A stretch of 64,000 nt of DNA, taken from NCBI RefSeq assembly GCF_015291745.1, contig NZ_CP030059.1, forward strand, positions 2,569,501-2,633,500, in the 5' to 3' direction. Made by a program: the position numbers and the translations under genes. The DNA comes from Bradyrhizobium sp. CCBAU 53351. GTDB lineage: Bacteria > Pseudomonadota > Alphaproteobacteria > Rhizobiales > Xanthobacteraceae. Numbering within the stretch: position 1 is the stretch's first letter; every line of letters begins with the position of its first letter. Below, piece by piece: positions 1-64,000 of this stretch. The notes below the pieces were generated by a model. That model was given only the letters and a program-made list of their open reading frames with translations. It searched no databases and had not been told where the DNA came from.

Positions 1-87
1 CCGTCCGTTGCCGCCCTGCTCGCCATCTCGACCGGGCTTGCGATCCTGATCCTCGCCGTCATCTGGTTCGTGTTCTTCCGGACCTGA
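1..87 (+). CDS. C-terminal end of a membrane protein (cut by window edge)
   Basis: The first 28 codons read in frame to a TGA at 85-87. The residues are almost all hydrophobic (a run rich in Leu, Ile, Ala and Val, then WFVFFRT), so this is probably a C-terminal transmembrane helix. The rest of the gene lies to the left of the window, so I cannot name it. It is followed by 230 bases without a gene. Confidence 0.55.
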   Translation, partial: PSVAALLAISTGLAILILAVIWFVFFRT

Positions 88-246
88 CGGCCAAATTCAC
101 GGGAAGGGCGGACCTTCCACTTGCCGCAGTCCGCGGCACATCTGCGCCCGTCCTGCTGCCGGCTCATCCGGCCGCAGGGCGGGCGCAGTCGCGTTGGCTG
201 CGAACACGGCGTATATGACCAAAAAGTAACGCGGCAGGTTCCCGGC

Positions 247-262
247 GTTCATATTCAGTTCA
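247..262 (+). promoter_or_regulatory. Tandem GTTCA repeats, candidate response-regulator binding site
   Basis: GTTCA occurs at 247-251 and again at 258-262, an 11-bp spacing on one face of the helix, with a third TTCA at 254. Direct half-sites 11 bp apart are the usual pattern for PhoP-type OmpR-family regulators. The site lies 56 bases before the GTG of the response regulator gene, so autoregulation is a reasonable guess. The surrounding gap (88-317) shows nothing else I can support. Confidence 0.3.
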
Positions 263-317
263 CGCCGGAATTGCTCATCTGGCGCAGTGTTGATGCGGCC
301 TATCTCTGGAGAGAAAC

Positions 318-983
318 GTGCGCCTGCTCGTTGTTGAGGACGACCCCGATCTCAATCGCCAGCTCACCAAGGCGCTGACCGACGCTGGCTATGTCGTCGA
401 TCGGGCCTTCGACGGGGAGGAGGGGCATTATCTCGGCGACAACGAGCCGTATGATGCCGTCGTGCTCGACATAGGTCTGCCGAAGAAGGACGGCATCTCG
501 GTGCTGGAGGCCTGGCGCCGCAACGGCCGCACCATGCCGGTCCTGATCCTCACCGCACGCGACCGCTGGAGCGACAAGGTGCAGGGCTTCGATGCCGGCG
601 CCGACGACTATGTCGCAAAACCGTTCCATCTGGAGGAAGTGCTGGCGCGCATCCGTGCGCTGCTGCGCCGCTCCACCGGCCATGCCCAGAGCGAGCTCAG
701 CTGCGGCCCCGTGACCCTCGACACCCGCACCGGCCGGGTCAGCGTTTCCGGCAATCCCGTCAAGATGACCTCGCACGAATATCGGCTTCTGGCCTACCTG
801 ATGCACCATTCCGGGCGTGTGGTGTCCCGCACCGAGCTGGTCGAGCACCTCTACGACCAGGACTTCGACCGCGACTCCAACACGATCGAAGTGTTCGTCG
901 GCCGCATCCGCAAGAAGCTCGACGTCGACATCATCCAGACCGTCCGCGGCCTCGGCTATCTCCTGACCCCGCCGGCCGCTTGA
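318..983 (+). CDS. OmpR/PhoP-family response regulator (FeuP/PhoP-like)
   Basis: A 221-residue two-domain response regulator. The N-terminal receiver domain (about 1-118) has the acidic pair ED near residue 7, the phosphoacceptor D51 in VVLDIGLP and the conserved lysine in AKPFH. The C-terminal winged helix (about 125-220) ends in the usual VRGLGYLL motif. Start is GTG, preceded by GGAGAGAAA as ribosome binding site. The next gene, 94 bases on, is a histidine kinase whose H-box is the HAIKTPL type of PhoQ/FeuQ kinases, so the two form a pair. By family this would resemble rhizobial FeuP, which controls envelope or osmotic functions; the actual signal is unknown. Confidence 0.93.
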   Translation: MRLLVVEDDPDLNRQLTKALTDAGYVVDRAFDGEEGHYLGDNEPYDAVVLDIGLPKKDGISVLEAWRRNGRTMPVLILTARDRWSDKVQGFDAGADDYVAKPFHLEEVLARIRALLRRSTGHAQSELSCGPVTLDTRTGRVSVSGNPVKMTSHEYRLLAYLMHHSGRVVSRTELVEHLYDQDFDRDSNTIEVFVGRIRKKLDVDIIQTVRGLGYLLTPPAA

Positions 984-1077
984 GGCGTTCCGGGGCTTGA
1001 CGGGCCGCCCCACAGGGGCCTTGGTCCGATCATGACCTCCGCCGCCCTGCCATCCTGCGCCTCCCGGGATCGTTCCG

Positions 1078-2454
1078 ATGGCCGCTAGCTCACTTGCCAA
1101 CCGACTGTTCCTGTCGGCGACCGCCTGGCTCGTGGTGATCCTGGCCATCACCGGCGTGGTGCTGTCGTCGGTCTACAAGAACGCCACGGAGCGCGCCTTC
1201 GACCGCCGGCTCAACCTCTATCTGCGCACCCTGATCGCGGAGGTCGCGACCCCCGACGAGCCGCCGGACCGCCAGTTCCAGTCGCTGGGCGAGCCCCTGT
1301 TCGAGCTGCCGCTGTCGGGCTGGTACTGGCAGATCACGCGGACCGACACCGAGAAGCCGGAAGTGCGGTCCTCGCGCTCGCTCTGGGACAAGAAGCTGCC
1401 GAAGCTGGAGGAGCAGGGCACCGAGCTCACCGCCGCCGGCATTCGCCTCGCCTATGTCGACGGGCCCGAGGGGCAGAATTTGCGCATGGTCGAACGTCCC
1501 GTCGATCTCGGCGCCGACGGCAAATTTCTCGTCAGCGTCGCCGGCGACGACACCGAGATTTTCGACGAGACGCGCAGCTTCGACTATTATCTCGGCGGCA
1601 CCTTCACCGCGCTTGGCATCGTGCTGCTGCTGACGACCGTGTTCCAGGTCCGCTTCGGCCTCGCACCGCTCAAGCGCATCTCGGAATCGATTGCCGATAT
1701 CCGCTCCGGGCGGGCGGAGCGGCTTGAGGGCGAATTCCCGGTCGAGATCGCGCCATTGGCGCGCGAGACCAACGCGCTGATCGATGCCAACCGCGAGATC
1801 GTCGAGCGCGCGCGGACCCATGTCGGCAATCTCGCCCACGCCATCAAGACGCCGCTCTCGGTGATCGTCAACGAGGCCGGCGCCCACATTGCCGATCCGT
1901 TCGCAGCCAAGGTGATGGAGCAGGCGGACGTGATGCGCGACCAAGTCGCCCATCATCTGGAGCGCGCGCGCATCGCGGCGCGGGTCTCCGTGGTCGCGAC
2001 CGTGACGGAGGTGGCGCCTGCCATCGAGGCGCTGCGGCGGACCATGGAGAAGATCCATCGTGATCGCGGCATCGTGGTCGAGGCCAAGGCGGATCATTCG
2101 GCGAAATTTCGCGGCGAGCGCCAGGATCTGGAGGAGATGGTCGGCAATCTCGTCGACAACGCCTGCAAATGGGCGGCCTCGCGCGTCTTCATCGAGGTCC
2201 TCGTGGAGGCGCCGCACCAGGCGGGGGTGGGCCCGCGGCTGCGGATCATCGTCGATGACGACGGCCGCGGGCTGTCGGAGGCCGAGCGCGCCCAGGTCTC
2301 CCGGCGCGGCCAGCGGCTCGACGAGTCCAAGCCCGGATCGGGGCTGGGGCTGTCGATCGTGACCGACCTTGCCGCGCTCTACGGCGGCAGCCTCTCGCTC
2401 GGTGGCGCGCCGACCGGCGGCCTGCGGGCCGAACTGGTCCTTCCGGGAATATAA
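1078..2454 (+). CDS. Sensor histidine kinase (PhoQ/FeuQ-like)
   Basis: A 458-residue membrane kinase paired with the response regulator just upstream. Transmembrane helices lie at about residues 13-33 and 172-190 and enclose a periplasmic sensor domain of about 140 residues. A HAMP-like linker follows, then the phosphoacceptor H254 in LAHAIKTPL, the N-box NLVDNACKWA and the G-box GSGLGLSIV near the C terminus. The sensor domain has many acidic residues, which is compatible with cation sensing in the PhoQ style; that is inference. An ATG at 1032 is out of frame, so 1078 is the first usable start. Confidence 0.92.
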   Translation: MAASSLANRLFLSATAWLVVILAITGVVLSSVYKNATERAFDRRLNLYLRTLIAEVATPDEPPDRQFQSLGEPLFELPLSGWYWQITRTDTEKPEVRSSRSLWDKKLPKLEEQGTELTAAGIRLAYVDGPEGQNLRMVERPVDLGADGKFLVSVAGDDTEIFDETRSFDYYLGGTFTALGIVLLLTTVFQVRFGLAPLKRISESIADIRSGRAERLEGEFPVEIAPLARETNALIDANREIVERARTHVGNLAHAIKTPLSVIVNEAGAHIADPFAAKVMEQADVMRDQVAHHLERARIAARVSVVATVTEVAPAIEALRRTMEKIHRDRGIVVEAKADHSAKFRGERQDLEEMVGNLVDNACKWAASRVFIEVLVEAPHQAGVGPRLRIIVDDDGRGLSEAERAQVSRRGQRLDESKPGSGLGLSIVTDLAALYGGSLSLGGAPTGGLRAELVLPGI

Positions 2455-2614
2455 TCCCTTGTTCCGACGTGGCTTTTCGATCCCGCCCAAGGCCTGCGGA
2501 CGCCAACCGAGGGGATTCGACCCGACTTCCTAAACGGCTTCTTAAGTGGGCCCTCCTATGATCGCGCCCGGACGCATCCCATGTCCGCCATTTTACCGTG
2601 CATTACCCGGGCGC

Positions 2615-4015
2615 ATGAGCCAGACATCGATCGAGCGGCTGAGGGAATATCTCGCGCAGCTCCCGCCGCAGTCGCAGGCGCTGCTGATGCGGGAGTTCGA
2701 GCGTGCGCTCGATCGCGGCCAGGACACCGCGGTGGCGACCCTCGTGCTCGAGCAGTTGCGCAAGATCGTCCGCAAGACCGAAGCCGAAGAAGCCCCGCCG
2801 CCGCGCACGGATGATCTGTCGCGGCTGCTGTTCCAGGTGCTGGAACCCTTCCTGGTCGAAGCCGGCACCCCGATCCGGGTCGGTCAGATCCGCCGCTCTT
2901 CGCTGCAGCCGATCTGGCAATGGCTCGGCCGCGACGGCGCGCCGGACAAGGTCAACGAATTCGAGGCCGCGCTGGCGCGTATGCCCGCCGACAGTGCGGG
3001 GCAGGTCGAGGCCTTGGCGCAGAAGCTCCAAGCGGTGGCTGCGGACGCCATTTTCGAGCTGACGGGTCCCGGCGGCGGCGACAAATCGCGCGCGCTGGCC
3101 CGGGTCGGCCCGCCCAACGTGATCGAGGACCTCTACTCGATCGGAGCGGTGCTGCAGGTCCGGGAGGCCATTGCCGGCCTGAACGAGAAGCTGCCGCGGA
3201 CCTTGCGCGCCTTCGGCGATTCCCAGATCGCCTCGGTGACGTCGGCGCTCAACATTCCGGTGCTCCAGACGCCGCAGATGCTGCCCTTCGCGCTGTCGAT
3301 CGTGGTGCAGCGGATGACCGCGCCGTGGCAGATCATCCGCCTCGCCATCAAGATTGCCGCCTCCGACGACGAGATCCGCGTTGCGGCGACGCCTTACGGC
3401 GTCGCGGTCACGATCGCGCTGCACGATCTGTCCTGTGTCGCCGCCACCCTGCGCATGGACATCAAGCGCGGCCATTTCGACAACGTGGCCGGCAACCTCA
3501 AGACGTTGCACGATGGCGTGCGGGGCCTGCGCACCGAGCTCGACCTGCGCAACGATTCCGCCTGGGGCAAGCAGCTGACCTCGATCCGAGCCGACATCTC
3601 CAACGCGCTGCAATCCGAGATCGACAGCGTTCCCGGTCGCGTCCGCCGCATCCTGCGCCAGCGCCCCGAGAAGGACATTCCACCGGGCGCGCGCATCGAC
3701 AGCACCGAGGTTGAGGAAACCGTGGCGCTGATCGATTTCGTCGCGACCTGCCGCAATTATGCGAGCGAGCTTGCGATCAACGAGGTGACGCTGCGCACCT
3801 ATTCCGATCTCCAGCAATACGTCGAACGTTCGACCGAGCAGCTGGTGCAGTCGTTGCGCGCCGCCGACCACAAGGTCCGCACCTACAGGCAGCAGCAGGT
3901 CGACGCCGCGATTCGCTTCTGCCAGGTGCTGTTTGGCGACGACTACGCCTCGCTGATGAGTCGGGCCGCGCAGAACGCCGCGACGGGCGAGCGCAAATCG
4001 TCGCGCGCAAGCTGA
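2615..4015 (+). CDS. Conserved hypothetical protein, helical, soluble
   Basis: A 466-residue protein I do not recognise. The frame is open from 2546, but the proline-rich first 23 codons look like leader sequence, and the protein-like part begins with MSQTSIERLREYL at 2615. There is no signal peptide and no clear membrane helix. Composition and heptad-like Leu/Ala/Arg patterns suggest an all-alpha protein; a run at about 210-290 (ALNIPVLQTPQMLPFALS onward) is the most hydrophobic part. It stands alone between the two-component pair and the cytochrome c maturation genes, so the context does not reveal its job. Confidence 0.75.
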   Translation: MSQTSIERLREYLAQLPPQSQALLMREFERALDRGQDTAVATLVLEQLRKIVRKTEAEEAPPPRTDDLSRLLFQVLEPFLVEAGTPIRVGQIRRSSLQPIWQWLGRDGAPDKVNEFEAALARMPADSAGQVEALAQKLQAVAADAIFELTGPGGGDKSRALARVGPPNVIEDLYSIGAVLQVREAIAGLNEKLPRTLRAFGDSQIASVTSALNIPVLQTPQMLPFALSIVVQRMTAPWQIIRLAIKIAASDDEIRVAATPYGVAVTIALHDLSCVAATLRMDIKRGHFDNVAGNLKTLHDGVRGLRTELDLRNDSAWGKQLTSIRADISNALQSEIDSVPGRVRRILRQRPEKDIPPGARIDSTEVEETVALIDFVATCRNYASELAINEVTLRTYSDLQQYVERSTEQLVQSLRAADHKVRTYRQQQVDAAIRFCQVLFGDDYASLMSRAAQNAATGERKSSRAS

Positions 4016-4114
4016 TTCAAGCGCATCTTTTCGTGATCACAATTTGTGGTTGACGGTGCCGATGGCGCGCCGTACGGTCCCGTGCAACTCCGGGGAACTT
4101 CTATTTGTGGGCGC

Positions 4115-4384
4115 ATGAAACCCGTTATCAGCTCGATCGAAATTGAGAACCGCATCATTGTTGCCAAGTATCAAAGACTGATGGTCGGCGCCAAGGTGGT
4201 GCTGATCGAGAAGGCAAGCGGTCGGCAATTGTCCGAGACCATCACCAGGGTTGCATCTCCGGTTCCGGTCGGCGCGCTGCGCATCAGACTGCCGGAGGCC
4301 GTCAAGCCGGGAACATACTTCCTGAAGGCCTTCAACGGGCACGGTGAGGACGCCGCGCAAAGTGCGGATTTCGAGATCGGCTAA
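4115..4384 (+). CDS. Small hypothetical protein, predicted beta-rich
   Basis: An 89-residue protein starting MKPVISSIEIENRIIV at 4115. The frame is open from 4046, but the upstream residues are not protein-like. Alternating hydrophobic residues and the closing pattern PGTYFLKAFNGHGED with SADFEIG resemble an IPT/Ig-like or similar beta-sandwich module, as if it were a single extracellular-type domain without a signal peptide. I cannot assign a function. It lies 131 bases before ccmI. Confidence 0.55.
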   Translation: MKPVISSIEIENRIIVAKYQRLMVGAKVVLIEKASGRQLSETITRVASPVPVGALRIRLPEAVKPGTYFLKAFNGHGEDAAQSADFEIG

Positions 4385-4515
4385 GCCGTTGGTCTTCCAC
4401 CGTTTCGAGACCGTGCGCGGTCGCGCCGAATTGACAATTGTCAATTGCCGCATCGTCCGGCCGTGGTGTAAAGCCACCTATGGGCGCGGTTCGTGCGCTG
4501 CCGGAAGCTTGCCAG

Positions 4516-5622
4516 ATGACGCTATGGTTCGTGTTCGCGCTGATGACGGTCGCGGCGATTTTCGCCGTGCTTTGGCCGCTTGGCCGCAAGGGACGCGCGC
4601 AAGATCAAGGTAGCGAGGTCGCGGTCTACAAGGACCAGCTGGCCGAGGTCGAGCGTGATCTCGCCGCAGGCTTGATTCCGGCCCCGGACGCCGAGGCTGC
4701 GCGCGTCGAGATCAGCCGCAGGCTGCTTGCCGCGGCCGCCAGCGAGCCCGCGGTGGCACCGACGTCCAATCTGAAATGGCGCCGCGCCGCGGCCGTAGCG
4801 GCGCTCGCCGGCCTGCCGCTCGTTGCGATCGCCGTCTACATGCCGCTCGGCTCGCCCAAGCTCCAGGACTTCCCGCTGGCACAACGCGAGCGCGCGCCGG
4901 GCAAGGCGCAGTCGCTCGAGAATCTCGTCGAGCAGGTCCAGCAGCATCTGGAGAAGAATCCCACCGACGGGCGCGGCTGGAACGTGCTTGCGCCGGTGCT
5001 GCAGCGGCTCGGCCGTTTCGACGACGCCGTGCGCGCCTATCGCAGCTCGCTCACCTACAATGGCGAGAGCGCGGAGCGCCGGGCCGATCTCGGCGAGGCG
5101 CTCTCGGCCGCCGCCGGCGGCGTGGTGACCGCCGAGGCCAAATCCGAATTCGACCGTGCCCACGCCCTGGACGCCGAGGATCCCAAGGCGAACTACTTCC
5201 TGGGTCTTGCCGCCGAGCAGGACGGCCGCAAGGACGATGCTGCCAATATCTGGCGCGCGCTGCTCTCGAAAGCGCCCGCGGATGCGCCGTGGCGTGCCCT
5301 GGTGCAGACCTCGCTGGCGCGGGTCGGCGGCGGTGGCACGATGCCCGCGTTGTCCGACGAGACGATTGCCGCTTCCAAGGACATGGCCGAAGGCGATCGC
5401 AACGCGATGGTGCGCGGCATGGTCGAGCGCCTCGCCACCCGGTTGAAGCAGAACGGCGACGACGTCGAGAGCTGGCTGCGCCTGGTGCGCGCCTATCTCG
5501 TGATGGGCGAGCGGGACAAGGCGATGGGGGCATCAGTCGATGCCCGGCAGGCGGTTGCCAGCGATGCCGAGCGGCTTCGCCAGCTCAACGAAGGCCTCAA
5601 GACGCTCGGGCTCGGCGGATGA
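4516..5622 (+). CDS. ccmI: Cytochrome c maturation protein CcmI (CycH)
   Basis: CcmI (CycH in Bradyrhizobium) delivers apocytochrome c to the heme ligation complex at the periplasmic face of the inner membrane. The 368-residue protein starts [16 protein letters not shown], a first membrane helix. It has a cytoplasmic loop (about 25-90) and a second helix near 92-115 ending in VYMPLGSP. A periplasmic tail with TPR-like repeats (about 140-360, for example [14 protein letters not shown]) binds apoprotein tails. I took 4516 rather than the upstream TTG at 4438 because the helix begins there. It is first in the run ccmI-ccmE-ccmF-ccmH, the cycHJKL order of B. japonicum. Confidence 0.93.
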
Positions 5623-5659
5623 CGATGTCGGGACGAGAGCAGCGGAGAACGGATACGCC

Positions 5660-6187
5660 ATGACGCGCAAGCAGCGACGTATGACCATCATCGGCGGCTC
5701 GCTCGCCGTGCTCGCGCTCGCGGCCGCGCTGGTGCTCAACGCCCTTCGCGACTCCATCGTGTTCTTCTCGACGCCAACCATGGTCGCCGAGAAGCACGTC
5801 GAGCCGGGCAAGCGGTTTCGTCTCGGCGGGCTGGTGCAGCCCGGCTCGCTGCAGCGCGGGGACAATCTCGCGGTGAGTTTCGAGGTCGCCGACGGCAACG
5901 CCAAGCTGCCGGTGGCCTACAAGGGCATCCTGCCGGACCTGTTCCGCGAGGGGCAGGGCGTCGTCGCCGAGGGCGCGCTCGACGCCAATGGCGTGTTCAA
6001 GGCAGATACCGTGCTTGCCAAGCACGACGAGACCTACATGCCCAAGGACGTTGCCGATGCCCTGAAGAAGCAGGGGCACTGGAAGGACGATTACGGCGGC
6101 AAGCCTTCCGACGGCGGCAAGACGTCTGACGCAGGCAAGCCCGCGGCGACGACCGCGCAGGGCAATCCGCAGGGAGCAGTGCGGTGA
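5660..6187 (+). CDS. ccmE: Heme chaperone CcmE (CycJ)
   Basis: CcmE carries heme covalently in the periplasm between the CcmABCD exporter and the CcmF/H ligase. The 175-residue protein has an N-terminal anchor (about 9-28), a beta-barrel OB-fold and the heme-binding motif [10 protein letters not shown], with the histidine at residue 122 and the conserved tyrosine at 126. The C-terminal tail after about 145 is rich in Gly, Lys and Ser and is probably disordered. The frame is open from 5540, but [10 protein letters not shown] at 5660 is the normal CcmE start. The stop overlaps the GTG start of ccmF by four bases. Confidence 0.95.
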
Positions 6188-8166
6188 TCGCAGAATCCGG
6201 ACATTACGCGCTGGTGCTGGCGCTTGGGCTCGCACTGATCCAATCCGTCGTGCCCCTGATCGGCGCGCGCCTGCACGACGTCGCGCTCATGAACGTGGCG
6301 CGCTCCGCGGCGCTGGCGCAACTGCTGTTCGTCGGCGCCTCGTTCACAGCGCTCGTGATGCTGCACGTGAACTCGGATTTCTCCGTTGCCAACGTCTACG
6401 AGAATTCCCACTCGATGAAGCCGCTGCTCTACAAGATCACCGGCGTGTGGGGAAACCATGAAGGCTCGATGCTCCTGTGGGTCTCGATTCTGGCCTTGTT
6501 CGGCGGGCTGGTTGCCGCCTTCGGCAATAATCTGCCGCTGTCGCTGCGCGCACATGTGCTCGCCGTCCAGGCCTGGGTCGCCAGCGCCTTCTATCTCTTC
6601 ATCCTCGTAACCTCGAACCCCTTCCTGCGCATCGCGAGCCCGCCGATCGAGGGACGCGATCTCAATCCGGTGCTCCAGGACATCGGGCTCGCCGTTCATC
6701 CGCCGATGCTCTATCTCGGCTATGTCGGCTTCTCGATCTCGTTCTCCTTCGCCATCGCGGCGCTGATGGAGGGGCGGATCGACGCGGCCTGGGCGCGCTG
6801 GGTGCGGCCGTGGACGCTGGTCGCGTGGATCTTCCTCACGCTCGGCATCGCCATGGGATCGTACTGGGCCTATTACGAGCTCGGCTGGGGCGGCTGGTGG
6901 TTCTGGGATCCGGTCGAGAACGCCTCGCTGATGCCGTGGCTCTCCGGCACGGCGCTGCTCCATTCGGCGCTGGTGATGGAGAAGCGTAACGCGCTGAAGG
7001 TCTGGACCATCCTGCTCTCGATCCTGACCTTCTCGCTGTCGCTGCTCGGCACCTTCCTGGTGCGTTCGGGCGTCATCACCTCGGTGCACGCCTTCGCCAC
7101 CGACCCCACCCGCGGCGTGTTCATCCTGCTGATCCTCTGCCTGTTCATCGGCGGCAGCCTGTCGCTGTTCGCGGGCCGTGCCAGCTCGTTGAAGCAGGGC
7201 GGCCTGTTCGCGCCGATCTCGCGCGAGGGCGCGCTGGTCCTGAACAATCTGCTGCTTACGGTCGCCTGCGCCGTCGTGCTGTTCGGCACGCTCTATCCGC
7301 TGGCGATGGAGATGCTCGCCGACTTCAAGATGTCGGTCGGTGCACCCTTCTACAACCTGACCTTCGCGCCGCTGTTCGCCCTGTTGCTGCTTGCCGTGCC
7401 GTTCGGGCCGATGCTGGCGTGGAAGCGCGGCGATTTGCTCGGCGTGACGCAGCGTCTGCTGGCTGCAGGCGTTGCCGGGCTCGTGGCCGTCGCCGTCGCC
7501 TGGGGCTGGGCAACGGGCGGCAGCACGCTGGCGCCGCTCGCGATCGGGCTTGGCGTCTTCGTCATCGCCGGCGCCATCACCGACATCGTCGAGCGGACCG
7601 GCCTCGTGCGGCTGCCGTTCGCAACGGTGCTGCACCGGGCCCGCGGCCTGCCGCGCTCGGCCTGGGGCACGGCGTTTGCGCATGCCGGCCTCGGTGTCGC
7701 GCTGATCGGGATCGTCTGCGAGACCACCTGGAACAGCGAACACATCGCGACGATGAAGCAGAACGACGTCGCTCACATCGCCGGCTTCGACGTCAAGCTC
7801 GACGGACTGCTGCAGCGTCAGGGCCCGAACTTTCGCGAGATGATCGCGCAGTTCAACGTCAGCCGCGACGGCGCCCCGCTCAGCGTCATGACGCCGTCCA
7901 AGCGCAGCTTCACCACCCGCGGCTCCTCGACCACCGAGGCCGCGCTGCTGACGCGCGGCGCCAGCCAGCTCTACATTTCGCTCGGCGACGCCAATGCCGA
8001 GGGCGCCATCGCCGTACGCATCTACTACAAGCCGATGGTGCTCATGATCTGGTGGGGGCCGGTGCTGATGGCGTTCGGCGGCGTGCTGTCGCTGTCCGAC
8101 CGGCGCCTGCGGGTCGGCGCGCCGAAGCCGGCGCGGGCCAAGCAGCGCCTCCAGCCGGCGGAGTGA
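6184..8166 (+). CDS. ccmF: Heme lyase subunit CcmF (CycK)
   Basis: A 660-residue polytopic membrane protein, the catalytic core of the system I cytochrome c heme ligase. The tryptophan-rich WWD signature, [15 protein letters not shown], lies at about residues 233-248 and presents heme at the periplasmic face. Many membrane helices and conserved histidines surround it. The start is GTG at 6184, inside the ccmE stop (GTGA), which implies translational coupling. The length fits the family (about 640-670). A 771-codon open frame on the opposite strand here is a shadow. Confidence 0.96.
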
Positions 8167-8170
8167 TCCG

Positions 8171-8653
8171 ATGCGCCGGATGATGGCTGCGTTCGCCGTG
8201 CTGATGCTGCTGGCTTTGCCTGCGGCCCACGCGGTGCAGCCCGACGAGATCATGTCGGATCCCGCCAAGGAAGCCCGTGCGCGCGAGCTGTCGCGCGAAC
8301 TGCGCTGCATGGTCTGCCAGAACCAGTCGATCGATGATTCCGATGCGCCGCTGGCGCGCGACCTGCGGCTCCTGGTGCGCGAGCGCATCGGCGCCGGCGA
8401 CAGCAATTCGCAGGTGCTCGACTTCCTGGTCGCGCGCTACGGCGAGTTCGTGCTGCTGAAGCCGCGCTTCGAGCGTCAGACTCTGGTGCTGTGGCTGCTC
8501 GGGCCGCTGCTGCTGATGGGGGGCGGCGTGGCACTGTGGCTGCAAATCCGGCGTCGCGCGCGTGATGGTGCCGATTTACCAGCGCCGCCACTCACGCCCG
8601 ATGAACAGGCACGGGTCGCGGCCTTGATGTCCGACGAAGCCAAATCTCCCTAG
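8171..8653 (+). CDS. ccmH: Cytochrome c maturation thioredoxin-like CcmH (CycL)
   Basis: A 160-residue membrane-anchored protein that keeps apocytochrome cysteines reduced for heme attachment. It has a signal peptide (about 1-21, ending AAHA), the redox motif LRCMVCQNQSI with Cys46 and Cys49, the conserved DSDAPLARDLR helix, and a C-terminal membrane helix at about 103-122. It starts 4 bases after ccmF. The ccmABC/G genes of the pathway are not in this window. Confidence 0.95.
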   Translation: MRRMMAAFAVLMLLALPAAHAVQPDEIMSDPAKEARARELSRELRCMVCQNQSIDDSDAPLARDLRLLVRERIGAGDSNSQVLDFLVARYGEFVLLKPRFERQTLVLWLLGPLLLMGGGVALWLQIRRRARDGADLPAPPLTPDEQARVAALMSDEAKSP

Positions 8654-8671
8654 CAACTCACGCGCCCTGGT

Positions 8672-8687
8672 TACGTAATGCTACGTA
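8672..8687. promoter_or_regulatory. Two TACGTA palindromes 10 bp apart
   Basis: TACGTA occurs at 8672-8677 and 8682-8687, in phase on the helix, between ccmH and the chemoreceptor gene and 91 bases before the latter. This could be a protein binding site. A GC palindrome (GGCGGCGCGCCGCC, about 8692-8705) follows and may end ccm transcription. I have no matching known regulator. Confidence 0.2.
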
Positions 8688-8777
8688 GACGGGCGGCGCG
8701 CCGCCGCGCGGTTCATGGTATTTTGACCTTTGTCTGGAAGCTTGTCGCGAGCTTTGATTCCAGACTCCGAGTCCCCG

Positions 8778-10121
8778 ATGTTCGCGAACAGCAATCTGAC
8801 GATCCGCTTCCTGGTCGGCGCCGTCGTCGCTGCATTATTGTTTCTGCTCGGCATTGGCGGCGGCACCGGCTTCATCGCGGTGCTCTATCTCAACAACGAG
8901 ATCACCAGCCTGTCCGCGGACTTCGCGGCGCTGAGCGGTCCTGCGCGCGATCACGCCATGCAGATCTATCAGCAGGCGCAGACCGCGTTCTCGTTTTTCC
9001 TGGCCGCCTGCGGCGTGATCGCAATCGTCGCCTTCGCGATCTGCCTCACCACCTGGTTCGCCGTCCGCAACGGCATCCTGAGTCCCCTGGCGGCGATCGT
9101 CCATGCGATGCGCGAGGTCGCCGACCAGAAGTTCGAGACATCAGTCCCGGGGCTCGGCCGCACCAACGAGATCGGCCTGCTGGCCGGCGCGCTGGAGGTC
9201 TTCAAGACCAACGGCATCGAGCGGCGCCATCTCACCGAACGGCAGCTGCACGAAGCGCAGCACCAGGCCGAGCGATCGAAATTTTTGGACGACCGGATCA
9301 AGCGCTTCAACGATCTCGTTGCCAGCGTCGTCGACAGCGTGGCGTCGTCGGCGGTGCATCTGAAGAGCAACGCCGAGACGCTGTCGCGAACGGCCAACGA
9401 CACCAGCACCAAGGCCAATGCGGTGGCGAGCGCCGCGAGCCAGGCCAGCGCCAGCGTGCAGACGGTGGCAGGCTCTGCCGGGGAGATGACGAATTCGATC
9501 GGCACGATCAGCCGCCGCGTCACGGACGCGACCCAGCGCGCCGAAGGCGCAGCGTCGCAGGCGGAGAAGAGCCGTGACACCATCCACACGCTGTCCGATG
9601 CCGCCGACAAGATCGGTGAGGTCGTACAGCTCGTGCAGGCGATCGCGTCGCAGACCAATCTGCTGGCGCTGAACGCCACCATCGAGGCGGCGCGGGCAGG
9701 GGAGGCCGGCAAGGGATTTGCGGTGGTCGCCTCCGAGGTGAAGACTCTGGCGCATCAGACCAGCAAGGCGACGGAGGAGATCACCTCCCATGTCGCCAGC
9801 ATTCAGGGCATCACAGCCGAGACCCGCGGCGCGATCGACGCCATCTCCAAGACGCTGTCTGAGATCTCGTCGATCATGTCCGGCATCGAGATCGACACCG
9901 CCCAGCAGCGTAACGCGACCCAGGAGATCACGCGCAGCGCCCAGGACGCCGCGCGCGGGACCCTCGACGTTTCCAACCATATCGTTCAGATCACCTCGAC
10001 CTCCGCAGAGACCGGCCGAATGGCCGCCGAGGCCAGGGATTCGGCGGTCGATCTGTCGCAGCAGGCCGAGACCCTGAAGCGCGAGGTCGACGAGTTCATC
10101 GTCAGCGTCAGGGCGAGCTAA
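8778..10121 (+). CDS. Methyl-accepting chemotaxis protein
   Basis: A 447-residue chemoreceptor. The start at 8778 ([15 protein letters not shown]) is preferred over an upstream TTG because the first helix follows directly. Membrane helices at about 10-35 and 70-95 enclose only about 35 periplasmic residues, too few for a classic ligand-binding domain. A HAMP domain (about 96-150) and a long cytoplasmic coiled coil follow. The hairpin tip carries the signature [20 protein letters not shown], which contacts CheA and CheW. The short sensor suggests detection of a membrane or energy state; this is inference. No che genes are nearby. Confidence 0.94.
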
Positions 10122-10153
10122 GCACGTAAAAAGGCGCCTTTCGCGCCATCACG

Positions 10154-10171
10154 GGAACTTGGTTAAGTTCC
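10154..10171. promoter_or_regulatory. Perfect 7-bp inverted repeat upstream of degP
   Basis: GGAACTT (10154-10160) and AAGTTCC (10165-10171) form a perfect inverted repeat with a 4-base spacer. It lies 33 bases after the chemoreceptor stop and 170 bases before the protease gene. No T-run follows, so a terminator is less likely than a dyad operator. GGAAC also resembles the -35 of EcfG promoters, but there is no good -10 (GTT) at 16-17 bases. The rest of 10122-10341 shows nothing definite. Confidence 0.3.
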
Positions 10172-10341
10172 TGGAGAATCACAATTTTCGCCTGCGCTGA
10201 ACTGCCGCATCCGCGTTCCCTCTTCATTACAAAAGTTTAACCCCGCCGCCAGCGCACGGTAAGGCGGGAGCCCCCATCTTCAGGTCCGTAAGGTGCCGCC
10301 CTCAGGCATCACATGGATTTCAAGGCCCTGGAGATCTCTGC

Positions 10342-11925
10342 ATGACCGACCGTATCGACCTCTCGAACCTTCCGTCCTATCGGCAGCCGCGCCGGTCGGT
10401 GTTCTCCGCGCGCAAATTCGCGCTGATGGCCTCGGTCGTCGCCGGTCTCGGCGCGGCGGTCTACGGCTTCAGCCCGTCGACGTCGCCGGCCGATCTGTTC
10501 TCGAGCCCGGCGCATGCCCAGGTCAACAACGAGGTCCGCAAGGTCGAACGTCCCATCGGCTTTGCCGACATCGTCGAGCGCGTGAAGCCGTCGGTGATCT
10601 CGGTGAAGGTCAACATCAAGGAGAAGACCGCGAGCAACGACGATGGCGACGATTCCTCCTCGCCGTTCCAGCCGGGCTCGCCGATGGAGCGATTCTTCCG
10701 CCGCTTCGGCGGTCAGGATGGTTTCCCCCCGGGCCTCAAGGGGGGTGGCCGTGGTCGCGTGGTGCAGGGCCAGGGCTCCGGCTTCTTCATCTCGGCTGAC
10801 GGCTTTGCCGTGACCAACAACCACGTGGTCGACGGCGCCGACAAGGTCGAGGTCACCACCGACGACGGGAAGACCTACACCGCCAAGGTGATCGGTACCG
10901 ACCAGCGCACGGACCTCGCCTTGATCAAGGTCGAGGGCAGCTCGAATTTCCCGTTCGCCAAGCTCGCCGACAGCAAGCCGCGGATCGGCGACTGGGTGCT
11001 CGCAGTCGGCAATCCCTTCGGTCTCGGCGGCACCGTGACCGCCGGCATCGTTTCGGCGAGCGGCCGCGACATCGGCAACGGTCCCTATGACGATTTCATC
11101 CAGATCGACGCGCCCGTGAACAAGGGCAATTCCGGCGGTCCGGCCTTCGACACCAACGGCGAGGTGATGGGCGTCAACACCGCGATCTACTCGCCGTCCG
11201 GCGGCAGCGTCGGCATCGCGTTCTCGATTCCGGCGAGCACCGTGAAGAGCGTGGTCGCCCAGCTCAAGGACAAGGGCTCGGTCAGCCGCGGCTGGATCGG
11301 CGTGCAGATTCAGCCCGTCACGTCCGACATCGCCGACAGCCTCGGCATGAAGAAGGCCGAAGGCGCGCTGGTGGCGGAGCCGCAGGCGAACGGTCCGGCC
11401 GCGAAGGCCGGCATCGAATCCGGCGACGTGATCACGTCGGTCAACGGCGAGACCGTCAAGGACGCCCGCGAGCTCGCCCGCACAATCGGCGGCATGGCGC
11501 CCGGCGCGACAGTGAAGCTCAACGTGCTGCACAAGGGCCAGGACAAGGTCATCAACCTCACCCTCGGCCAGTTGCCGAACACGGTCGAGGCCAAGGCCGA
11601 CAATGACAATGACAGCGGCAAGGGTGCGAGCAAGGGCACCGATGTGCCTAAGCTCGGCATGACCGTTGCGCCTGCCAATTCCGTGGCCGGCGCGGGCAAG
11701 GAAGGCGTCGTGGTCACCGAGGTCGATCCGAAGAGCGCCGCGGCCGAACGCGGCTTCAAGGAAGGCGACGTGATTCTCGAAGTCGGCGGCAAGAGCGTCG
11801 CCACCGCCGGTGAAGTCCGCGATGCCATCACCGCGGCGCGGGCCGACAACAAGAACAGCGTCCTGATGCGCGTGAAGAGCGGCGGCCAGTCGCGCTTCGT
11901 CGCGGTGCCCCTCGCCAAGGGGTAG
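10342..11925 (+). CDS. degP: DegP/HtrA-type periplasmic serine protease (Do family)
   Basis: A 527-residue Do-family protease and chaperone for misfolded envelope proteins. A membrane segment or signal at about 25-43 follows a charged start. The trypsin-like domain has the triad H161 (TNNHVVDG), D191 (RTDLALIKV) and S264 (NKGNSGGPAF). Two PDZ domains follow (about 310-400 and 430-525). A Gly-rich loop near residues 123-145 precedes the catalytic core, as in the LA loop of DegP. The gene is followed by a strong terminator at 12066, so the downstream regulator pair is a separate unit, although such pairs often control degP-like genes. Confidence 0.95.
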   Translation: MTDRIDLSNLPSYRQPRRSVFSARKFALMASVVAGLGAAVYGFSPSTSPADLFSSPAHAQVNNEVRKVERPIGFADIVERVKPSVISVKVNIKEKTASNDDGDDSSSPFQPGSPMERFFRRFGGQDGFPPGLKGGGRGRVVQGQGSGFFISADGFAVTNNHVVDGADKVEVTTDDGKTYTAKVIGTDQRTDLALIKVEGSSNFPFAKLADSKPRIGDWVLAVGNPFGLGGTVTAGIVSASGRDIGNGPYDDFIQIDAPVNKGNSGGPAFDTNGEVMGVNTAIYSPSGGSVGIAFSIPASTVKSVVAQLKDKGSVSRGWIGVQIQPVTSDIADSLGMKKAEGALVAEPQANGPAAKAGIESGDVITSVNGETVKDARELARTIGGMAPGATVKLNVLHKGQDKVINLTLGQLPNTVEAKADNDNDSGKGASKGTDVPKLGMTVAPANSVAGAGKEGVVVTEVDPKSAAAERGFKEGDVILEVGGKSVATAGEVRDAITAARADNKNSVLMRVKSGGQSRFVAVPLAKG

Positions 11926-12065
11926 GCCTTCAGGAGGTTTTGAGATGAAGGGTGTCGCCGGCATCAGTCGCCCCCGCCGTCGGCGCCCTTCGGGGAAGCA
12001 GCGTAACGTCAGCTTCCCCTTGCTACCTTCCGGTGGAAAAACGCCCCCCTCCGTCGGAAGGCCTA

Positions 12066-12105
12066 GGGCGGTGGAGTCCCCCCAGCTTCACCGCCCGCCT
12101 TTTTT
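12066..12105 (+). terminator. Rho-independent terminator after degP
   Basis: GGGCGGTG (12066-12073) pairs with CACCGCCC (12089-12096) and is followed by GCC and six T (12100-12105). It lies 140 bases after the degP stop. The rest of 11926-12199 holds no convincing gene. Confidence 0.7.
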
Positions 12106-12199
12106 CCCGATGCCAGAGTCTCCCACTCGGCTTGCATGCGATTGCCGCTCGCGCCATGTTTAGAGAAGGTTGACCTCCTTGACCGCCGCCGAACGCACG

Positions 12200-12880
12200 A
12201 TGCGCCTCCTCATCATCGAAGACGACCGCGAATCCGCCGACTACCTCGTGAAGGCGTTTCGCGAAGTCGGACATATTGCCGACCACGCCGCAGACGGCGA
12301 GGAGGGCCTCGCCATGGCCGAGAGCGGCGATTATGATGTGCTGGTGGTCGACCGCATGCTGCCCAAGCGCGACGGACTGTCTGTCATCGGCGCGCTGCGC
12401 GACAAAGGCAACACCACGCCGGTGCTGATTCTCTCCGCGCTCGGGCAGGTCGACGACCGCATCAAGGGCCTGCGCGCCGGCGGCGACGACTATCTGCCAA
12501 AGCCCTATTCCTTCGCCGAGCTGCTAGCCCGGGTCGAGGTGCTGTCGCGCCGCCGCGGCGGGCCCGCCGAGGACACGCTCTACCGCGTCGGCGATCTCGA
12601 ACTCGACCGGCTCTCGCATCGCGTCGCCCGCGGCAAGGACGAGCTGACGCTGCAGCCGCGCGAATTCCGCCTGCTCGAATATCTCATGAAGCATGCCGGC
12701 CAGGTGGTGACGCGGACCATGCTCCTGGAGAACGTCTGGGACTATCATTTCGATCCGCAGACCAATGTGATCGACGTGCACATTTCGCGGCTGCGCTCCA
12801 AGATCGACAAGGGATTCGAGCGGCCGCTGCTGCACACGATCCGCGGCGCCGGGTACATGATCCGTGACGGCATTCGGTAA
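12200..12880 (+). CDS. OmpR-family response regulator
   Basis: A 226-residue response regulator with a receiver domain (D51 in LVVDRMLP, lysine in LPKPYSF) and a C-terminal winged helix ending RGAGYMI. I take the ATG at 12200, since MRLLIIEDD is the canonical receiver start. TTG codons at 12170 and 12179 are in frame, and AGAAGG at 12164 sits well for the TTG at 12179, so the true start may be 7 codons earlier. It overlaps the kinase gene by 17 bases, so the two are coupled. Confidence 0.92.
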   Translation: MRLLIIEDDRESADYLVKAFREVGHIADHAADGEEGLAMAESGDYDVLVVDRMLPKRDGLSVIGALRDKGNTTPVLILSALGQVDDRIKGLRAGGDDYLPKPYSFAELLARVEVLSRRRGGPAEDTLYRVGDLELDRLSHRVARGKDELTLQPREFRLLEYLMKHAGQVVTRTMLLENVWDYHFDPQTNVIDVHISRLRSKIDKGFERPLLHTIRGAGYMIRDGIR

Positions 12881-14324
12881 ACTCGTCCGCACCACGGCAT
12901 TCCGGCTGACGCTGGTCTATCTGCTGCTGTTCGCGATGTTCGCGGCCTCGCTGCTGGCTTATTTCGCCTGGAATACGCGGCGGCTGATCACCGAGGAGAT
13001 CACGCAGACGGTCAATGCCGAGACCTCGGAGATCTCCGAGATCTACGGCCGCCGGGGCCTGCGGGCTCTCGTGCTGGCGATCGAATACCGGGCGCTGCGG
13101 CCGGGCGCCAACCTCTATCTCGTGACCACGCCGACCGGGCAGGCGATCGCCGGCAATGTCGGCTCCCTGGCGCCCGGCGTGATGGCGACGCGCGGCTGGT
13201 CGGAGACCGCCTACCGGCGGATCGAAGACGCCGACGACCGCGACCATCGTGCGCTGGTGCGTGTCACCGAACTCGAGAACGGCTTCCGCCTCCTGATCGG
13301 CCGCGACCTTGCCGAGCGGCGGCGGCTGTTCGGTATCGTCGCCAAGGCGGCGCAATGGTCCGTCCTGATCGTCGTGGTGCTCGGCCTCGGCGGCGGCGTC
13401 TTCGTGGCGCGCCGCGTGCTCCGGCGCATCGATGCGATGACGGGGACCGCGCAGCGCATCATGACCGGCGATCTCAGCGAGCGCCTGCCGGTCGGGCGCA
13501 GCGGCGACGAGCTCGATCGCCTCGCCGAGAACCTCAATGCCATGCTGGAGCGGATCGAGGCGCTGATGGCGGGACTGAAGGAGGTCTCCGACAACATCGC
13601 CCACGACCTCAAGACGCCGCTGACGCGCCTGCGCAACCGCGCCGAGGAAGCGCTCGCGAAATCGGGCTGCGAGGCCGATTACCGGGCGGCGCTGGAGCGC
13701 ACCATCGAGGAATCCGACGGTCTGATCCGCACCTTCAACGCGCTGCTGATGATCGCGCGCGCCGAGTCCGGACAGGCGCGCGGCAACATGGATGATTTCG
13801 ACGCGGCCGAGGTCGCGGGTGGCATTCACGAGCTCTATGAGCCGCTCGCCGAGGACGACGGCATGACCTTGAAGGTCAAGGCCGACCCGACGCCTGTTCA
13901 CGCCAACCGCGAATTGATCAGTCAGGCGCTCGCCAATCTGGTCGAGAACGCGATCAAATACGGCAAGCCGGTCGCCCAGGCGGGCGGAACCGTGGTCAGC
14001 ATGGAGGCCCGGCCGATCCTGATCGAGGCGAGGCGCGACGGCGACAAGGTGCTGCTCAGCGTCACCGATCGCGGTCCCGGGATACCCGAGGCCGACCGCG
14101 CGCATGCCGTCGAACGATTCGTCCGCCTGGAAGCGAGCCGCACGCTGCCGGGCTCCGGCCTCGGTCTCAGCCTCGCCGCGGCGGTCGCGACATTGCATGG
14201 CGGCGAGTTGAGATTGGACGACGCCCAGCCCGGCCTCGTCGCCACGCTGGTGCTGCCGGTGCGCCTCGGTGCTGGCGACAGGGTTGCTCCGCCAATACCG
14301 GATGTGCCACAGAAGGTGGCATGA
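12864..14324 (+). CDS. Sensor histidine kinase with HAMP domain
   Basis: A 486-residue kinase partner of the preceding regulator. Membrane helices at about 14-35 and 163-181 flank a short sensor domain of about 125 residues. A HAMP domain (about 182-235), the phosphoacceptor H247 in IAHDLKTPLTRL, the N-box NLVENAIKYG and the G-box GSGLGLSLA complete the catalytic core. It starts with GTG inside the upstream gene and ends in ATGA overlapping the glnE start. That places two-component signalling and nitrogen control in one transcript, which is unusual. Confidence 0.92.
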   Translation: MTAFGKLVRTTAFRLTLVYLLLFAMFAASLLAYFAWNTRRLITEEITQTVNAETSEISEIYGRRGLRALVLAIEYRALRPGANLYLVTTPTGQAIAGNVGSLAPGVMATRGWSETAYRRIEDADDRDHRALVRVTELENGFRLLIGRDLAERRRLFGIVAKAAQWSVLIVVVLGLGGGVFVARRVLRRIDAMTGTAQRIMTGDLSERLPVGRSGDELDRLAENLNAMLERIEALMAGLKEVSDNIAHDLKTPLTRLRNRAEEALAKSGCEADYRAALERTIEESDGLIRTFNALLMIARAESGQARGNMDDFDAAEVAGGIHELYEPLAEDDGMTLKVKADPTPVHANRELISQALANLVENAIKYGKPVAQAGGTVVSMEARPILIEARRDGDKVLLSVTDRGPGIPEADRAHAVERFVRLEASRTLPGSGLGLSLAAAVATLHGGELRLDDAQPGLVATLVLPVRLGAGDRVAPPIPDVPQKVA

Positions 14325-17290
14325 ACCACTCCGCGCCGGGAAACGCGGACAAGCATGGTGAGAGGCTGGCCGCGCGCTTCGCGGAGGCTCCCCATATTGC
14401 CGCTTCCACAACCGACGAACGACGTTTCGAAAGCTGGCTGAGCGAGCTCGAGCCGGCCCAATCGGCCCGTCTCGAAACGCTGCTGGCTCATCCCTTTGCC
14501 CGGGACATCCTGGCCGGTATCGCGGAATTCTCGCCTTATCTGTTCGATCTGGTGCGCGCCGATGCCTTGCGCCTGATCCGGCTGCTCGAATGCGATCCGG
14601 ATGCGCATCTGACGGAACTCATCGCGGACGCCAGGGAGGCGGTGCTCGCGGCGGCGGATGAGGCCGAGGTGATGCGGCTGCTTCGCCGCATGAAAGCGGA
14701 GGCCGCGCTGCTGACGGCTCTGTGCGACATCGGCGGGGTCTGGCCGGTGTTGCGGGTGACGGCGGCGCTGACCGATGTCGCGGTGTCTTCGGTGCAGGCG
14801 GCGCTCCAATACCTGCTGCGGCAGGAAGCCGCACGTGGCAAGATCGCGCCGCCCAATCCCGAGGCGCCCGAGGAGGGCTGCGGGCTGATCGTGCTCGCCA
14901 TGGGCAAGATGGGCGCGGGCGAGCTGAACTATTCCAGCGACATCGATCTCATCGTGTTCTTCGATCCCGATGCGACGACGCTGGTCGCGGACATCGAGCC
15001 GCAGCCGTTCTTCGTCCGCGTCACGCAAGGCATGGCGCGCATCCTGCAGCAGCGCACCTATGACGGCTATGTGTTCCGCGTCGATCTGCGCCTGCGGCCC
15101 GATCCGTCCTCGACGCAGGTGGCGATCTCGCGCGACGCCGCGCTGAACTATTATGAGCGGGAAGGGCGCACCTGGGAGCGCGCCGCCATGATCAAGGCGC
15201 GTGCCTGCGCCGGCGATGCCAAAGCGGGCGAGGCGCTGCTGGCCGAGATCGCGCCGTTCGTCTGGCGCAAGCATCTCGACTTCGCCGCACTCGCCGACGT
15301 CCACGACATGAAGCGGCAGATGCAGACCTATCGCGGCCAGAGCGAGGTCGCGGTCGAGGGGCACAATGTCAAGGTCGGCCGCGGCGGCATCCGCGAGATC
15401 GAGTTCTTCGCACAGACCCAGCAACTGATCGCCGGCGGCCGCCATCCGGAATTGCGGGTGCGGCCGACGCTGAGAGCGCTCGACATTCTCGCGTCGAGCA
15501 ATTGGATCACCTCTGTTGCGCGCGACGAGCTGACGACGGCCTACGAATTCCTGCGCCGGGTCGAGCATCGCCTCCAGATGATCGCGGACGAGCAGACCCA
15601 TGCGCTGCCCGAAGACAAGGACGCGGTCGAGCGCTTTGCGCGCTTCTTCGGCTATCGGGATCGCGAAGCCTTTGCGAGCGACCTGCTGCGGCAGCTCAAG
15701 ATCGTGCAGGGGCACTACGAAAAGCTGTTCGAGGGCGACGATCCGACCGGCACGGCCAAGCTGCCGGCGCTCGACTACAGCGCCGGTCCCGACGATCCGC
15801 GCATGCTGCAGCACCTCGCAGCGCTCGGCTTCAAGAAGCCTGCCGCAGTGGCGCAAACCGTGCGCGACTGGGTCACCGGCGACTATCGCGTGTTCCGCAA
15901 TGACGCCACGCGGAATGCCTTCGTGGAATTCGTGCCGGCGCTGATCGACGGGCTTGCCCATGCCGAGGAGCCGGATCGCGCCGTCGTGGCGTTCGATCAA
16001 TTCCTGGGCGCGCTGCAGCGCGGCGGTCGGCTGTTCATGCTCCTCGGCCAGAACCGCGAGCTCGTCGCGCTGGTGGCGCTGGTGCTGGGCGCGGCGCCGC
16101 GGTTAGGCGAGATGCTGGCGCGGCAGCCGCAGCTGATGGATGGCCTGATCGATCCGCGCTTCTTCGGCGCCATGCCGGACCGGCAGGAATTGTCGGGGCG
16201 GCTGGCTGCGACCGTGCAGGATGCCGGCTCCTACGAAGAGTTCCTCGATCGCCTGCGCCTGTTCGGGCAGGAGAGCCTGTTCCTGATCGGCACGCGGATC
16301 CTCTCCGGTACCGTCTCGGCGCAGCAGGCGAGCACGGCCTTTGCCGATGTCGCCGAAGGCATCGTCCACACCGTGCATGGACTCGTGGCCGACCGCTTCG
16401 CCGCCCAGCACGGCCGTATCAAGGGGCAGGAGACCGCGATCATCGCCATGGGCCGGCTCGGCAGCCGCGAGATGACGGCCTCGTCCGATCTCGACCTGAT
16501 CCTGCTCTACGATTTCGACGCCGACAATCCTGACTCCGATGGGCCGAAATCGCTGCAGGGCGCGCATTATTTCGCGCGGCTGACCCAGCGCCTGATCAGC
16601 GCCTTCACGACGCGCACCAATTACGGCGTGCTCTACGAGATCGACATGCGGCTGCGACCCTCGGGACGCGCCGGCCCGGTGGCCTCGAGCCTCGTCTCAT
16701 TCGCCGATTATCAGGCCAACGAGGCCTGGACCTGGGAGCATATGGCGCTGACGCGCGCCCGCGTGGTATCGGCTTCGCCGGAATTCCGGGAACGGATCGA
16801 GCGCGTCATCCGCGACGTCCTGACCCGCCACCGCGATCCCGTGATCACCGCCAACGACGTCGCCGACATGCGGCGCGCCATTGCCCAGGAGAAGGGCGAG
16901 GCCGACTGCTGGGATCTCAAACATGCCGCCGGCGGCATGGTCGACATCGACTTCATCGCGCAATATCTCCAGCTCGTGCACGCGCACGACAAGCCGGAGA
17001 TCCTCGATGTCAGCACCATGCAGGTGCTCGACAACGCCTGCAGGCTTGGCGTGTTGCCCCAATCGGAGACCGGGATATTGCGTGCCGCCGCGCGGCTCTA
17101 TCACGACCTGACGCAGATCCTGCGGCTGTGCGTCAGCGACCGCTTCAAGCCCGAAACCGCCGGCAACGATCTGCAGCGCGTGATGGCGCGGGCCGGCGAC
17201 GCGCCGGATTTCTCGTCGCTGGAGGCGCGCGTGAAGGAGACGCAGAGCGAGGTGCGGCGCGTCTTCAGGGCGCTGCTGGAAGGGGTGTAG
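14321..17290 (+). CDS. glnE: Bifunctional glutamine synthetase adenylyltransferase/deadenylase
   Basis: GlnE adds AMP to glutamine synthetase when nitrogen is plentiful and removes it by phosphorolysis when nitrogen is short, under control of PII. The 989-residue protein has two nucleotidyltransferase domains. The N-terminal deadenylase domain carries GAGELNYSSDIDLIVFFD at about residues 198-215. The C-terminal adenylase domain carries GSREMTASSDLDLILLYD at about 714-731. Regulatory helical regions follow each. The length is normal for alphaproteobacteria. The ATG overlaps the preceding kinase stop, and the 3' end overlaps the convergent fdsD by 26 bases. Confidence 0.97.
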   Translation: MNHSAPGNADKHGERLAARFAEAPHIAASTTDERRFESWLSELEPAQSARLETLLAHPFARDILAGIAEFSPYLFDLVRADALRLIRLLECDPDAHLTELIADAREAVLAAADEAEVMRLLRRMKAEAALLTALCDIGGVWPVLRVTAALTDVAVSSVQAALQYLLRQEAARGKIAPPNPEAPEEGCGLIVLAMGKMGAGELNYSSDIDLIVFFDPDATTLVADIEPQPFFVRVTQGMARILQQRTYDGYVFRVDLRLRPDPSSTQVAISRDAALNYYEREGRTWERAAMIKARACAGDAKAGEALLAEIAPFVWRKHLDFAALADVHDMKRQMQTYRGQSEVAVEGHNVKVGRGGIREIEFFAQTQQLIAGGRHPELRVRPTLRALDILASSNWITSVARDELTTAYEFLRRVEHRLQMIADEQTHALPEDKDAVERFARFFGYRDREAFASDLLRQLKIVQGHYEKLFEGDDPTGTAKLPALDYSAGPDDPRMLQHLAALGFKKPAAVAQTVRDWVTGDYRVFRNDATRNAFVEFVPALIDGLAHAEEPDRAVVAFDQFLGALQRGGRLFMLLGQNRELVALVALVLGAAPRLGEMLARQPQLMDGLIDPRFFGAMPDRQELSGRLAATVQDAGSYEEFLDRLRLFGQESLFLIGTRILSGTVSAQQASTAFADVAEGIVHTVHGLVADRFAAQHGRIKGQETAIIAMGRLGSREMTASSDLDLILLYDFDADNPDSDGPKSLQGAHYFARLTQRLISAFTTRTNYGVLYEIDMRLRPSGRAGPVASSLVSFADYQANEAWTWEHMALTRARVVSASPEFRERIERVIRDVLTRHRDPVITANDVADMRRAIAQEKGEADCWDLKHAAGGMVDIDFIAQYLQLVHAHDKPEILDVSTMQVLDNACRLGVLPQSETGILRAAARLYHDLTQILRLCVSDRFKPETAGNDLQRVMARAGDAPDFSSLEARVKETQSEVRRVFRALLEGV

Positions 17291-17498
17291 CCTGCTTCAG
17301 AGAGGCGAGCGCCTCGCGCACGTCGGGCTCCAGGCCCGCGCCGCCGGCGTCGAGATGGGCGAAGATCGCGCGCTTCATCCGGGGATCCCAGAACTTCTTG
17401 ATGTGCTCGGCGATCCCCGGCACGGCCTTGCCGTGGCCCTGGCTGCGGAAGAACGTGCCGATCTGGTTGGCCATGTAGATCAGGCGGTCAGGCGACAT
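17265..17498 (-). CDS. fdsD: Formate dehydrogenase delta subunit FdsD
   Basis: A 77-residue protein matching the small FdsD subunit needed for a fully active NAD-dependent formate dehydrogenase, possibly by helping the molybdenum cofactor enter FdsA. The motif RLIYMANQIGTFF at the N terminus and the later WDPRMKRAIFAHL are typical. I start at 17498 because GGAGG sits 6 bases before that ATG; an ATG 18 bases upstream is also in frame. It is last in fdsG-fdsB-fdsA-fdhD-fdsD and overlaps fdhD by about 11 bases. Its end runs into the end of glnE from the opposite strand. Confidence 0.9.
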   Translation of the reverse strand: MSPDRLIYMANQIGTFFRSQGHGKAVPGIAEHIKKFWDPRMKRAIFAHLDAGGAGLEPDVREALASLKQATPLPAAP

Positions 17499-18315
17499 CG
17501 GCAACCTCCGTAGCATGGCGAGCCGCGACCCGGCTGCCGTGCGTAAAAATTTCGAATCCGTCCTGCCGGGCGATCGCGACCAGCGTGATGCCGGCGGCTT
17601 CCGCGGTGCGTATTGCGAGCGCGGTCGGCGCGGACACCGCGATCATCACTGATGCGCCGATCGCGGCGGCCTTCTGCACCATCTCGACCGAGACGCGGCT
17701 CGTCAGCAGCACCATGCCGGCCGCGGCGTCGGTGCGGCTTCGCGCCAGCGAGCCCGCGAGCTTGTCCAGCGCGTTGTGGCGGCCGACGTCCTCGCGCAGC
17801 GCGACGATGTTGCCGGCGGGGGACCAGAATGCGGCGGCGTGCACCGCGCGGGTTTGCAGGTTGATCGACTGCAAGGGCGCGATGGCCTGCATCGCCGCCA
17901 TGATCTCTTCCGGCGTGAAGCGCTGGCCCCGCGACACGACCGCCGCGGGCCGCACGGCTTCGGCAATGGACTCGATGCCGCAGATGCCGCAGCCGGTCGG
18001 TCCGGCAACGTGGCGACGGCGCTCGCTGATGCGCGCGGCATCCTCAGGCGCAAGCCACATCCTGAGCTCGATGCCGTCGTCCAGGCGAACCACTTCGAGC
18101 GAGCGGATATCGTCGACCGACTTGACGATGCCCTCGCTGAGGCTGAAGCCGACCGCGAAGTCTTCCAGGTTCTGCGGCGTTCCCATCATGACGGCGTAGG
18201 TGCCGCCATTATAGGTCAGCGCCAGCGGCGTCTCCTCCGGAATGAAGCGCGTTCCTTCGGACGCCACGCCGTTGCGCCAGATTCCGCGATCGATCGCCTG
18301 AACCGCGACGTGCAT
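17488..18315 (-). CDS. fdhD: Formate dehydrogenase accessory sulfurtransferase FdhD (FdsC)
   Basis: A 275-residue FdhD/FdsC family protein. It binds the bis-MGD cofactor, passes sulfur from a cysteine desulfurase to it and supports insertion into FdsA. The twin cysteine motif CGICG lies at about residues 108-112, and the C-terminal domain has the expected VSRGQRF and GRHNALDKL segments. The open frame extends to 18576, but upstream residues are Arg/Pro-rich shadow sequence. The ATG at 18315 follows the fdsA stop by 4 bases, so the genes are co-transcribed. Confidence 0.95.
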   Translation of the reverse strand: MHVAVQAIDRGIWRNGVASEGTRFIPEETPLALTYNGGTYAVMMGTPQNLEDFAVGFSLSEGIVKSVDDIRSLEVVRLDDGIELRMWLAPEDAARISERRRHVAGPTGCGICGIESIAEAVRPAAVVSRGQRFTPEEIMAAMQAIAPLQSINLQTRAVHAAAFWSPAGNIVALREDVGRHNALDKLAGSLARSRTDAAAGMVLLTSRVSVEMVQKAAAIGASVMIAVSAPTALAIRTAEAAGITLVAIARQDGFEIFTHGSRVAARHATEVADVA

Positions 18316-18319
18316 GCCG

Positions 18320-21193
18320 TTACTCCGCGGCCTCGGCCGGCGCGATGCGACGCGACTGCCGCGCCTGCGCGTCATAGGCCTTCTGCCAGTCCGACGGGCC
18401 GTTCGAGGGCGAGACCTCGACCGCCGTGACCTTGTATTCGGGACAATTGGTCGCCCAATCCGAATAGTCTGTCGTGATGACGTTGGCCTGCGTGTCCGGG
18501 TGGTGGAAGGTGGTGTAGACGACGCCGGGCGCGACGCGGTCGGTGATCTCCGCGCGTAGCGTGGTCTCGCCGGCACGGCTCTTCAGCCGCACCCAGTCGC
18601 CGTCGCGGACGCCGCGCTGCTCGGCGTCGTGCGGATGGATCTCGAGGCGATCCTCGGCATGCCAGACCACGTTCTCGGTGCGCCTGGTCTGCGCGCCGAC
18701 ATTGTACTGGCTGAGGATGCGCCCCGTCGTCAGCAGCAGCGGATAGCGCGGGCCGGTGCGCTCGTCGGTCGCGACATATTCGGTGACGACGAACTTGCCC
18801 TTGCCGCGGACGAAGCCGTCGATATGCATCACCGGCGTGCCTTCGGGCGCCTTCTCGTTGCAGGGCCACTGCACCGAGCCGAGCTCGTCGAGCTTGGCGT
18901 AGGAGACGCCGGCGAAGGTCGGCGTCAGCGCCGCGATCTCGTCCATGATCTCCGAGGGGTGGCTGTAGTTCATCTCGAAACCCATCGCCTTGGCGAGGCC
19001 GATCGTGACCTCCCAGTCGGCCATGCCGTTCTTCGGCGTCATCACCTTGCGCACGCGCTGGATGCGGCGCTCGGCGTTGGTGAAGGTGCCGTCCTTCTCG
19101 AGGAAGCTCGAGCCGGGCAGGAAGACGTGGGCGTAGTTCGCGGTCTCGTTGAGGAAGAGGTCGTGAACGATGACGCATTCCATCGCCGACAGCGCCGCCA
19201 CCACGTGGCTGGTGTTGGGGTCGGACTGGAGGATGTCCTCGCCCTGCACGTAGATCCCCATGAACGTGCCTTCGACCGCGGCGTCGAACATGTTGGGAAT
19301 GCGCAAGCCCGGCTCGGGGTTGAGCTTGACGTTCCACAGCGCCTCGAACTGGTCGCGCACGGCATCGCCGGAGATGTGGCGATAGCCGGGCAGCTCGTGC
19401 GGGAACGAGCCCATGTCGCAGGAACCCTGCACGTTGTTCTGGCCGCGCAGCGGATTCACGCCGACGCCGGGGCGGCCGATATTGCCGGTGACCATCGCGA
19501 GGTTCGCGATCGCGATCACGGTGGTCGAGCCCTGACTGTGCTCGGTGACGCCGAGACCGTAATAGATCGCACCGTTGCCGCCGGTGGCGTAGGTGCGGGC
19601 GGCTTCGCGCAGGTCCTTCGGATCGACGCCGGTGAGGATGGCGGTGGCTTCCGGGCTGTTCTTGGGCTGCGCGACGAAGGCCGCCCATTCCTCGAACTCG
19701 CTCCAGTCGCAGCGCTCGCGCACGAAGGTTTCGTTGACGAGGCCTTCGGTGACGATGACATGCGCCAGCGCGGTCATGACCGCGACGTTGGTGCCGGGCA
19801 TCAGGGGCAGGTGCAGCGCCTTCACATGCGGCGATTCCACCATCTCGGTGCGGCGCGGATCGATCACGATCAGCCTGGCGCCCTGGCGCAGCCGCTTCTT
19901 CAGTCGCGAAGCGAATACCGGGTGAGCGGAGGCCGGGTTGGCGCCGATGACCACGACGACATCGGTGTCCTCGACCGAGTCGAAATCCTGCGTGCCTGCG
20001 GAGGTGCCGAAGGTGGTGGCAAGGCCATAGCCGGTCGGGGAGTGGCAGACCCGGGCGCAGGTGTCGACATTGTTGTTGCCGAAGCCGGCGCGGATCAGCT
20101 TCTGCACCAGATAGGTCTCTTCGTTGGTGCAGCGGGACGAGGTGATGCCGCCGATGGCATCGCGGCCGTACTTCGTCTGGATGCCGCGCATCCTGGTCGC
20201 GGCGAACGAGAACGCCTCGTCCCAGGACACTTCCTTCCAGGGATCCTCGATCCGGTCGCGGATCATCGGCTTGAGAATGCGTTCCCCGTGGTTGGTGTAG
20301 CCCCAGGCGAAGCGGCCCTTGACGCAGGAATGACCGCGATTGGCCTTGCCGTCCTTGTAGGGCACCATGCGCACGACTTCCTCGCCGCGCATCTCGGCCT
20401 TGAAAGTGCAGCCGACGCCGCAATAGGCGCAGGTGGTGACGACGGAGTGCTCGGGTTGGCCGATCTCGATCACGGATTTTTCGGTCAGCGTCGCGGTCGG
20501 GCAGGCCTGCACGCAGGCGCCGCAGGACACGCATTCCGAGCCGAGGAAGCTCTCGCTCATGCCAGGCGAGACGCGGCTGTCGAAACCACGGCCGGAGATG
20601 GTCAGCGCGAAGGTGCCTTGCACCTCCTCGCAGGCGCGGACGCAGCGCGAGCAGACGATGCACTTGGAGGGATCATAGGTGAAGTACGGGTTGGACTCGT
20701 CCTTCGGCATCCAATGGTCGTTGTCGCAGCCATGGGATTTGGCGAAAACATGGTTCTCGCCCTCATAGCCGTAGCGCACGTCGCGCAGGCCCACCGCGCC
20801 GGCCATGTCCTGCAATTCGCAGTCGCCGTTGGCGCCGCAGGTCAGGCAGTCGAGCGGGTGGTCGGAGATGTAGAGCTCCATCACGCCCTTGCGCAGCTTC
20901 TTCAGCCGCTCGGTCTGGGTGTGCACGACGAGGCCGTTCATCACCGGTGTGGTGCAGGACGCCGGCGTTCCGGCGCGGCCCTCGATCTCGACGAGGCAGA
21001 GACGGCAGGAACCGAACGCGTCGACCATATCGGTCGCGCAGAGTTTCGGGATCTGGTGACCGGCATCCATCGCGGCGCGCATGATCGAGGTGCCCTCGGG
21101 CACCGTGACCTCATTGCCGTCGATGGTCAGCGTGACCATCGTTTCCGACTTCGAGCGCGGCGTGCCGTAGTCGATTTCTTCGATCAGAGACAT
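18320..21193 (-). CDS. fdsA: NAD-dependent formate dehydrogenase alpha subunit FdsA
   Basis: The 957-residue catalytic subunit oxidises formate to CO2 at a bis-MGD molybdenum centre in the cytoplasm. In order: a [2Fe-2S] ferredoxin domain (Cys52, Cys63, Cys66, Cys80), a His-Cys3 cluster region (DHPLDCLTCGANGDC, about 111-125), two [4Fe-4S] motifs (CIVCSRCVRAC at 178-188; CVSCGACVQAC at 221-231), the Mo-domain [4Fe-4S] motif CAYCGVGC (255-262), and the molybdenum ligand Cys383 next to His384 in ARVCHSP. The cysteine rather than selenocysteine makes this the O2-tolerant FDS type. A shadow frame of 870 codons lies opposite. Confidence 0.97.
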   Translation of the reverse strand: MSLIEEIDYGTPRSKSETMVTLTIDGNEVTVPEGTSIMRAAMDAGHQIPKLCATDMVDAFGSCRLCLVEIEGRAGTPASCTTPVMNGLVVHTQTERLKKLRKGVMELYISDHPLDCLTCGANGDCELQDMAGAVGLRDVRYGYEGENHVFAKSHGCDNDHWMPKDESNPYFTYDPSKCIVCSRCVRACEEVQGTFALTISGRGFDSRVSPGMSESFLGSECVSCGACVQACPTATLTEKSVIEIGQPEHSVVTTCAYCGVGCTFKAEMRGEEVVRMVPYKDGKANRGHSCVKGRFAWGYTNHGERILKPMIRDRIEDPWKEVSWDEAFSFAATRMRGIQTKYGRDAIGGITSSRCTNEETYLVQKLIRAGFGNNNVDTCARVCHSPTGYGLATTFGTSAGTQDFDSVEDTDVVVVIGANPASAHPVFASRLKKRLRQGARLIVIDPRRTEMVESPHVKALHLPLMPGTNVAVMTALAHVIVTEGLVNETFVRERCDWSEFEEWAAFVAQPKNSPEATAILTGVDPKDLREAARTYATGGNGAIYYGLGVTEHSQGSTTVIAIANLAMVTGNIGRPGVGVNPLRGQNNVQGSCDMGSFPHELPGYRHISGDAVRDQFEALWNVKLNPEPGLRIPNMFDAAVEGTFMGIYVQGEDILQSDPNTSHVVAALSAMECVIVHDLFLNETANYAHVFLPGSSFLEKDGTFTNAERRIQRVRKVMTPKNGMADWEVTIGLAKAMGFEMNYSHPSEIMDEIAALTPTFAGVSYAKLDELGSVQWPCNEKAPEGTPVMHIDGFVRGKGKFVVTEYVATDERTGPRYPLLLTTGRILSQYNVGAQTRRTENVVWHAEDRLEIHPHDAEQRGVRDGDWVRLKSRAGETTLRAEITDRVAPGVVYTTFHHPDTQANVITTDYSDWATNCPEYKVTAVEVSPSNGPSDWQKAYDAQARQSRRIAPAEAAE

Positions 21194-21203
21194 CGTCGTT
21201 CTC

Positions 21204-22760
21204 CTATTCCGCGGCCTGAAGCGTGGTCGGTGCCGGGATGAAGTCCTCCCGGAAGTGCTTCAATGCGCTCAGCACAGGGTACGGCGTGAAACCGCCGAGT
21301 GCGCAGAGCGAGCCGAATTTCATGGTGTTGCAGAGGTCTTCGACCAGCGCGAGGTTTTCATGGACGCGCTCGCCGTTGATGATCTTCTCGATGGTCTCGA
21401 CGCCGCGGGTCGAGCCGATCCGGCAGGGCGTGCACTTGCCGCAGGATTCGACGGCGCAGAACTCCATGGCGAAGCGCGCCTGCCGGCGCATGTCGACGCT
21501 GTCGTCGAACACGACGATGCCGCCATGGCCGATCAGGCCGTCGCGGGCGGCAAACGCCTCGTAGTCGAACGGCGTGTCGAACAGCGCGCGGGGGAAATAG
21601 GCGCCTAAGGGCCCGCCGACCTGCACGGCGCGAACCGGGCGGCCGGTGAAGGTGCCGCCGCCGATATCGTCGACGAGCTCGCCGAGCGTCACGCCGAACG
21701 CCGTCTCGAACAGCCCGCCATGGCGGATGTTGCCGGCGAGCTGGATCGGCATGGTGCCGCGCGAACGGCCCATGCCGTAATCCGCATAGGCCTTGGCGCC
21801 TTCGGCGAGGACGAAGGGGATAGCCGCGAACGACAGCACGTTGTTGATGACGGTCGGCTTGCTGAACAGGCCGTGATGCGCCGGCAGCGGCGGCTTGGCG
21901 CGCACGATGCCGCGCCGGCCTTCGAGGCTTTCCAGCAGCGAGGTTTCCTCGCCGCAAACGTAAGCGCCGGCGCCGACGCGGACTTCGAGATCGAAGCTGT
22001 CAGTCGAGCCGCCGATCCTGTCGCCGAGATAGCCGCCGCGCTTGGCGGCTGCGATGGCCGCATTCAACGCCTCGACCGCGTGCGGGTATTCGCTGCGGAT
22101 ATAGATGTAGCCCTTGGTCGCGCCGACGGTGAGGCCGGCGATCGTCATGCCCTCGATCACCAGGAAAGGATCGCCTTCCATGATCATGCGGTCGGCGAAG
22201 GTGCCGCTGTCGCCTTCATCGGCGTTGCAGACGATGAACTTGCGGTCGGCCTTGGCCTGCGCGACGGTCTTCCACTTGATGCCGGTCGGGAAGCCCGCGC
22301 CGCCGCGGCCGCGCAGGCCCGATGCCGTGACTTCGCTCAGGATCGCCTCGGGTCCGAGCGAGAGCGCGCGCTCAAAGCCCTTGTAGCCGCCATGGGCGCG
22401 GTAATCGTCGAGCGAGCGCGGATCGATCACGCCGCAGCGGGCGAAGGTGAGGCGGGTCTGGCGCTTCAGCCAGGGAATCTCGTCGGTTGCCCCCAGCCGC
22501 AACGCATGCGGTGTGTTGCTGGCGAGCGCGTCGAGCAGCGAGGGCACGTCGGCTTCCGTGACCGGACCGAAGGCGATCCGGCCCTGGGGGGTCGCCACCT
22601 CGACCAGCGGCTCGAGCCAATACATCCCGCGCGAGCCGGTCCTGACGATCTCGATTCCTACGCCGCGCTTGCTTGCTGCCTGCTTCAGCGCCAGGGCAAC
22701 TTCGTCGGCGCCGACGGCGACTGCGCCGGCGTCACGTGAGACGAACAGACGCAAGCTCAT
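21204..22760 (-). CDS. fdsB: NAD-dependent formate dehydrogenase beta subunit FdsB
   Basis: A 518-residue flavoprotein homologous to NuoF, with a NuoE-like N-terminal thioredoxin fold. It takes electrons from FdsA and reduces NAD+. Visible motifs are the NADH/FMN site LRGRGGAGFPTGIKW, the NADEGDSGTF segment, the AYVCGEETSLLESLEG loop and the [4Fe-4S] motif ESCGKCTPCR. The frame is open to 23213, but MSLRLFVSRD at 22760 overlaps the fdsG stop as ATGA, so I start there. Ten bases separate it from fdsA. Confidence 0.97.
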   Translation of the reverse strand: MSLRLFVSRDAGAVAVGADEVALALKQAASKRGVGIEIVRTGSRGMYWLEPLVEVATPQGRIAFGPVTEADVPSLLDALASNTPHALRLGATDEIPWLKRQTRLTFARCGVIDPRSLDDYRAHGGYKGFERALSLGPEAILSEVTASGLRGRGGAGFPTGIKWKTVAQAKADRKFIVCNADEGDSGTFADRMIMEGDPFLVIEGMTIAGLTVGATKGYIYIRSEYPHAVEALNAAIAAAKRGGYLGDRIGGSTDSFDLEVRVGAGAYVCGEETSLLESLEGRRGIVRAKPPLPAHHGLFSKPTVINNVLSFAAIPFVLAEGAKAYADYGMGRSRGTMPIQLAGNIRHGGLFETAFGVTLGELVDDIGGGTFTGRPVRAVQVGGPLGAYFPRALFDTPFDYEAFAARDGLIGHGGIVVFDDSVDMRRQARFAMEFCAVESCGKCTPCRIGSTRGVETIEKIINGERVHENLALVEDLCNTMKFGSLCALGGFTPYPVLSALKHFREDFIPAPTTLQAAE

Positions 22761-23233
22761 CGCTGGGCCTCCGCAACGAGGGCATCGAGGCGCTTCTGGT
22801 CGAGCCGGCCGATCAGGCGGCCGTCGAGCATCGCGGACGGAGCGGTCGCGCACAGGCCGAGGCAGTAGATCGGCTCCAGCGTGACGCGATCGTCGGCCGT
22901 GGTGTTGCCAAGCAACACGCCGAGCTTTGCTTCTGCGCGCGCAGCCAACGCATCGCCGCCCGCGGCCTGGCAGGCCTCCGCGCGGCACAGCTTCAGCACG
23001 CGGCGGCCGGCGGGCTTGTGGCGGAAGTCGTGGTAGAACGTGAACACGCCATGCACTTCGGCGCGCGACAGATTGAGCGCCTGCGCCACCATCGGGATCG
23101 CGGCCTCCGGCACATAGCCGAAGGCTTCCTGCAACGCATGCAGGATGACCAGCGTCGCGCCCTCTTGGTTGGCATGTTCGGCGATGATCTCGCCGCCGCG
23201 CGTCTCGTTCCAAGGCTCAAAAAGCGCTGTCAT
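22757..23233 (-). CDS. fdsG: NAD-dependent formate dehydrogenase gamma subunit FdsG
   Basis: A 158-residue NuoE-like subunit with a [2Fe-2S] cluster in a thioredoxin fold. The four ligands fit CRAEAC and CLGLC. The N-terminal helical bundle carries ILHALQEAFGYVPEAA, typical of the family. It is the first gene of the operon, and FdsG docks on FdsB. The 180-base gap to the divergent LysR gene holds two inverted repeats that probably control the operon. Confidence 0.96.
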   Translation of the reverse strand: MTALFEPWNETRGGEIIAEHANQEGATLVILHALQEAFGYVPEAAIPMVAQALNLSRAEVHGVFTFYHDFRHKPAGRRVLKLCRAEACQAAGGDALAARAEAKLGVLLGNTTADDRVTLEPIYCLGLCATAPSAMLDGRLIGRLDQKRLDALVAEAQR

Positions 23234-23312
23234 TCTTCGTTCTCAACCTGAGCGTTTCCTCAGCGCAAACTAGTTGGAATCATTCGAAGATCAATAAAGC
23301 CGTCCCGTGCTG

Positions 23313-23350
23313 CGATTGCGAATTCAGATCGATTTGCAACCGCAATCGAT
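23313..23350. promoter_or_regulatory. Nested inverted repeats between fdsG and the LysR gene
   Basis: ATCGATT (23328-23334) and AATCGAT (23344-23350) form a perfect repeat with a 9-base spacer, the spacing expected of a LysR T-N11-A site. CGATTGCG (23313-23320) and CGCAATCG (23341-23348) form a second perfect 8-bp repeat 20 bases apart that shares the right arm. The region lies between divergent genes, 80 bases before fdsG and 107 before the LysR TTG. It is the likely formate-regulator operator. Confidence 0.5.
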
Positions 23351-23456
23351 CGATACGAAATGGCAATGAAAACTGGATCGGCTGCCGGTTTTCGCGTGTT
23401 GGTGCAGGCCAGGCGTGCTAGCTTGCATGCCACGATGGATCCGAGAGGACTGGCGG

Positions 23457-24350
23457 TTGATCGACAAGCTTGAACTATTGCTGGCGCTGGCGAAGGAGCG
23501 GCATTTCGGACGCGCGGCGGAGGTTTGCGGCGTGACGCAGCCGACGATGTCGACCGGGCTGAAGCAGCTCGAGGAGATCCTCGGCGTGATGCTGGTCCAG
23601 CGCGGGTCGCGCTTCCAGGGCTTTACGCCCGAAGGCGAGCGGGCGCTCGACTGGGCGCGGCGGATCGTCGGCGATGCCCGCGCGATGCGCGAGGAGATCA
23701 ACGGGCTGAAGCACCAGCTCTCCGGCGAGATCCGCATCGCGGCGATCCCGACCGTGCTCGGCATGGTGGCCGCGCTGACGACGCCGTTCCGTGCAAAGCA
23801 TCCGGAAGTGCGCTTCCGCATCCAGTCCACCACCTCGTCCGAGGTGCTCGGGCTGCTGGAAAATCTCGAAGTCGATGCGGGGCTGACCTATATCGAGAAC
23901 GAGCCGATCGGAAAGGTGCGGACCATTCCGCTCTACAACGAGAGCTATCGTCTTCTGACCGCGCCGGATGCGATGTTCGGCGACCGCGAGACGGTGACCT
24001 GGACCGAGGTCGGGCAGGTGCCGCTCTGCCTGCTGACGCCCGACATGCAGAACCGCCGCATCATCGACCGCGCGCTGCGCTCGGTCGGCGCAGAGGCGAC
24101 GCCGACCCTGACCTCGAACTCGCTGCTGGTGCTGTTCACGCATGTCAAGACGGGACGGTGGGCGAGCGTGATGCCGGCCAAGCTCGCCGAGACGCTCGGT
24201 CTGTCCGACACGGTGCGCTCGATCCCGATCGTCGATCCCGACGTCAATTACAGCATCGGCATGGTCATCCCGCAGCGCGATCCGATGACGCCGCTGATCG
24301 CGGCGCTGGTCAATGTCGCGCGGGAAGTGGCGCCGTCGCTGCAATTGTAG
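23457..24350 (+). CDS. LysR-family regulator of the formate dehydrogenase operon (FdsR-like)
   Basis: A 297-residue LysR-type regulator, divergent from fdsG. The N-terminal winged helix-turn-helix (about 1-60) reads AKERHFGRAAEVCGVTQPT; the C-terminal effector domain starts near residue 85 with LSGEIRIAAIPTV. I take the TTG at 23457 (MIDKLELLLALA) because GAGAGGA ends 7 bases before it and it gives the usual short lead into the HTH. GTG at 23415 and ATG at 23427 are also in frame. By family and position it should control fds in response to formate. Confidence 0.9.
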   Translation: MIDKLELLLALAKERHFGRAAEVCGVTQPTMSTGLKQLEEILGVMLVQRGSRFQGFTPEGERALDWARRIVGDARAMREEINGLKHQLSGEIRIAAIPTVLGMVAALTTPFRAKHPEVRFRIQSTTSSEVLGLLENLEVDAGLTYIENEPIGKVRTIPLYNESYRLLTAPDAMFGDRETVTWTEVGQVPLCLLTPDMQNRRIIDRALRSVGAEATPTLTSNSLLVLFTHVKTGRWASVMPAKLAETLGLSDTVRSIPIVDPDVNYSIGMVIPQRDPMTPLIAALVNVAREVAPSLQL

Positions 24351-24396
24351 AGCAGAATGCAGTTGAGTTGAATTAAGCGGCCGCGCGCTCGGTGCA

Positions 24397-24512
24397 CCTC
24401 CCGCTTGCGGGAGAGGTCGGCGCAACGCGCCGGGTGAGGGTTCTCTCCTCTTGGGGGTTCTCGATTGCGGAGCTACCCTCTCCCCAACCCTCCGCCGCAA
24501 GCGGGAAGGGAG
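24397..24512. repeat. Bradyrhizobium-type intergenic palindromic repeat
   Basis: Begins with CTCCCGC/GCGGGAG, contains GGTGAGGG, and closes with CCCTCTCCCCAACCCTCCG and GCAAGCGGGAAGGGAG. The same plan recurs at 49523-49683. It sits between two convergent genes and could also fold in RNA as a terminator. I infer that it is a dispersed element. Confidence 0.65.
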
Positions 24513-24528
24513 CTGCAGCTGTAGGGTC

Positions 24529-26859
<2,331 letters not shown>

Positions 26860-27099
26860 GCCTTCGGCCCCCTGAAAACCAGCTTGCAACTGAAGTCCGG
26901 AAGCAGCCCCACATCGCTTCCGAATCACAGCGATTTGAATCCAGTTTTCGCGGGCTGTCGAGAGTCAACGAATCGTTAACGCGAAATTATTCTTATCCAA
27001 CGCGAGATTTGTGCATCGCGCGTCCGCAAACTCACGGGCGGGAGGAGTCCGAAACGGGAACGTGTGACTCCACGCACATTCTTCGTGTCGTGCGACTCG

Positions 27100-28473
27100 T
27101 CACGCGCGCGGCGGTTCGGCGTGACTGATGACGCGCTTGACGCTCGGGAACGCGCGCCGCAACGCGCGCTCGATCGCATCGACCTGCTCGTGCACCTTGA
27201 TCACGCTCATCGAGGGTGTCGCGCGGCAGTGAAAGTTGACGATCTCGCCGGCATCGGTGTTGCGGACACGGACATTGTGGATGTCGTGGATCTCGCCGCC
27301 GGCGGCATAGTCCGCCAGCGCGGCGGCGATCGTCCGCACCCGCTCCGGCGCGGCATCGATGCCGAACGGAAGTTCCGGTTCCAGCGGTTCGATATGGACA
27401 TCGACCTCGACGTCCTCGCCGAACTCCACCTGGATGTTGCGCTCCAGCGTGTTGGCGATGTCGTGGGCGGCGTCGAGCTGCATGCCGCCATCGACCTCGA
27501 GGTCGATGCTGACGATCAGCTTGCCGCCCAGATCGTGCACTGTGACGTGGTGGATGGCGAGCCCCGAATTGCGCGCGATGACCATGATGCGGTCGCGCAC
27601 GGTCTCGTTGTCGCGCGCGACGGGCACCGCGGCGAAAGTGAGGTCGGCATCACCGAAGGTCTTGGTGACGGCGGCCTGCGCGTTGCGCTTGATGTCCTCG
27701 ACACGGTCGATCGGATAGGTCCGCGGCACCTTGGCGATGGTGTCGATGAAGGTCGTCGCCCCGACCATGCGCACGCGCAGGCGCTCGACGTCGATCACCC
27801 CGGGCACGCCGCAGATCGCGGCCGTGGCCTTTTCCTGCGCACCCTCGGGAGCGCGGTCGACGAGCGTCTGCACGGTCGAGCCGGCCATGCGCAGGCCGAG
27901 AGCCGCGATCATCACGGCGACCGCCGCCGCCGCCGCGGCATCGCCCCACCAGAAGCCGAGGGCGGCGAGGATCAGGCCCACGATCACGGCGAACGAGCCC
28001 ATCACGTCGGAAGCAAAGTGCAGCGCGTCGGCCGCGAGCGCCTGGCTTCGCGTCGCACGCGCGGCGCGGTGCAGGGCTCGGGCGCGCCAGAGATTGACGA
28101 TGATGTCGATCACCAGCACGACGAACGGCACGGCCGAAATGGTTGGCGGCGGCGTCCCCTCGCGGAGCCGGCTATACGCCTCGACCAGGATGCCGCCGGC
28201 GAGCACGTAGAGCAGGGCGGTGACGCCGAGCGCGGAGATGCTCTCCAGCTTGCCATGGCCGTAATGGTGCTCATCGTCCGCCGGCTTGTCGGACACCCGC
28301 ACCACCGCCCAGGTGATGATGGTCGCGACCAGGTCGATCGAGGAGTGCAGGGCCTCGGAGATTAGCGCGAGCGAGCCGATCGCGATTCCGACCACGAACT
28401 TGGCCGCCGCCATGGCGCCGCTGGCAAAGATCGAGATCGCCGCGACCGAGGTCTTGTCGTGCTGGGAGGTCAT
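27100..28473 (-). CDS. Cation diffusion facilitator transporter with extended C-terminal tail
   Basis: A 457-residue CDF antiporter, probably exporting Zn2+ or a similar divalent metal. Six membrane helices span about 10-205. The transport site is formed by H43/D47 (HSSID) and H152/D156 (HFASD); this HD-HD set is seen in Zn-preferring members. A histidine-rich loop DDEHHYGHGK lies at 67-75. Most CDF proteins are about 300 residues and have one cytoplasmic dimer domain. Here about 250 residues follow the last helix and look like three such domains (about 215-285, 290-362, 376-450). The gene stands alone. Confidence 0.93.
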   Translation of the reverse strand: MTSQHDKTSVAAISIFASGAMAAAKFVVGIAIGSLALISEALHSSIDLVATIITWAVVRVSDKPADDEHHYGHGKLESISALGVTALLYVLAGGILVEAYSRLREGTPPPTISAVPFVVLVIDIIVNLWRARALHRAARATRSQALAADALHFASDVMGSFAVIVGLILAALGFWWGDAAAAAAVAVMIAALGLRMAGSTVQTLVDRAPEGAQEKATAAICGVPGVIDVERLRVRMVGATTFIDTIAKVPRTYPIDRVEDIKRNAQAAVTKTFGDADLTFAAVPVARDNETVRDRIMVIARNSGLAIHHVTVHDLGGKLIVSIDLEVDGGMQLDAAHDIANTLERNIQVEFGEDVEVDVHIEPLEPELPFGIDAAPERVRTIAAALADYAAGGEIHDIHNVRVRNTDAGEIVNFHCRATPSMSVIKVHEQVDAIERALRRAFPSVKRVISHAEPPRA

Positions 28474-28557
28474 GGCGGGGGATTTAGCAGCCCGGGGCCG
28501 AACATCAAGCGGCGATCCACAGGAGTAGTCGCGAGTGAGTTGCAGGAGCGGGGCGAT

Positions 28558-28597
28558 GTCATTCCGGGTTCGGTCCCGCGGACCGCCCCGGAATGAC
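28558..28597. repeat. Interrupted palindrome GTCATTCCGGG...CCCGGAATGAC
   Basis: Perfect 11-bp arms at 28558-28568 and 28587-28597 enclose an 18-base loop containing TCCCGCGGA. The CCCGGAATGA core recurs near 33492 and 33862, so this is a dispersed element. It lies just after the oxidoreductase stop and may end that transcript. Confidence 0.6.
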
Positions 28598-28602
28598 TTT
28601 CC

Positions 28603-29571
28603 TCACACCGTCACCACGATCTTCCCAAGATGCCTGTTCGCCTCCATGTGCTCGAACGCCCGGTCGATGTCGTCGAAGGAAAATACCTTGTCGATCGGCA
28701 GCTGCAGCTTTCGCGACTCCACCGCGCCCCAGATGTCCTTGCGGACCTCCGCGAAGATCTCGCGGACCTCCTCGATGGTGCGGGAGCGGAAGGTGACGCC
28801 GACATAGTCGATGCGGCGCGCCGCATGCAGGTCGAAGTTGAAATCGGCATGGGTGCCGCCGAGCCGGCCGACATTGACGATGCGGCCCTTCACCCTGGTC
28901 GCGGCGAGGTTCTGGTTGGCGACCTTGCCCGAGACCTGGTCGACGATGAGATCGACGCCTTCGCCGTTCGTCGCCTTCAGCACTTGGTCGACCCATTTGG
29001 GATCGGATGAGTCGACCGCGAGGTCGGCGCCGTATTCTTTCAGCCGGCCGCGCCTGACAGCATCGGTGGAGGAGCCGATCACGAGCTTTGCGCCCTTGAG
29101 CCTGGCGATCTGCATCGCCATCAGGCCGACGCCGGAGCTGGCACCCTGGATCAGCACGCTCTGGCCTGGCTTGACCCCGCCGACAGTGACCACGGCGTTG
29201 TGCATGGTCGCGAGCGCGACGGGCAGGGTGGCCGCCTCCTCGAAATTCATGTTCGAGGGTGCGTGGAACAGCCGGCCGTGATCGGCCAGCGTGTATTCGG
29301 CGAAGGCCGCGCCGCCCGAGCCCATGACGCGGTCACCGATCTTGACGCCCTTCGCATCCGGCCCGAGCTCGGCGACCTCGCCGGCCCATTCCATGCCGAG
29401 CACGGTGCCGACGCCGCCGGCCGCGCCATGGGCGTGGCCCTTGCGCATGCCGGTGTCGGCGCGATTGAGGCCGCAGGCGCGGACCTTGACGAGAACCTGC
29501 GTGCCTTTCGGCTTGGGTTGAGCGACGTCGGAAATCCGAGCGCCTTCAGGACCGTAGACATAGGCTTTCAT
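28603..29571 (-). CDS. Zinc-free quinone oxidoreductase-like MDR enzyme
   Basis: A 322-residue medium-chain dehydrogenase/reductase of the NADPH:quinone oxidoreductase type. The N-terminal GroES-like domain lacks the cysteines of zinc alcohol dehydrogenases. The Rossmann motif is SVLIQGASSGVGLMAMQIA at about residues 138-156. The C terminus YFPSTTSTG-region in this frame reads FSFDDIDRAFEHMEANRHLGKIV, typical of the family. The substrate is unknown. It sits 25 bases downstream of the nitronate monooxygenase-like gene on the same strand, so they may be co-transcribed. Confidence 0.9.
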   Translation of the reverse strand: MKAYVYGPEGARISDVAQPKPKGTQVLVKVRACGLNRADTGMRKGHAHGAAGGVGTVLGMEWAGEVAELGPDAKGVKIGDRVMGSGGAAFAEYTLADHGRLFHAPSNMNFEEAATLPVALATMHNAVVTVGGVKPGQSVLIQGASSGVGLMAMQIARLKGAKLVIGSSTDAVRRGRLKEYGADLAVDSSDPKWVDQVLKATNGEGVDLIVDQVSGKVANQNLAATRVKGRIVNVGRLGGTHADFNFDLHAARRIDYVGVTFRSRTIEEVREIFAEVRKDIWGAVESRKLQLPIDKVFSFDDIDRAFEHMEANRHLGKIVVTV

Positions 29572-29596
29572 GAAATCCTCTCGCCTCCTGAGGTGA

Positions 29597-30832
<1,236 letters not shown>

Positions 30833-30837
30833 GAAAG

Positions 30838-31488
30838 CTACTCCGCCGACAGCCGCACCATCTGGCGGCCGCCGTTCATTTCCTTGAGGCGGTTGACGAA
30901 GTTTTCCGGGCGCTGCCAGCGGTTGGGGACCTCGAGGCCCATGAACTCGGCGATGTCGCCGATGAAGCCGGTACAATTGGCGGTCTCGGCGTTCCAGACC
31001 GGCGAGTTCGTCTGCAATTTCTTGATATAGGCGAACACGCGCTTGGCGTCGGCCTCGTTCAGATAGACGCGGTAGCTGGCGGTCAGATATTCCGGATCGA
31101 GATCGCCATAGCTCGCGCCGGTTTCCGACGGCACGAAGGTGATGTGGCCGAGCACGTAAGCGAGCGTGTCGCCGGCGGGCGTCAGCCCTGCGACCTCGAC
31201 GGCCTTCTCGCTGGTCTTGCCGTACCAGACGAAGGCATGGCCCCAGCTCGCGGCCGTGCGGGCGCGGAAGTCGACGTAATAGGGACCTTTCTCCGCGCGC
31301 GCGAGCGAGCGCCGCGTCGATTGTGGCGCCGGCCGTGACGTGGAGTCGGTCGTGGCAAGCGCATTGGCATCCGCAGCGCGCTTGTTGGCTTCGTGGGCCG
31401 AAGCCGAGGGCATCAGGCAGGCGATCATCGCCGCGAGAGCGAGCCCGGCAAGAATGCAGGATCCCGATCGATCAGGTTTGTTCGTCAC
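30838..31488 (-). CDS. Exported hypothetical protein with possible papain-like His/Cys pair
   Basis: A 216-residue protein starting with GTG (VTNKPDRSGSC). A signal peptide at about 10-31 ends MPSASA. The mature part starts with a low-complexity region (about 32-62), then a compact domain with SWGHAFVWYGK (histidine near 84) and NCTGFIGDIAEFMGL (cysteine near 180). An early His in a strand and a Cys at a helix start are seen in circularly permuted NlpC/P60-like hydrolases and DUF4105-type proteins. I have no firm family, and activity is only a possibility. Confidence 0.7.
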   Translation of the reverse strand: MTNKPDRSGSCILAGLALAAMIACLMPSASAHEANKRAADANALATTDSTSRPAPQSTRRSLARAEKGPYYVDFRARTAASWGHAFVWYGKTSEKAVEVAGLTPAGDTLAYVLGHITFVPSETGASYGDLDPEYLTASYRVYLNEADAKRVFAYIKKLQTNSPVWNAETANCTGFIGDIAEFMGLEVPNRWQRPENFVNRLKEMNGGRQMVRLSAE

Positions 31489-31539
31489 GCTGTGCCCCTC
31501 GACTGTCGGCCGCTTACGCTGGTCTTGCGCGCTAACGCG

Positions 31540-31734
31540 TCAGTAGCGCGCCGCAACCGGGCCCGGCGCCTTGCCGATCGGGGCCTTTCCAACCGGGCTC
31601 TTGCCAATCGGCATCTTGCCGATCGGCGCCTGCTCGGAATAGACCGGCACGGGCTGGCGGCGCGGCAGATCCGCAGCGTTCGCGGCCGTCACCAGAGCAA
31701 GCGTGGCACCCAGAGCAATTACAATCTTCTTCAC
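31540..31734 (-). CDS. Small secreted protein with PIGK pentapeptide repeats
   Basis: A 64-residue protein starting with GTG at 31734; AGGGGT lies just upstream. A signal peptide KKIVIALGATLALVTAANA is followed by a mature chain of about 43 residues. Near its end PIGKM, PIGKS, PVGKA and PIGKA run in tandem, then PGPVAARY. The open frame to 31791 adds codons without a ribosome binding site. The chain is basic and proline-rich, so it is probably unstructured and acts at the envelope or outside the cell. I know no function. Confidence 0.65.
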   Translation of the reverse strand: MKKIVIALGATLALVTAANAADLPRRQPVPVYSEQAPIGKMPIGKSPVGKAPIGKAPGPVAARY

Positions 31735-31909
31735 AGTGATACCCCTAGAAGGTTTGGCCCAAACACGGCCATGCCGTGCCCCCAGACACACCTCACAAAA
31801 GGGCGTCCGAATGCGACCAAGTTGCGGCGCGCACGGGGCATGTCAGCGGCATATGTCTGACGCGCAAAGATGTGATGTGTCTGGATGTTTCGGGACGGCG
31901 TGAAGCGCC

Positions 31910-33316
31910 TCACCCGATCCGATTGAGGCCATTCCTGATCGTCGCGAAGATGCCGCCGATGTCCTTGCGCAGGGCGTCGAGCGCGTTGAAATTGTCGAAG
32001 ATGCGGGCGAGGCGGTCTTCGACCTCGCGCTTGCTCCGGGTCAGGGTCTCGACGCGCGAGGCCAGCGTCACGTCGCCGTTGGCCTCGATCTCGCTGACGG
32101 TCTTGGCGAGGAGATCGCGGGTGGCGCCGACCTCCGCGATCATGGCCTCGATGCCGAACACCGGCGCCTTGAGCGGGACGAGGTCGGCCTGCGACTTCGA
32201 CAGCTCCGTCTTGAAGGCGTTCAGCGTCGCCAGTGTCTCCTGCAAGGCAGCCAGACGCTGGCGTGACTGGAGGACGAATTCGTTCAGCGCGTTCTGGCGG
32301 TCTGCGAGGGTCTTGCCGTCGGAATCGGTTTCGACGTCGGCGAGCGCGCGTTCGAGCTGGGCCTGGCGCTGGCCGAGCTCCTCGAAATCGAGCCGGATGC
32401 TTTTCAGGATGTCGAAGCTGTCGTCGATGCGGGCGAGGCGCTGCTCGATCTCGATCTTGTTCTTCGAGAGTGTCTCGACGCGCGTCGCGAGCGGCGTCTC
32501 GCCGCCGGTCTCGAGCTCGTCGATGGTCTTGGCGAGACGGTCGTGGCTGAGGCTGAGCTCGCCGATCAAGGCGTTGATGCCGGCATCCGAGGATCGCAGC
32601 GGCGCCAGCTCGGCGTGGGATTTCGCCAGATCCTCCTTGTGCCGGTTGAGGGTCGCGAATGTGTCCTGGACCGCGTTCACCCGCCCCAGAAGCGCCGACA
32701 CGTCGCGCGCGATGTCCCGCTGCCGGTCGGCGAGGTTGTTCTTGCGGTCGTCGGTCTCGAGGTCGTGCAGCGAGCGTTCGAGCTGGTTCTGGCGGTCGCG
32801 GATCTCGGTGAAGATGGGCTCGACCGCGCGGCGCTGATCGGCGACCTTGCCGACCATCTCGCGCAGTGCCTGCTGGCGGCGGCGGATCTCGGCGAGCTGG
32901 TCGTGCATGTCGGTGGATTCGTTGCGGCCCTGCTGCAGCAGCGCGCGCTGCTCGGTCTCGCCGAGCTTGTCGTGGAGGGCGGAGACCGCTTCCCGGGGAT
33001 CGCTTTCAATCAGGTGCTGGACGGTGGCGTCGAGATGGTTCTGCAGGGCGTGGGCGACGACGACGTCCTCGCGGGTCTTCTTGAGACGGTCGCGCAGCGT
33101 CTTCAGGCTGCGGTCCTGGCGTGACAGCCGCCAGGCAGACGCGCCGATCAGGGCCAGCGTCCCCGCCAGGATCGCGCCGACAGTGATGCGTTGCGGCATG
33201 GGAAGCCCCGCGAACCAGGCGGGCAGATGGGCAAAGTCGTAACCAAACGTCTGCTGGGTGAGAAACGCGATGACGGCCAGCAGCACCAACCAGGCAATCA
33301 GGAAAAACAGCCACAT
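31910..33316 (-). CDS. Membrane-anchored coiled-coil protein with a duplicated 142-residue unit
   Basis: A 468-residue protein starting MWLFFLIAWLVLLAV at 33316; the longer frame to 33574 is shadow. Two membrane helices at about 2-19 and 45-62 flank a short loop. The rest is predicted to be continuous coiled coil rich in Glu, Arg, Leu and Asp. Residues about 175-316 repeat as 317-458: RQNQLERSLHDLET aligns with RQAQLERALADVET, LADRQRDI with LADRQNAL, and LATRVETLSKNKIEIEQRLARI with LASRVETLTRSKREVEDRLARI. It resembles structural or tethering proteins such as SMC-like or EzrA-like rods, but I cannot place it in a family. Confidence 0.8.
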   Translation of the reverse strand: MWLFFLIAWLVLLAVIAFLTQQTFGYDFAHLPAWFAGLPMPQRITVGAILAGTLALIGASAWRLSRQDRSLKTLRDRLKKTREDVVVAHALQNHLDATVQHLIESDPREAVSALHDKLGETEQRALLQQGRNESTDMHDQLAEIRRRQQALREMVGKVADQRRAVEPIFTEIRDRQNQLERSLHDLETDDRKNNLADRQRDIARDVSALLGRVNAVQDTFATLNRHKEDLAKSHAELAPLRSSDAGINALIGELSLSHDRLAKTIDELETGGETPLATRVETLSKNKIEIEQRLARIDDSFDILKSIRLDFEELGQRQAQLERALADVETDSDGKTLADRQNALNEFVLQSRQRLAALQETLATLNAFKTELSKSQADLVPLKAPVFGIEAMIAEVGATRDLLAKTVSEIEANGDVTLASRVETLTRSKREVEDRLARIFDNFNALDALRKDIGGIFATIRNGLNRIG

Positions 33317-33421
33317 CGTGAATTCCTCACGCCGGCACACATTTTCGCCATGATTGCTATTGGAGAGCCGAACACCGCGCAAGGGGCTGTCGGAGGTGCA
33401 TGATGTCTCGGGACGCGCGAT

Positions 33422-33482
33422 CCACCGCTGATTGAGGGAAAGACGGCACGGCGGGGTGCCCCGGGTCTTTCCGCAGCGGTGG
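33422..33482. repeat. Long nested palindrome (cruciform-like) in a gene-free stretch
   Basis: CCACCGCTG (33422-33430) pairs with CAGCGGTGG (33474-33482), and inside it GGAAAGAC (33437-33444) pairs with GTCTTTCC (33465-33472), with a GC-rich centre. It is followed by GCCCCGGAATGAC, as in the element at 28558. The gap 33317-33624 (308 bases) holds this element and a second, less regular repeat-like stretch from about 33515, and no supported gene. Confidence 0.55.
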
Positions 33483-33624
33483 GGGCTCCGCCCCGGAATG
33501 ACGGAGCGAGCATTTCTGTAGCCCGGATGGGCGCACGCGGGAGCATCGCGCGCGGGACCAGGACTACGCTCCATTCCACGCAGATTTCGTTACTCGCCTC
33601 AGCCGCCGACGCGACGCGGCGCGC

Positions 33625-33741
33625 TCATTTGCCGAGGAAGCTCGCGCGTATCTTGTCGGCGAACCAGACGACGAAGATCGCGCCGAATGCGAGCGCAATG
33701 TACAGAGCCGTCCACAAAAGTGCATTATTGGCATTTGTCAT
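33625..33741 (-). CDS. 38-residue single-helix membrane protein
   Basis: A short gene: ATG at 33741 and TGA at 33625-33627, preceded by AGGGAGGAAGCC, an excellent ribosome binding site. The protein is MTNANNALLWTALYIALAFG continuing AIFVVWFADKIRASFLGK. One hydrophobic helix (about 8-27) is followed by a basic tail, so the C terminus is probably cytoplasmic. It resembles small membrane proteins such as the CydX/YbgT or CcoQ class in layout only. No partner gene is adjacent. Confidence 0.6.
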   Translation of the reverse strand: MTNANNALLWTALYIALAFGAIFVVWFADKIRASFLGK

Positions 33742-33899
33742 GGCTTCCTCCCTGGCATGAGACATCGATCTCTTGCCGGAAAGGATAGTGGCGGCCGGGA
33801 CGGCGCGATTTGCGCAGGATCAATTTTGCCGCGCTGCGGCGAAAGACGGCCGGTGAGCCGCCGTCCCGGAATGATGGAGACGCGCCGACGAAAGACGAG

Positions 33900-34688
33900 C
33901 TAGAGTCGAAACTCGTTGGTGAGCTCGCCGATGCCGTCGATCGCGACGGTCACAATGTTCACCTCCTCCTTCATCACCCCAACGCCGACCGAGGTGCCGA
34001 CGGCGATGAGATCGCCGGGGAGCAGGGTCATGTCATGGGAGATTTTGCTGACCAGCTCCTGCGCCGAGAAGATCATGTCGGAGATCGGATAGTTCTGCCG
34101 CTCCGCGCCGTTGAGGATGGTGCGCACCGTGAGTTTTGCCGGATCGAGGCCGGTTGCGATCACGGGGCCGAACGGGCCGTAATCGTCGATGCTCTTGGCG
34201 CGGGCCCATTGCGGGAAGGTAGGGTCGCTGGTCAGGATGTCGTTGGCGGTGATGTCGTTGACGCAGGTGTAGCCGAAGATGAAGCCGTCGGCTTCTGCCG
34301 GCGAGACGCGCGCGCAGGTCTTGCCGATGACGATGCCGAGCTCGCCCTCATAGGTGGTCTTGCCGTCGTAGTAAGAGGGACGGCGGATCACGGCGCCCGG
34401 CGTCGTGATGCTCGTGGTTGCCTTGAGGAGATAGAGCGGCTCCGGCGGCTCGGGCTGGTTTAGCTTGGCGGCGAGCGCGTGGAAATTATTCCAGAGCGCG
34501 ACGATCTTGCTGGGCGCGCAAGGTGCGAGCAGCTCGACCTCCGACAGCGCCAGCGTCCTGGCCGTGGCGGCGTTGCGGCCGAACATCTCGCCTTCATGCA
34601 CGCTGATGCCCGATGAGGTCAGGGTGCCGAAACCGGTCGTGCCATTATTCCGGAAGCGCAGCCACTTCTTGATCTCGCCAGCCATCAT
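33900..34688 (-). CDS. Fumarylacetoacetate hydrolase family protein
   Basis: A 262-residue FAH-family protein. Members cleave C-C bonds in beta-diketo acids or decarboxylate oxaloacetate-like acids using a metal. The metal-binding pattern includes YEGELGIVIGK with its glutamates, the later DITANDI segment with an aspartate, and AKSIDDYGPFGPVI. The start ATG at 34688 overlaps the stop of the upstream reductase (ATGA), so the two are translated together. The substrate is unknown. A long frame to 35387 is shadow of the neighbour. Confidence 0.88.
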   Translation of the reverse strand: MMAGEIKKWLRFRNNGTTGFGTLTSSGISVHEGEMFGRNAATARTLALSEVELLAPCAPSKIVALWNNFHALAAKLNQPEPPEPLYLLKATTSITTPGAVIRRPSYYDGKTTYEGELGIVIGKTCARVSPAEADGFIFGYTCVNDITANDILTSDPTFPQWARAKSIDDYGPFGPVIATGLDPAKLTVRTILNGAERQNYPISDMIFSAQELVSKISHDMTLLPGDLIAVGTSVGVGVMKEEVNIVTVAIDGIGELTNEFRL

Positions 34689-35704
34689 GCCACCGCCAGT
34701 GCGCGGGGATCTGCCGGCGTCGATACGCCGTCGTAGAGCCCGGCGATGCGGGCGCGCTGGGTCACCATCGCCAGCACCGAGTCGAGTGCGGGCGTCGGGA
34801 TGCCGGTGAGGCGGCCCATCTCCTGCACGACGGTGACCAGCGGGTCGATCTCCATCGGGCGGCCGCGCTCGAGATCCTGGAGCATCGAGGTCTTGTGGGC
34901 GCCGACCTTGCGGGCGCCCTCGATGCGGCGCTCGACGTCGACGCGGAATTTGACCCCGAACGTCTCGGCGATCGCCTGCGTCTCCACCATGATCGCGCGC
35001 GACAGCGCACGCGTGGACGGATCGGTGCAGATCACGTCGAGCGTTGCGTGCGTGAGCGCGCTGATCGGGTTGAAGCAGACATTGCCCCAGAGCTTCAGCC
35101 AGATCTCGTCGCGGATGCGGTCGAGCACCGGGGCCTTCAGCCCGGCGGCGACGAACAGATCGGCGAGGCGCTGCACGTCTGGTGTGATCTCGCCGGAGGG
35201 CTCGCCGAGCGGGAAATTGTTGCCGTAGACGTGACGGATCACGCCGGGCGCCTCGAGCTCGGTGGCGGGATAGACGATGCAGCCGATGGCGCGCTCGGCG
35301 CCCAGCTCGCGCCACTGCCGCCCGCCGGGATCGATGCTCTCCAGCGTCGAGTTCTCGTATTGGCCGCCGTGCTTGTGGAAGTACCAATAGGGAATGCCGT
35401 TGACGGCGGTGACGATGCGGGTGTGCGGCCCGAGCAGCGGCTGCATCTTCTCGATCACGCCCGTGATCGAATGCGCCTTCAGCGTGATGATGATGTAGTC
35501 CTGCACGCCGAGCTCATTGGGGTCGTCGGTGCAGCGCGGATGCACGGTGTGCTTCTCCTCGCCCGCGAGCAGCGTCAGGCCGTGCTCGCGCATGGCGGCG
35601 AGGTGGGCGCCGCGTGCGATGAGGCTGACATCGGCGCCTGCGCGTGCGAGCTGAACCCCGAGATATCCGCCGATCGCGCCGGCGCCGTAGATACAGATCT
35701 TCAT
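34685..35704 (-). CDS. 2-dehydropantoate 2-reductase family protein (PanE/ApbA-like)
   Basis: A 339-residue NADPH-dependent reductase with the dinucleotide motif ICIYGAGAIGGYLGVQLA at residues 3-20. The C-terminal helical domain carries the family lysine-containing segment EIWLKLWGNVCFNPISALT (about 205-223). True PanE makes pantoate for CoA. The long C terminus and coupling to an FAH-family hydrolase suggest a catabolic relative acting on another 2-oxo acid; that is inference. GAGGA precedes the ATG. Confidence 0.85.
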   Translation of the reverse strand: MKICIYGAGAIGGYLGVQLARAGADVSLIARGAHLAAMREHGLTLLAGEEKHTVHPRCTDDPNELGVQDYIIITLKAHSITGVIEKMQPLLGPHTRIVTAVNGIPYWYFHKHGGQYENSTLESIDPGGRQWRELGAERAIGCIVYPATELEAPGVIRHVYGNNFPLGEPSGEITPDVQRLADLFVAAGLKAPVLDRIRDEIWLKLWGNVCFNPISALTHATLDVICTDPSTRALSRAIMVETQAIAETFGVKFRVDVERRIEGARKVGAHKTSMLQDLERGRPMEIDPLVTVVQEMGRLTGIPTPALDSVLAMVTQRARIAGLYDGVSTPADPRALAVA

Positions 35705-35812
35705 GAAATCCTCGCGGAGGGAGCCGAAGTCGGATTTTTGGGACGAAAGATCCGGTCCGGCTCGGAAGGATCCGAGCCGGGGCCGGTAGTCGCAGGGGAA
35801 GGGTCGTATCGT

Positions 35813-36241
35813 TTAGGCGGCCGCTTGCGGCGTGCCGTTGAGGGCCTCGTCGATGGCAGCTGCGATGTCGCGCATGCTGATCACGGAGACGAGGCTGTAA
35901 TCGTCGATCACCGGCAGGTGGCGGATGTGGTGCCGGTTCATCAGGTGGCGGACCTCATCGATCGTGTCGCTCGAGGTGCAGGACACCAGCTGCTGCACCG
36001 AGACGAGCTGCGAGACCTTGACGTTGACGGCGTTCGTGCCGTGCTCGGCGACGGCGCGCACCACGTCGCGCTCGGTGAACATGCCGACCGCGGTGTTACC
36101 CTCGGAGCGGACCACGTCCTTGACCACCAGTGCGCTGATGTTGTTGGCGCGCATCAGCTTGGCGGCGATACCCACCGTTTCGTTCATCCGCACCGTGACA
36201 ACGCGCGGCGTCTTCTTGCGCAGAATGTCTCCGACCAGCAT
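35813..36241 (-). CDS. Two-CBS-domain protein, member of the proposed oxalate regulon
   Basis: A 142-residue protein made of two CBS domains (about 6-65 and 75-130). The first contains VVTVRMNETVGIAAKLM; the second ends HHIRHLPVIDDYSLVSVIS. CBS pairs bind adenine nucleotides or similar ligands and usually regulate another protein. I start at 36241 (MLVGDILRKK), where GGGAGG lies 7 bases upstream. A copy of the 17-bp palindrome found before the oxalate genes lies 33 bases upstream of the ATG, so it is probably expressed with them. Its partner is unknown. Confidence 0.9.
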   Translation of the reverse strand: MLVGDILRKKTPRVVTVRMNETVGIAAKLMRANNISALVVKDVVRSEGNTAVGMFTERDVVRAVAEHGTNAVNVKVSQLVSVQQLVSCTSSDTIDEVRHLMNRHHIRHLPVIDDYSLVSVISMRDIAAAIDEALNGTPQAAA

Positions 36242-36274
36242 TGCAACCTCCCTGGGTGAATGTTGAGAGAAGTG

Positions 36275-36291
36275 TGGTATACATAATGCCA
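36275..36291 (-). promoter_or_regulatory. Proposed oxalate-regulon operator, copy 1 (CBS gene)
   Basis: TGGTATACATAATGCCA on the plus strand, arms TGGTAT and ATGCCA. On the transcribed strand it starts 2 bases after a -35-like TTGACG. It lies 33 bases before the CBS-domain gene. Confidence 0.6.
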
Positions 36292-36369
36292 ATCGTCAAG
36301 CGCTGGATTTGGCCGATCCGAAAAATCTTGCGACAGCGATACTGACGTTTGCCGTCGAGACAAAAAGAA

Positions 36370-36393
36370 AAGGGGCGCATCGCTGCGCCCCTT
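36370..36393 (-). terminator. Terminator after the first OxlT-like gene
   Basis: AAGGGGCGCA and TGCGCCCCTT pair around a 4-base loop. On the minus strand the hairpin is followed by TTCTTTTTG. It lies 25 bases after the transporter stop. Confidence 0.75.
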
Positions 36394-36417
36394 CTCGTTG
36401 TTGCGAATGTGCGGCGG

Positions 36418-37752
36418 CTACGCCGTCTCGGTCTTTGCACTTGTCTTGGCACTGCCGGTCGCGGTCTCGGTGCTCTCGGCTTCCTTGCCGAGGATGAAGG
36501 AGCGGCGCAGCGGCTTGATCACGAACAGCGCCATCAGCGCCGCCGTCGCATTCAAGGCCACTGCGACCACGAACACGGCCTTCCAGCCATAGGCCGCCGA
36601 GATCACGCTTGCGAGCGGAACGAGCAGGGAGGCGGTGCCCTTCGCGGTGTAGAGCATGCCGTTATTGGTGGTTGCGAATTTCGAGCCGAAGGTGTCGCCG
36701 CAGGTCGCGGGGAACAGCGAGTAGATCTCGCCGAACACGCCGAAGTACACCGCGGTTGCCAGCACGAAGACGAGCGGGATGTGACCGTAGGCCGACAGCG
36801 TCAGCAGCATCAAGGCGGCGGTGCCGAAGGCGATGAACATGGTGTGCTCGCGGCCGATCGTGTCGGAGACGAAGCCGAAGAACGGGCGGCCGAATCCGTC
36901 GAAGATGCGGTCGAGCGAGATCGCGAAGGTCAGTGCCGCCATCTGGAAGCCGGCGAGCGTGACTGGCGTGCTCGCGATCTTGAAGTCGTGCGCGATCGGG
37001 GCGATCTGCGCCGCGGTCATCAGGCCGCCCGAGGCGACCATGACGAAGACGAGATACATCACCCAGAAAATAGGCGTCCGCAGCACTTGCGGCGGGGTGA
37101 AGTCGATCTTGGTCTGCGGCAAATTGAGCTGCTTCTTCTTCGGCGGGATCGAGAGCCGCGGCGGCTGGATGAAGAAGGCGAGCACGAACACGATCACGCC
37201 CTGGCCGATGCCGAAGGTGAGGAAGGCGTGCTGATAGCCGCTGGATGCGATCATGGCTGCGATCGGCACCACGGTGAGCGCAGCGCCCGCACCGAAGCCC
37301 GCGGCCGTCGCGCCGGCGGCAAGGCCGCGGCGATCGGGAAACCATTTCAGCGCGTTGCCGACGCAGGTGCCGTACACCGCGCCCGCGCCCATGCCGCCGA
37401 TGACCGCTGCCGCGTAGAGCAGCGTGAGCGAGTCGGCATAGGAGTTGAGGATCCAGGACAGCGCGATCATCACGCCGCCGAACATGATGACGATGCGCGG
37501 GCCGTATTTGTCGACGAACCACGCCTCGACCGGCACCAGCCAGGTCTCGGTGACGACGAAGATGGTGAAAGCGAGCTGGATCGCGGCGCGCCCCCAATGA
37601 TGGGCTGCGTCGATCGGATCGACGAACAGCGTCCAGCCATATTGCAGATTGGCGATCATCGCCATGCAGACGATGCCCATGGCGAGCTGGAACCAACGGA
37701 AACCGGTGCGAAGAGGCGCGGCCGTGACGGCGCCATCCGTGCTGGAAATCAT
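36418..37752 (-). CDS. OxlT-like MFS transporter (oxalate/formate antiporter family)
   Basis: A 444-residue major facilitator with 12 predicted helices. The loop between helices 2 and 3 has the family signature GPRIVIMFGGVM, and the segment YGTCVGNALKWFPDRRGLAAG is characteristic of the oxalate:formate antiporter family. The C terminus is a long soluble tail rich in Ser, Thr and Ala. I start at ATG 37752, with GGGAGG upstream; the codon before it is TTG. A 17-bp palindrome lies 102 bases upstream. Genes for Oxc and Frc in the same region support oxalate or another carboxylate as substrate. Confidence 0.9.
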   Translation of the reverse strand: MISSTDGAVTAAPLRTGFRWFQLAMGIVCMAMIANLQYGWTLFVDPIDAAHHWGRAAIQLAFTIFVVTETWLVPVEAWFVDKYGPRIVIMFGGVMIALSWILNSYADSLTLLYAAAVIGGMGAGAVYGTCVGNALKWFPDRRGLAAGATAAGFGAGAALTVVPIAAMIASSGYQHAFLTFGIGQGVIVFVLAFFIQPPRLSIPPKKKQLNLPQTKIDFTPPQVLRTPIFWVMYLVFVMVASGGLMTAAQIAPIAHDFKIASTPVTLAGFQMAALTFAISLDRIFDGFGRPFFGFVSDTIGREHTMFIAFGTAALMLLTLSAYGHIPLVFVLATAVYFGVFGEIYSLFPATCGDTFGSKFATTNNGMLYTAKGTASLLVPLASVISAAYGWKAVFVVAVALNATAALMALFVIKPLRRSFILGKEAESTETATGSAKTSAKTETA

Positions 37753-37854
37753 CAAGAACCTCCCAACGCGCCTGATTGATTGCGACTTTGGATTGCAAGA
37801 TGACCCAGTGTCGCAAATGTTGTGGCTTATCGTCGCAAGCGCTGGGGCGGAGCT

Positions 37855-37871
37855 TGGTATACCATATTCCA
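37855..37871 (-). promoter_or_regulatory. Proposed oxalate-regulon operator, copy 2 (first OxlT-like gene)
   Basis: TGGTATACCATATTCCA, with one mismatch in the right arm (ATTCCA for ATGCCA). On the minus strand TTGCTT lies 2 bases before it, the same arrangement as copies 1 and 3. Confidence 0.5.
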
Positions 37872-37955
37872 GAAAGCAAGTGCTATCTGCGGCGGATTGT
37901 CACAAATCTTCGGTTCCAGCGGGGAGCTGGCGCCGCAAGCTTTCCCTGAACGAAA

Positions 37956-37979
37956 ACGCCCGGCCGCAAGGCCGGGCGT
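37956..37979 (-). terminator. Terminator after the second OxlT-like gene
   Basis: ACGCCCGGCC and GGCCGGGCGT pair around GCAA, followed on the minus strand by TTTTCG. It lies 26 bases after the transporter stop. Confidence 0.75.
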
Positions 37980-38004
37980 CTGCTCGATGAAGCTGTGGTG
38001 GGCG

Positions 38005-39294
38005 TCAGGCGACCGTCGATTTTGCGACGACGACCTTGCGCCAGGGCTTGAGCACCGCGATCGCCAGCAGCGAGGCCAGGATGTTGGCGCCGGCTGCGAT
38101 GATGAACACGCTGTCCCAGGTGCCCGACGATTGCTGCATGTAGTTTGCGATCGGTACCAGCAGCGCGGCGGTGCCCTTGGCGGTGTAGAGCAGGCCGGCA
38201 TTGGTGGTCGCGAACTTGGCGCCGAACGTGTCGGTGCAGGTCGAGGGGAACAGCGAGTAGATCTCACCCCAGGCGAAGAACACGAAGCCCGAGAGCAGCA
38301 CGAACCAGATCGGATCGTGACCCCAGAGGTAGAGCATCCAGATGCCGAAGCCTTCCATGCCGAAGGCGATGAACATCGTGTTCTCGCGGCCGATCATGTC
38401 GGAGATCCAGCCGAAGAACGGACGGGTCAGGCCGTTGAGCACGCGGTCGATCGTGGCCGCGAAGGTCACTGCCGTCATCGTCACCGCCATTAGCGTGACC
38501 GGCACGTTGTCGACCTTCCAGTCGGCCGCGATCGGCTTCAGGTTGGCCGTCACCATCAGGCCGCCGGCGCCGACGATCACGAACATGAAGTACATCAGCC
38601 AGAAGATCGGCTGACGCAGAACTTCGGTCGGCTGGTAGTTGCGGCGGGTCTGCAGCAGATTGGCGTTCGCCACCACGTTCGGCACCTGGCCCGCCTTCGG
38701 CGACAGCAGGAAGAAGGCGAGGATGCAGATGACGATGCCTTGGCCGAGGCCGAAATAGAGGAAGGTGGTCTGGAAGCCACTGTCCTTGATCATGGCCTGG
38801 ATTGGCGCGACCGTCAGCGCAGAGCCTGCACCGAAACCTGCCGCCGTGATGCCCGCGGCGAGGCCGCGCTTGTCCGGAAACCACTTCAGCGCGTTGCCGA
38901 CGCAGGTGCCGTAGACGCCGCCGGCGCCGATGCCCGCGACGATCATGCCGAGGTAATAGCCGTTGAGCGTGGTGGCCTGTGCGTTGATCGCCCAGCCGAT
39001 GGCGCAGAGCACGCCGCCGACCAGCACGACGATTCGCGGACCGTATTTATCGACGAACCATCCTTCGATCGGCACCAGCCAGGTCTCGAACAGCACGAAG
39101 AGGGTAAAGGCCCATTGGATCGATGCGCGATCCCAGCCGAACTTCTTCTGGATGTCGGGGACGAAGAACGTCCAGCCGTATTGATAGTTGGCGATCATCA
39201 CCATCGCGCCTACACCGATCGCCAGTTGCGCCCAGCGATACGTGTCGCTAACGCGCGCGGTAGTAGGGGCGGTTGCCTGCACCATGTCCGTCAT
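38005..39294 (-). CDS. Second OxlT-like MFS transporter
   Basis: A 429-residue paralogue of the transporter downstream. They share QYGWT in helix 1, ETWLVP.E.WFVDKYGPRIV, YGTCVGNALKWFPD.RGLAAG and FGEIYSLFP.TC.DTFG.KFATTN. Twelve membrane helices are predicted. ATG at 39294 has GGGAGG upstream, and a copy of the 17-bp palindrome lies 51 bases before it. Each transporter has its own operator and terminator, so they are separate units. One may carry oxalate/formate exchange and the other a related acid. Confidence 0.92.
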   Translation of the reverse strand: MTDMVQATAPTTARVSDTYRWAQLAIGVGAMVMIANYQYGWTFFVPDIQKKFGWDRASIQWAFTLFVLFETWLVPIEGWFVDKYGPRIVVLVGGVLCAIGWAINAQATTLNGYYLGMIVAGIGAGGVYGTCVGNALKWFPDKRGLAAGITAAGFGAGSALTVAPIQAMIKDSGFQTTFLYFGLGQGIVICILAFFLLSPKAGQVPNVVANANLLQTRRNYQPTEVLRQPIFWLMYFMFVIVGAGGLMVTANLKPIAADWKVDNVPVTLMAVTMTAVTFAATIDRVLNGLTRPFFGWISDMIGRENTMFIAFGMEGFGIWMLYLWGHDPIWFVLLSGFVFFAWGEIYSLFPSTCTDTFGAKFATTNAGLLYTAKGTAALLVPIANYMQQSSGTWDSVFIIAAGANILASLLAIAVLKPWRKVVVAKSTVA

Positions 39295-39345
39295 AAAGCC
39301 TCCCGTGGCGCCTCTAATTTTTCTGCGAGCGCTGGAGAGGCATTC

Positions 39346-39362
39346 TTGTATGCATTATGCCA
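39346..39362 (-). promoter_or_regulatory. Proposed oxalate-regulon operator, copy 3 (second OxlT-like gene)
   Basis: TTGTATGCATTATGCCA. On the minus strand it starts 2 bases after TTGAAG, and sequence further upstream (CCAGCGCTTGA) is identical to copy 1. Confidence 0.55.
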
Positions 39363-39447
39363 AGCTTCAAGCGCTGGTCCGGCCACCGTGCGCAAATGTC
39401 GCAGCCTTGTTCAGCGGCAACTGTGACTCGGAACAGCACAAGTAGAA

Positions 39448-39470
39448 ATGGCCCCGTCGTGCGGGGCCAT
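39448..39470 (-). terminator. Terminator after the 45-residue gene
   Basis: ATGGCCCCG and CGGGGCCAT pair around a 5-base loop, followed on the minus strand by TTCTACTTG. It lies 68 bases after the small gene's stop, which supports that gene being a real transcription unit. Confidence 0.65.
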
Positions 39471-39538
39471 TCATCAAAAGTAGCATGTGGATCGTTCTGA
39501 AACCGTCGCGCTGCGTGGCAGCGCGGGAAAGTAACGGC

Positions 39539-39676
39539 TTACAGGCCGAAGCGCGGCAGGTCGCCGTTGTGGTTCGAGATCTCGGCGCTCGCCATCAGGA
39601 AGCTGTCGATCGCGGCCATCAGGCGGGCGAACAGCGAGGCGGAGGGGGCCAAAGCAACGGAAGCGGTCTTGGACAT
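39539..39676 (-). CDS. 45-residue protein of the proposed oxalate regulon
   Basis: ATG at 39676 to TAA at 39539-39541, with AAGGAAA 6 bases before the start. The protein begins MSKTASVALAPSASLFARLM and ends NHNGDLPRFGL. A central amphipathic helix (about 13-32) could lie on a membrane or bind a partner. It has its own copy of the oxalate-type palindrome 55 bases upstream, a leader hairpin and a terminator, so it is a complete small unit. It has some likeness in size and charge to DUF1127-type small proteins, but I do not assign it. The role is unknown. Confidence 0.7.
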   Translation of the reverse strand: MSKTASVALAPSASLFARLMAAIDSFLMASAEISNHNGDLPRFGL

Positions 39677-39691
39677 TGGAATTTCCTTTCT

Positions 39692-39715
39692 TGAGACGGT
39701 CAGTCTTGCGTCTCA
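39692..39715 (-). promoter_or_regulatory. Leader hairpin before the 45-residue gene
   Basis: TGAGACG (39692-39698) and CGTCTCA (39709-39715) pair around 10 bases. It lies between the operator and the ribosome binding site, within the expected mRNA leader. It may affect translation or RNA stability. The gap 39677-40020 (344 bases) holds this hairpin and the operator; the remaining part toward the Hsp70-like gene shows nothing definite. Confidence 0.45.
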
Positions 39716-39731
39716 TGTCTGGGAACAATCT

Positions 39732-39748
39732 ATGTATACCAGATGCCA
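39732..39748 (-). promoter_or_regulatory. Proposed oxalate-regulon operator, copy 4 (45-residue gene)
   Basis: ATGTATACCAGATGCCA; the right arm is perfect and the left arm matches 4 of 6. On the minus strand TGGACA lies one base before it. Confidence 0.5.
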
Positions 39749-40020
39749 CTGTCCATGTGTTTGTTTGCATGGCAGCATGTAATGCGCCGCATTGCAGCAT
39801 AACGCCGGGTTAATGCGGCCGGTTCGGGCATAAAATTGCCCATCTTGAGCCGCTGAGCGGGCCCTATCATTGCCGAAAGGCGCGAAAGCCTGGGCGGAAT
39901 CCCGGAATCTCATTGCGGCGGGCGCCAGGCTCCGGCCGCACTGCAGCAGACGGGCTTGGCAGGACAAGTCAAAGCGGCTAGTGGTCCGCCCCCTTATCCA
40001 ATCAACCGTCAGAGTGGTTC

Positions 40021-41352
40021 ATGTCGAGCGCCTCGCCCGCCGTCTCGATCGGCATCGATTTTGGGACCAGCAATACGGTCGTCGCGCTCGCGGCGGACGA
40101 CCGCCGGGTCGAGGCCATCCGCTTCGACCACGGCGGCCAGCGCCACAGCACCTACGTCTCGGCGCTGTGCTTCTGGGAGGACCGGCCGGGCGCCGGGGCC
40201 CAGGCCGAGGGCGGCCCGTGGGCGATCGAGACGTTCCTCGAAGGCCGCCACGTCTACCGGTTCCTCCAGTCGTTCAAGACGTTTGCCGCCAGCAGCAGCT
40301 TCCAGACGACGCAAGTGTTCCGGCAGCGCTTCAAGTTCGAGGACATCCTGGCGGCATTCCTGCGCACGCTGGCGCGCCATGGCGGTGAGAAGTTCGGCTT
40401 CGAGGCGTCCAACATCACGGTCGGCCGGCCCGTGCGCTTTGCCGGCGGCAATCCGGATGAGGCGCTGGCAATGCAGCGCTACCGTGCCGCCTTCGAGCGC
40501 CTCGGCGCCGGCCACGCGCGCTATGTTTACGAGCCGGTCGGCGCCGCGTTCTCCTTCGCCCGAAAGCTTGAGCGCGATGCCACCGTGCTGGTTGCGGATT
40601 TCGGCGGCGGCACCAGCGATTTCTCCGTGATGCGCTTTTCGCGCAAAGGCGGTGCCCTACGCGCCGAGCCGCTCGGCCATGCCGGCATCGGGATTGCCGG
40701 CGACACGTTCGACTACCGCATCGTCGATCACGTGGTCTCGCCGCGCCTGGGCAAGGGCTCCAGCTTCCGCTCCTTCGACAAGGTGCTGCCGATCCCCAGC
40801 GGTCATTTTACCAACCTGGCCCGCTGGCATCAGCTGGCGATGATGAAGAGCAATGGCGATCTGCGCGAGCTCCGGGAGCTTGCGCGCACCGCGCTGAAGC
40901 CTGAACTGCTCGAGGATTTCATCACCATCGTCGATCTCGACCTCGGCTTTGCGCTGTACCGCGCAGTGTCCGACGCCAAGGTTGCGCTGTCGGCGCAGGA
41001 CGAGGTGAATTTCCGTTTCAGAGGCGGCGGCGTCGATATCGGATCGACCGTCACGCGAAAGAATTTCGAATCCTGGATCGCCGACGACATCGCTCGCCTC
41101 GGCGCCACCGTCGACAAGGTGCTGGGCGAAGCCGGCATCACCGCGCGCGAAGTCGAGAAGGTGTTCCTGACCGGCGGCACCTCGTTCGTGCCGGCGGTGC
41201 GAAAACTGTTCGCCGAACGCTTCGGCAACGAACAGCTGATGTCGGGCGACCAGTTCGAGTCGATCGCCTATGGCCTCGCGCTGATCGGGCACAGTCCGGA
41301 GCCGGATCGCTGGACCGCCGATGGCGGGATCGGAAAGAAGGCGGGCGCGTAG
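40021..41352 (+). CDS. Hsp70-family ATPase (YegD-like)
   Basis: A 443-residue actin-fold ATPase of the Hsp70 superfamily. The phosphate-1 loop is SIGIDFGTSNTVV at residues 8-20, phosphate-2 is VADFGGGTSDFSV at about 198-210, and the adenosine motif is FLTGGTSFVPAVRK near 383-396. It ends soon after the nucleotide-binding fold, without the substrate-binding and lid domains of DnaK, as in E. coli YegD (about 450 residues). No DnaJ or GrpE is nearby, so its client is unknown. The oxalate-type operator upstream points the other way. Confidence 0.9.
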   Translation: MSSASPAVSIGIDFGTSNTVVALAADDRRVEAIRFDHGGQRHSTYVSALCFWEDRPGAGAQAEGGPWAIETFLEGRHVYRFLQSFKTFAASSSFQTTQVFRQRFKFEDILAAFLRTLARHGGEKFGFEASNITVGRPVRFAGGNPDEALAMQRYRAAFERLGAGHARYVYEPVGAAFSFARKLERDATVLVADFGGGTSDFSVMRFSRKGGALRAEPLGHAGIGIAGDTFDYRIVDHVVSPRLGKGSSFRSFDKVLPIPSGHFTNLARWHQLAMMKSNGDLRELRELARTALKPELLEDFITIVDLDLGFALYRAVSDAKVALSAQDEVNFRFRGGGVDIGSTVTRKNFESWIADDIARLGATVDKVLGEAGITAREVEKVFLTGGTSFVPAVRKLFAERFGNEQLMSGDQFESIAYGLALIGHSPEPDRWTADGGIGKKAGA

Positions 41353-41391
41353 CGCTCGCTTCCTCGTTCTCCGCCATTGCGGGCGCAGCGC

Positions 41392-41481
41392 CGTAGGGTG
41401 GGCAATGCGAAGCGTGCCCACGTCCCGTACGCGACCAGAAACGAATGGCGGCGCGGCGCCAGTGCGGCTTGCCGCCCTACG
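41392..41481. repeat. Dispersed GTAGGGTGGGCA element
   Basis: CGTAGGG (41392-41398) and CCCTACG (41475-41481) form terminal inverted repeats of a 90-base element. Inside, GTGGGCA and TGCCCAC pair around AATGCGAAGCG. I recall this wording from intergenic repeats in many proteobacteria. It lies between convergent genes. Confidence 0.6.
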
Positions 41482-41496
41482 ATACTGATGTCGCCG

Positions 41497-41940
41497 CTAC
41501 TGAGTGATCTCGGGCTCGACGAGCTTCGCCAGATTGCGCAGCGATTCCTGCCAGCCGAGATAGCAGGCCTCCGGCGGGATGACGTCGGGAATGCCGGCCT
41601 GCGTGATGTCGATCTCGGTGCCGACCGAAACTTTCTTCAGGATCACGGTGACCTGGATTTCGCCGGGCAGGTTGGGATCGTCGAACTTGTCCGTGTAGCG
41701 CAGGCGTTCGCCGGGCACGAGCTCGAGATATTCACCGCCGAACGAATGGCTGTTGCCCGTCGTGAAGTTCCGGAACGACATCTTGAACGTGCCGCCCACC
41801 TTGGGCTCGAAATGATGCACGGTGCAGGTGAAGCCGTTCGGCGGCAGCCATTTCGCCATCGCATCCGCCTCCAGGAAGGCGCGATAGACCTTCTGCGGGC
41901 TGGTGGCGAGAACACGGTGCAGGCGGATCGTGCTGGGCAT
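41497..41940 (-). CDS. SRPBCC-family protein (AHSA1-like)
   Basis: A 147-residue START/Bet v 1-like domain protein. The N-terminal strand-helix segment TSPQKVYRAFLEADAMAKWL and the closing helix ACYLGWQESLRNLAKLVE are typical of AHSA1/SRPBCC proteins, which bind hydrophobic ligands. I start at 41940 (MPSTIRLHRV), with GAGGA 8 bases before the ATG; a start 15 bases upstream is in frame. Such genes are often paired with an ArsR repressor, but none is adjacent. The ligand is unknown. Confidence 0.88.
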   Translation of the reverse strand: MPSTIRLHRVLATSPQKVYRAFLEADAMAKWLPPNGFTCTVHHFEPKVGGTFKMSFRNFTTGNSHSFGGEYLELVPGERLRYTDKFDDPNLPGEIQVTVILKKVSVGTEIDITQAGIPDVIPPEACYLGWQESLRNLAKLVEPEITQ

Positions 41941-42151
41941 GGTTGTTATCCTCATTGATTGATGGGCCCGAGATTGGTGTCTATGGCCCCTTCATGTCAC
42001 GAGGACGACCGGGACACCGCCGATCCGACACGAGGTCTCGAGTTTTTTGGCGGGTGACCGGCCGCCGGCAATCTGCATCCGCTTCAAAACCGAAGCCACA
42101 ATTCCGCTGCCCTTCTTCGTTCAACTCTAGCGCGAAACCGGGGGACTTCCG

Positions 42152-43120
42152 TTGCGCAGGATGCTTTGGGCTTTTGCCGTCATTTTCTGCTGTTTCACGT
42201 CGACCGCGGAGGCTGCGGGCATTCAGCTCCTTGAATCCGGCCCGGCGCTGTCAGGCGCGATCTGGTATCCGTGCGCGGCCGAGCCGGCGCATGTGGCGTT
42301 GGGCAGCCTTGCGGTCGGCGCCGATTTCGACCTGAAGGGGGCGAGGGATTGTCCCGTCACCGGCGCGAAACTCCCGGTCATCATCTTTTCGCACGGTCGT
42401 GGCGGCTGGTTCGGCCAGCATCACGACACCGCGGAGGCGCTGGCCGATGCGGGCTTCGTCGTTGCGGCCGTCAACCATCCCGGTGACACCGCAAACGATT
42501 CCTCACGGCGCGATACGCTGTCTCTCTGGGGCTCGCGTCCGGCGGATATCGTTCGTTTGCTCGATTTCATGCTGAAGAACTGGAAGGACAGGGCGGTGAT
42601 CGATCCTGCCCAGGTTGGGTTCTTTGGTTTCTCGAGTGGCGGTGCGACCGGCTTCGTGCTGATGGGGACCAAGCCTGATTTCGCGAGGGTCGCCAGCTTC
42701 TGCAAGGAGACGAGCGGCGCTTGCGCGCAGCTTCACAATGGTGAGACGCCGCCCGAGCCGATCCAGGATGCGCGCATCCGAACCGCCGTCATCGTCGATC
42801 CCGCGCCAGGCACCCTGACGCGGGAGAATCTCGCCGTCGTCAAGGTGCCGTTCCAGTTCTGGCGCTCGCAGTTCGGCGGCCCCGGTGTCGGCGACGGCTC
42901 GGGCACGGAGCGCGTCGCGCAGGGATTGCCGGGCAAGCCGGAGATTCATGTCGTGCCGGCCGGCCATTTTGCGTTCCTCGCGCCGTGTTCGGCCGAGCTC
43001 GCGGCAGCCGTCCCCCGCATCTGTACCGACACGCCGGCCGGGTTCGACCGGGTGGGCTTTCATCGCGAGTTCAATGCAGCGGTGGTGAAGTATTTTCGCG
43101 GTCAGCTCGGAGAGCACTAA
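42152..43120 (+). CDS. Exported alpha/beta-hydrolase (dienelactone hydrolase-like)
   Basis: A 322-residue protein with a signal peptide (about 1-21, ending AEA). The hydrolase core has the oxyanion segment VIIFSHGRGGWFGQH, the nucleophile elbow GFSSGGATG with the serine near residue 165, and a late histidine in VVPAGHFAF. It resembles periplasmic dienelactone hydrolase-like or PAF-acetylhydrolase-like enzymes. I choose TTG at 42152, with GGGGGA 6 bases upstream and an Arg-Arg n-region; ATG at 42161 is possible. Four cysteines in the mature part may form disulfides. Substrate unknown. Confidence 0.85.
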   Translation: MRRMLWAFAVIFCCFTSTAEAAGIQLLESGPALSGAIWYPCAAEPAHVALGSLAVGADFDLKGARDCPVTGAKLPVIIFSHGRGGWFGQHHDTAEALADAGFVVAAVNHPGDTANDSSRRDTLSLWGSRPADIVRLLDFMLKNWKDRAVIDPAQVGFFGFSSGGATGFVLMGTKPDFARVASFCKETSGACAQLHNGETPPEPIQDARIRTAVIVDPAPGTLTRENLAVVKVPFQFWRSQFGGPGVGDGSGTERVAQGLPGKPEIHVVPAGHFAFLAPCSAELAAAVPRICTDTPAGFDRVGFHREFNAAVVKYFRGQLGEH

Positions 43121-43143
43121 GCTCGAAATCGGGATCAAACAAA

Positions 43144-43167
43144 AAGGCCGCCGAAACCGGCGGCCTT
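43144..43167. terminator. Bidirectional terminator between the hydrolase and frc
   Basis: AAGGCCGCCG and CGGCGGCCTT pair around AAAC. A-rich bases (CAAAAA) flank it on the left and give T's on the minus strand, so it serves frc best. Confidence 0.75.
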
Positions 43168-43189
43168 CGTCATTCGCTGTTGTGTCCGC

Positions 43190-44467
43190 TTACTCCGCGG
43201 CCTGCTTCTGCGGCGGGTCGAGCGCGCCGGACTTGTGGATCTCGGCGACCTGATGGTCGCTGAAGCCGAGCACCGAGCGCAGGATCTCGTCGGTGTGCTC
43301 GCCGAGCAGCGGGGAGCGCTCCACCTCGCTCGGTGAATCCGACAGCTTGATCGGGTTGCCGACCGAGATGTACTTGCCGCGGGTGGGGTGATCGACCTCG
43401 ACCACGGTCCCGGTCGCGCGCAGCGACTGGTCTTCGGCGATTTCCTTCATCGACAGGATCGGGCCGCAGGGGATGTCGTCCTTGTTGAGGATTTCCATCG
43501 CCTCGAACTTGGTCTTGGTCATCGTCCACTGCTCGATGCGGGCGAAGATCTCGTTGAGGCGCGGCAGGCGGGCCGCAGGCTTCGCGTAGTTCGGATCGGT
43601 CTTCCAAGTGGGCTCGCCGATCACGTCGCAGATCTTCTCCCAGACCGGAGCCTGGGTGATGAAGTAGATGTAGGCGTTGGGATCGGTCTCCCAGCCCTTG
43701 CACTTCAGGATGCGGCCGGGCTGGCCACCGCCCGAGTCGTTGCCGGCGCGCGGCACGGCATCGCCGAACGGAATGCCTTCGCCGAACTGGCTGTATTCCT
43801 TGAGCGGGCCGTGGGCAAGGCGCTGCTGGTCGCGCAGCTTGACGCGGGCGAGGTTGAGCACGCCGTCCTGCATCGCGGCGGTGACGCGCTGGCCCTTGCC
43901 CGAATGCGTGCGCTGATAGAGCGCGGTGACGATGCCCAGCGCCAGGTGCAGGCCGGTGCCGGAATCGCCGATCTGCGCGCCGGTGACGAGCGGCAGGCCG
44001 TCGCGGAAGCCCGTGGTCGAGGCGGCGCCGCCGGTGCACTGCGCGACGTTCTCATAGACCTTGCAGTCTTCGTACGGTCCGGGGCCAAAACCCTTGATCG
44101 AGGCGACGATCATCTTCGGGTTGATCGCCTGGATCTTCTCCCAGGGGAAGCCCATGCGGTCGAGCACGCCGGGGCCGAAATTCTCGACCAGCACGTCGCA
44201 CTTCTTGATCAACTCGGTGAGGACTTCCTTGCCCTTGGGGTTCTTGGTGTCGAGCGTGATCGAGCGCTTGTTGTGGTTGAGCATGGTGAAATACAGGCTG
44301 TCCACGTTCGGGATGTCCTGCAGCTGGCCGCGGGTGATGTCACCCACGCCCGGACGTTCCACCTTGATCACGTCGGCGCCGAACCACGCCAGCAGCTGCG
44401 TGCAGGTCGGCCCGGACTGGACGTGAGTGAAATCGAGAATGCGAACGCCCGTGAGCGCTTTGGTCAT
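43190..44467 (-). CDS. frc: Formyl-CoA:oxalate CoA-transferase
   Basis: A 425-residue class III CoA-transferase that moves CoA from formyl-CoA to oxalate, giving oxalyl-CoA and formate. The length is close to the Oxalobacter enzyme (428). The N-terminal [20 protein letters not shown] and KVERPGVGD are family signatures. The catalytic aspartate is probably D168 in [13 protein letters not shown], matching Asp169 of Oxalobacter Frc. It lies 63 bases downstream of oxc on the same strand, so it is the last gene of a gntR-oxc-frc unit. GGAGC precedes the ATG. Confidence 0.95.
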
Positions 44468-44530
44468 CTTGTTGCTCCGTACTGTGTCTGCCCCTGCAGC
44501 CGGCAGGGAATAAAGGGTTGAGGGGTGGAC

Positions 44531-46264
44531 TTACTTCTTCTTCTGCAGAACGCTCTGCGGATTGAGGTTGCCGATGCGGCCGCTTTCCGAGCCGGCGGCC
44601 GGATCGATCACCGCGTTGATGAGCGTCGGCTTGCCGGACTTCATGGCCTCGTTGACGGCGCGCTTCAGCTCGTCGGGCGAGGTCGCGTTGACGCCGACGC
44701 CGCCGAAGGCTTCCATCATCTTGTCGTAGCGCGCGCCCTTGACGAACACTGTCGTCGCCGGATCGGAATTGGCGCCGTTGACGTCGGTGCCGCGATAGAT
44801 GCCGTCATTGTTGAATATGACGACGCAGATCGGCAGGTTGTAGCGGCAGATGGTCTCGACCTCCATGCCGGAGAAGCCGAAGGCCGAGTCGCCTTCCACG
44901 GCCAGCACGGGATGGCCGGTCTCGAGCGCGGCCGCGATCGCCTGGCCCATGCCGATGCCCATCACGCCCCAGGTGCCGACGTCGAGACGCTTGCGCGGCC
45001 GGTACATGTCGATGACGCCGCGGGCGAGATCGAGCGTGTTGGCGCCCTCGTTGACGAGGATCGCCTCGGGGTGCTCCTTGATGACGTTCTTAAGCACGCC
45101 GAGCGCGCCGTGATAGTCCATCGGCGATTTGTTGTTCATGAGCTTCGGCGCCATCTTGGCGACGTTCTCTTCGCGCTTGGACGAGATGGCCTTGGTCCAG
45201 TCGGCGGGAGGGGCGGTCCAGCCCGTTCCCATCGCCTGGTTGAAGGCGGAGACGACCGAGCCGATGTCGCCGACCACGGGCGCGACGATCTCGACGTTGG
45301 AGTCCATCTCACGCGGCTCGATGTCGACCTGGATGAACTTCTTCGGGGATTCGCCCCAGCTCTTGCCCTTGCCGTGCGAGAGCAGCCAGTTCAGCCGCGC
45401 GCCGATCAGCATGACGACGTCGGATTCCTTCAGCACCGTCGAGCGGGCCGCGCCGGCGCACTGCGGATGGGTGTCTGGGAGCAGGCCCTTGGCCATGCTC
45501 ATGGGGAGGAACGGCACGCCGCTCTTCTCGACGAAATTCTTGATCTCTTCGTCGGCCTGCGCGTAGGCCGCACCCTTGCCGAGGATGATGAGCGGACGCT
45601 TGGCGCTCTTGAGTACGTCGAGCGCACGCTTGACCGAAGCGGGCGAGGGGATCTGCGCGGGCGCCGCGTCGATCACCTTGACCAGCGACTTCTGGCCGGC
45701 ATCGGCGCTCATGACCTGGCCGAACAGTTTTGCGGGAAGGTCGAGATAGACGCCGCCCGGACGGCCCGAGACCGCGGCGCGGATCGCGCGGGCAAAACCG
45801 ATCCCGATGTCCTGGGCGTGCAGCACGCGATAGGCCGCCTTGCACAACGGCTTGGCGATCGCGAGCTGGTCCATTTCCTCGTAGTCGCCCTGCTGCAGGT
45901 CGACGATCTCGCGCTCGGAGGAGCCCGAGACCAGGATCATCGGGTAGCAGTTGGTGGTGGCGTGCGCGAGTGCGGTGAGACCGTTGAGGAAGCCGGGCGC
46001 GGAGACCGTGAGGCAGACGCCGGGCTTCTTGGTGAGATAGCCGGCGATGCCTGCGGCGTAACCGGCGTTCTGCTCGTGGCGGAAGGAAATCACGCGAATG
46101 CCTTCGGCTTGCGCCATGCGGCCCAAATCCGTGATCGGGATGCCCGGCACATTATAGATAGTGTTGATGCCGTTCAGCTTGAGCGCGTCGATGACGAGAT
46201 GGAAGCCATCCGTCAGTTCCTGCTCGGTGCCCGGTGCCTCGGACTTGGTCGCGGTATTCAGCAT
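44531..46264 (-). CDS. oxc: Oxalyl-CoA decarboxylase
   Basis: A 577-residue thiamine-diphosphate enzyme that decarboxylates oxalyl-CoA to formyl-CoA. The N-terminal pyrimidine-binding domain contains the catalytic glutamate region [13 protein letters not shown] with [14 protein letters not shown] central domain (about 205-365) binds ADP. The C-terminal domain carries the cofactor motif [14 protein letters not shown] through VVIFNND (about 470-505). I start at [10 protein letters not shown] (46264), where GGGAGAGAAGG precedes the ATG; the longer frame is shadow. Length matches the family (about 565-580). Confidence 0.96.
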
Positions 46265-46337
46265 GGGCCTTCTCTCCCTGGTCTCAAGTAGCGGGGCGAA
46301 TTGTTCGCCCTTCTGGTGAACGTTGCTAGGTGAACAG

Positions 46338-47069
46338 TTACGTGAACAATTCCTGGCCATGCGCTTCGACGTAAGAGGCAAGGCCGAGGGTGTGGTCGCG
46401 GGCGCGCTTCTCCGCAAGTTCGGTATCGCGCGCTTCGAGTGCTTCGATCATCGCGAGATGCTCGGGCAGCGAGGTCGCGGTGCGGTCCTTGCGTCCGATG
46501 GTCAGCTGGCGATAGCCGCGCACGTGCAGCAGCAGGTCATTGGTGAGATCGACCAGCACCGGCGATTCCGACAGCGAGATCAGCGCCTGATGGAAGGCGA
46601 TGTTGGCGCGCGAATATTCCTCGACATGATCCTCGGGCAGGCGGTCCTTGCCGAAGTCCTTGAAATAGTCGCGCAGCGCCGTGATGTCCTTCTTGCGCGC
46701 GGTGGTGGTGATGAGGCGCGCGGCCATGCTCTCCAGCGCCGCCCAGGCGCGGATCATGTCGACGATCTCGCTCTTGGTCCGGCGCACCACCATGATGCCG
46801 CGGCGCGGAACCGTCTTCACGAAACCGTCCTGCTCGAGCATCGCGATGGCTTCGCGGATCGGGGTGCGGCTGACACCCAGGCGTTCGGACAGCGCGCGCT
46901 CGTCCAGCATCACCGGCTCGGGCGTCGAATAGATGTCCATCTTGAGGATGGCTTCCTTCAAGGCGTCATACGCCTTGTTCTTGAAGCTGCTCTCCGGGGC
47001 AATACGAACGATTGCGATGTCTGCCTCGGCCATGTTCGGCAACGCCTTGGTTGGTTTCCGTAGTGACAC
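46338..47069 (-). CDS. GntR/FCD-family regulator, proposed controller of the oxalate regulon
   Basis: A 243-residue FadR-subfamily regulator. The N-terminal winged helix (about 25-90) has [20 protein letters not shown] and [14 protein letters not shown]. The C-terminal FCD domain (about 100-235) has the metal-ligand pattern of an Asp or Glu with histidines (IAFHQAL near residue 163 and later). I take GTG at 47069, with GGAGGA 8 bases before it; ATG at 47033 is a weaker option. The gene lies directly upstream of oxc on the same strand. A perfect palindrome at 47126-47142 lies 56 bases before the GTG, so it probably regulates itself as well. Confidence 0.9.
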
Positions 47070-47125
47070 GACGAATCTCCTCCAGTGGGAGTCGTCTTTT
47101 ACAGGAATATTAACGGGAAAGTTTT

Positions 47126-47142
47126 TGGCATACCACATGCCA
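47126..47142 (-). promoter_or_regulatory. Proposed oxalate-regulon operator, copy 5 (gntR-oxc-frc)
   Basis: TGGCATACCACATGCCA, perfect 6-bp arms. On the minus strand a consensus -35 TTGACA ends 3 bases before it, so a bound repressor would block RNA polymerase. Confidence 0.7.
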
Positions 47143-47206
47143 GAATGTCAAGGCGGCTATTTTTTGCGGCGTTCTAAGCCATGCTGCAGCTTGACAAGTT
47201 GGCTTC

Positions 47207-47223
47207 TGGCATACCAAATGCCA
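47207..47223 (+). promoter_or_regulatory. Proposed oxalate-regulon operator, copy 6 (acyl-CoA ligase gene)
   Basis: TGGCATACCAAATGCCA, perfect 6-bp arms and 16 of 17 positions identical to copy 5. A plus-strand TTGACA lies at 47191-47196, 10 bases upstream. It is 160 bases before the ligase ATG; that stretch has no convincing small gene. Confidence 0.7.
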
Positions 47224-47383
47224 TCGCCAGCCATTTTTGATCCAAAGCGGCGGAGTAATCTTGGGCTTTATGCCGCTCCCGCCCGCGACATGGAACAGAG
47301 CGCGGCGAATGGCAAGCATCACGGGCAGCCGCAAATACGCGCGCGCTTTGAAAAGAACGAACTGAGGTCAAGGGAGAAGCCAC

Positions 47384-49513
47384 ATGTCCAATTCCAAAGA
47401 AGCCGTCCGCAAGGTGCTTGACCAGGTCAAGGCGGACAACCGCACCAGCCTGACGGCCCCGGAAGGCAAGCTGGTCTGCGACGCCTACGGCATTCCGGTT
47501 CCAAAGGAGGGCGTGGCCAAGTCGGCGGGCGAGGCCGGCAAGATGGCCTCCTCGATGGGCTTCCCGGTCGTGATGAAGATCGTCTCGCCGGACATTCTCC
47601 ACAAGACCGAAGCCGGCGGCGTCATCGTCGGCCTCAAGACGGCTGAGGACGCCGAAAAGGCCTACGAGACCATTCTGTCCAACGCCAGGAAGTACAAGGC
47701 TGATGCCAAGATCGAGGGCGTGCAGGTGCAGCAGATGCTGGCCGGCGGCACCGAAGTCATCGTCGGCTCGATCACCGACGGCTCGTTCGGCAAGCTGGTC
47801 GCCTTCGGCCTCGGCGGCGTGTTGGTCGAGGTGCTCAAGGACATCACCTTCCGCCTCGCGCCCGCGACCAAGGAAGACGCGCTCTCGATGCTCGACGGCA
47901 TCCAGGCGCACGAGATTTTGAAGGGTGTGCGCGGTGGGGAAGCGGTGAACCGTACGGCGCTGGCCGATGTCATCGTCAAGGTTTCGCAGCTCGTCACCGA
48001 TTTCCCAGAGATCGTCGAGCTCGACCTCAACCCGGTGTTCGCCACGGCGAAGAGCGCGATCGCGGCCGACGTCCGCATCGTCGTCGACTTCGCCTATGTG
48101 CCGAAGCCGAAGCCGCGCCCGACCGAAGAGATCGTCGCGGCGATGAGCCGCATCATGCAGCCGAAGGCCGTCGCCGTGGTCGGCGCCTCCGCCGAGGACG
48201 GCAAGATCGGCAACTCCGTGATGAAGAACCTCATCAACGGCGGCTACAAGGGCGACATCTATCCGATCCATCCCAAGGCCGCCGAGATCCTCGGCTACAA
48301 GGCCTACAAGAGCGTCAAGGACGTGCCCGGCGTGATCGACACCGCCGTGTTCGCGATCCCTGCCAAGTTCGTCGCGGCGGCGCTGACCGAATGTGGCGAG
48401 AAGAAAATCCCGGGCGCGGTGCTGATCCCGTCGGGCTTCGCGGAAGCCGGCGCGCCGGAGCTGCAGGCCGAGATCGTCGAGGTCGGCAAGAAGTACGACA
48501 TCCGCCTGATGGGGCCGAACATCTACGGCTTCTATTATACACCGGCCAATCTCTGCGCGACCTTCTGCACGGCCTACGACGTCAAGGGCCACGCGGCGCT
48601 GTCGTCGCAGTCGGGCGGCATCGGCATGGCCATCATCGGCTTCTCGCGTTCGGCGAAGATGGGCGTTTCGGCCATCGTCGGCCTCGGCAACAAGTCCGAT
48701 ATCGACGAGGACGATCTGCTCGCCTTCTTCGAGCAGGATCCGAACACGAACCTGATCGCGCAGCACTGCGAAGACCTCAAGGACGGTCGCGCCTTTGCGG
48801 AAGCGGCAAAGCGCGTCTCCAAAAAGAAGCCGGTCGTCGTGCTCAAGGCCGGCCGCACGTCGGCCGGCGCCAAGGCGGCCTCGTCGCACACCGGCGCGCT
48901 CGCCGGCAACGACAAGATCTACGAGGACGTGCTGGCGCAGTCGGGCGTGATCCGGGCCCGCAGCTTGCGGCAATTGCTCGAATTCGCCCGCGGCGTGCCG
49001 GTGCTGCCGACGCCGAAGGGTGAGAACGTGCTGATCATCACCGGTGCCGGCGGCTCGGGCGTGCTGCTGTCGGACTCCTGCGTCGACAACGGCCTGTCGC
49101 TGATGTCGATGCCGCCGGATCTCGATGCGGCCTTCCGCAAGTTCATCCCGCCGTTCGGTGCGGCCGGAAATCCTGTGGATATCACCGGCGGCGAGCCGCC
49201 GATCACCTACGTCAACACGGTGAAGCTCGGCCTCTCCGATGAGCGCATCCACTCGCTGATCCTCGGCTACTGGCACACCATCGTCACCCCGCCGATGGTG
49301 TTCGCCCGCAACATGGTCGAGGTGAAGAAGGAGATGGAGGCCAAGGGCTTCGTGAAGCCGATCGTCGCCTCGCTCGCCGGCGACGTCGAGGTCGAGGAAG
49401 CCGCCGAATATCTCTACCAGAACGGCATCCCGGCCTATGCTTATTCGACCGAGTTGCCGGTCGAGGTCCTCGGCGCCAAGTACAGGTGGGCGCGCGGGGC
49501 AGGGCTGCTCTGA
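47384..49513 (+). CDS. ADP-forming acyl-CoA ligase-like protein, ATP-grasp domain first
   Basis: A 709-residue protein of the NDP-forming acetyl-CoA synthetase superfamily. Residues about 15-235 form the ATP-grasp domain (VVMKIVSPDILHKTEAGGV with H73; ELDLNPVF). Residues about 250-700 hold the CoA-binding and ligase domains (VAVVGASAEDGKIGNSV; LSSQSGGIG; the probable phosphohistidine H502 in SSHTGALAG). Many relatives have the CoA domain first, so this is the permuted order. Such enzymes activate acids to CoA thioesters with ATP to ADP. The shared operator with oxc and frc suggests it makes oxalyl-CoA or formyl-CoA to prime the cycle; this is inference. Confidence 0.9.
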   Translation: MSNSKEAVRKVLDQVKADNRTSLTAPEGKLVCDAYGIPVPKEGVAKSAGEAGKMASSMGFPVVMKIVSPDILHKTEAGGVIVGLKTAEDAEKAYETILSNARKYKADAKIEGVQVQQMLAGGTEVIVGSITDGSFGKLVAFGLGGVLVEVLKDITFRLAPATKEDALSMLDGIQAHEILKGVRGGEAVNRTALADVIVKVSQLVTDFPEIVELDLNPVFATAKSAIAADVRIVVDFAYVPKPKPRPTEEIVAAMSRIMQPKAVAVVGASAEDGKIGNSVMKNLINGGYKGDIYPIHPKAAEILGYKAYKSVKDVPGVIDTAVFAIPAKFVAAALTECGEKKIPGAVLIPSGFAEAGAPELQAEIVEVGKKYDIRLMGPNIYGFYYTPANLCATFCTAYDVKGHAALSSQSGGIGMAIIGFSRSAKMGVSAIVGLGNKSDIDEDDLLAFFEQDPNTNLIAQHCEDLKDGRAFAEAAKRVSKKKPVVVLKAGRTSAGAKAASSHTGALAGNDKIYEDVLAQSGVIRARSLRQLLEFARGVPVLPTPKGENVLIITGAGGSGVLLSDSCVDNGLSLMSMPPDLDAAFRKFIPPFGAAGNPVDITGGEPPITYVNTVKLGLSDERIHSLILGYWHTIVTPPMVFARNMVEVKKEMEAKGFVKPIVASLAGDVEVEEAAEYLYQNGIPAYAYSTELPVEVLGAKYRWARGAGLL

Positions 49514-49522
49514 CGATCTTCG

Positions 49523-49683
49523 CCTCTCCCCGCTTGCGGGGAGAGACCGGAATTTGCGCAGCAAATTCCGGGTGAGGGGCCCTCCGCGAGTTCATCTGCC
49601 ACTGTCCTTGCGGAGACTCCCTCACCCTGACCCTCTCTGAGCGAGCGAAGCTCGTCTCGGCCCCACAAGCGGGGGAGAGGGGA
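49523..49683. repeat. Second copy of the Bradyrhizobium-type intergenic repeat
   Basis: Opens with CTCTCCCCGC/GCGGGGAGAG, then GGAATTTG...CAAATTCC, GGTGAGGGG, and ends CCCTCACCCTGACCCTCTC with GCGGGGGAGAGGGG. It has the same order of blocks as 24397-24512. It fills the gap between the ligase and the IclR gene. Confidence 0.65.
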
Positions 49684-49691
49684 AAGAAGAG

Positions 49692-50546
49692 ATGCAGGTC
49701 GCGATGAGCAAGAACGTGATCCGGCGCAAATCACTTGAGCCTCGATCGTCATCGGAGGCTGACCATGACGCACGCGACGGCGGCGTGCAGTCGGTCGACC
49801 GCGCGCTGTCGATCCTGGAAACACTGGCCGAGGACGACGAAGGCTACCGCCTCAGCGATCTCGCCATCCGCACCGGCCTGTCGGCCTCGACCGTGCACCG
49901 CTTGTTGGCGACACTGGAAAGCCGGCGCTTCGTCCAGTTCGACCGTGCGGCATCCAAATGGCACGTCGGCTCGCGCGCCTTCACGGTCGGCGCAAGCTTT
50001 GCGCGGCGGCGCAATTTCTCCACGCAGGCAATTCCCTACTTGCGCAAGCTGCGCGATCTCACCCGCGAGACCGCCAATCTCGCCGTGGTCGACGACGAAT
50101 TCATCATCGTGCTGACCCGGATGGAAAGCCGCGAGATCATGCGCTCGCTGACCCAGGTCGGCGGCCGCGTCGCCATGGTCACGTCAGGCGTGGGCAAGGC
50201 GGTGCTCGCGACCTATTCGGACGAGGACGTCGGCGCCGTCATCCGCCATCACGGCATGCCCCGCCTGACCGAGAAATCGATCGTGCGCCCGAGTGACCTG
50301 TTCAAGGAGCTCGAAAAGATCCGCAAGCAGGGGTTTGCGCTCGACGATGAAGAGGCCTGCATGGGCCTGCGCTGCATTGCTGCGGTGGTATACAACGACT
50401 GCGCCGAGCCGCTGGCGGCGATTTCGGTCTCGGGCATGACCAGCCGCCTGACCGACGACAGATTGCCGGAAGTGGGCCAAATCGTGCGCGACGTCGCCGG
50501 CGAGCTGACCCTTGCGCTCGGCGGGGTGATGCCGACGCCCCGCTAA
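49692..50546 (+). CDS. IclR-family transcriptional regulator
   Basis: A 284-residue regulator. The winged helix-turn-helix spans about residues 33-90 (SVDRALSILETLA; LATRTG-like LAIRTGLSASTVHRLLATLE), and the effector-binding IclR domain about 105-275 with SGVGKAVLATYSDED and GLRCIAAVVYN. ATG at 49692 and ATG at 49704 are both possible. It lies 104 bases before the tripartite transporter operon on the same strand, so it probably controls it. The C terminus GVMPTPR is unremarkable. Confidence 0.92.
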   Translation: MQVAMSKNVIRRKSLEPRSSSEADHDARDGGVQSVDRALSILETLAEDDEGYRLSDLAIRTGLSASTVHRLLATLESRRFVQFDRAASKWHVGSRAFTVGASFARRRNFSTQAIPYLRKLRDLTRETANLAVVDDEFIIVLTRMESREIMRSLTQVGGRVAMVTSGVGKAVLATYSDEDVGAVIRHHGMPRLTEKSIVRPSDLFKELEKIRKQGFALDDEEACMGLRCIAAVVYNDCAEPLAAISVSGMTSRLTDDRLPEVGQIVRDVAGELTLALGGVMPTPR

Positions 50547-50650
50547 TTGGAAAATCCGGGCACTGTCGCTGGACAGCATCGGTCGTTTTGGCTGATATGC
50601 GACCAAACGACACAATGCGGCAAACGTCCGCATGAGCCTGGAGATGCCCA

Positions 50651-51619
50651 ATGTTTCGATTTTCCACGCGCCTTGTCGGCGCAGCCGTCGCGCTGACCCT
50701 TGCGGCAGCGACGCCTTCTCTTGCCCAGCAGCTCGAACTCAAGCTGATGGCGCCGGCGGCCCCGGGCGGCGGCTGGGACCAGACCGCGCGCTCGATGCAG
50801 CAGGCGCTGGTGGCTTCGGGCGTTGCGCGCAGTGTGCAGGTCACCAATGTTCCCGGTGCGGGCGGCAGCGTCGGCATCGCCCAGTTCGTCAATGGCGCCA
50901 AGGGCGACGGCAACCAGATGATGGTCAACGGCTTCGTCATGGTGGGCGCGCTCGCCATGAACAAGTCGCCGGTGACGCTGGAACAGGTAACGCCGATCGC
51001 GCGTCTCACCGAAGAAATCCAGGTGATCGTGGTGCCCGCGAATTCGCCGATCAAGACCGCGCAGGATCTCGCTGCCGCGGTGAAGGCCGATATCGCCAAG
51101 GTGACCTTCGCCGGCGGCTCTGCCGGCGGCGTCGATCATGTGATGGCGGCACTGTTCGCCGGGGCCGTCGGCGCCGACGCCAAGAAGATCAATTACATCC
51201 CGTTCTCCGGTGGCGGCGAGTCGCTTGCCGCGATCCTCGGCGGCAAGGTCACCGCGGGGATTTCGGGCCTCAGCGAATATGAAGGGCAGATCAAGTCCGG
51301 CAAGCTGCGCGCGATCGGCGTGACTTCGGAGAAGCGCATCCCGGGCAGCGACATCCCGACCTTCAAGGAGCAGGGCATCGACCTCGTGATCGCCAATTGG
51401 CGCTCGGTGGTCGCGCCTCCCGGCATCACGCCGGAGCAGAAGAAGACCTTGAGCGACGCGATCGAGAAGATGGTGAAGTCGGATGCCTGGAAGGAGATCC
51501 TCAAGCAGAAGGGTTGGGAGGACGCCTATCTCGGGGGAGACGCCTTCGCCGACTTCCTGAAGAAGGAAACCGTGCGGGTCACCGACGTGCTGAAATCGGT
51601 GGGCCTGGTCAAGTCATGA
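50651..51619 (+). CDS. TctC-type periplasmic substrate-binding protein (Bug family)
   Basis: A 322-residue extracytoplasmic solute receptor. The signal peptide (about 1-25) ends ATPSLA. The mature protein has the Bug-type motifs [14 protein letters not shown] near residue 37 and [21 protein letters not shown], which bind a carboxylate group, followed by the two-lobed fold. It feeds the adjacent TctB/TctA membrane proteins (stop and start overlap as ATGA). The substrate is some carboxylic acid such as a tricarboxylate; the sequence does not say which. GGAG precedes the ATG. Confidence 0.92.
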
Positions 51620-52100
51620 CCTCGGGCGGTCCCACCCAGCCGCCGCGGCGCGTCGATCGCGCCGGTATCGTCATCGCTGCGCTGCTCGCCGTGCTCGCCG
51701 CGGTGCTGGTCTGGGACGCGCGCGGCCTGTCATCCACCGCGATGTATGGCATGGGGCCGGAGGCGATGCCGGTCGTGGTCGCCAGCGGCCTTGCGCTGCT
51801 CGCGATCGGCAATTTCATCGACGCGGTGCGCGGCAATCTGCCGGCGCGCGAGAGCACCGATCCGGTTCCGGTGTTTCTGATCCTCGTCGGCCTGGCGCTG
51901 TTGATCGCCATCATCGGCTTCGGCGGCGGCTTTATCCTTGCGACCTCGGCGCTGTTCGTGACGACGTCGGCGGCCTTCGGACGCCGGGCCATCTTCGTCG
52001 ACAGCATCATCGCCGTCGTGATGTCGACCCTCATCTATCTCGCGTTCGACCGATTGTTGACGTTGAGCCTTCCGACCGGCCCGCTGGAGCGACTGCTGTG

Positions 52101-52101
<1 letters not shown>
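51616..52101 (+). CDS. TctB-type small membrane subunit
   Basis: A 161-residue protein with four predicted membrane helices (about 17-33, 50-65, 80-105, 118-137) typical of the small subunit of tripartite tricarboxylate transporters. Sequence around [14 protein letters not shown] and [14 protein letters not shown] matches the family pattern. Start and stop overlap both neighbours (ATGA with tctC; one base with tctA), so the three are a tight operon. The frame upstream to 51397 is shadow of the receptor gene. Confidence 0.88.
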
Positions 52102-53600
<1,499 letters not shown>

Positions 53601-53652
53601 CCGTCCTGGCGCACTTGTCGTCTCGTGTCGCGGCCATTCGTGGAGAACTGTC

Positions 53653-54450
53653 ATGCCTTCCGAGCTCCGCTCGCCGCGTCTTGCGGTTCTGATCGACGCC
53701 GACAATGCCTCCGCGAAGATCGCGGACGGATTGTTCGAGGAGATTGCCAAGATCGGCGAGGCCAGCGTTCGCCGTATCTACGGCGACTTCTCCAATGCAC
53801 GATCCAGGGGCTGGGCCGACATCCTGTCGAAGCACGCCATCATCCCACAGCAGCAGTTCGCCTATACGACAGGAAAGAACGCCTCCGACATCACGCTGGT
53901 CATCGACGCGATGGATCTGCTTCACAGCGGCCGGTTCGACGGCTTCTGCCTGGTGTCATCCGACAGCGACTTTACCCGCCTCGCGGCCCGCATCCGGGAG
54001 CAGGGCGTCGATGTCTTTGGGTTCGGCGAACAGAAGACACCGGAGAGCTTCAGACAGGCCTGCCGAAGGTTCGTCTACACCGAGAACCTGCTTGCCGGCA
54101 CCGCGACCACCCAGGACGCGGCCTCGAAGTCTGCGCCGCTTCAGCCGCCCGATGCGGCCACGCCCATCATCAAGAAGGTCATCACCCAGATGGAAAGCGA
54201 GGACGGTTGGGTCGCGCTCCGTGAACTCGGGCAGCGGCTAGCCAACCTGGCTTCCGATTTCGATCCGCGAACGTTCGGTTTTCGCAAGCTGAGCGACCTC
54301 GTCCGAAAGACCAATTCGTTCGAGATCGATGAGACAAACGGGCGGTCGGTGCGGATCAGGGTCAAGGTTGCCGCGCCAGCGACGACAGCACAGAAGTCGC
54401 GCAGGCGTCCAAGGTCGAGGGCGGCAGGCGGTTCGACGCCTAAGGCGTAA
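53653..54450 (+). CDS. NYN-domain protein with C-terminal OST-HTH/LOTUS domain
   Basis: A 265-residue protein. The N-terminal NYN (PIN-like) domain (about 8-145) has the acidic residues of a metal-dependent RNase: LIDADNAS, GKNASDITLVIDAMDLL and VSSDSDFTRLA. A second domain (about 168-240) shows the OST-HTH/LOTUS pattern (IIKKVITQMES; LGQRLANL; FGFRKLSDLV), which binds RNA. The tail is very basic ([10 protein letters not shown]). It lies 52 bases after tctA but probably is a separate unit. By family it may act in RNA processing or decay; the target is unknown. Confidence 0.9.
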   Translation: MPSELRSPRLAVLIDADNASAKIADGLFEEIAKIGEASVRRIYGDFSNARSRGWADILSKHAIIPQQQFAYTTGKNASDITLVIDAMDLLHSGRFDGFCLVSSDSDFTRLAARIREQGVDVFGFGEQKTPESFRQACRRFVYTENLLAGTATTQDAASKSAPLQPPDAATPIIKKVITQMESEDGWVALRELGQRLANLASDFDPRTFGFRKLSDLVRKTNSFEIDETNGRSVRIRVKVAAPATTAQKSRRRPRSRAAGGSTPKA

Positions 54451-54535
54451 GCAGGGCGTGCCGTTATATTTGAGTTTGCCCGGTTTGGCGTAGGGCGTAA
54501 CTATCGTTCGGCCGTAACGCCAAGCGAGGGTTCCC

Positions 54536-56338
54536 ATGACCAAACTCACGCGCTTTTCCGTCGCACCGCTGCACAGCATGACCCGGCGTCTGGCCGATGT
54601 GGCCTCAGCACGCGTCGCGCCTGATCTCGTCATCACCGGTGCGCAGGTGCTCTCGACTTATTCGGAGCGCATCCATGGGAACCGCGAGGTCTGGATATCA
54701 GGCGGCCGCATTGCGGCGGTGAAGCCGGCCGGCGCGGCGAAGAAGATCTGGAGCGGCGCTGCGACTTACGACGCCGCCGGCGGCATCGTCGCGCCGGGTC
54801 TGGTCGATCCGCACATCCATATCGAGTCCTCGATGGTGACGGCTTGTGCCTACGCCGAAGCGGCGCTGCTGAACGGCACCACCACGATCTTCTGTGACAG
54901 CCACGAGATCGGCAACGTCATGGATGTCGCCGGCGTCGAGGCGATGCTGGAGGACGCGCGGCAGGCGCCGCTCTCGATCTTCCTGACGGTGCCAAGCACG
55001 GTTCCGGCGACCTCGGCCGAACTGGAGACCGCCGGCGGCGATCTCACACCGGACAAGATCGCCGGCCTGTTCGATCGCTGGCCGGAGGCCGTGGCGCTCG
55101 GCGAGAAGATGGATTTTGTGCCTGTTACGATGGGCGACGAGCGCAGCCACGCCATCCTCGCGGCCGCCTTGAAGCGTGGCCGTCCCGTTTCTGGCCACGT
55201 CTACGGCCGCGAATTCGTCGCGGCCTATGCGGCGTCAGGCGTCACCGACACCCACGAAGCGATCGACCGCGACATCGCTGACGATCTGCTCGACGCCGGC
55301 GTCTGGGTATTTTTGCGCGGCGGCCCGCCGACGACGCCCTGGCATTCGCTGCCGCAGGCGATCCGCACCGTCACCGAGCTCGGAGCCTCGCACAAGCGCA
55401 CGGCGGTGTGCACCGACGACCGCGACGCCGACGATCTCCTGCTGTTCGGCCTCGACTGGGTGGTGCGCGAAGCGGTGAAGACGGGGATGTCGCCGGAGCA
55501 GGCCTGGTCGATGGGCTCGCTGCATGGCGCGACGCGCTTCGCCATGGATGGCGACATCGGCGGGCTCGGTGGCGGGCGCCGCGCCGATCTCGTGCTGATG
55601 GACGATCAGCTCAAGCCGCAATGCACCTGGTACGGCGGCGAGCTCGTGGTCGAGCATGGCAAGATCACTGATAGCCTCGATCGGGCGCTGTCGCAGCGCT
55701 ATCAATATCCCAAAGCGGCTTACGCGACCGTGAAGCTGCCGGAGAAGGTCAAGCTGACGCCGGAGCTTCCGGCGAAGGCCTGTACGGTCAACGCGATCAA
55801 GACCGCGCTGCCCGGCATCACGTTGATCCACGAGAAGGTCAAGATCGAGCCGGCCAAGGGCTGGCCGGCGCTGTTTGAGCGCTATGGCCTCTGCTTCGTC
55901 GCGGTGGTCGAGCGCCACGGCAAGTCGGCTGGCAACGTCGCGCACGGCCTCTTGAAGGATTTTGGCCTGAAGCGCGGCGCGGTGGCCTCCAGCGTCGGCC
56001 ACGACAGCCACAACATCATCGTCGCCGGCACCAACGAGCCGGATATGCAGGCGGCGATCGCCGCCATCAAGGCGCAGCAGGGCGGCGTCTGCGTCGTCGC
56101 CGACGGCGAGGTGAGGGCGCTGGTCGCGCTGCCGATCGCGGGCCTCCTGTCCGACAAGCGCGTCACGGAAGTGGCCGAAGAAGTTAAGGCCCTGAAGAAA
56201 GAGTGGGCCAAGGCCGGCTGCACCATCCCCTACATGGGTTTCAATTTGATTCCGCTATCGGTCATTCCGGAAATTCGCATCACCGACAAGGGCCTCGTGC
56301 TGGTGCCGCAAATGGAGCTGGCGCCGCTGTTCGAGTGA
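54536..56338 (+). CDS. ade: Adenine deaminase
   Basis: A 600-residue amidohydrolase that converts adenine to hypoxanthine and ammonia in purine salvage and breakdown. Metal-ligand motifs are [11 protein letters not shown] near residue 96, EIGNVMD and SGHVYGREF (about 216-224), and a late TDDRDADDL segment. The C-terminal Ade domain has the [17 protein letters not shown] signature. Length matches the Bacillus-type Ade family (about 575-600). The adjacent glyoxylate operon fits a purine-to-glyoxylate route, although the allantoin genes between them are absent here. Confidence 0.95.
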
Positions 56339-56418
56339 TGGCTTTCACGCGTGCCTCAGCCTAACTGACTGAAGCTGCCGCGATTTTTCCACGGCTGCCG
56401 CATCGTGGAAAATAAAAT

Positions 56419-56435
56419 CGATCTCGTTGAGATCG
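56419..56435. promoter_or_regulatory. Inverted repeat upstream of gcl
   Basis: CGATCTC (56419-56425) and GAGATCG (56429-56435) form a perfect 7-bp inverted repeat with a 3-base spacer, 54 bases before the gcl ATG. It is a good candidate operator for a regulator that is not encoded next to the operon. Confidence 0.45.
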
Positions 56436-56489
56436 TATGCTGCGCGCCCGATGATCTCGCTCGCTGACGCAACTCGAGCGAGGTCCGAT

Positions 56490-58280
<1,791 letters not shown>

Positions 58281-58293
58281 GGGAAGAAGCATC

Positions 58294-59079
58294 ATGCCGA
58301 AGTTTGCCGCCAACCTCACCATGCTCTTCAACGAGATGCCGTTCCTCGACCGCTTCGCAGCGGCGAAGGCGGCGGGCTTCTCGGGGGTCGAATATCTCTT
58401 TCCCTATGATTTCGACAAGGCGCAGCTGCGCGAGCAGCTCGAGGCCCACGGGTTGACGCAGGTGCTGCACAATCTGCCGGCGGGTAACTGGGCGGGGGGC
58501 GAGCGCGGCATTGCGATCCTGCCCGATCGCACCGCTGAATTCCGTGACGGCGTGTTCCGCGCCATCGACTATGCCAAGGCGCTCGATTGCGAGCAGCTCA
58601 ACTGTCTCGTGGGTATTGCGCCTGCCGACGCCGATCCGCGCGAGCTGAACGAGACGCTGGTCGGAAACCTGCGCTTTGCCGCCTCGACGCTGGCAAGGGA
58701 AAACATCAAGCTGCTGGTCGAGCCGATCAATACGCTCGACATTCCCGGCTTCTTCCTCAACGGCACCGAGCAGGCGATACAGCTGATCTCGGAGGTGCGG
58801 TCGAACAATCTGTTCGTCCAGTACGACATCTATCACATGCAGATCATGGAGGGCGATCTCGCCCGCACCATGCAGGAATATCTGCCGCAAATCGCCCATA
58901 TCCAGCTCGCCGACAATCCCGGCCGGCACGAGCCCGGCACCGGCGAGATCAACTATCCCTTCCTGTTCCGCCATCTCGACGCGATCGGCTATCGCGGCTG
59001 GATCGGCTGCGAATACAAGCCGCGCACTACGACGCTGGAAGGGCTTTCGTGGCACGCCGCGCAGACGTTTGAGACATAG
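58294..59079 (+). CDS. hyi: Hydroxypyruvate isomerase
   Basis: A 261-residue TIM-barrel isomerase that interconverts hydroxypyruvate and tartronate semialdehyde. The N-terminal PKFAANLTMLFNEMPFLDRF and the central LLVEPINTLDIPGFFL and QYDIYHMQIMEGDLA segments are typical, with metal-binding glutamates and histidines. The length equals the usual 258-262. It lies 13 bases after gcl; a 112-base gap with a partial repeat (CTCCCTCTCC..GCAAGCGGGGAAGG near 59115-59140) separates it from glxR. Confidence 0.95.
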   Translation: MPKFAANLTMLFNEMPFLDRFAAAKAAGFSGVEYLFPYDFDKAQLREQLEAHGLTQVLHNLPAGNWAGGERGIAILPDRTAEFRDGVFRAIDYAKALDCEQLNCLVGIAPADADPRELNETLVGNLRFAASTLARENIKLLVEPINTLDIPGFFLNGTEQAIQLISEVRSNNLFVQYDIYHMQIMEGDLARTMQEYLPQIAHIQLADNPGRHEPGTGEINYPFLFRHLDAIGYRGWIGCEYKPRTTTLEGLSWHAAQTFET

Positions 59080-59191
59080 GAGCTCGGGCTCAGATGCAGC
59101 TGCGATGACGGTGCGCTCCCTCTCCTGCAAGCGGGGAAGGTGTACCGAGCCAGTGGATACGACTTCGCCCAAATCGAGAGGAAACCCAGAC

Positions 59192-60079
59192 ATGATCGAC
59201 ATCGGCTTCATCGGACTTGGCACCATGGGACGGCCGATGGCCGGCCACCTCCTGAGCGCGGGCCATCGCGTTCTCCTGCACGACGTCGCGCCGGTTTCGC
59301 CGGAGCTGATCGCCGCGGGCGGCGTTGCGTGCAAGTCGGCCAAGGAGGTCGCGGAAGGAGCGGATGCCGTCATCATCATGGTGCCGGATACGCCGCATGT
59401 TGAGGCGGTGCTGTTCGGCAAGGACGGGGTTGCGAGCGGCATCTCCAAGGGCAAGATCGTCGTCGACATGAGCTCGATCTCGCCGTTGGCGACGAAAGAA
59501 TTTGCGAAGAAGATCGAGGCGCTCGGCGCGGACTATCTCGACGCGCCGGTCTCAGGCGGCGAGGTCGGCGCCAAGGCGGCGAGCCTCACCATCATGGTCG
59601 GCGGGCCGGAACGGGCCTTCAACACCATGAAGCCGGCTTTCGACAGGATGGGCAAGAACGTCACCCGCGTTGGCGCCAATGGCGACGGGCAGACGACCAA
59701 GGTCGCCAACCAGATCATCGTCGCGCTGACGATCGAGGCGGTGAGCGAGGCGCTGCTGTTTGCATCGAAGGCTGGGGCCGATCCCGCGCTGGTGCGGCAG
59801 GCGCTGATGGGCGGGTTCGCCTCCTCGCGGATCCTCGAAGTCCACGGCGAGCGCATGGTGAAGCGCAATTTCGATCCCGGATTCCGCATCGAGCTGCACC
59901 AGAAGGATCTCAACCTCGCGCTGGAAGGCGCGCGCGCGCTCGGCCTGTCGCTGCCGAGCACGGCGGTCGCGCAGCAATTGTTCTCGGCCTGCGCCGCGCA
60001 TGGCGGCAAGGGCTGGGATCATTCGGCGATGGTGCGGGCTCTGGAACTGATGGCGAGCCACGAGATCGCCGCAGCCTGA
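59192..60079 (+). CDS. glxR: 2-hydroxy-3-oxopropionate reductase (tartronate semialdehyde reductase)
   Basis: A 295-residue beta-hydroxyacid dehydrogenase that reduces tartronate semialdehyde to D-glycerate. The N-terminal Rossmann motif is GFIGLGTMGRPMAGHL (residues 5-20). The signatures DAPVSGGEVGAKAASLTIMVGG and the catalytic lysine in GQTTKVANQII follow, then an all-helical domain. I start at MIDIGFIG (59192), with GAGAGGAAA upstream; the longer frame is the end of the hyi gap. It completes the glycerate pathway with gcl and hyi. Confidence 0.95.
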   Translation: MIDIGFIGLGTMGRPMAGHLLSAGHRVLLHDVAPVSPELIAAGGVACKSAKEVAEGADAVIIMVPDTPHVEAVLFGKDGVASGISKGKIVVDMSSISPLATKEFAKKIEALGADYLDAPVSGGEVGAKAASLTIMVGGPERAFNTMKPAFDRMGKNVTRVGANGDGQTTKVANQIIVALTIEAVSEALLFASKAGADPALVRQALMGGFASSRILEVHGERMVKRNFDPGFRIELHQKDLNLALEGARALGLSLPSTAVAQQLFSACAAHGGKGWDHSAMVRALELMASHEIAAA

Positions 60080-60080
60080 A

Positions 60081-60097
60081 CTGTTACGCGGTAACAG
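60081..60097. promoter_or_regulatory. Inverted repeat after glxR
   Basis: CTGTTAC (60081-60087) and GTAACAG (60091-60097) form a perfect repeat with a 3-base spacer right after the glxR stop. It may be a weak terminator, or an operator for the DUF1236 gene 97 bases downstream. Confidence 0.35.
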
Positions 60098-60134
60098 TCT
60101 TCGTGTTTGCTGCGTCTTTCGCCACGGGGGAACC

Positions 60135-60159
60135 GGAACAATGCCCCGGCCCCGCGGTT
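60135..60159 (+). promoter_or_regulatory. Possible EcfG (general stress) promoter
   Basis: GGAAC (60135-60139), a 16-base spacer, then GGTT (60156-60159), close to the alphaproteobacterial EcfG pattern GGAAC-N16/17-CGTT. It lies 34 bases before a DUF1236 gene; genes of that type are often stress-induced. The -10 deviates at the first position. Confidence 0.3.
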
Positions 60160-60193
60160 GAAGGCGCAGGACAATCACTGGAGACAAAACAAC

Positions 60194-60577
60194 ATGAAAA
60201 CCCGTCTTGCGATTACGTTGGCTGCCGCGTCGCTGCTGGCGTCGAGCGCCGCCTTTGCCCAGTCGACGACCGAGCAGGGCGCCAGGGATGGTGCGCGTGC
60301 GGGCGGCGACATCGGCGGTCCGATCGGAGCGATGGTCGGCGGCACCGTCGGCGCGGCCGTCGGCGCCGGTCTTGAAATTCCGAATGCGGTCCTCGGCGGA
60401 ATTCCTCGCAGCGACTCCGTCGTGGTCGAGGAGCGCGTCGTGGTCGGTGAGCCGCTGCCACCCACCGTCGTGCTGCGGCCGGTGCCGAACTACACCGAGT
60501 ATCGCTATGCGGTCGTGAACGATCGCCGCGTGATCGTGGAGCCACGCACGCGCCGCGTCGTCAAGATCATCGACTGA
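60194..60577 (+). CDS. Exported DUF1236-domain protein
   Basis: A 127-residue protein with a signal peptide MKTRLAITLAAASLLASSAA ending near residue 23. A glycine/alanine-rich segment (about 35-60, GGPIGAMVGGTVGAAVGAG) looks like a glycine zipper that could enter or span a membrane. The C-terminal part (about 85-127) has YRYAVVNDRRVIVEPRTRRVV, the DUF1236 pattern of small rhizobial exported proteins. I start at 60194; the frame open from 60107 is not protein-like. The function of DUF1236 is unknown. Confidence 0.8.
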   Translation: MKTRLAITLAAASLLASSAAFAQSTTEQGARDGARAGGDIGGPIGAMVGGTVGAAVGAGLEIPNAVLGGIPRSDSVVVEERVVVGEPLPPTVVLRPVPNYTEYRYAVVNDRRVIVEPRTRRVVKIID

Positions 60578-60603
60578 TCGGCAATTCCATATGTTGAAAG
60601 ACG

Positions 60604-60632
60604 GGCCCTGCGGAGTGTCACTCCGCGGGGCC
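60604..60632. terminator. Hairpin between convergent DUF1236 and VanZ-like genes
   Basis: GGCCCTGCGGAGTG and CACTCCGCGGGGCC pair with one G-T type mismatch around a single T. A short TT follows on the plus strand. It overlaps the end of the VanZ-like gene and could serve both genes. Confidence 0.55.
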
Positions 60633-60995
60633 TTCGCTTGTGACGGCGGGGCCAGCGCGAAAGCGCGTCAGCAGCCAATCGGCCACGGCCGCGAGCGCAA
60701 AGCCGATGCAGGCGGTGAGCGCGTCGACCAGAAAATCCTCCAGCCGGGCATGGCGTCCGGGTGCCCAAAACTGCATCAACTCGAGCACCCCGATCAGGAC
60801 GATCGCGGCCGCTGTACTGAGCAGGCGCCGGCGCGGATAGGCGAGGCCGAAGGCCAGCCCCACCAGGATGAATGCGACTGCATGTTCGCCGTCCTGACCG
60901 AGGTCGGAATGAGGCCGCAGGCCGGGGGGACCGAGGGTCGCGAAGGTCACGGCGGCCGCGAGCAGCCAGGCAAAGGAACGTACCAAAATGGACAT
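60618..60995 (-). CDS. VanZ-like membrane protein
   Basis: A 125-residue protein with four predicted membrane helices (about 5-22, 38-55, 58-77, 85-108). The VanZ pattern is seen in DGEHAVAFILVGLAFGL and in LELMQFWAPGRHARLEDFLVD, with a conserved glutamate, arginine and aspartate (residues about 71-89). VanZ proteins are linked to envelope or glycopeptide tolerance, but most members have no assigned role. It stands alone. Confidence 0.8.
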   Translation of the reverse strand: MSILVRSFAWLLAAAVTFATLGPPGLRPHSDLGQDGEHAVAFILVGLAFGLAYPRRRLLSTAAAIVLIGVLELMQFWAPGRHARLEDFLVDALTACIGFALAAVADWLLTRFRAGPAVTSEGPAE

Positions 60996-61072
60996 CCGTT
61001 TCGCTTAGCACAGATCTGCGGCGGGCCGGTACAGTCCCTCCATCAGATCGCTGTGTAGTTAATGACGAAACG

Positions 61073-61681
61073 TTAAAGTGGCTCGCGCACGCCGAGCCCA
61101 TGCATGAACCGCTCCCGGATCTGCACGGGATCACGCCTCGTGGCGCCGACGCCGGGCTTGTCGTCGATCCGGACCGCAATCAGGTGTGGCTCGGCGGCGG
61201 ACATGGCCGCGTCAACCAGGCGTTCGAAATCCTCCTCGTCCGCAGCCCACGCGCTATTGGCAAGGCCGGAGCCGATCGCGATGGCAACGATGTCCGCGAC
61301 GCCCGCCGCAGGTGTCGGCTGTGCGCCGGTAATCTGGTAGATGCCGTTGTCCATCACGATCATGATGAGGTTCTTCGGCTTCAACGCCGCAATGGTCGAG
61401 AGCGCGCCGAGCTGCATCAGCAGCGAGCCGTCGCCTTCGAGCGCGAAGACTCGGCGGTCGGGCTGCGCCAGCGCCACGCCGAGCGCGATTGGAAAGGCGA
61501 GCCCCATGCTGCCAAGCATGTAGAAATTCTGCGGGCGGTGGCCGGCGGCCCAGAGGTCGAAATTGGTGTTGCCGATGCCGCCGATCACGGCTTCCTCGTG
61601 CTTGAGCTTTGCGATCAGCCGCGAGGTGACGTCGAAGCGGTTCATGACCTTGGTGTTGCGGGTATCCATCGCCAAACTCAT
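61073..61681 (-). CDS. ThDP-dependent decarboxylase, cofactor-binding (beta) subunit
   Basis: A 202-residue protein equal to the C-terminal pyrophosphate-binding half of ThDP decarboxylases. The motif EGDGSLLMQLGALSTIAAL and the closing MIVMDNGIYQ are clear at about residues 82-122. It resembles the ComE subunit of sulfopyruvate decarboxylase and phosphonopyruvate decarboxylases. Its ATG overlaps the alpha-subunit stop by four bases, so the two make one enzyme. The substrate is a 2-oxo acid not defined by sequence. Confidence 0.88.
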   Translation of the reverse strand: MSLAMDTRNTKVMNRFDVTSRLIAKLKHEEAVIGGIGNTNFDLWAAGHRPQNFYMLGSMGLAFPIALGVALAQPDRRVFALEGDGSLLMQLGALSTIAALKPKNLIMIVMDNGIYQITGAQPTPAAGVADIVAIAIGSGLANSAWAADEEDFERLVDAAMSAAEPHLIAVRIDDKPGVGATRRDPVQIRERFMHGLGVREPL

Positions 61682-62244
61682 TTGTCGAAGGTCTTGCCGC
61701 CGGTGAGCAGCGGGTTGAGGATCAGGGCCACCGGCGCCTGCGTCGTGACGGCCTGCTTGATCGAGCGGTCGGAGATGAATTCGAGCTCGTCGAGCCGGGT
61801 GATGGTGTGGTGCTCCAGCGCGAGCGAATCCAGCACCGGGCGCATGGTGCGGCAGACCAGCGACTGCCCGTAGTTGAACTCGCCGAGCGTGCCTCGTTCG
61901 GAGACGAACATGATCAGGGGAATCTGGTAGGGCACTGCGAGCGAGGCGAGCACGTTGGCGAGCGTCGCAAAGCCCGAGGTCTGCATCAGCACCGCGCCGC
62001 GCCGACCGCCCATCCAGGCGCCCGAGACGATGCCGACCGCCTCCTCCTCGCGAGCCGTGGTGAAGGTGGTGAAGAAGGGATCGGCATGCAGATTCTTGAT
62101 CAGCGGGGTCAGCACGCGGTCGGGCACGTAGGGGACGAGGCTGATCTCGTTCCGCTTCAGGGTTTGCAGGACGATGCCGTGCCAGCTTCGGTCGCTGGAC
62201 CCTTGGGTCGCCTCGGGCGAAGCCTGCCGTTCCGCAATCGCCAT
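61678..62244 (-). CDS. ThDP-dependent decarboxylase, pyrimidine-binding (alpha) subunit
   Basis: A 188-residue protein equal to the N-terminal half of a ThDP enzyme. The catalytic glutamate is in TAREEEAVGIVSGAWMGG (about residues 63-80), and LVPYVPDRVLTPLI gives the entry strand. It pairs with the beta subunit downstream, as in ComD/ComE. A 2-hydroxyacid dehydrogenase is divergent from it, so together they could act on the same 2-oxo acid; that is inference. Confidence 0.88.
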   Translation of the reverse strand: MAIAERQASPEATQGSSDRSWHGIVLQTLKRNEISLVPYVPDRVLTPLIKNLHADPFFTTFTTAREEEAVGIVSGAWMGGRRGAVLMQTSGFATLANVLASLAVPYQIPLIMFVSERGTLGEFNYGQSLVCRTMRPVLDSLALEHHTITRLDELEFISDRSIKQAVTTQAPVALILNPLLTGGKTFDK

Positions 62245-62485
62245 TTGCGTTCTCCCTTGCCGCCGCGCATGCTTCTTCCTTGGCCGCCGCGGCTGTCAGC
62301 CGAACTTGACGGAGCGAGCGGGATTGTCAACATGTCCGGGCCGGCACCGTGATCTGCGCCAGACGGCCTGCCATGGCCGGCACCGCCGTGTCATAAGCGG
62401 CGACAATTACAAAATGGGAGGGAGGCACGGACGGGCGCGGATCGCGCTGACCTTGCGGCCCCTCAAGAGAGCCGGAAGGGTCCTG

Positions 62486-63535
62486 ATGTCCGTCAACAGC
62501 AAGCGCGTCTTCTACGTCAAATACCTGGCCAATCCGATCTACGTGGACATCCTGAAGGCGCGGCCCGACGTCCGGCTCGATCGGATCGAGAACGAGAGCC
62601 CCGAAGATTTCTACGCGCCGATCATGAGCGCGGCGCATGTCTACCAGATCGGCGCGGCCCGCGACGAACTCGCCCCGCATTTCCATGTCGATGCCGCCTT
62701 GCTGAAGCGCGCGCCGAACCTGCTACTTGTCTCCAGCAATGGCGCCGGCTTCGATCCTGTCGACGTCGAGGCCTGCACGGAGGCGGGGGTGCTGGTCGTC
62801 AACCAGTCCGGCGGCAACGCCCATTCGGTGGCCGAGCACGCGCTGGCGATGATGCTGACGCTGTCCAAACGCATCATCCAGTCCGATCGCAGGCTGCGCC
62901 GGGAAGCCAACGTCAACCGCAACGAGCTGGTCGGCAACGAGGTCGAGCACAAGACCGTCGGCATCATCGGCCTCGGCAATGTCGGCCGCCGCATCGCCGC
63001 TTTGTGCAAGGGCCTGCTCGGCATGAAGGTGCTGGCCTATGACCCGTATCTGTCGGCCGAGGTGATGGCCGAGCGGGGCGGGGAGAAGGTCGAGCTCGAC
63101 GAGCTTTTGCGCCGGTCTGACTTCGTCTCGATCTCCTGTCCGCTCGACAAGGGCAGCCGCAACATGATCAGCACGCGCGAGTTTGCGCTGATGCAGCCGC
63201 ATGCCTACTTCATCACCACGGCGCGCGGCTTCATTCACGACGAGGATGCGTTGCTCCAGGCGCTGCGCGACAAGCGCATCGCCGGTGCCGGCCTCGACGT
63301 CTGGTCCAAGGAGCCCCCGCCGCCGGAGCATCCGCTGCTCCAGTTCGACAACGTTCTGGCGAGCCCGCACACCGCCGGCGTCACCATCGAGGCGCGCCAA
63401 AACATGGGCCGGATCGCGGCCGAGCAGGTGCTGGACACGCTCGACGGCAAGCGCCCGCCGCGTATCATCAATCCCGAGGTCTGGCCGCGCTATGCGGAGC
63501 GCTTCAAGCAGGCGTTCGGCGTGACGCCGGGGTAG
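62486..63535 (+). CDS. D-isomer-specific 2-hydroxyacid dehydrogenase
   Basis: A 349-residue NAD(P)-dependent oxidoreductase of the D-lactate/D-glycerate/phosphoglycerate dehydrogenase family. The Rossmann motif is GIIGLGNVGRRIAALC (about 161-176). The catalytic set is the arginine in TTARGFIHDE, the glutamate in WSKEPPPPEHPLL and the histidine in SPHTAGVT. I start at 62486, with GGAAGGG upstream; the longer frame starts in the divergent gene's leader. The substrate is unknown; glyoxylate or hydroxypyruvate would fit the neighbourhood. The gap 62245-62485 (241 bases) shows nothing definite. Confidence 0.9.
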   Translation: MSVNSKRVFYVKYLANPIYVDILKARPDVRLDRIENESPEDFYAPIMSAAHVYQIGAARDELAPHFHVDAALLKRAPNLLLVSSNGAGFDPVDVEACTEAGVLVVNQSGGNAHSVAEHALAMMLTLSKRIIQSDRRLRREANVNRNELVGNEVEHKTVGIIGLGNVGRRIAALCKGLLGMKVLAYDPYLSAEVMAERGGEKVELDELLRRSDFVSISCPLDKGSRNMISTREFALMQPHAYFITTARGFIHDEDALLQALRDKRIAGAGLDVWSKEPPPPEHPLLQFDNVLASPHTAGVTIEARQNMGRIAAEQVLDTLDGKRPPRIINPEVWPRYAERFKQAFGVTPG

Positions 63536-63650
63536 GGGCGCGAAGGGTCAGCGCGCTCCGATCATTGGTTACCGCGACGGAAAGGCAAAGCGCCGCATCT
63601 TATCGACGGGGTAAGTGGACGCGTATCACTTGTCCTGTAGTTGAAAGTCC

Positions 63651-64000
63651 ATGAGCATATTCTCGATTGCGACATCCGGGCTTTCTGCGGTGAGTTTGCG
63701 TGTGAATGTTGCTGCGAGCAACATCGCCAACGTTCAAACGACGGGCCCGCTGCCAGCGTCGGGCGCATCGAGCCCGCAGGCCGCCACGGGCAGTTCGGGC
63801 ATCGCTCCGACGTATCCCGCAGCTTACATGCCATTGCGCGTCGACCAGGTCGACCAATCGAGCGGCTCGACGCCGGGCGGCACGGTCGCGACGGTGTCGA
63901 CGGTATCGCCGAGCTACACCGCACAATACGACCCAAGCGCTCCCTTCGCCAACCAGGATGGCCTGGTCGCCGCGCCGAATGTCGATATCGCCAGCGAATT
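63651..64000 (+). CDS. FlgC-like flagellar rod protein (cut by window edge)
   Basis: The frame ATG at 63651 is open to the window edge, 116 codons. It begins MSIFSIATSGLSAVSLRVN and continues VAASNIANVQTTG, the N-terminal helix of flagellar rod proteins such as FlgC. An inserted low-complexity stretch (about 34-95, rich in Ser, Gly, Thr, Ala) precedes QDGLVAAPNVDIASE, the FlgC pattern. The usual FlgC is about 135-140 residues and sits among flagellar genes; here no flagellar genes are seen to the left. It may be a solitary FlgC homologue. The C terminus is missing. Confidence 0.8.
   Translation, partial: MSIFSIATSGLSAVSLRVNVAASNIANVQTTGPLPASGASSPQAATGSSGIAPTYPAAYMPLRVDQVDQSSGSTPGGTVATVSTVSPSYTAQYDPSAPFANQDGLVAAPNVDIASE

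Follow-up and report, generated by a model that had tools for sequence, protein, structure and literature searches.

The DNA stretch analysed (the window, 64,000 nucleotides from Bradyrhizobium sp. CCBAU 53351) holds an oxalate gene set of the oxalyl-CoA route, in which frc, oxc and the oxalate:formate antiporter all scored above the curated cut-offs. Six short boxes and a gene for a GntR-type regulator lie at the same locus. The features are given below; box mismatches refer to TGGYAT-N5-ATRCCA, and genes of relatives were scored only where 250 bp upstream lay within the locus.

35813..36241, minus strand: protein with two CBS domains (PF00571, 80 bits, 2 stretches)
36275..36291, minus strand: box 1, putative operator of the CBS-domain gene; perfect, with at most 1 mismatch upstream of CBS in 16/16 scorable loci
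36418..37752, minus strand: oxalate/formate MFS antiporter 1 (TIGR04259, 643.2 bits, cut-off 335)
37855..37871, minus strand: box 2, putative operator of antiporter 1; 1 mismatch, at most 1 in 10/10 scored OxlT1 genes
38005..39294, minus strand: oxalate/formate MFS antiporter 2 (TIGR04259, 646.9 bits, cut-off 335)
39346..39362, minus strand: box 3, putative operator of antiporter 2; 1 mismatch, at most 1 in 23/25 scored OxlT2 genes
39539..39676, minus strand: conserved 45-residue protein without Pfam match; reading frame in 34/80 loci (best 80 of 534)
39732..39748, minus strand: box 4, putative operator of the 45-residue protein; 2 mismatches, at most 2 in 34/34 scored genes, 5 of these at 1
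43190..44467, minus strand: frc, formyl-CoA:oxalate CoA-transferase (TIGR03253, 760.4 bits, cut-off 504.2)
44531..46264, minus strand: oxc, oxalyl-CoA decarboxylase (TIGR03254, 1059.9 bits, cut-off 739.4)
46338..47069, minus strand: GntR/FCD regulator, predicted VanR group, proposed binder (Pfam GntR and FCD, scored on the longer reading frame; model and fold matches)
47126..47142, minus strand: box 5, putative operator of gntR-oxc-frc (autoregulation); perfect, also in 80/80 loci (best 80 of 534)
47207..47223, plus strand: box 6, putative operator of the acyl-CoA ligase gene; perfect, also in 80/80 loci (best 80 of 534)
47384..49513, plus strand: 709-residue acyl-CoA ligase of the ADP-forming type, candidate enzyme for the activation of oxalate/formate (ATP-grasp_5, CoA_binding_2, Succ_CoA_lig, Ligase_CoA_2); it reaches no NCBIfam cut-off, so its substrate is a prediction

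The regulator was placed in the FCD subfamily of the GntR family by PF00392 (46.8 bits, cut-off 27) and PF07729 (77.7 bits, cut-off 24.3). The ATG of the long reading frame sits inside box 5; translation probably begins at the GTG at 47069, which GGAGGAG precedes: in 11 of 24 genus relatives the alignment begins only at residue 14-20 of the long frame, and in four others a stop interrupts the matched stretch. The protein had been called FadR-type in an earlier sequence-only reading, and this assignment was replaced on the basis of the predicted structure. The effector domain of the VanR group has six helices and that of the FadR group an additional one (PMC7797058); the predicted model (mean pLDDT 84.4) showed six helices at 99-237 and a 4-residue one at the end. 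Fold matches in the PDB included Atu1419, PmiR, TM0439 and McbR, with 7u5q best by E-value. The residues N156, H160, H204 and H226 were invariant in alignments of 14 and 47 rows and correspond to the metal ligands of metal-dependent FCD sensors, Asp/Asn plus three His. The regulator is thus predicted to be a VanR-group FCD protein with an Asn-His3 metal site.

Re-reading of the sequence located the six boxes at 36275, 37855, 39346, 39732, 47126 and 47207, exactly where they had been reported. Their description as a 17-bp palindrome is right for the two 6-bp arms and the 5-bp spacer, while complete symmetry is confined to boxes 5 and 6 (6/6 arm positions paired; boxes 1 and 2 have 5/6 each, box 3 has 4/6 and box 4 has 3/6). 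With at most 3 mismatches, the window contains 6 occurrences of TGGYATACCANATGCCA where 0.27 would be expected, and 0/100 shuffles reached 6; five of the matches are boxes and the sixth, at 47200, overlaps box 6. Box 3 has 4 mismatches to TGGYATACCANATGCCA and is absent from that list. As a general motif TGGYATACCANATGCCA was rejected, its centre not being conserved at the CBS and OxlT boxes, and the symmetric pattern TGGYAT-N5-ATRCCA was used instead. Operators of the FadR subfamily are described as palindromes with TKGT/ACMA in which GT and AC are 2-3 nt apart (PMC4494728). Many boxes contain TGGTATACCA (GT-N2-AC), and TGG-N4-CCA is enriched; several boxes (CBS, OxlT) have no inner TGG, and conservation is higher for the outer 17-bp pair. 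The TGG recurs 7 bp after the first in about 40% of the collected boxes (34/77 and 38/99).

The whole genome (8.34 Mb) was searched with TGGYAT-N5-ATRCCA, with the reversed motif as control. Five perfect copies were found against none for the control: boxes 1, 5 and 6, and one copy each upstream of a formate dehydrogenase operon and of sucC-sucD-sucA. All of them lie upstream of oxalate, formate or succinyl-CoA genes, in accordance with the claimed concentration of boxes near such genes. Allowing one mismatch gave 34 sites and 11 for the control. The fdsB box was present with at most 2 mismatches in 16/16 Bradyrhizobium genomes (9 perfect); the sucC box was perfect in 14/16, had 1 mismatch in one and was absent in one genome (G015), whose second sucC copy carries it. 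In relatives, the extra boxed genes were TctC, TctB and TctA by Pfam, with no NCBIfam name at E<=1e-15. These sequence data support one regulon of oxalate uptake, activation, decarboxylation and formate oxidation, whose members formate dehydrogenase and sucCD-sucA lie outside the window.

Conservation in related genomes was likewise confirmed, boxes 5 and 6 being perfect in all of the best 80 of 534 loci, a set that overlaps with the other genomes compared, so that the two are not independent. The distance between them was 81 or 82 bp in 77 of these 80. Inside the operon, a box with at most 1 mismatch was found at 0/108 oxc and 0/80 frc matches. Chance origin of the boxes is excluded by the shuffles, the genome-wide counts and this conservation.

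The GntR orthologue gave 84 matches, one of which, with less than 200 bp upstream, was left out. Among the 52 matches linked to oxc or frc, 38 carried a box with at most 1 mismatch and 14 did not; leaving out the sole Bradyrhizobium locus gave 37/51, against 3.5% of random segments. The boxed orthologues are spread over 21 families of the order, among them that of the window. When dyads were counted without supervision in 48 upstream regions from outside this family, parts of TGGTATACCA came out first, followed by TGG-N4-CCA and TGG-N11-CCA. Across 297 genomes of the order, perfect sites amounted to 0.82/Mb with the GntR and 0.32/Mb without it (reversed control 0.05/Mb and 0.04/Mb).

Exceptions occurred on both sides. 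A perfect site was missing in 4/79 genomes with the GntR, and 37/218 genomes without it (E<=1e-45) hold three or more; in four of the latter that were inspected, the inner TGG was present in 0/31 sites, and in one of them 9/11 sites were copies of one sequence. Only one of a subclade of 19 GntR paralogues, mostly near ligase or sucCD genes, was boxed at its own gene. Four further genus genomes held 29 perfect sites, part of which were assigned to genes; about three of these, with CG-rich centres, may be chance matches. Beyond the order, a box upstream of gntR was present in 2/2 loci of one family (f60) and absent in 1/1 of another (f66) and in 5/5 of a family from another class (f109), whose GntR proteins show 51-56% identity and lie beside frc- or oxc-like genes. 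The motif follows the GntR orthologue across families, which supports the protein at 46338 as the binder, as had been suggested.

The sites, their conservation, the gene set and the co-inheritance, all taken from sequence, indicate that the motif is the docking site of the neighbouring, apparently unstudied GntR-type protein. Binding, repression, the effector and a role for sucCD are proposed as follows. With oxalate absent, GntR dimers would sit on the boxes and keep RNA polymerase off, the occupied box being flanked by the -35 hexamer and the -10 region in four of the six window promoters. Oxalate, imported or made from glyoxylate, would bind the FCD domain, probably at the metal held by Asn156, His160, His204 and His226, and the DNA would be released. 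The OxlT-type antiporters, Frc, Oxc and the acyl-CoA ligase would then be made, the sucCD-sucA operon would be switched on, perhaps to supply succinyl-CoA for priming, and formate would be oxidised to CO2 by the NAD-linked formate dehydrogenase. We consider it likely that the boxes are the operators of the GntR at 46338-47069, and that this protein responds to oxalate and represses a regulon by which oxalate is completely oxidised.

The boxes may be true operators of this GntR and the effector may still be glyoxylate, glycolate, formate or oxalyl-CoA, a possibility that carries some weight and is the lesser one. The GntR-type repressor of glycolate oxidase in Paracoccus, GlcR, responds to glycolate (PMC11323563), and arabinose catabolism feeds glyoxylate to oxalate (PMC5996035). 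The gene set, however, is specific for oxalate and formate, and the predicted VanR-group fold, in which the Asn-His3 site aligns with the one in Atu1419, is better suited to a small carboxylate than to an acyl-CoA, making free oxalate likelier than oxalyl-CoA.

The position of the boxes bears on the direction of control. The earlier placement of -35-like hexamers beside them was correct: a TTGNNN hexamer starts 8, 8, 8 and 9 bases before boxes 1, 2, 3 and 5 (that of box 2, TTGCTT, was read directly from the sequence and was not among the top three scored hexamers), TGGACA starts 7 bases before box 4 and TTGACA 16 bases before box 6. In the gntR-ligase intergenic region, the longest invariant stretches are both boxes with their adjoining TTGAC hexamers (35 loci, 33 genomes). 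No clear -35 was found at the corresponding place of the fdsB and sucC boxes. An activator or dual regulator has a precedent in E. coli GlcC, a related FCD protein that activates glcDEF (PMC11323563), but is improbable here, since in 4/6 promoters of the window the start of the box follows the hexamer by 2-3 bases, where a bound protein would block the polymerase.

It is still less probable that a different regulator binds the boxes and gntR itself is merely a target. The genome holds 26 FCD genes. One of them is situated 0.8 kb past the fds operon, and another FCD protein (L401) departs from the regulator at just 1 of the 11 HTH/wing residues compared, which were chosen as presumed GntR-DNA contacts. 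Against this, the motif follows the oxalate-locus orthologues, none of the 16 (of 25) other FCD proteins with an aligned HTH shares the full residue set, and only gntR of the oxalate locus has a box; no site with at most 1 mismatch lay in the 1.8-2.0-kb regions of the other 25 genes, 19 of which were scanned directly and the remainder taken from the genome-wide list at the same threshold. That the boxes are sigma-54 promoters was rejected with near certainty, as GG-N10-GC is present in boxes 1, 5 and 6 on the plus strand but absent from boxes 2, 3 and 4, the conserved feature is symmetric, and conserved TTGAC hexamers adjoin boxes 5 and 6.

The proposed repressor was compared with known systems. 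EvgA is a two-component acid-stress regulator unrelated to GntR, and yfdW and yfdU are presumably homologues of frc and oxc. In E. coli EvgA controls yfdXWUVE (PMC6339873), and the likeness lies in the control of frc/oxc homologues. GlcR and GlcC, the glycolate oxidase regulators, are GntR regulators of a neighbouring C2-acid pathway (PMC11323563) and control glcDEF, while the window GntR is proposed for oxalate genes. The E. coli NanR, a GntR-type repressor, recognises GGTATA half-sites as repeats (PMC8012715), which the TGG repeated 7 bp apart resembles; NanR binds three direct repeats, whereas the oxalate boxes are closed by an inverted arm (TGG-N11-CCA, TGG-N4-CCA). Atu1419, the VanR-group FCD-GntR repressor of hydroxycinnamate catabolism in Agrobacterium fabrum, matched in fold over its chains (E 3e-9 to 3e-8, 24-27% identity, TM about 0.55-0.6), and the Asn-His3 metal residues align. 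Its palindromes are placed either on the -10 or in the space separating it from the -35, with two sites in its own promoter region (PMC7797058), a geometry resembled by that of the window promoters. The Atu1419 operator is a compact 10-bp ATGTATACAT, in contrast to a 17-bp conserved unit with an extra half-site, and its pathway is that of hydroxycinnamate rather than oxalate.

Oxalotrophy in Bradyrhizobium was reportedly tied to root nodules by Koch 2014, and no oxc-frc regulator was named in the literature searched. A term search of the main text of PMC4842269, on transcription start sites in B. japonicum, returned only a citation of that work, as did one of PMC6515984. Oxalotrophy has also been tied to arabinose use, with oxalate as a proposed intermediate in arabinose-grown B. 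diazoefficiens (PMC5996035). In that study the cytoplasm-enriched fraction of such cells held more Frc and Oxc, Oxc was unchanged in the membrane-enriched one, and the NuoF-like protein blr2316, which would be the fdsB orthologue, was detected only in the arabinose-grown cytoplasm-enriched fraction; its main text makes no mention of succinyl-CoA.

Only tentatively do we propose, as a joint reading, that one oxalate-sensing repressor couples this peripheral pathway to the TCA cycle by controlling sucCD-sucA, so that priming succinyl-CoA would be made with oxalate present, through a three-half-site operator (TGGYAT-N-TGGYATRCCA) and with a bridge between the two divergent operators, which stand a fixed 81 bp apart. 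The regulon offers, for many families of the order, a testable set of genes for oxidising oxalate completely and connects formate dehydrogenase and sucCD to oxalate, and the results suggest the GntR protein as a candidate bacterial oxalate sensor.

The sequence-only reading had proposed six 17-bp operators in the window, each in front of a different gene or operon, and all six were confirmed at their positions. The boxes (in the direction of transcription) and the genes referred to below were as follows.

Box 1, window 36275, upstream of the CBS gene: TGGCATTATGTATACCA
Box 2, window 37855, upstream of the antiporter gene OxlT1: TGGAATATGGTATACCA
Box 3, window 39346, upstream of the antiporter gene OxlT2: TGGCATAATGCATACAA
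Box 4, window 39732, upstream of the 45-residue protein gene: TGGCATCTGGTATACAT
Box 5, window 47126, upstream of gntR-oxc-frc: TGGCATGTGGTATGCCA
Box 6, window 47207, upstream of the ligase gene: TGGCATACCAAATGCCA
39539-39676 (-), 45-residue protein MSKTA...NGDLPRFGL
40021-41352 (+), Hsp70-like protein
46338-47069 (-), GntR, the GntR/FCD protein proposed as box binder

The proposed gene names also held: Frc, Oxc and both oxalate/formate antiporters scored above the NCBI curated cut-offs, and the GntR and FCD domains of the regulator were both detected. The ligase, divergent from gntR, is an ADP-forming acyl-CoA synthetase, and no curated model fixes its substrate. The 45-residue protein matched no Pfam family; it was conserved in 34 of the best 80 of 534 loci, usually with 45 codons, and differed from the window copy at 263 synonymous and 318 non-synonymous codons. 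Its box lies about 65 bp upstream. The divergent Hsp70-like gene starts about 0.28 kb from box 4.

The own genome (8,343,321 bases, 2 contigs) was scanned with the symmetric pattern TGGYAT-N5-ATRCCA, against which mismatches are counted below. Five perfect matches were obtained against 0 for the reversed control, and 34 against 11 at up to 1 mismatch. The boxes are concentrated at genes for oxalate, formate or succinyl-CoA, which all five perfect sites precede. Three of the sites are boxes 1, 5 and 6. Another is placed about 60 bp in front of a NuoF-like gene, after which comes formate dehydrogenase alpha (TIGR01591, 723.7 bits, cut-off 666.25). The last is about 70 bp in front of sucC; sucD and 2-oxoglutarate dehydrogenase E1 come after sucC, and mdh is on its upstream side. 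The sequence TGGYATACCANATGCCA, at up to 2 mismatches to itself, occurred at 10 places, one overlapping box 6; seven of the remaining nine were at boxed oxalate, formate or suc promoters and two elsewhere, one of these inside a trehalase-like ORF. An OFA-family MFS transporter of lactate/oxalate-formate type (L040:4069-5724, C1 near 1.549 Mb) is encoded about 0.5 kb before that boxed formate dehydrogenase operon, on its upstream side; it scores just under the SfMCT cut-off and has no perfect box itself.

A search of 41 genomes gave GntR in 29, comprising 25/25 of the genus (own included) and 4/16 others of the order. The boxes are conserved in relatives: boxes 5 and 6 were both perfect in all 25 genus loci, and the four distant GntR loci were also boxed, three near gntR and one about 0.6 kb off. 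The longest invariant stretches in a 35-locus alignment (33 genomes) were the two boxes with the adjacent TTGAC hexamers. Among the best 80 of 534 loci (78 Bradyrhizobium, 1 Bradyrhizobiaceae, 1 Tardiphaga), boxes 5 and 6 were both perfect in 80/80; within 250 bp upstream of each gene, the box was perfect for gntR in 80/81 matches and for the ligase in 80/80, carried up to 1 mismatch for CBS (16/16), OxlT1 (10/10) and OxlT2 (23/25), and up to 2 for the 45-residue protein (34/34). The operon-internal controls of the same loci gave 0/108 for oxc and 0/80 for frc at up to 1 mismatch. In 16 Bradyrhizobium genomes, the fdsB box was perfect in 9, with 1 mismatch in 3 and with 2 in 4; the sucC box was perfect in 14, with 1 mismatch in one and missing in one (G015). 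A second sucC copy of G015 (L137) carries a perfect and a 1-mismatch box upstream, and its other copy none at up to 2 mismatches; perhaps labour is divided between the two, one enzyme being constitutive and the other under oxalate control.

The analysis of co-inheritance of boxes and GntR took in 297 genomes from the order; GntR (E<=1e-45) was present in 79 and absent from 218. Perfect sites numbered 313 in the former (0.82 per Mb) and 279 in the latter (0.32 per Mb), the reversed control giving 0.05 and 0.04 per Mb (Mann-Whitney p ~1.6e-14 for site density, uncorrected for kinship). Four of the 79 had no perfect site, and 37 of the 218 had at least 3. The inner TGG was found in 0/31 sites of four site-rich genomes without GntR, and 9/11 sites of one such genome were copies of one sequence. 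The nearest GntR match (E<=1e-15) was just 30-33% identical in seven of eight site-rich genomes without GntR, the eighth having none at this threshold.

From 77 fetched GntR loci of the order, 84 matches were obtained, 83 usable, and a box was counted at up to 1 mismatch from 400 bp upstream to 30 bp inside the gene. Where oxc or frc lay no more than 6 kb away, 38/52 matches were boxed, 19 of them perfectly (37/51 on leaving out one Bradyrhizobium locus); where neither did, 9/31 were. Among 7,700 random segments taken from these loci the figure was 3.5%, true boxes counted in. The lowest GntR identity with a box was about 42%. Boxes in other families also preceded OxlT, ligase, fdsB, frc and a sucCD-like pair. 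For fdsB and sucC, nine other-family genomes were checked. Of three with GntR, G030 had perfect boxes both at fdsB and at the second of its sucC-like genes, the first having none; G033 had a 1-mismatch fdsB box and a perfect sucC box; G026 had no box in either locus, with two perfect sites 2.2-2.6 kb upstream of fdsB on the same contig. The six without GntR lacked these boxes at up to 1 mismatch.

In a tree built from 85 GntR proteins, boxes occur in both of the two deep clades, and a subclade of 19 paralogues has an own-gene box in 1/19. Several families carry a second GntR paralogue (L171-L190, 57-63% identical), which is frequently next to ligase or sucCD genes and mostly without an own-gene box. 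Across the phylum, GntR was present in 26/398 genomes (E<=1e-40); beyond the order the gntR box was found in 2/2 loci of family f60, 0/1 of f66 and 0/5 of f109. The f109 relatives, from another class (L374, L377, L380, L381, L386), adjoin frc- or oxc-like genes and are unboxed upstream; their operator may have diverged. In two other relatives (L073:12909, L083:8665), perfect boxes precede tripartite tricarboxylate transporter genes beside the 45-residue gene, with TctC and TctA in both and TctB confirmed in L083; this transporter may give the regulon a second route of uptake.

GntR, the binder originally proposed, remains the best candidate because of its compared HTH residues, the box in its own promoter and the unboxed state of the other FCD genes. 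The own genome has 26 FCD genes, and the other 25 showed no site at up to 1 mismatch in the fetched 1.8-2.0-kb regions. The compared HTH residues of GntR (RSRTPREPRRG, 11 positions) were identical in none of the 16 other FCD proteins with an alignable HTH, one of locus L401 differing at one position. All 11 were invariant in a 14-row orthologue alignment, and in a 47-row alignment 10/11 reached 90% conservation or more.

The outer arms of the operator hold most of the information and the centre is variable. TGG occupied positions 8-10 in 34/77 genus sites and 38/99 others, and CCA in 17 and 18 more, respectively. The TGG-bearing sites read TGGYAT-N-TGGYATRCCA, which by its sequence would combine a compact 10-bp palindrome like those of the FadR subfamily with a third half-site at a distance of 7 bp. 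When dyads were counted without supervision in 48 upstream regions, all outside the family, parts of TGGTATACCA ranked first, TGG-N4-CCA and TGG-N11-CCA each occurring in 34/48 (background 0.094 and 0.122). Additional, weaker half-sites at 7-12 nt from GntR palindromes have already been described (PMC4494728); in the present boxes, conservation of the outer pair equals or exceeds that of the inner. Among the best 80 of 534 loci, 77 had 81 or 82 bp between boxes 5 and 6, while the interval between box 6 and the start of the ligase gene varied from 25 to 162. By the criterion of PMC4494728, the constant spacing of boxes 5 and 6 suggests that the two sites cooperate; an equally simple explanation is that it reflects back-to-back promoters.

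The adjacency to -35-like hexamers noted earlier stands for boxes 1, 2, 3 and 5, which begin 2-3 bases past a TTGNNN hexamer and so occupy the spacer as far as the -10 region. Because these boxes span that spacer, repression is indicated, and GntR would repress the boxed promoters; the geometry at fdsB and sucC is less clear. The AlphaFold2 model of GntR (47-row alignment, mean pLDDT 84.4) has an effector domain with six helices, as in the VanR group, and its fold matches include Atu1419 and PmiR. N156, H160, H204 and H226 align with Asn137, His141, His192 and His214, the zinc ligands of Atu1419. Since both the fold and these residues favour it, the first choice of effector would be a small carboxylate that chelates metal, such as oxalate. 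In an arabinose proteome study (PMC5996035), arabinose-grown cells had more Frc and Oxc in the cytoplasm-enriched fraction, Oxc did not differ in the membrane-enriched fraction, and NuoF-like blr2316 was seen in arabinose cells only; succinyl-CoA is unmentioned in its main text. Pathway induction on arabinose fits the proposed regulation.

No publication naming a regulator of oxc-frc was found in the literature covered. The kind of regulon, an FCD-GntR repressor adjoining its pathway, is already known, and the regulon itself is new. As far as seen, the three-half-site operator form, the link of oxalate regulator, operator and pathway, and the membership of formate dehydrogenase and sucCD-sucA in the regulon are apparently new.
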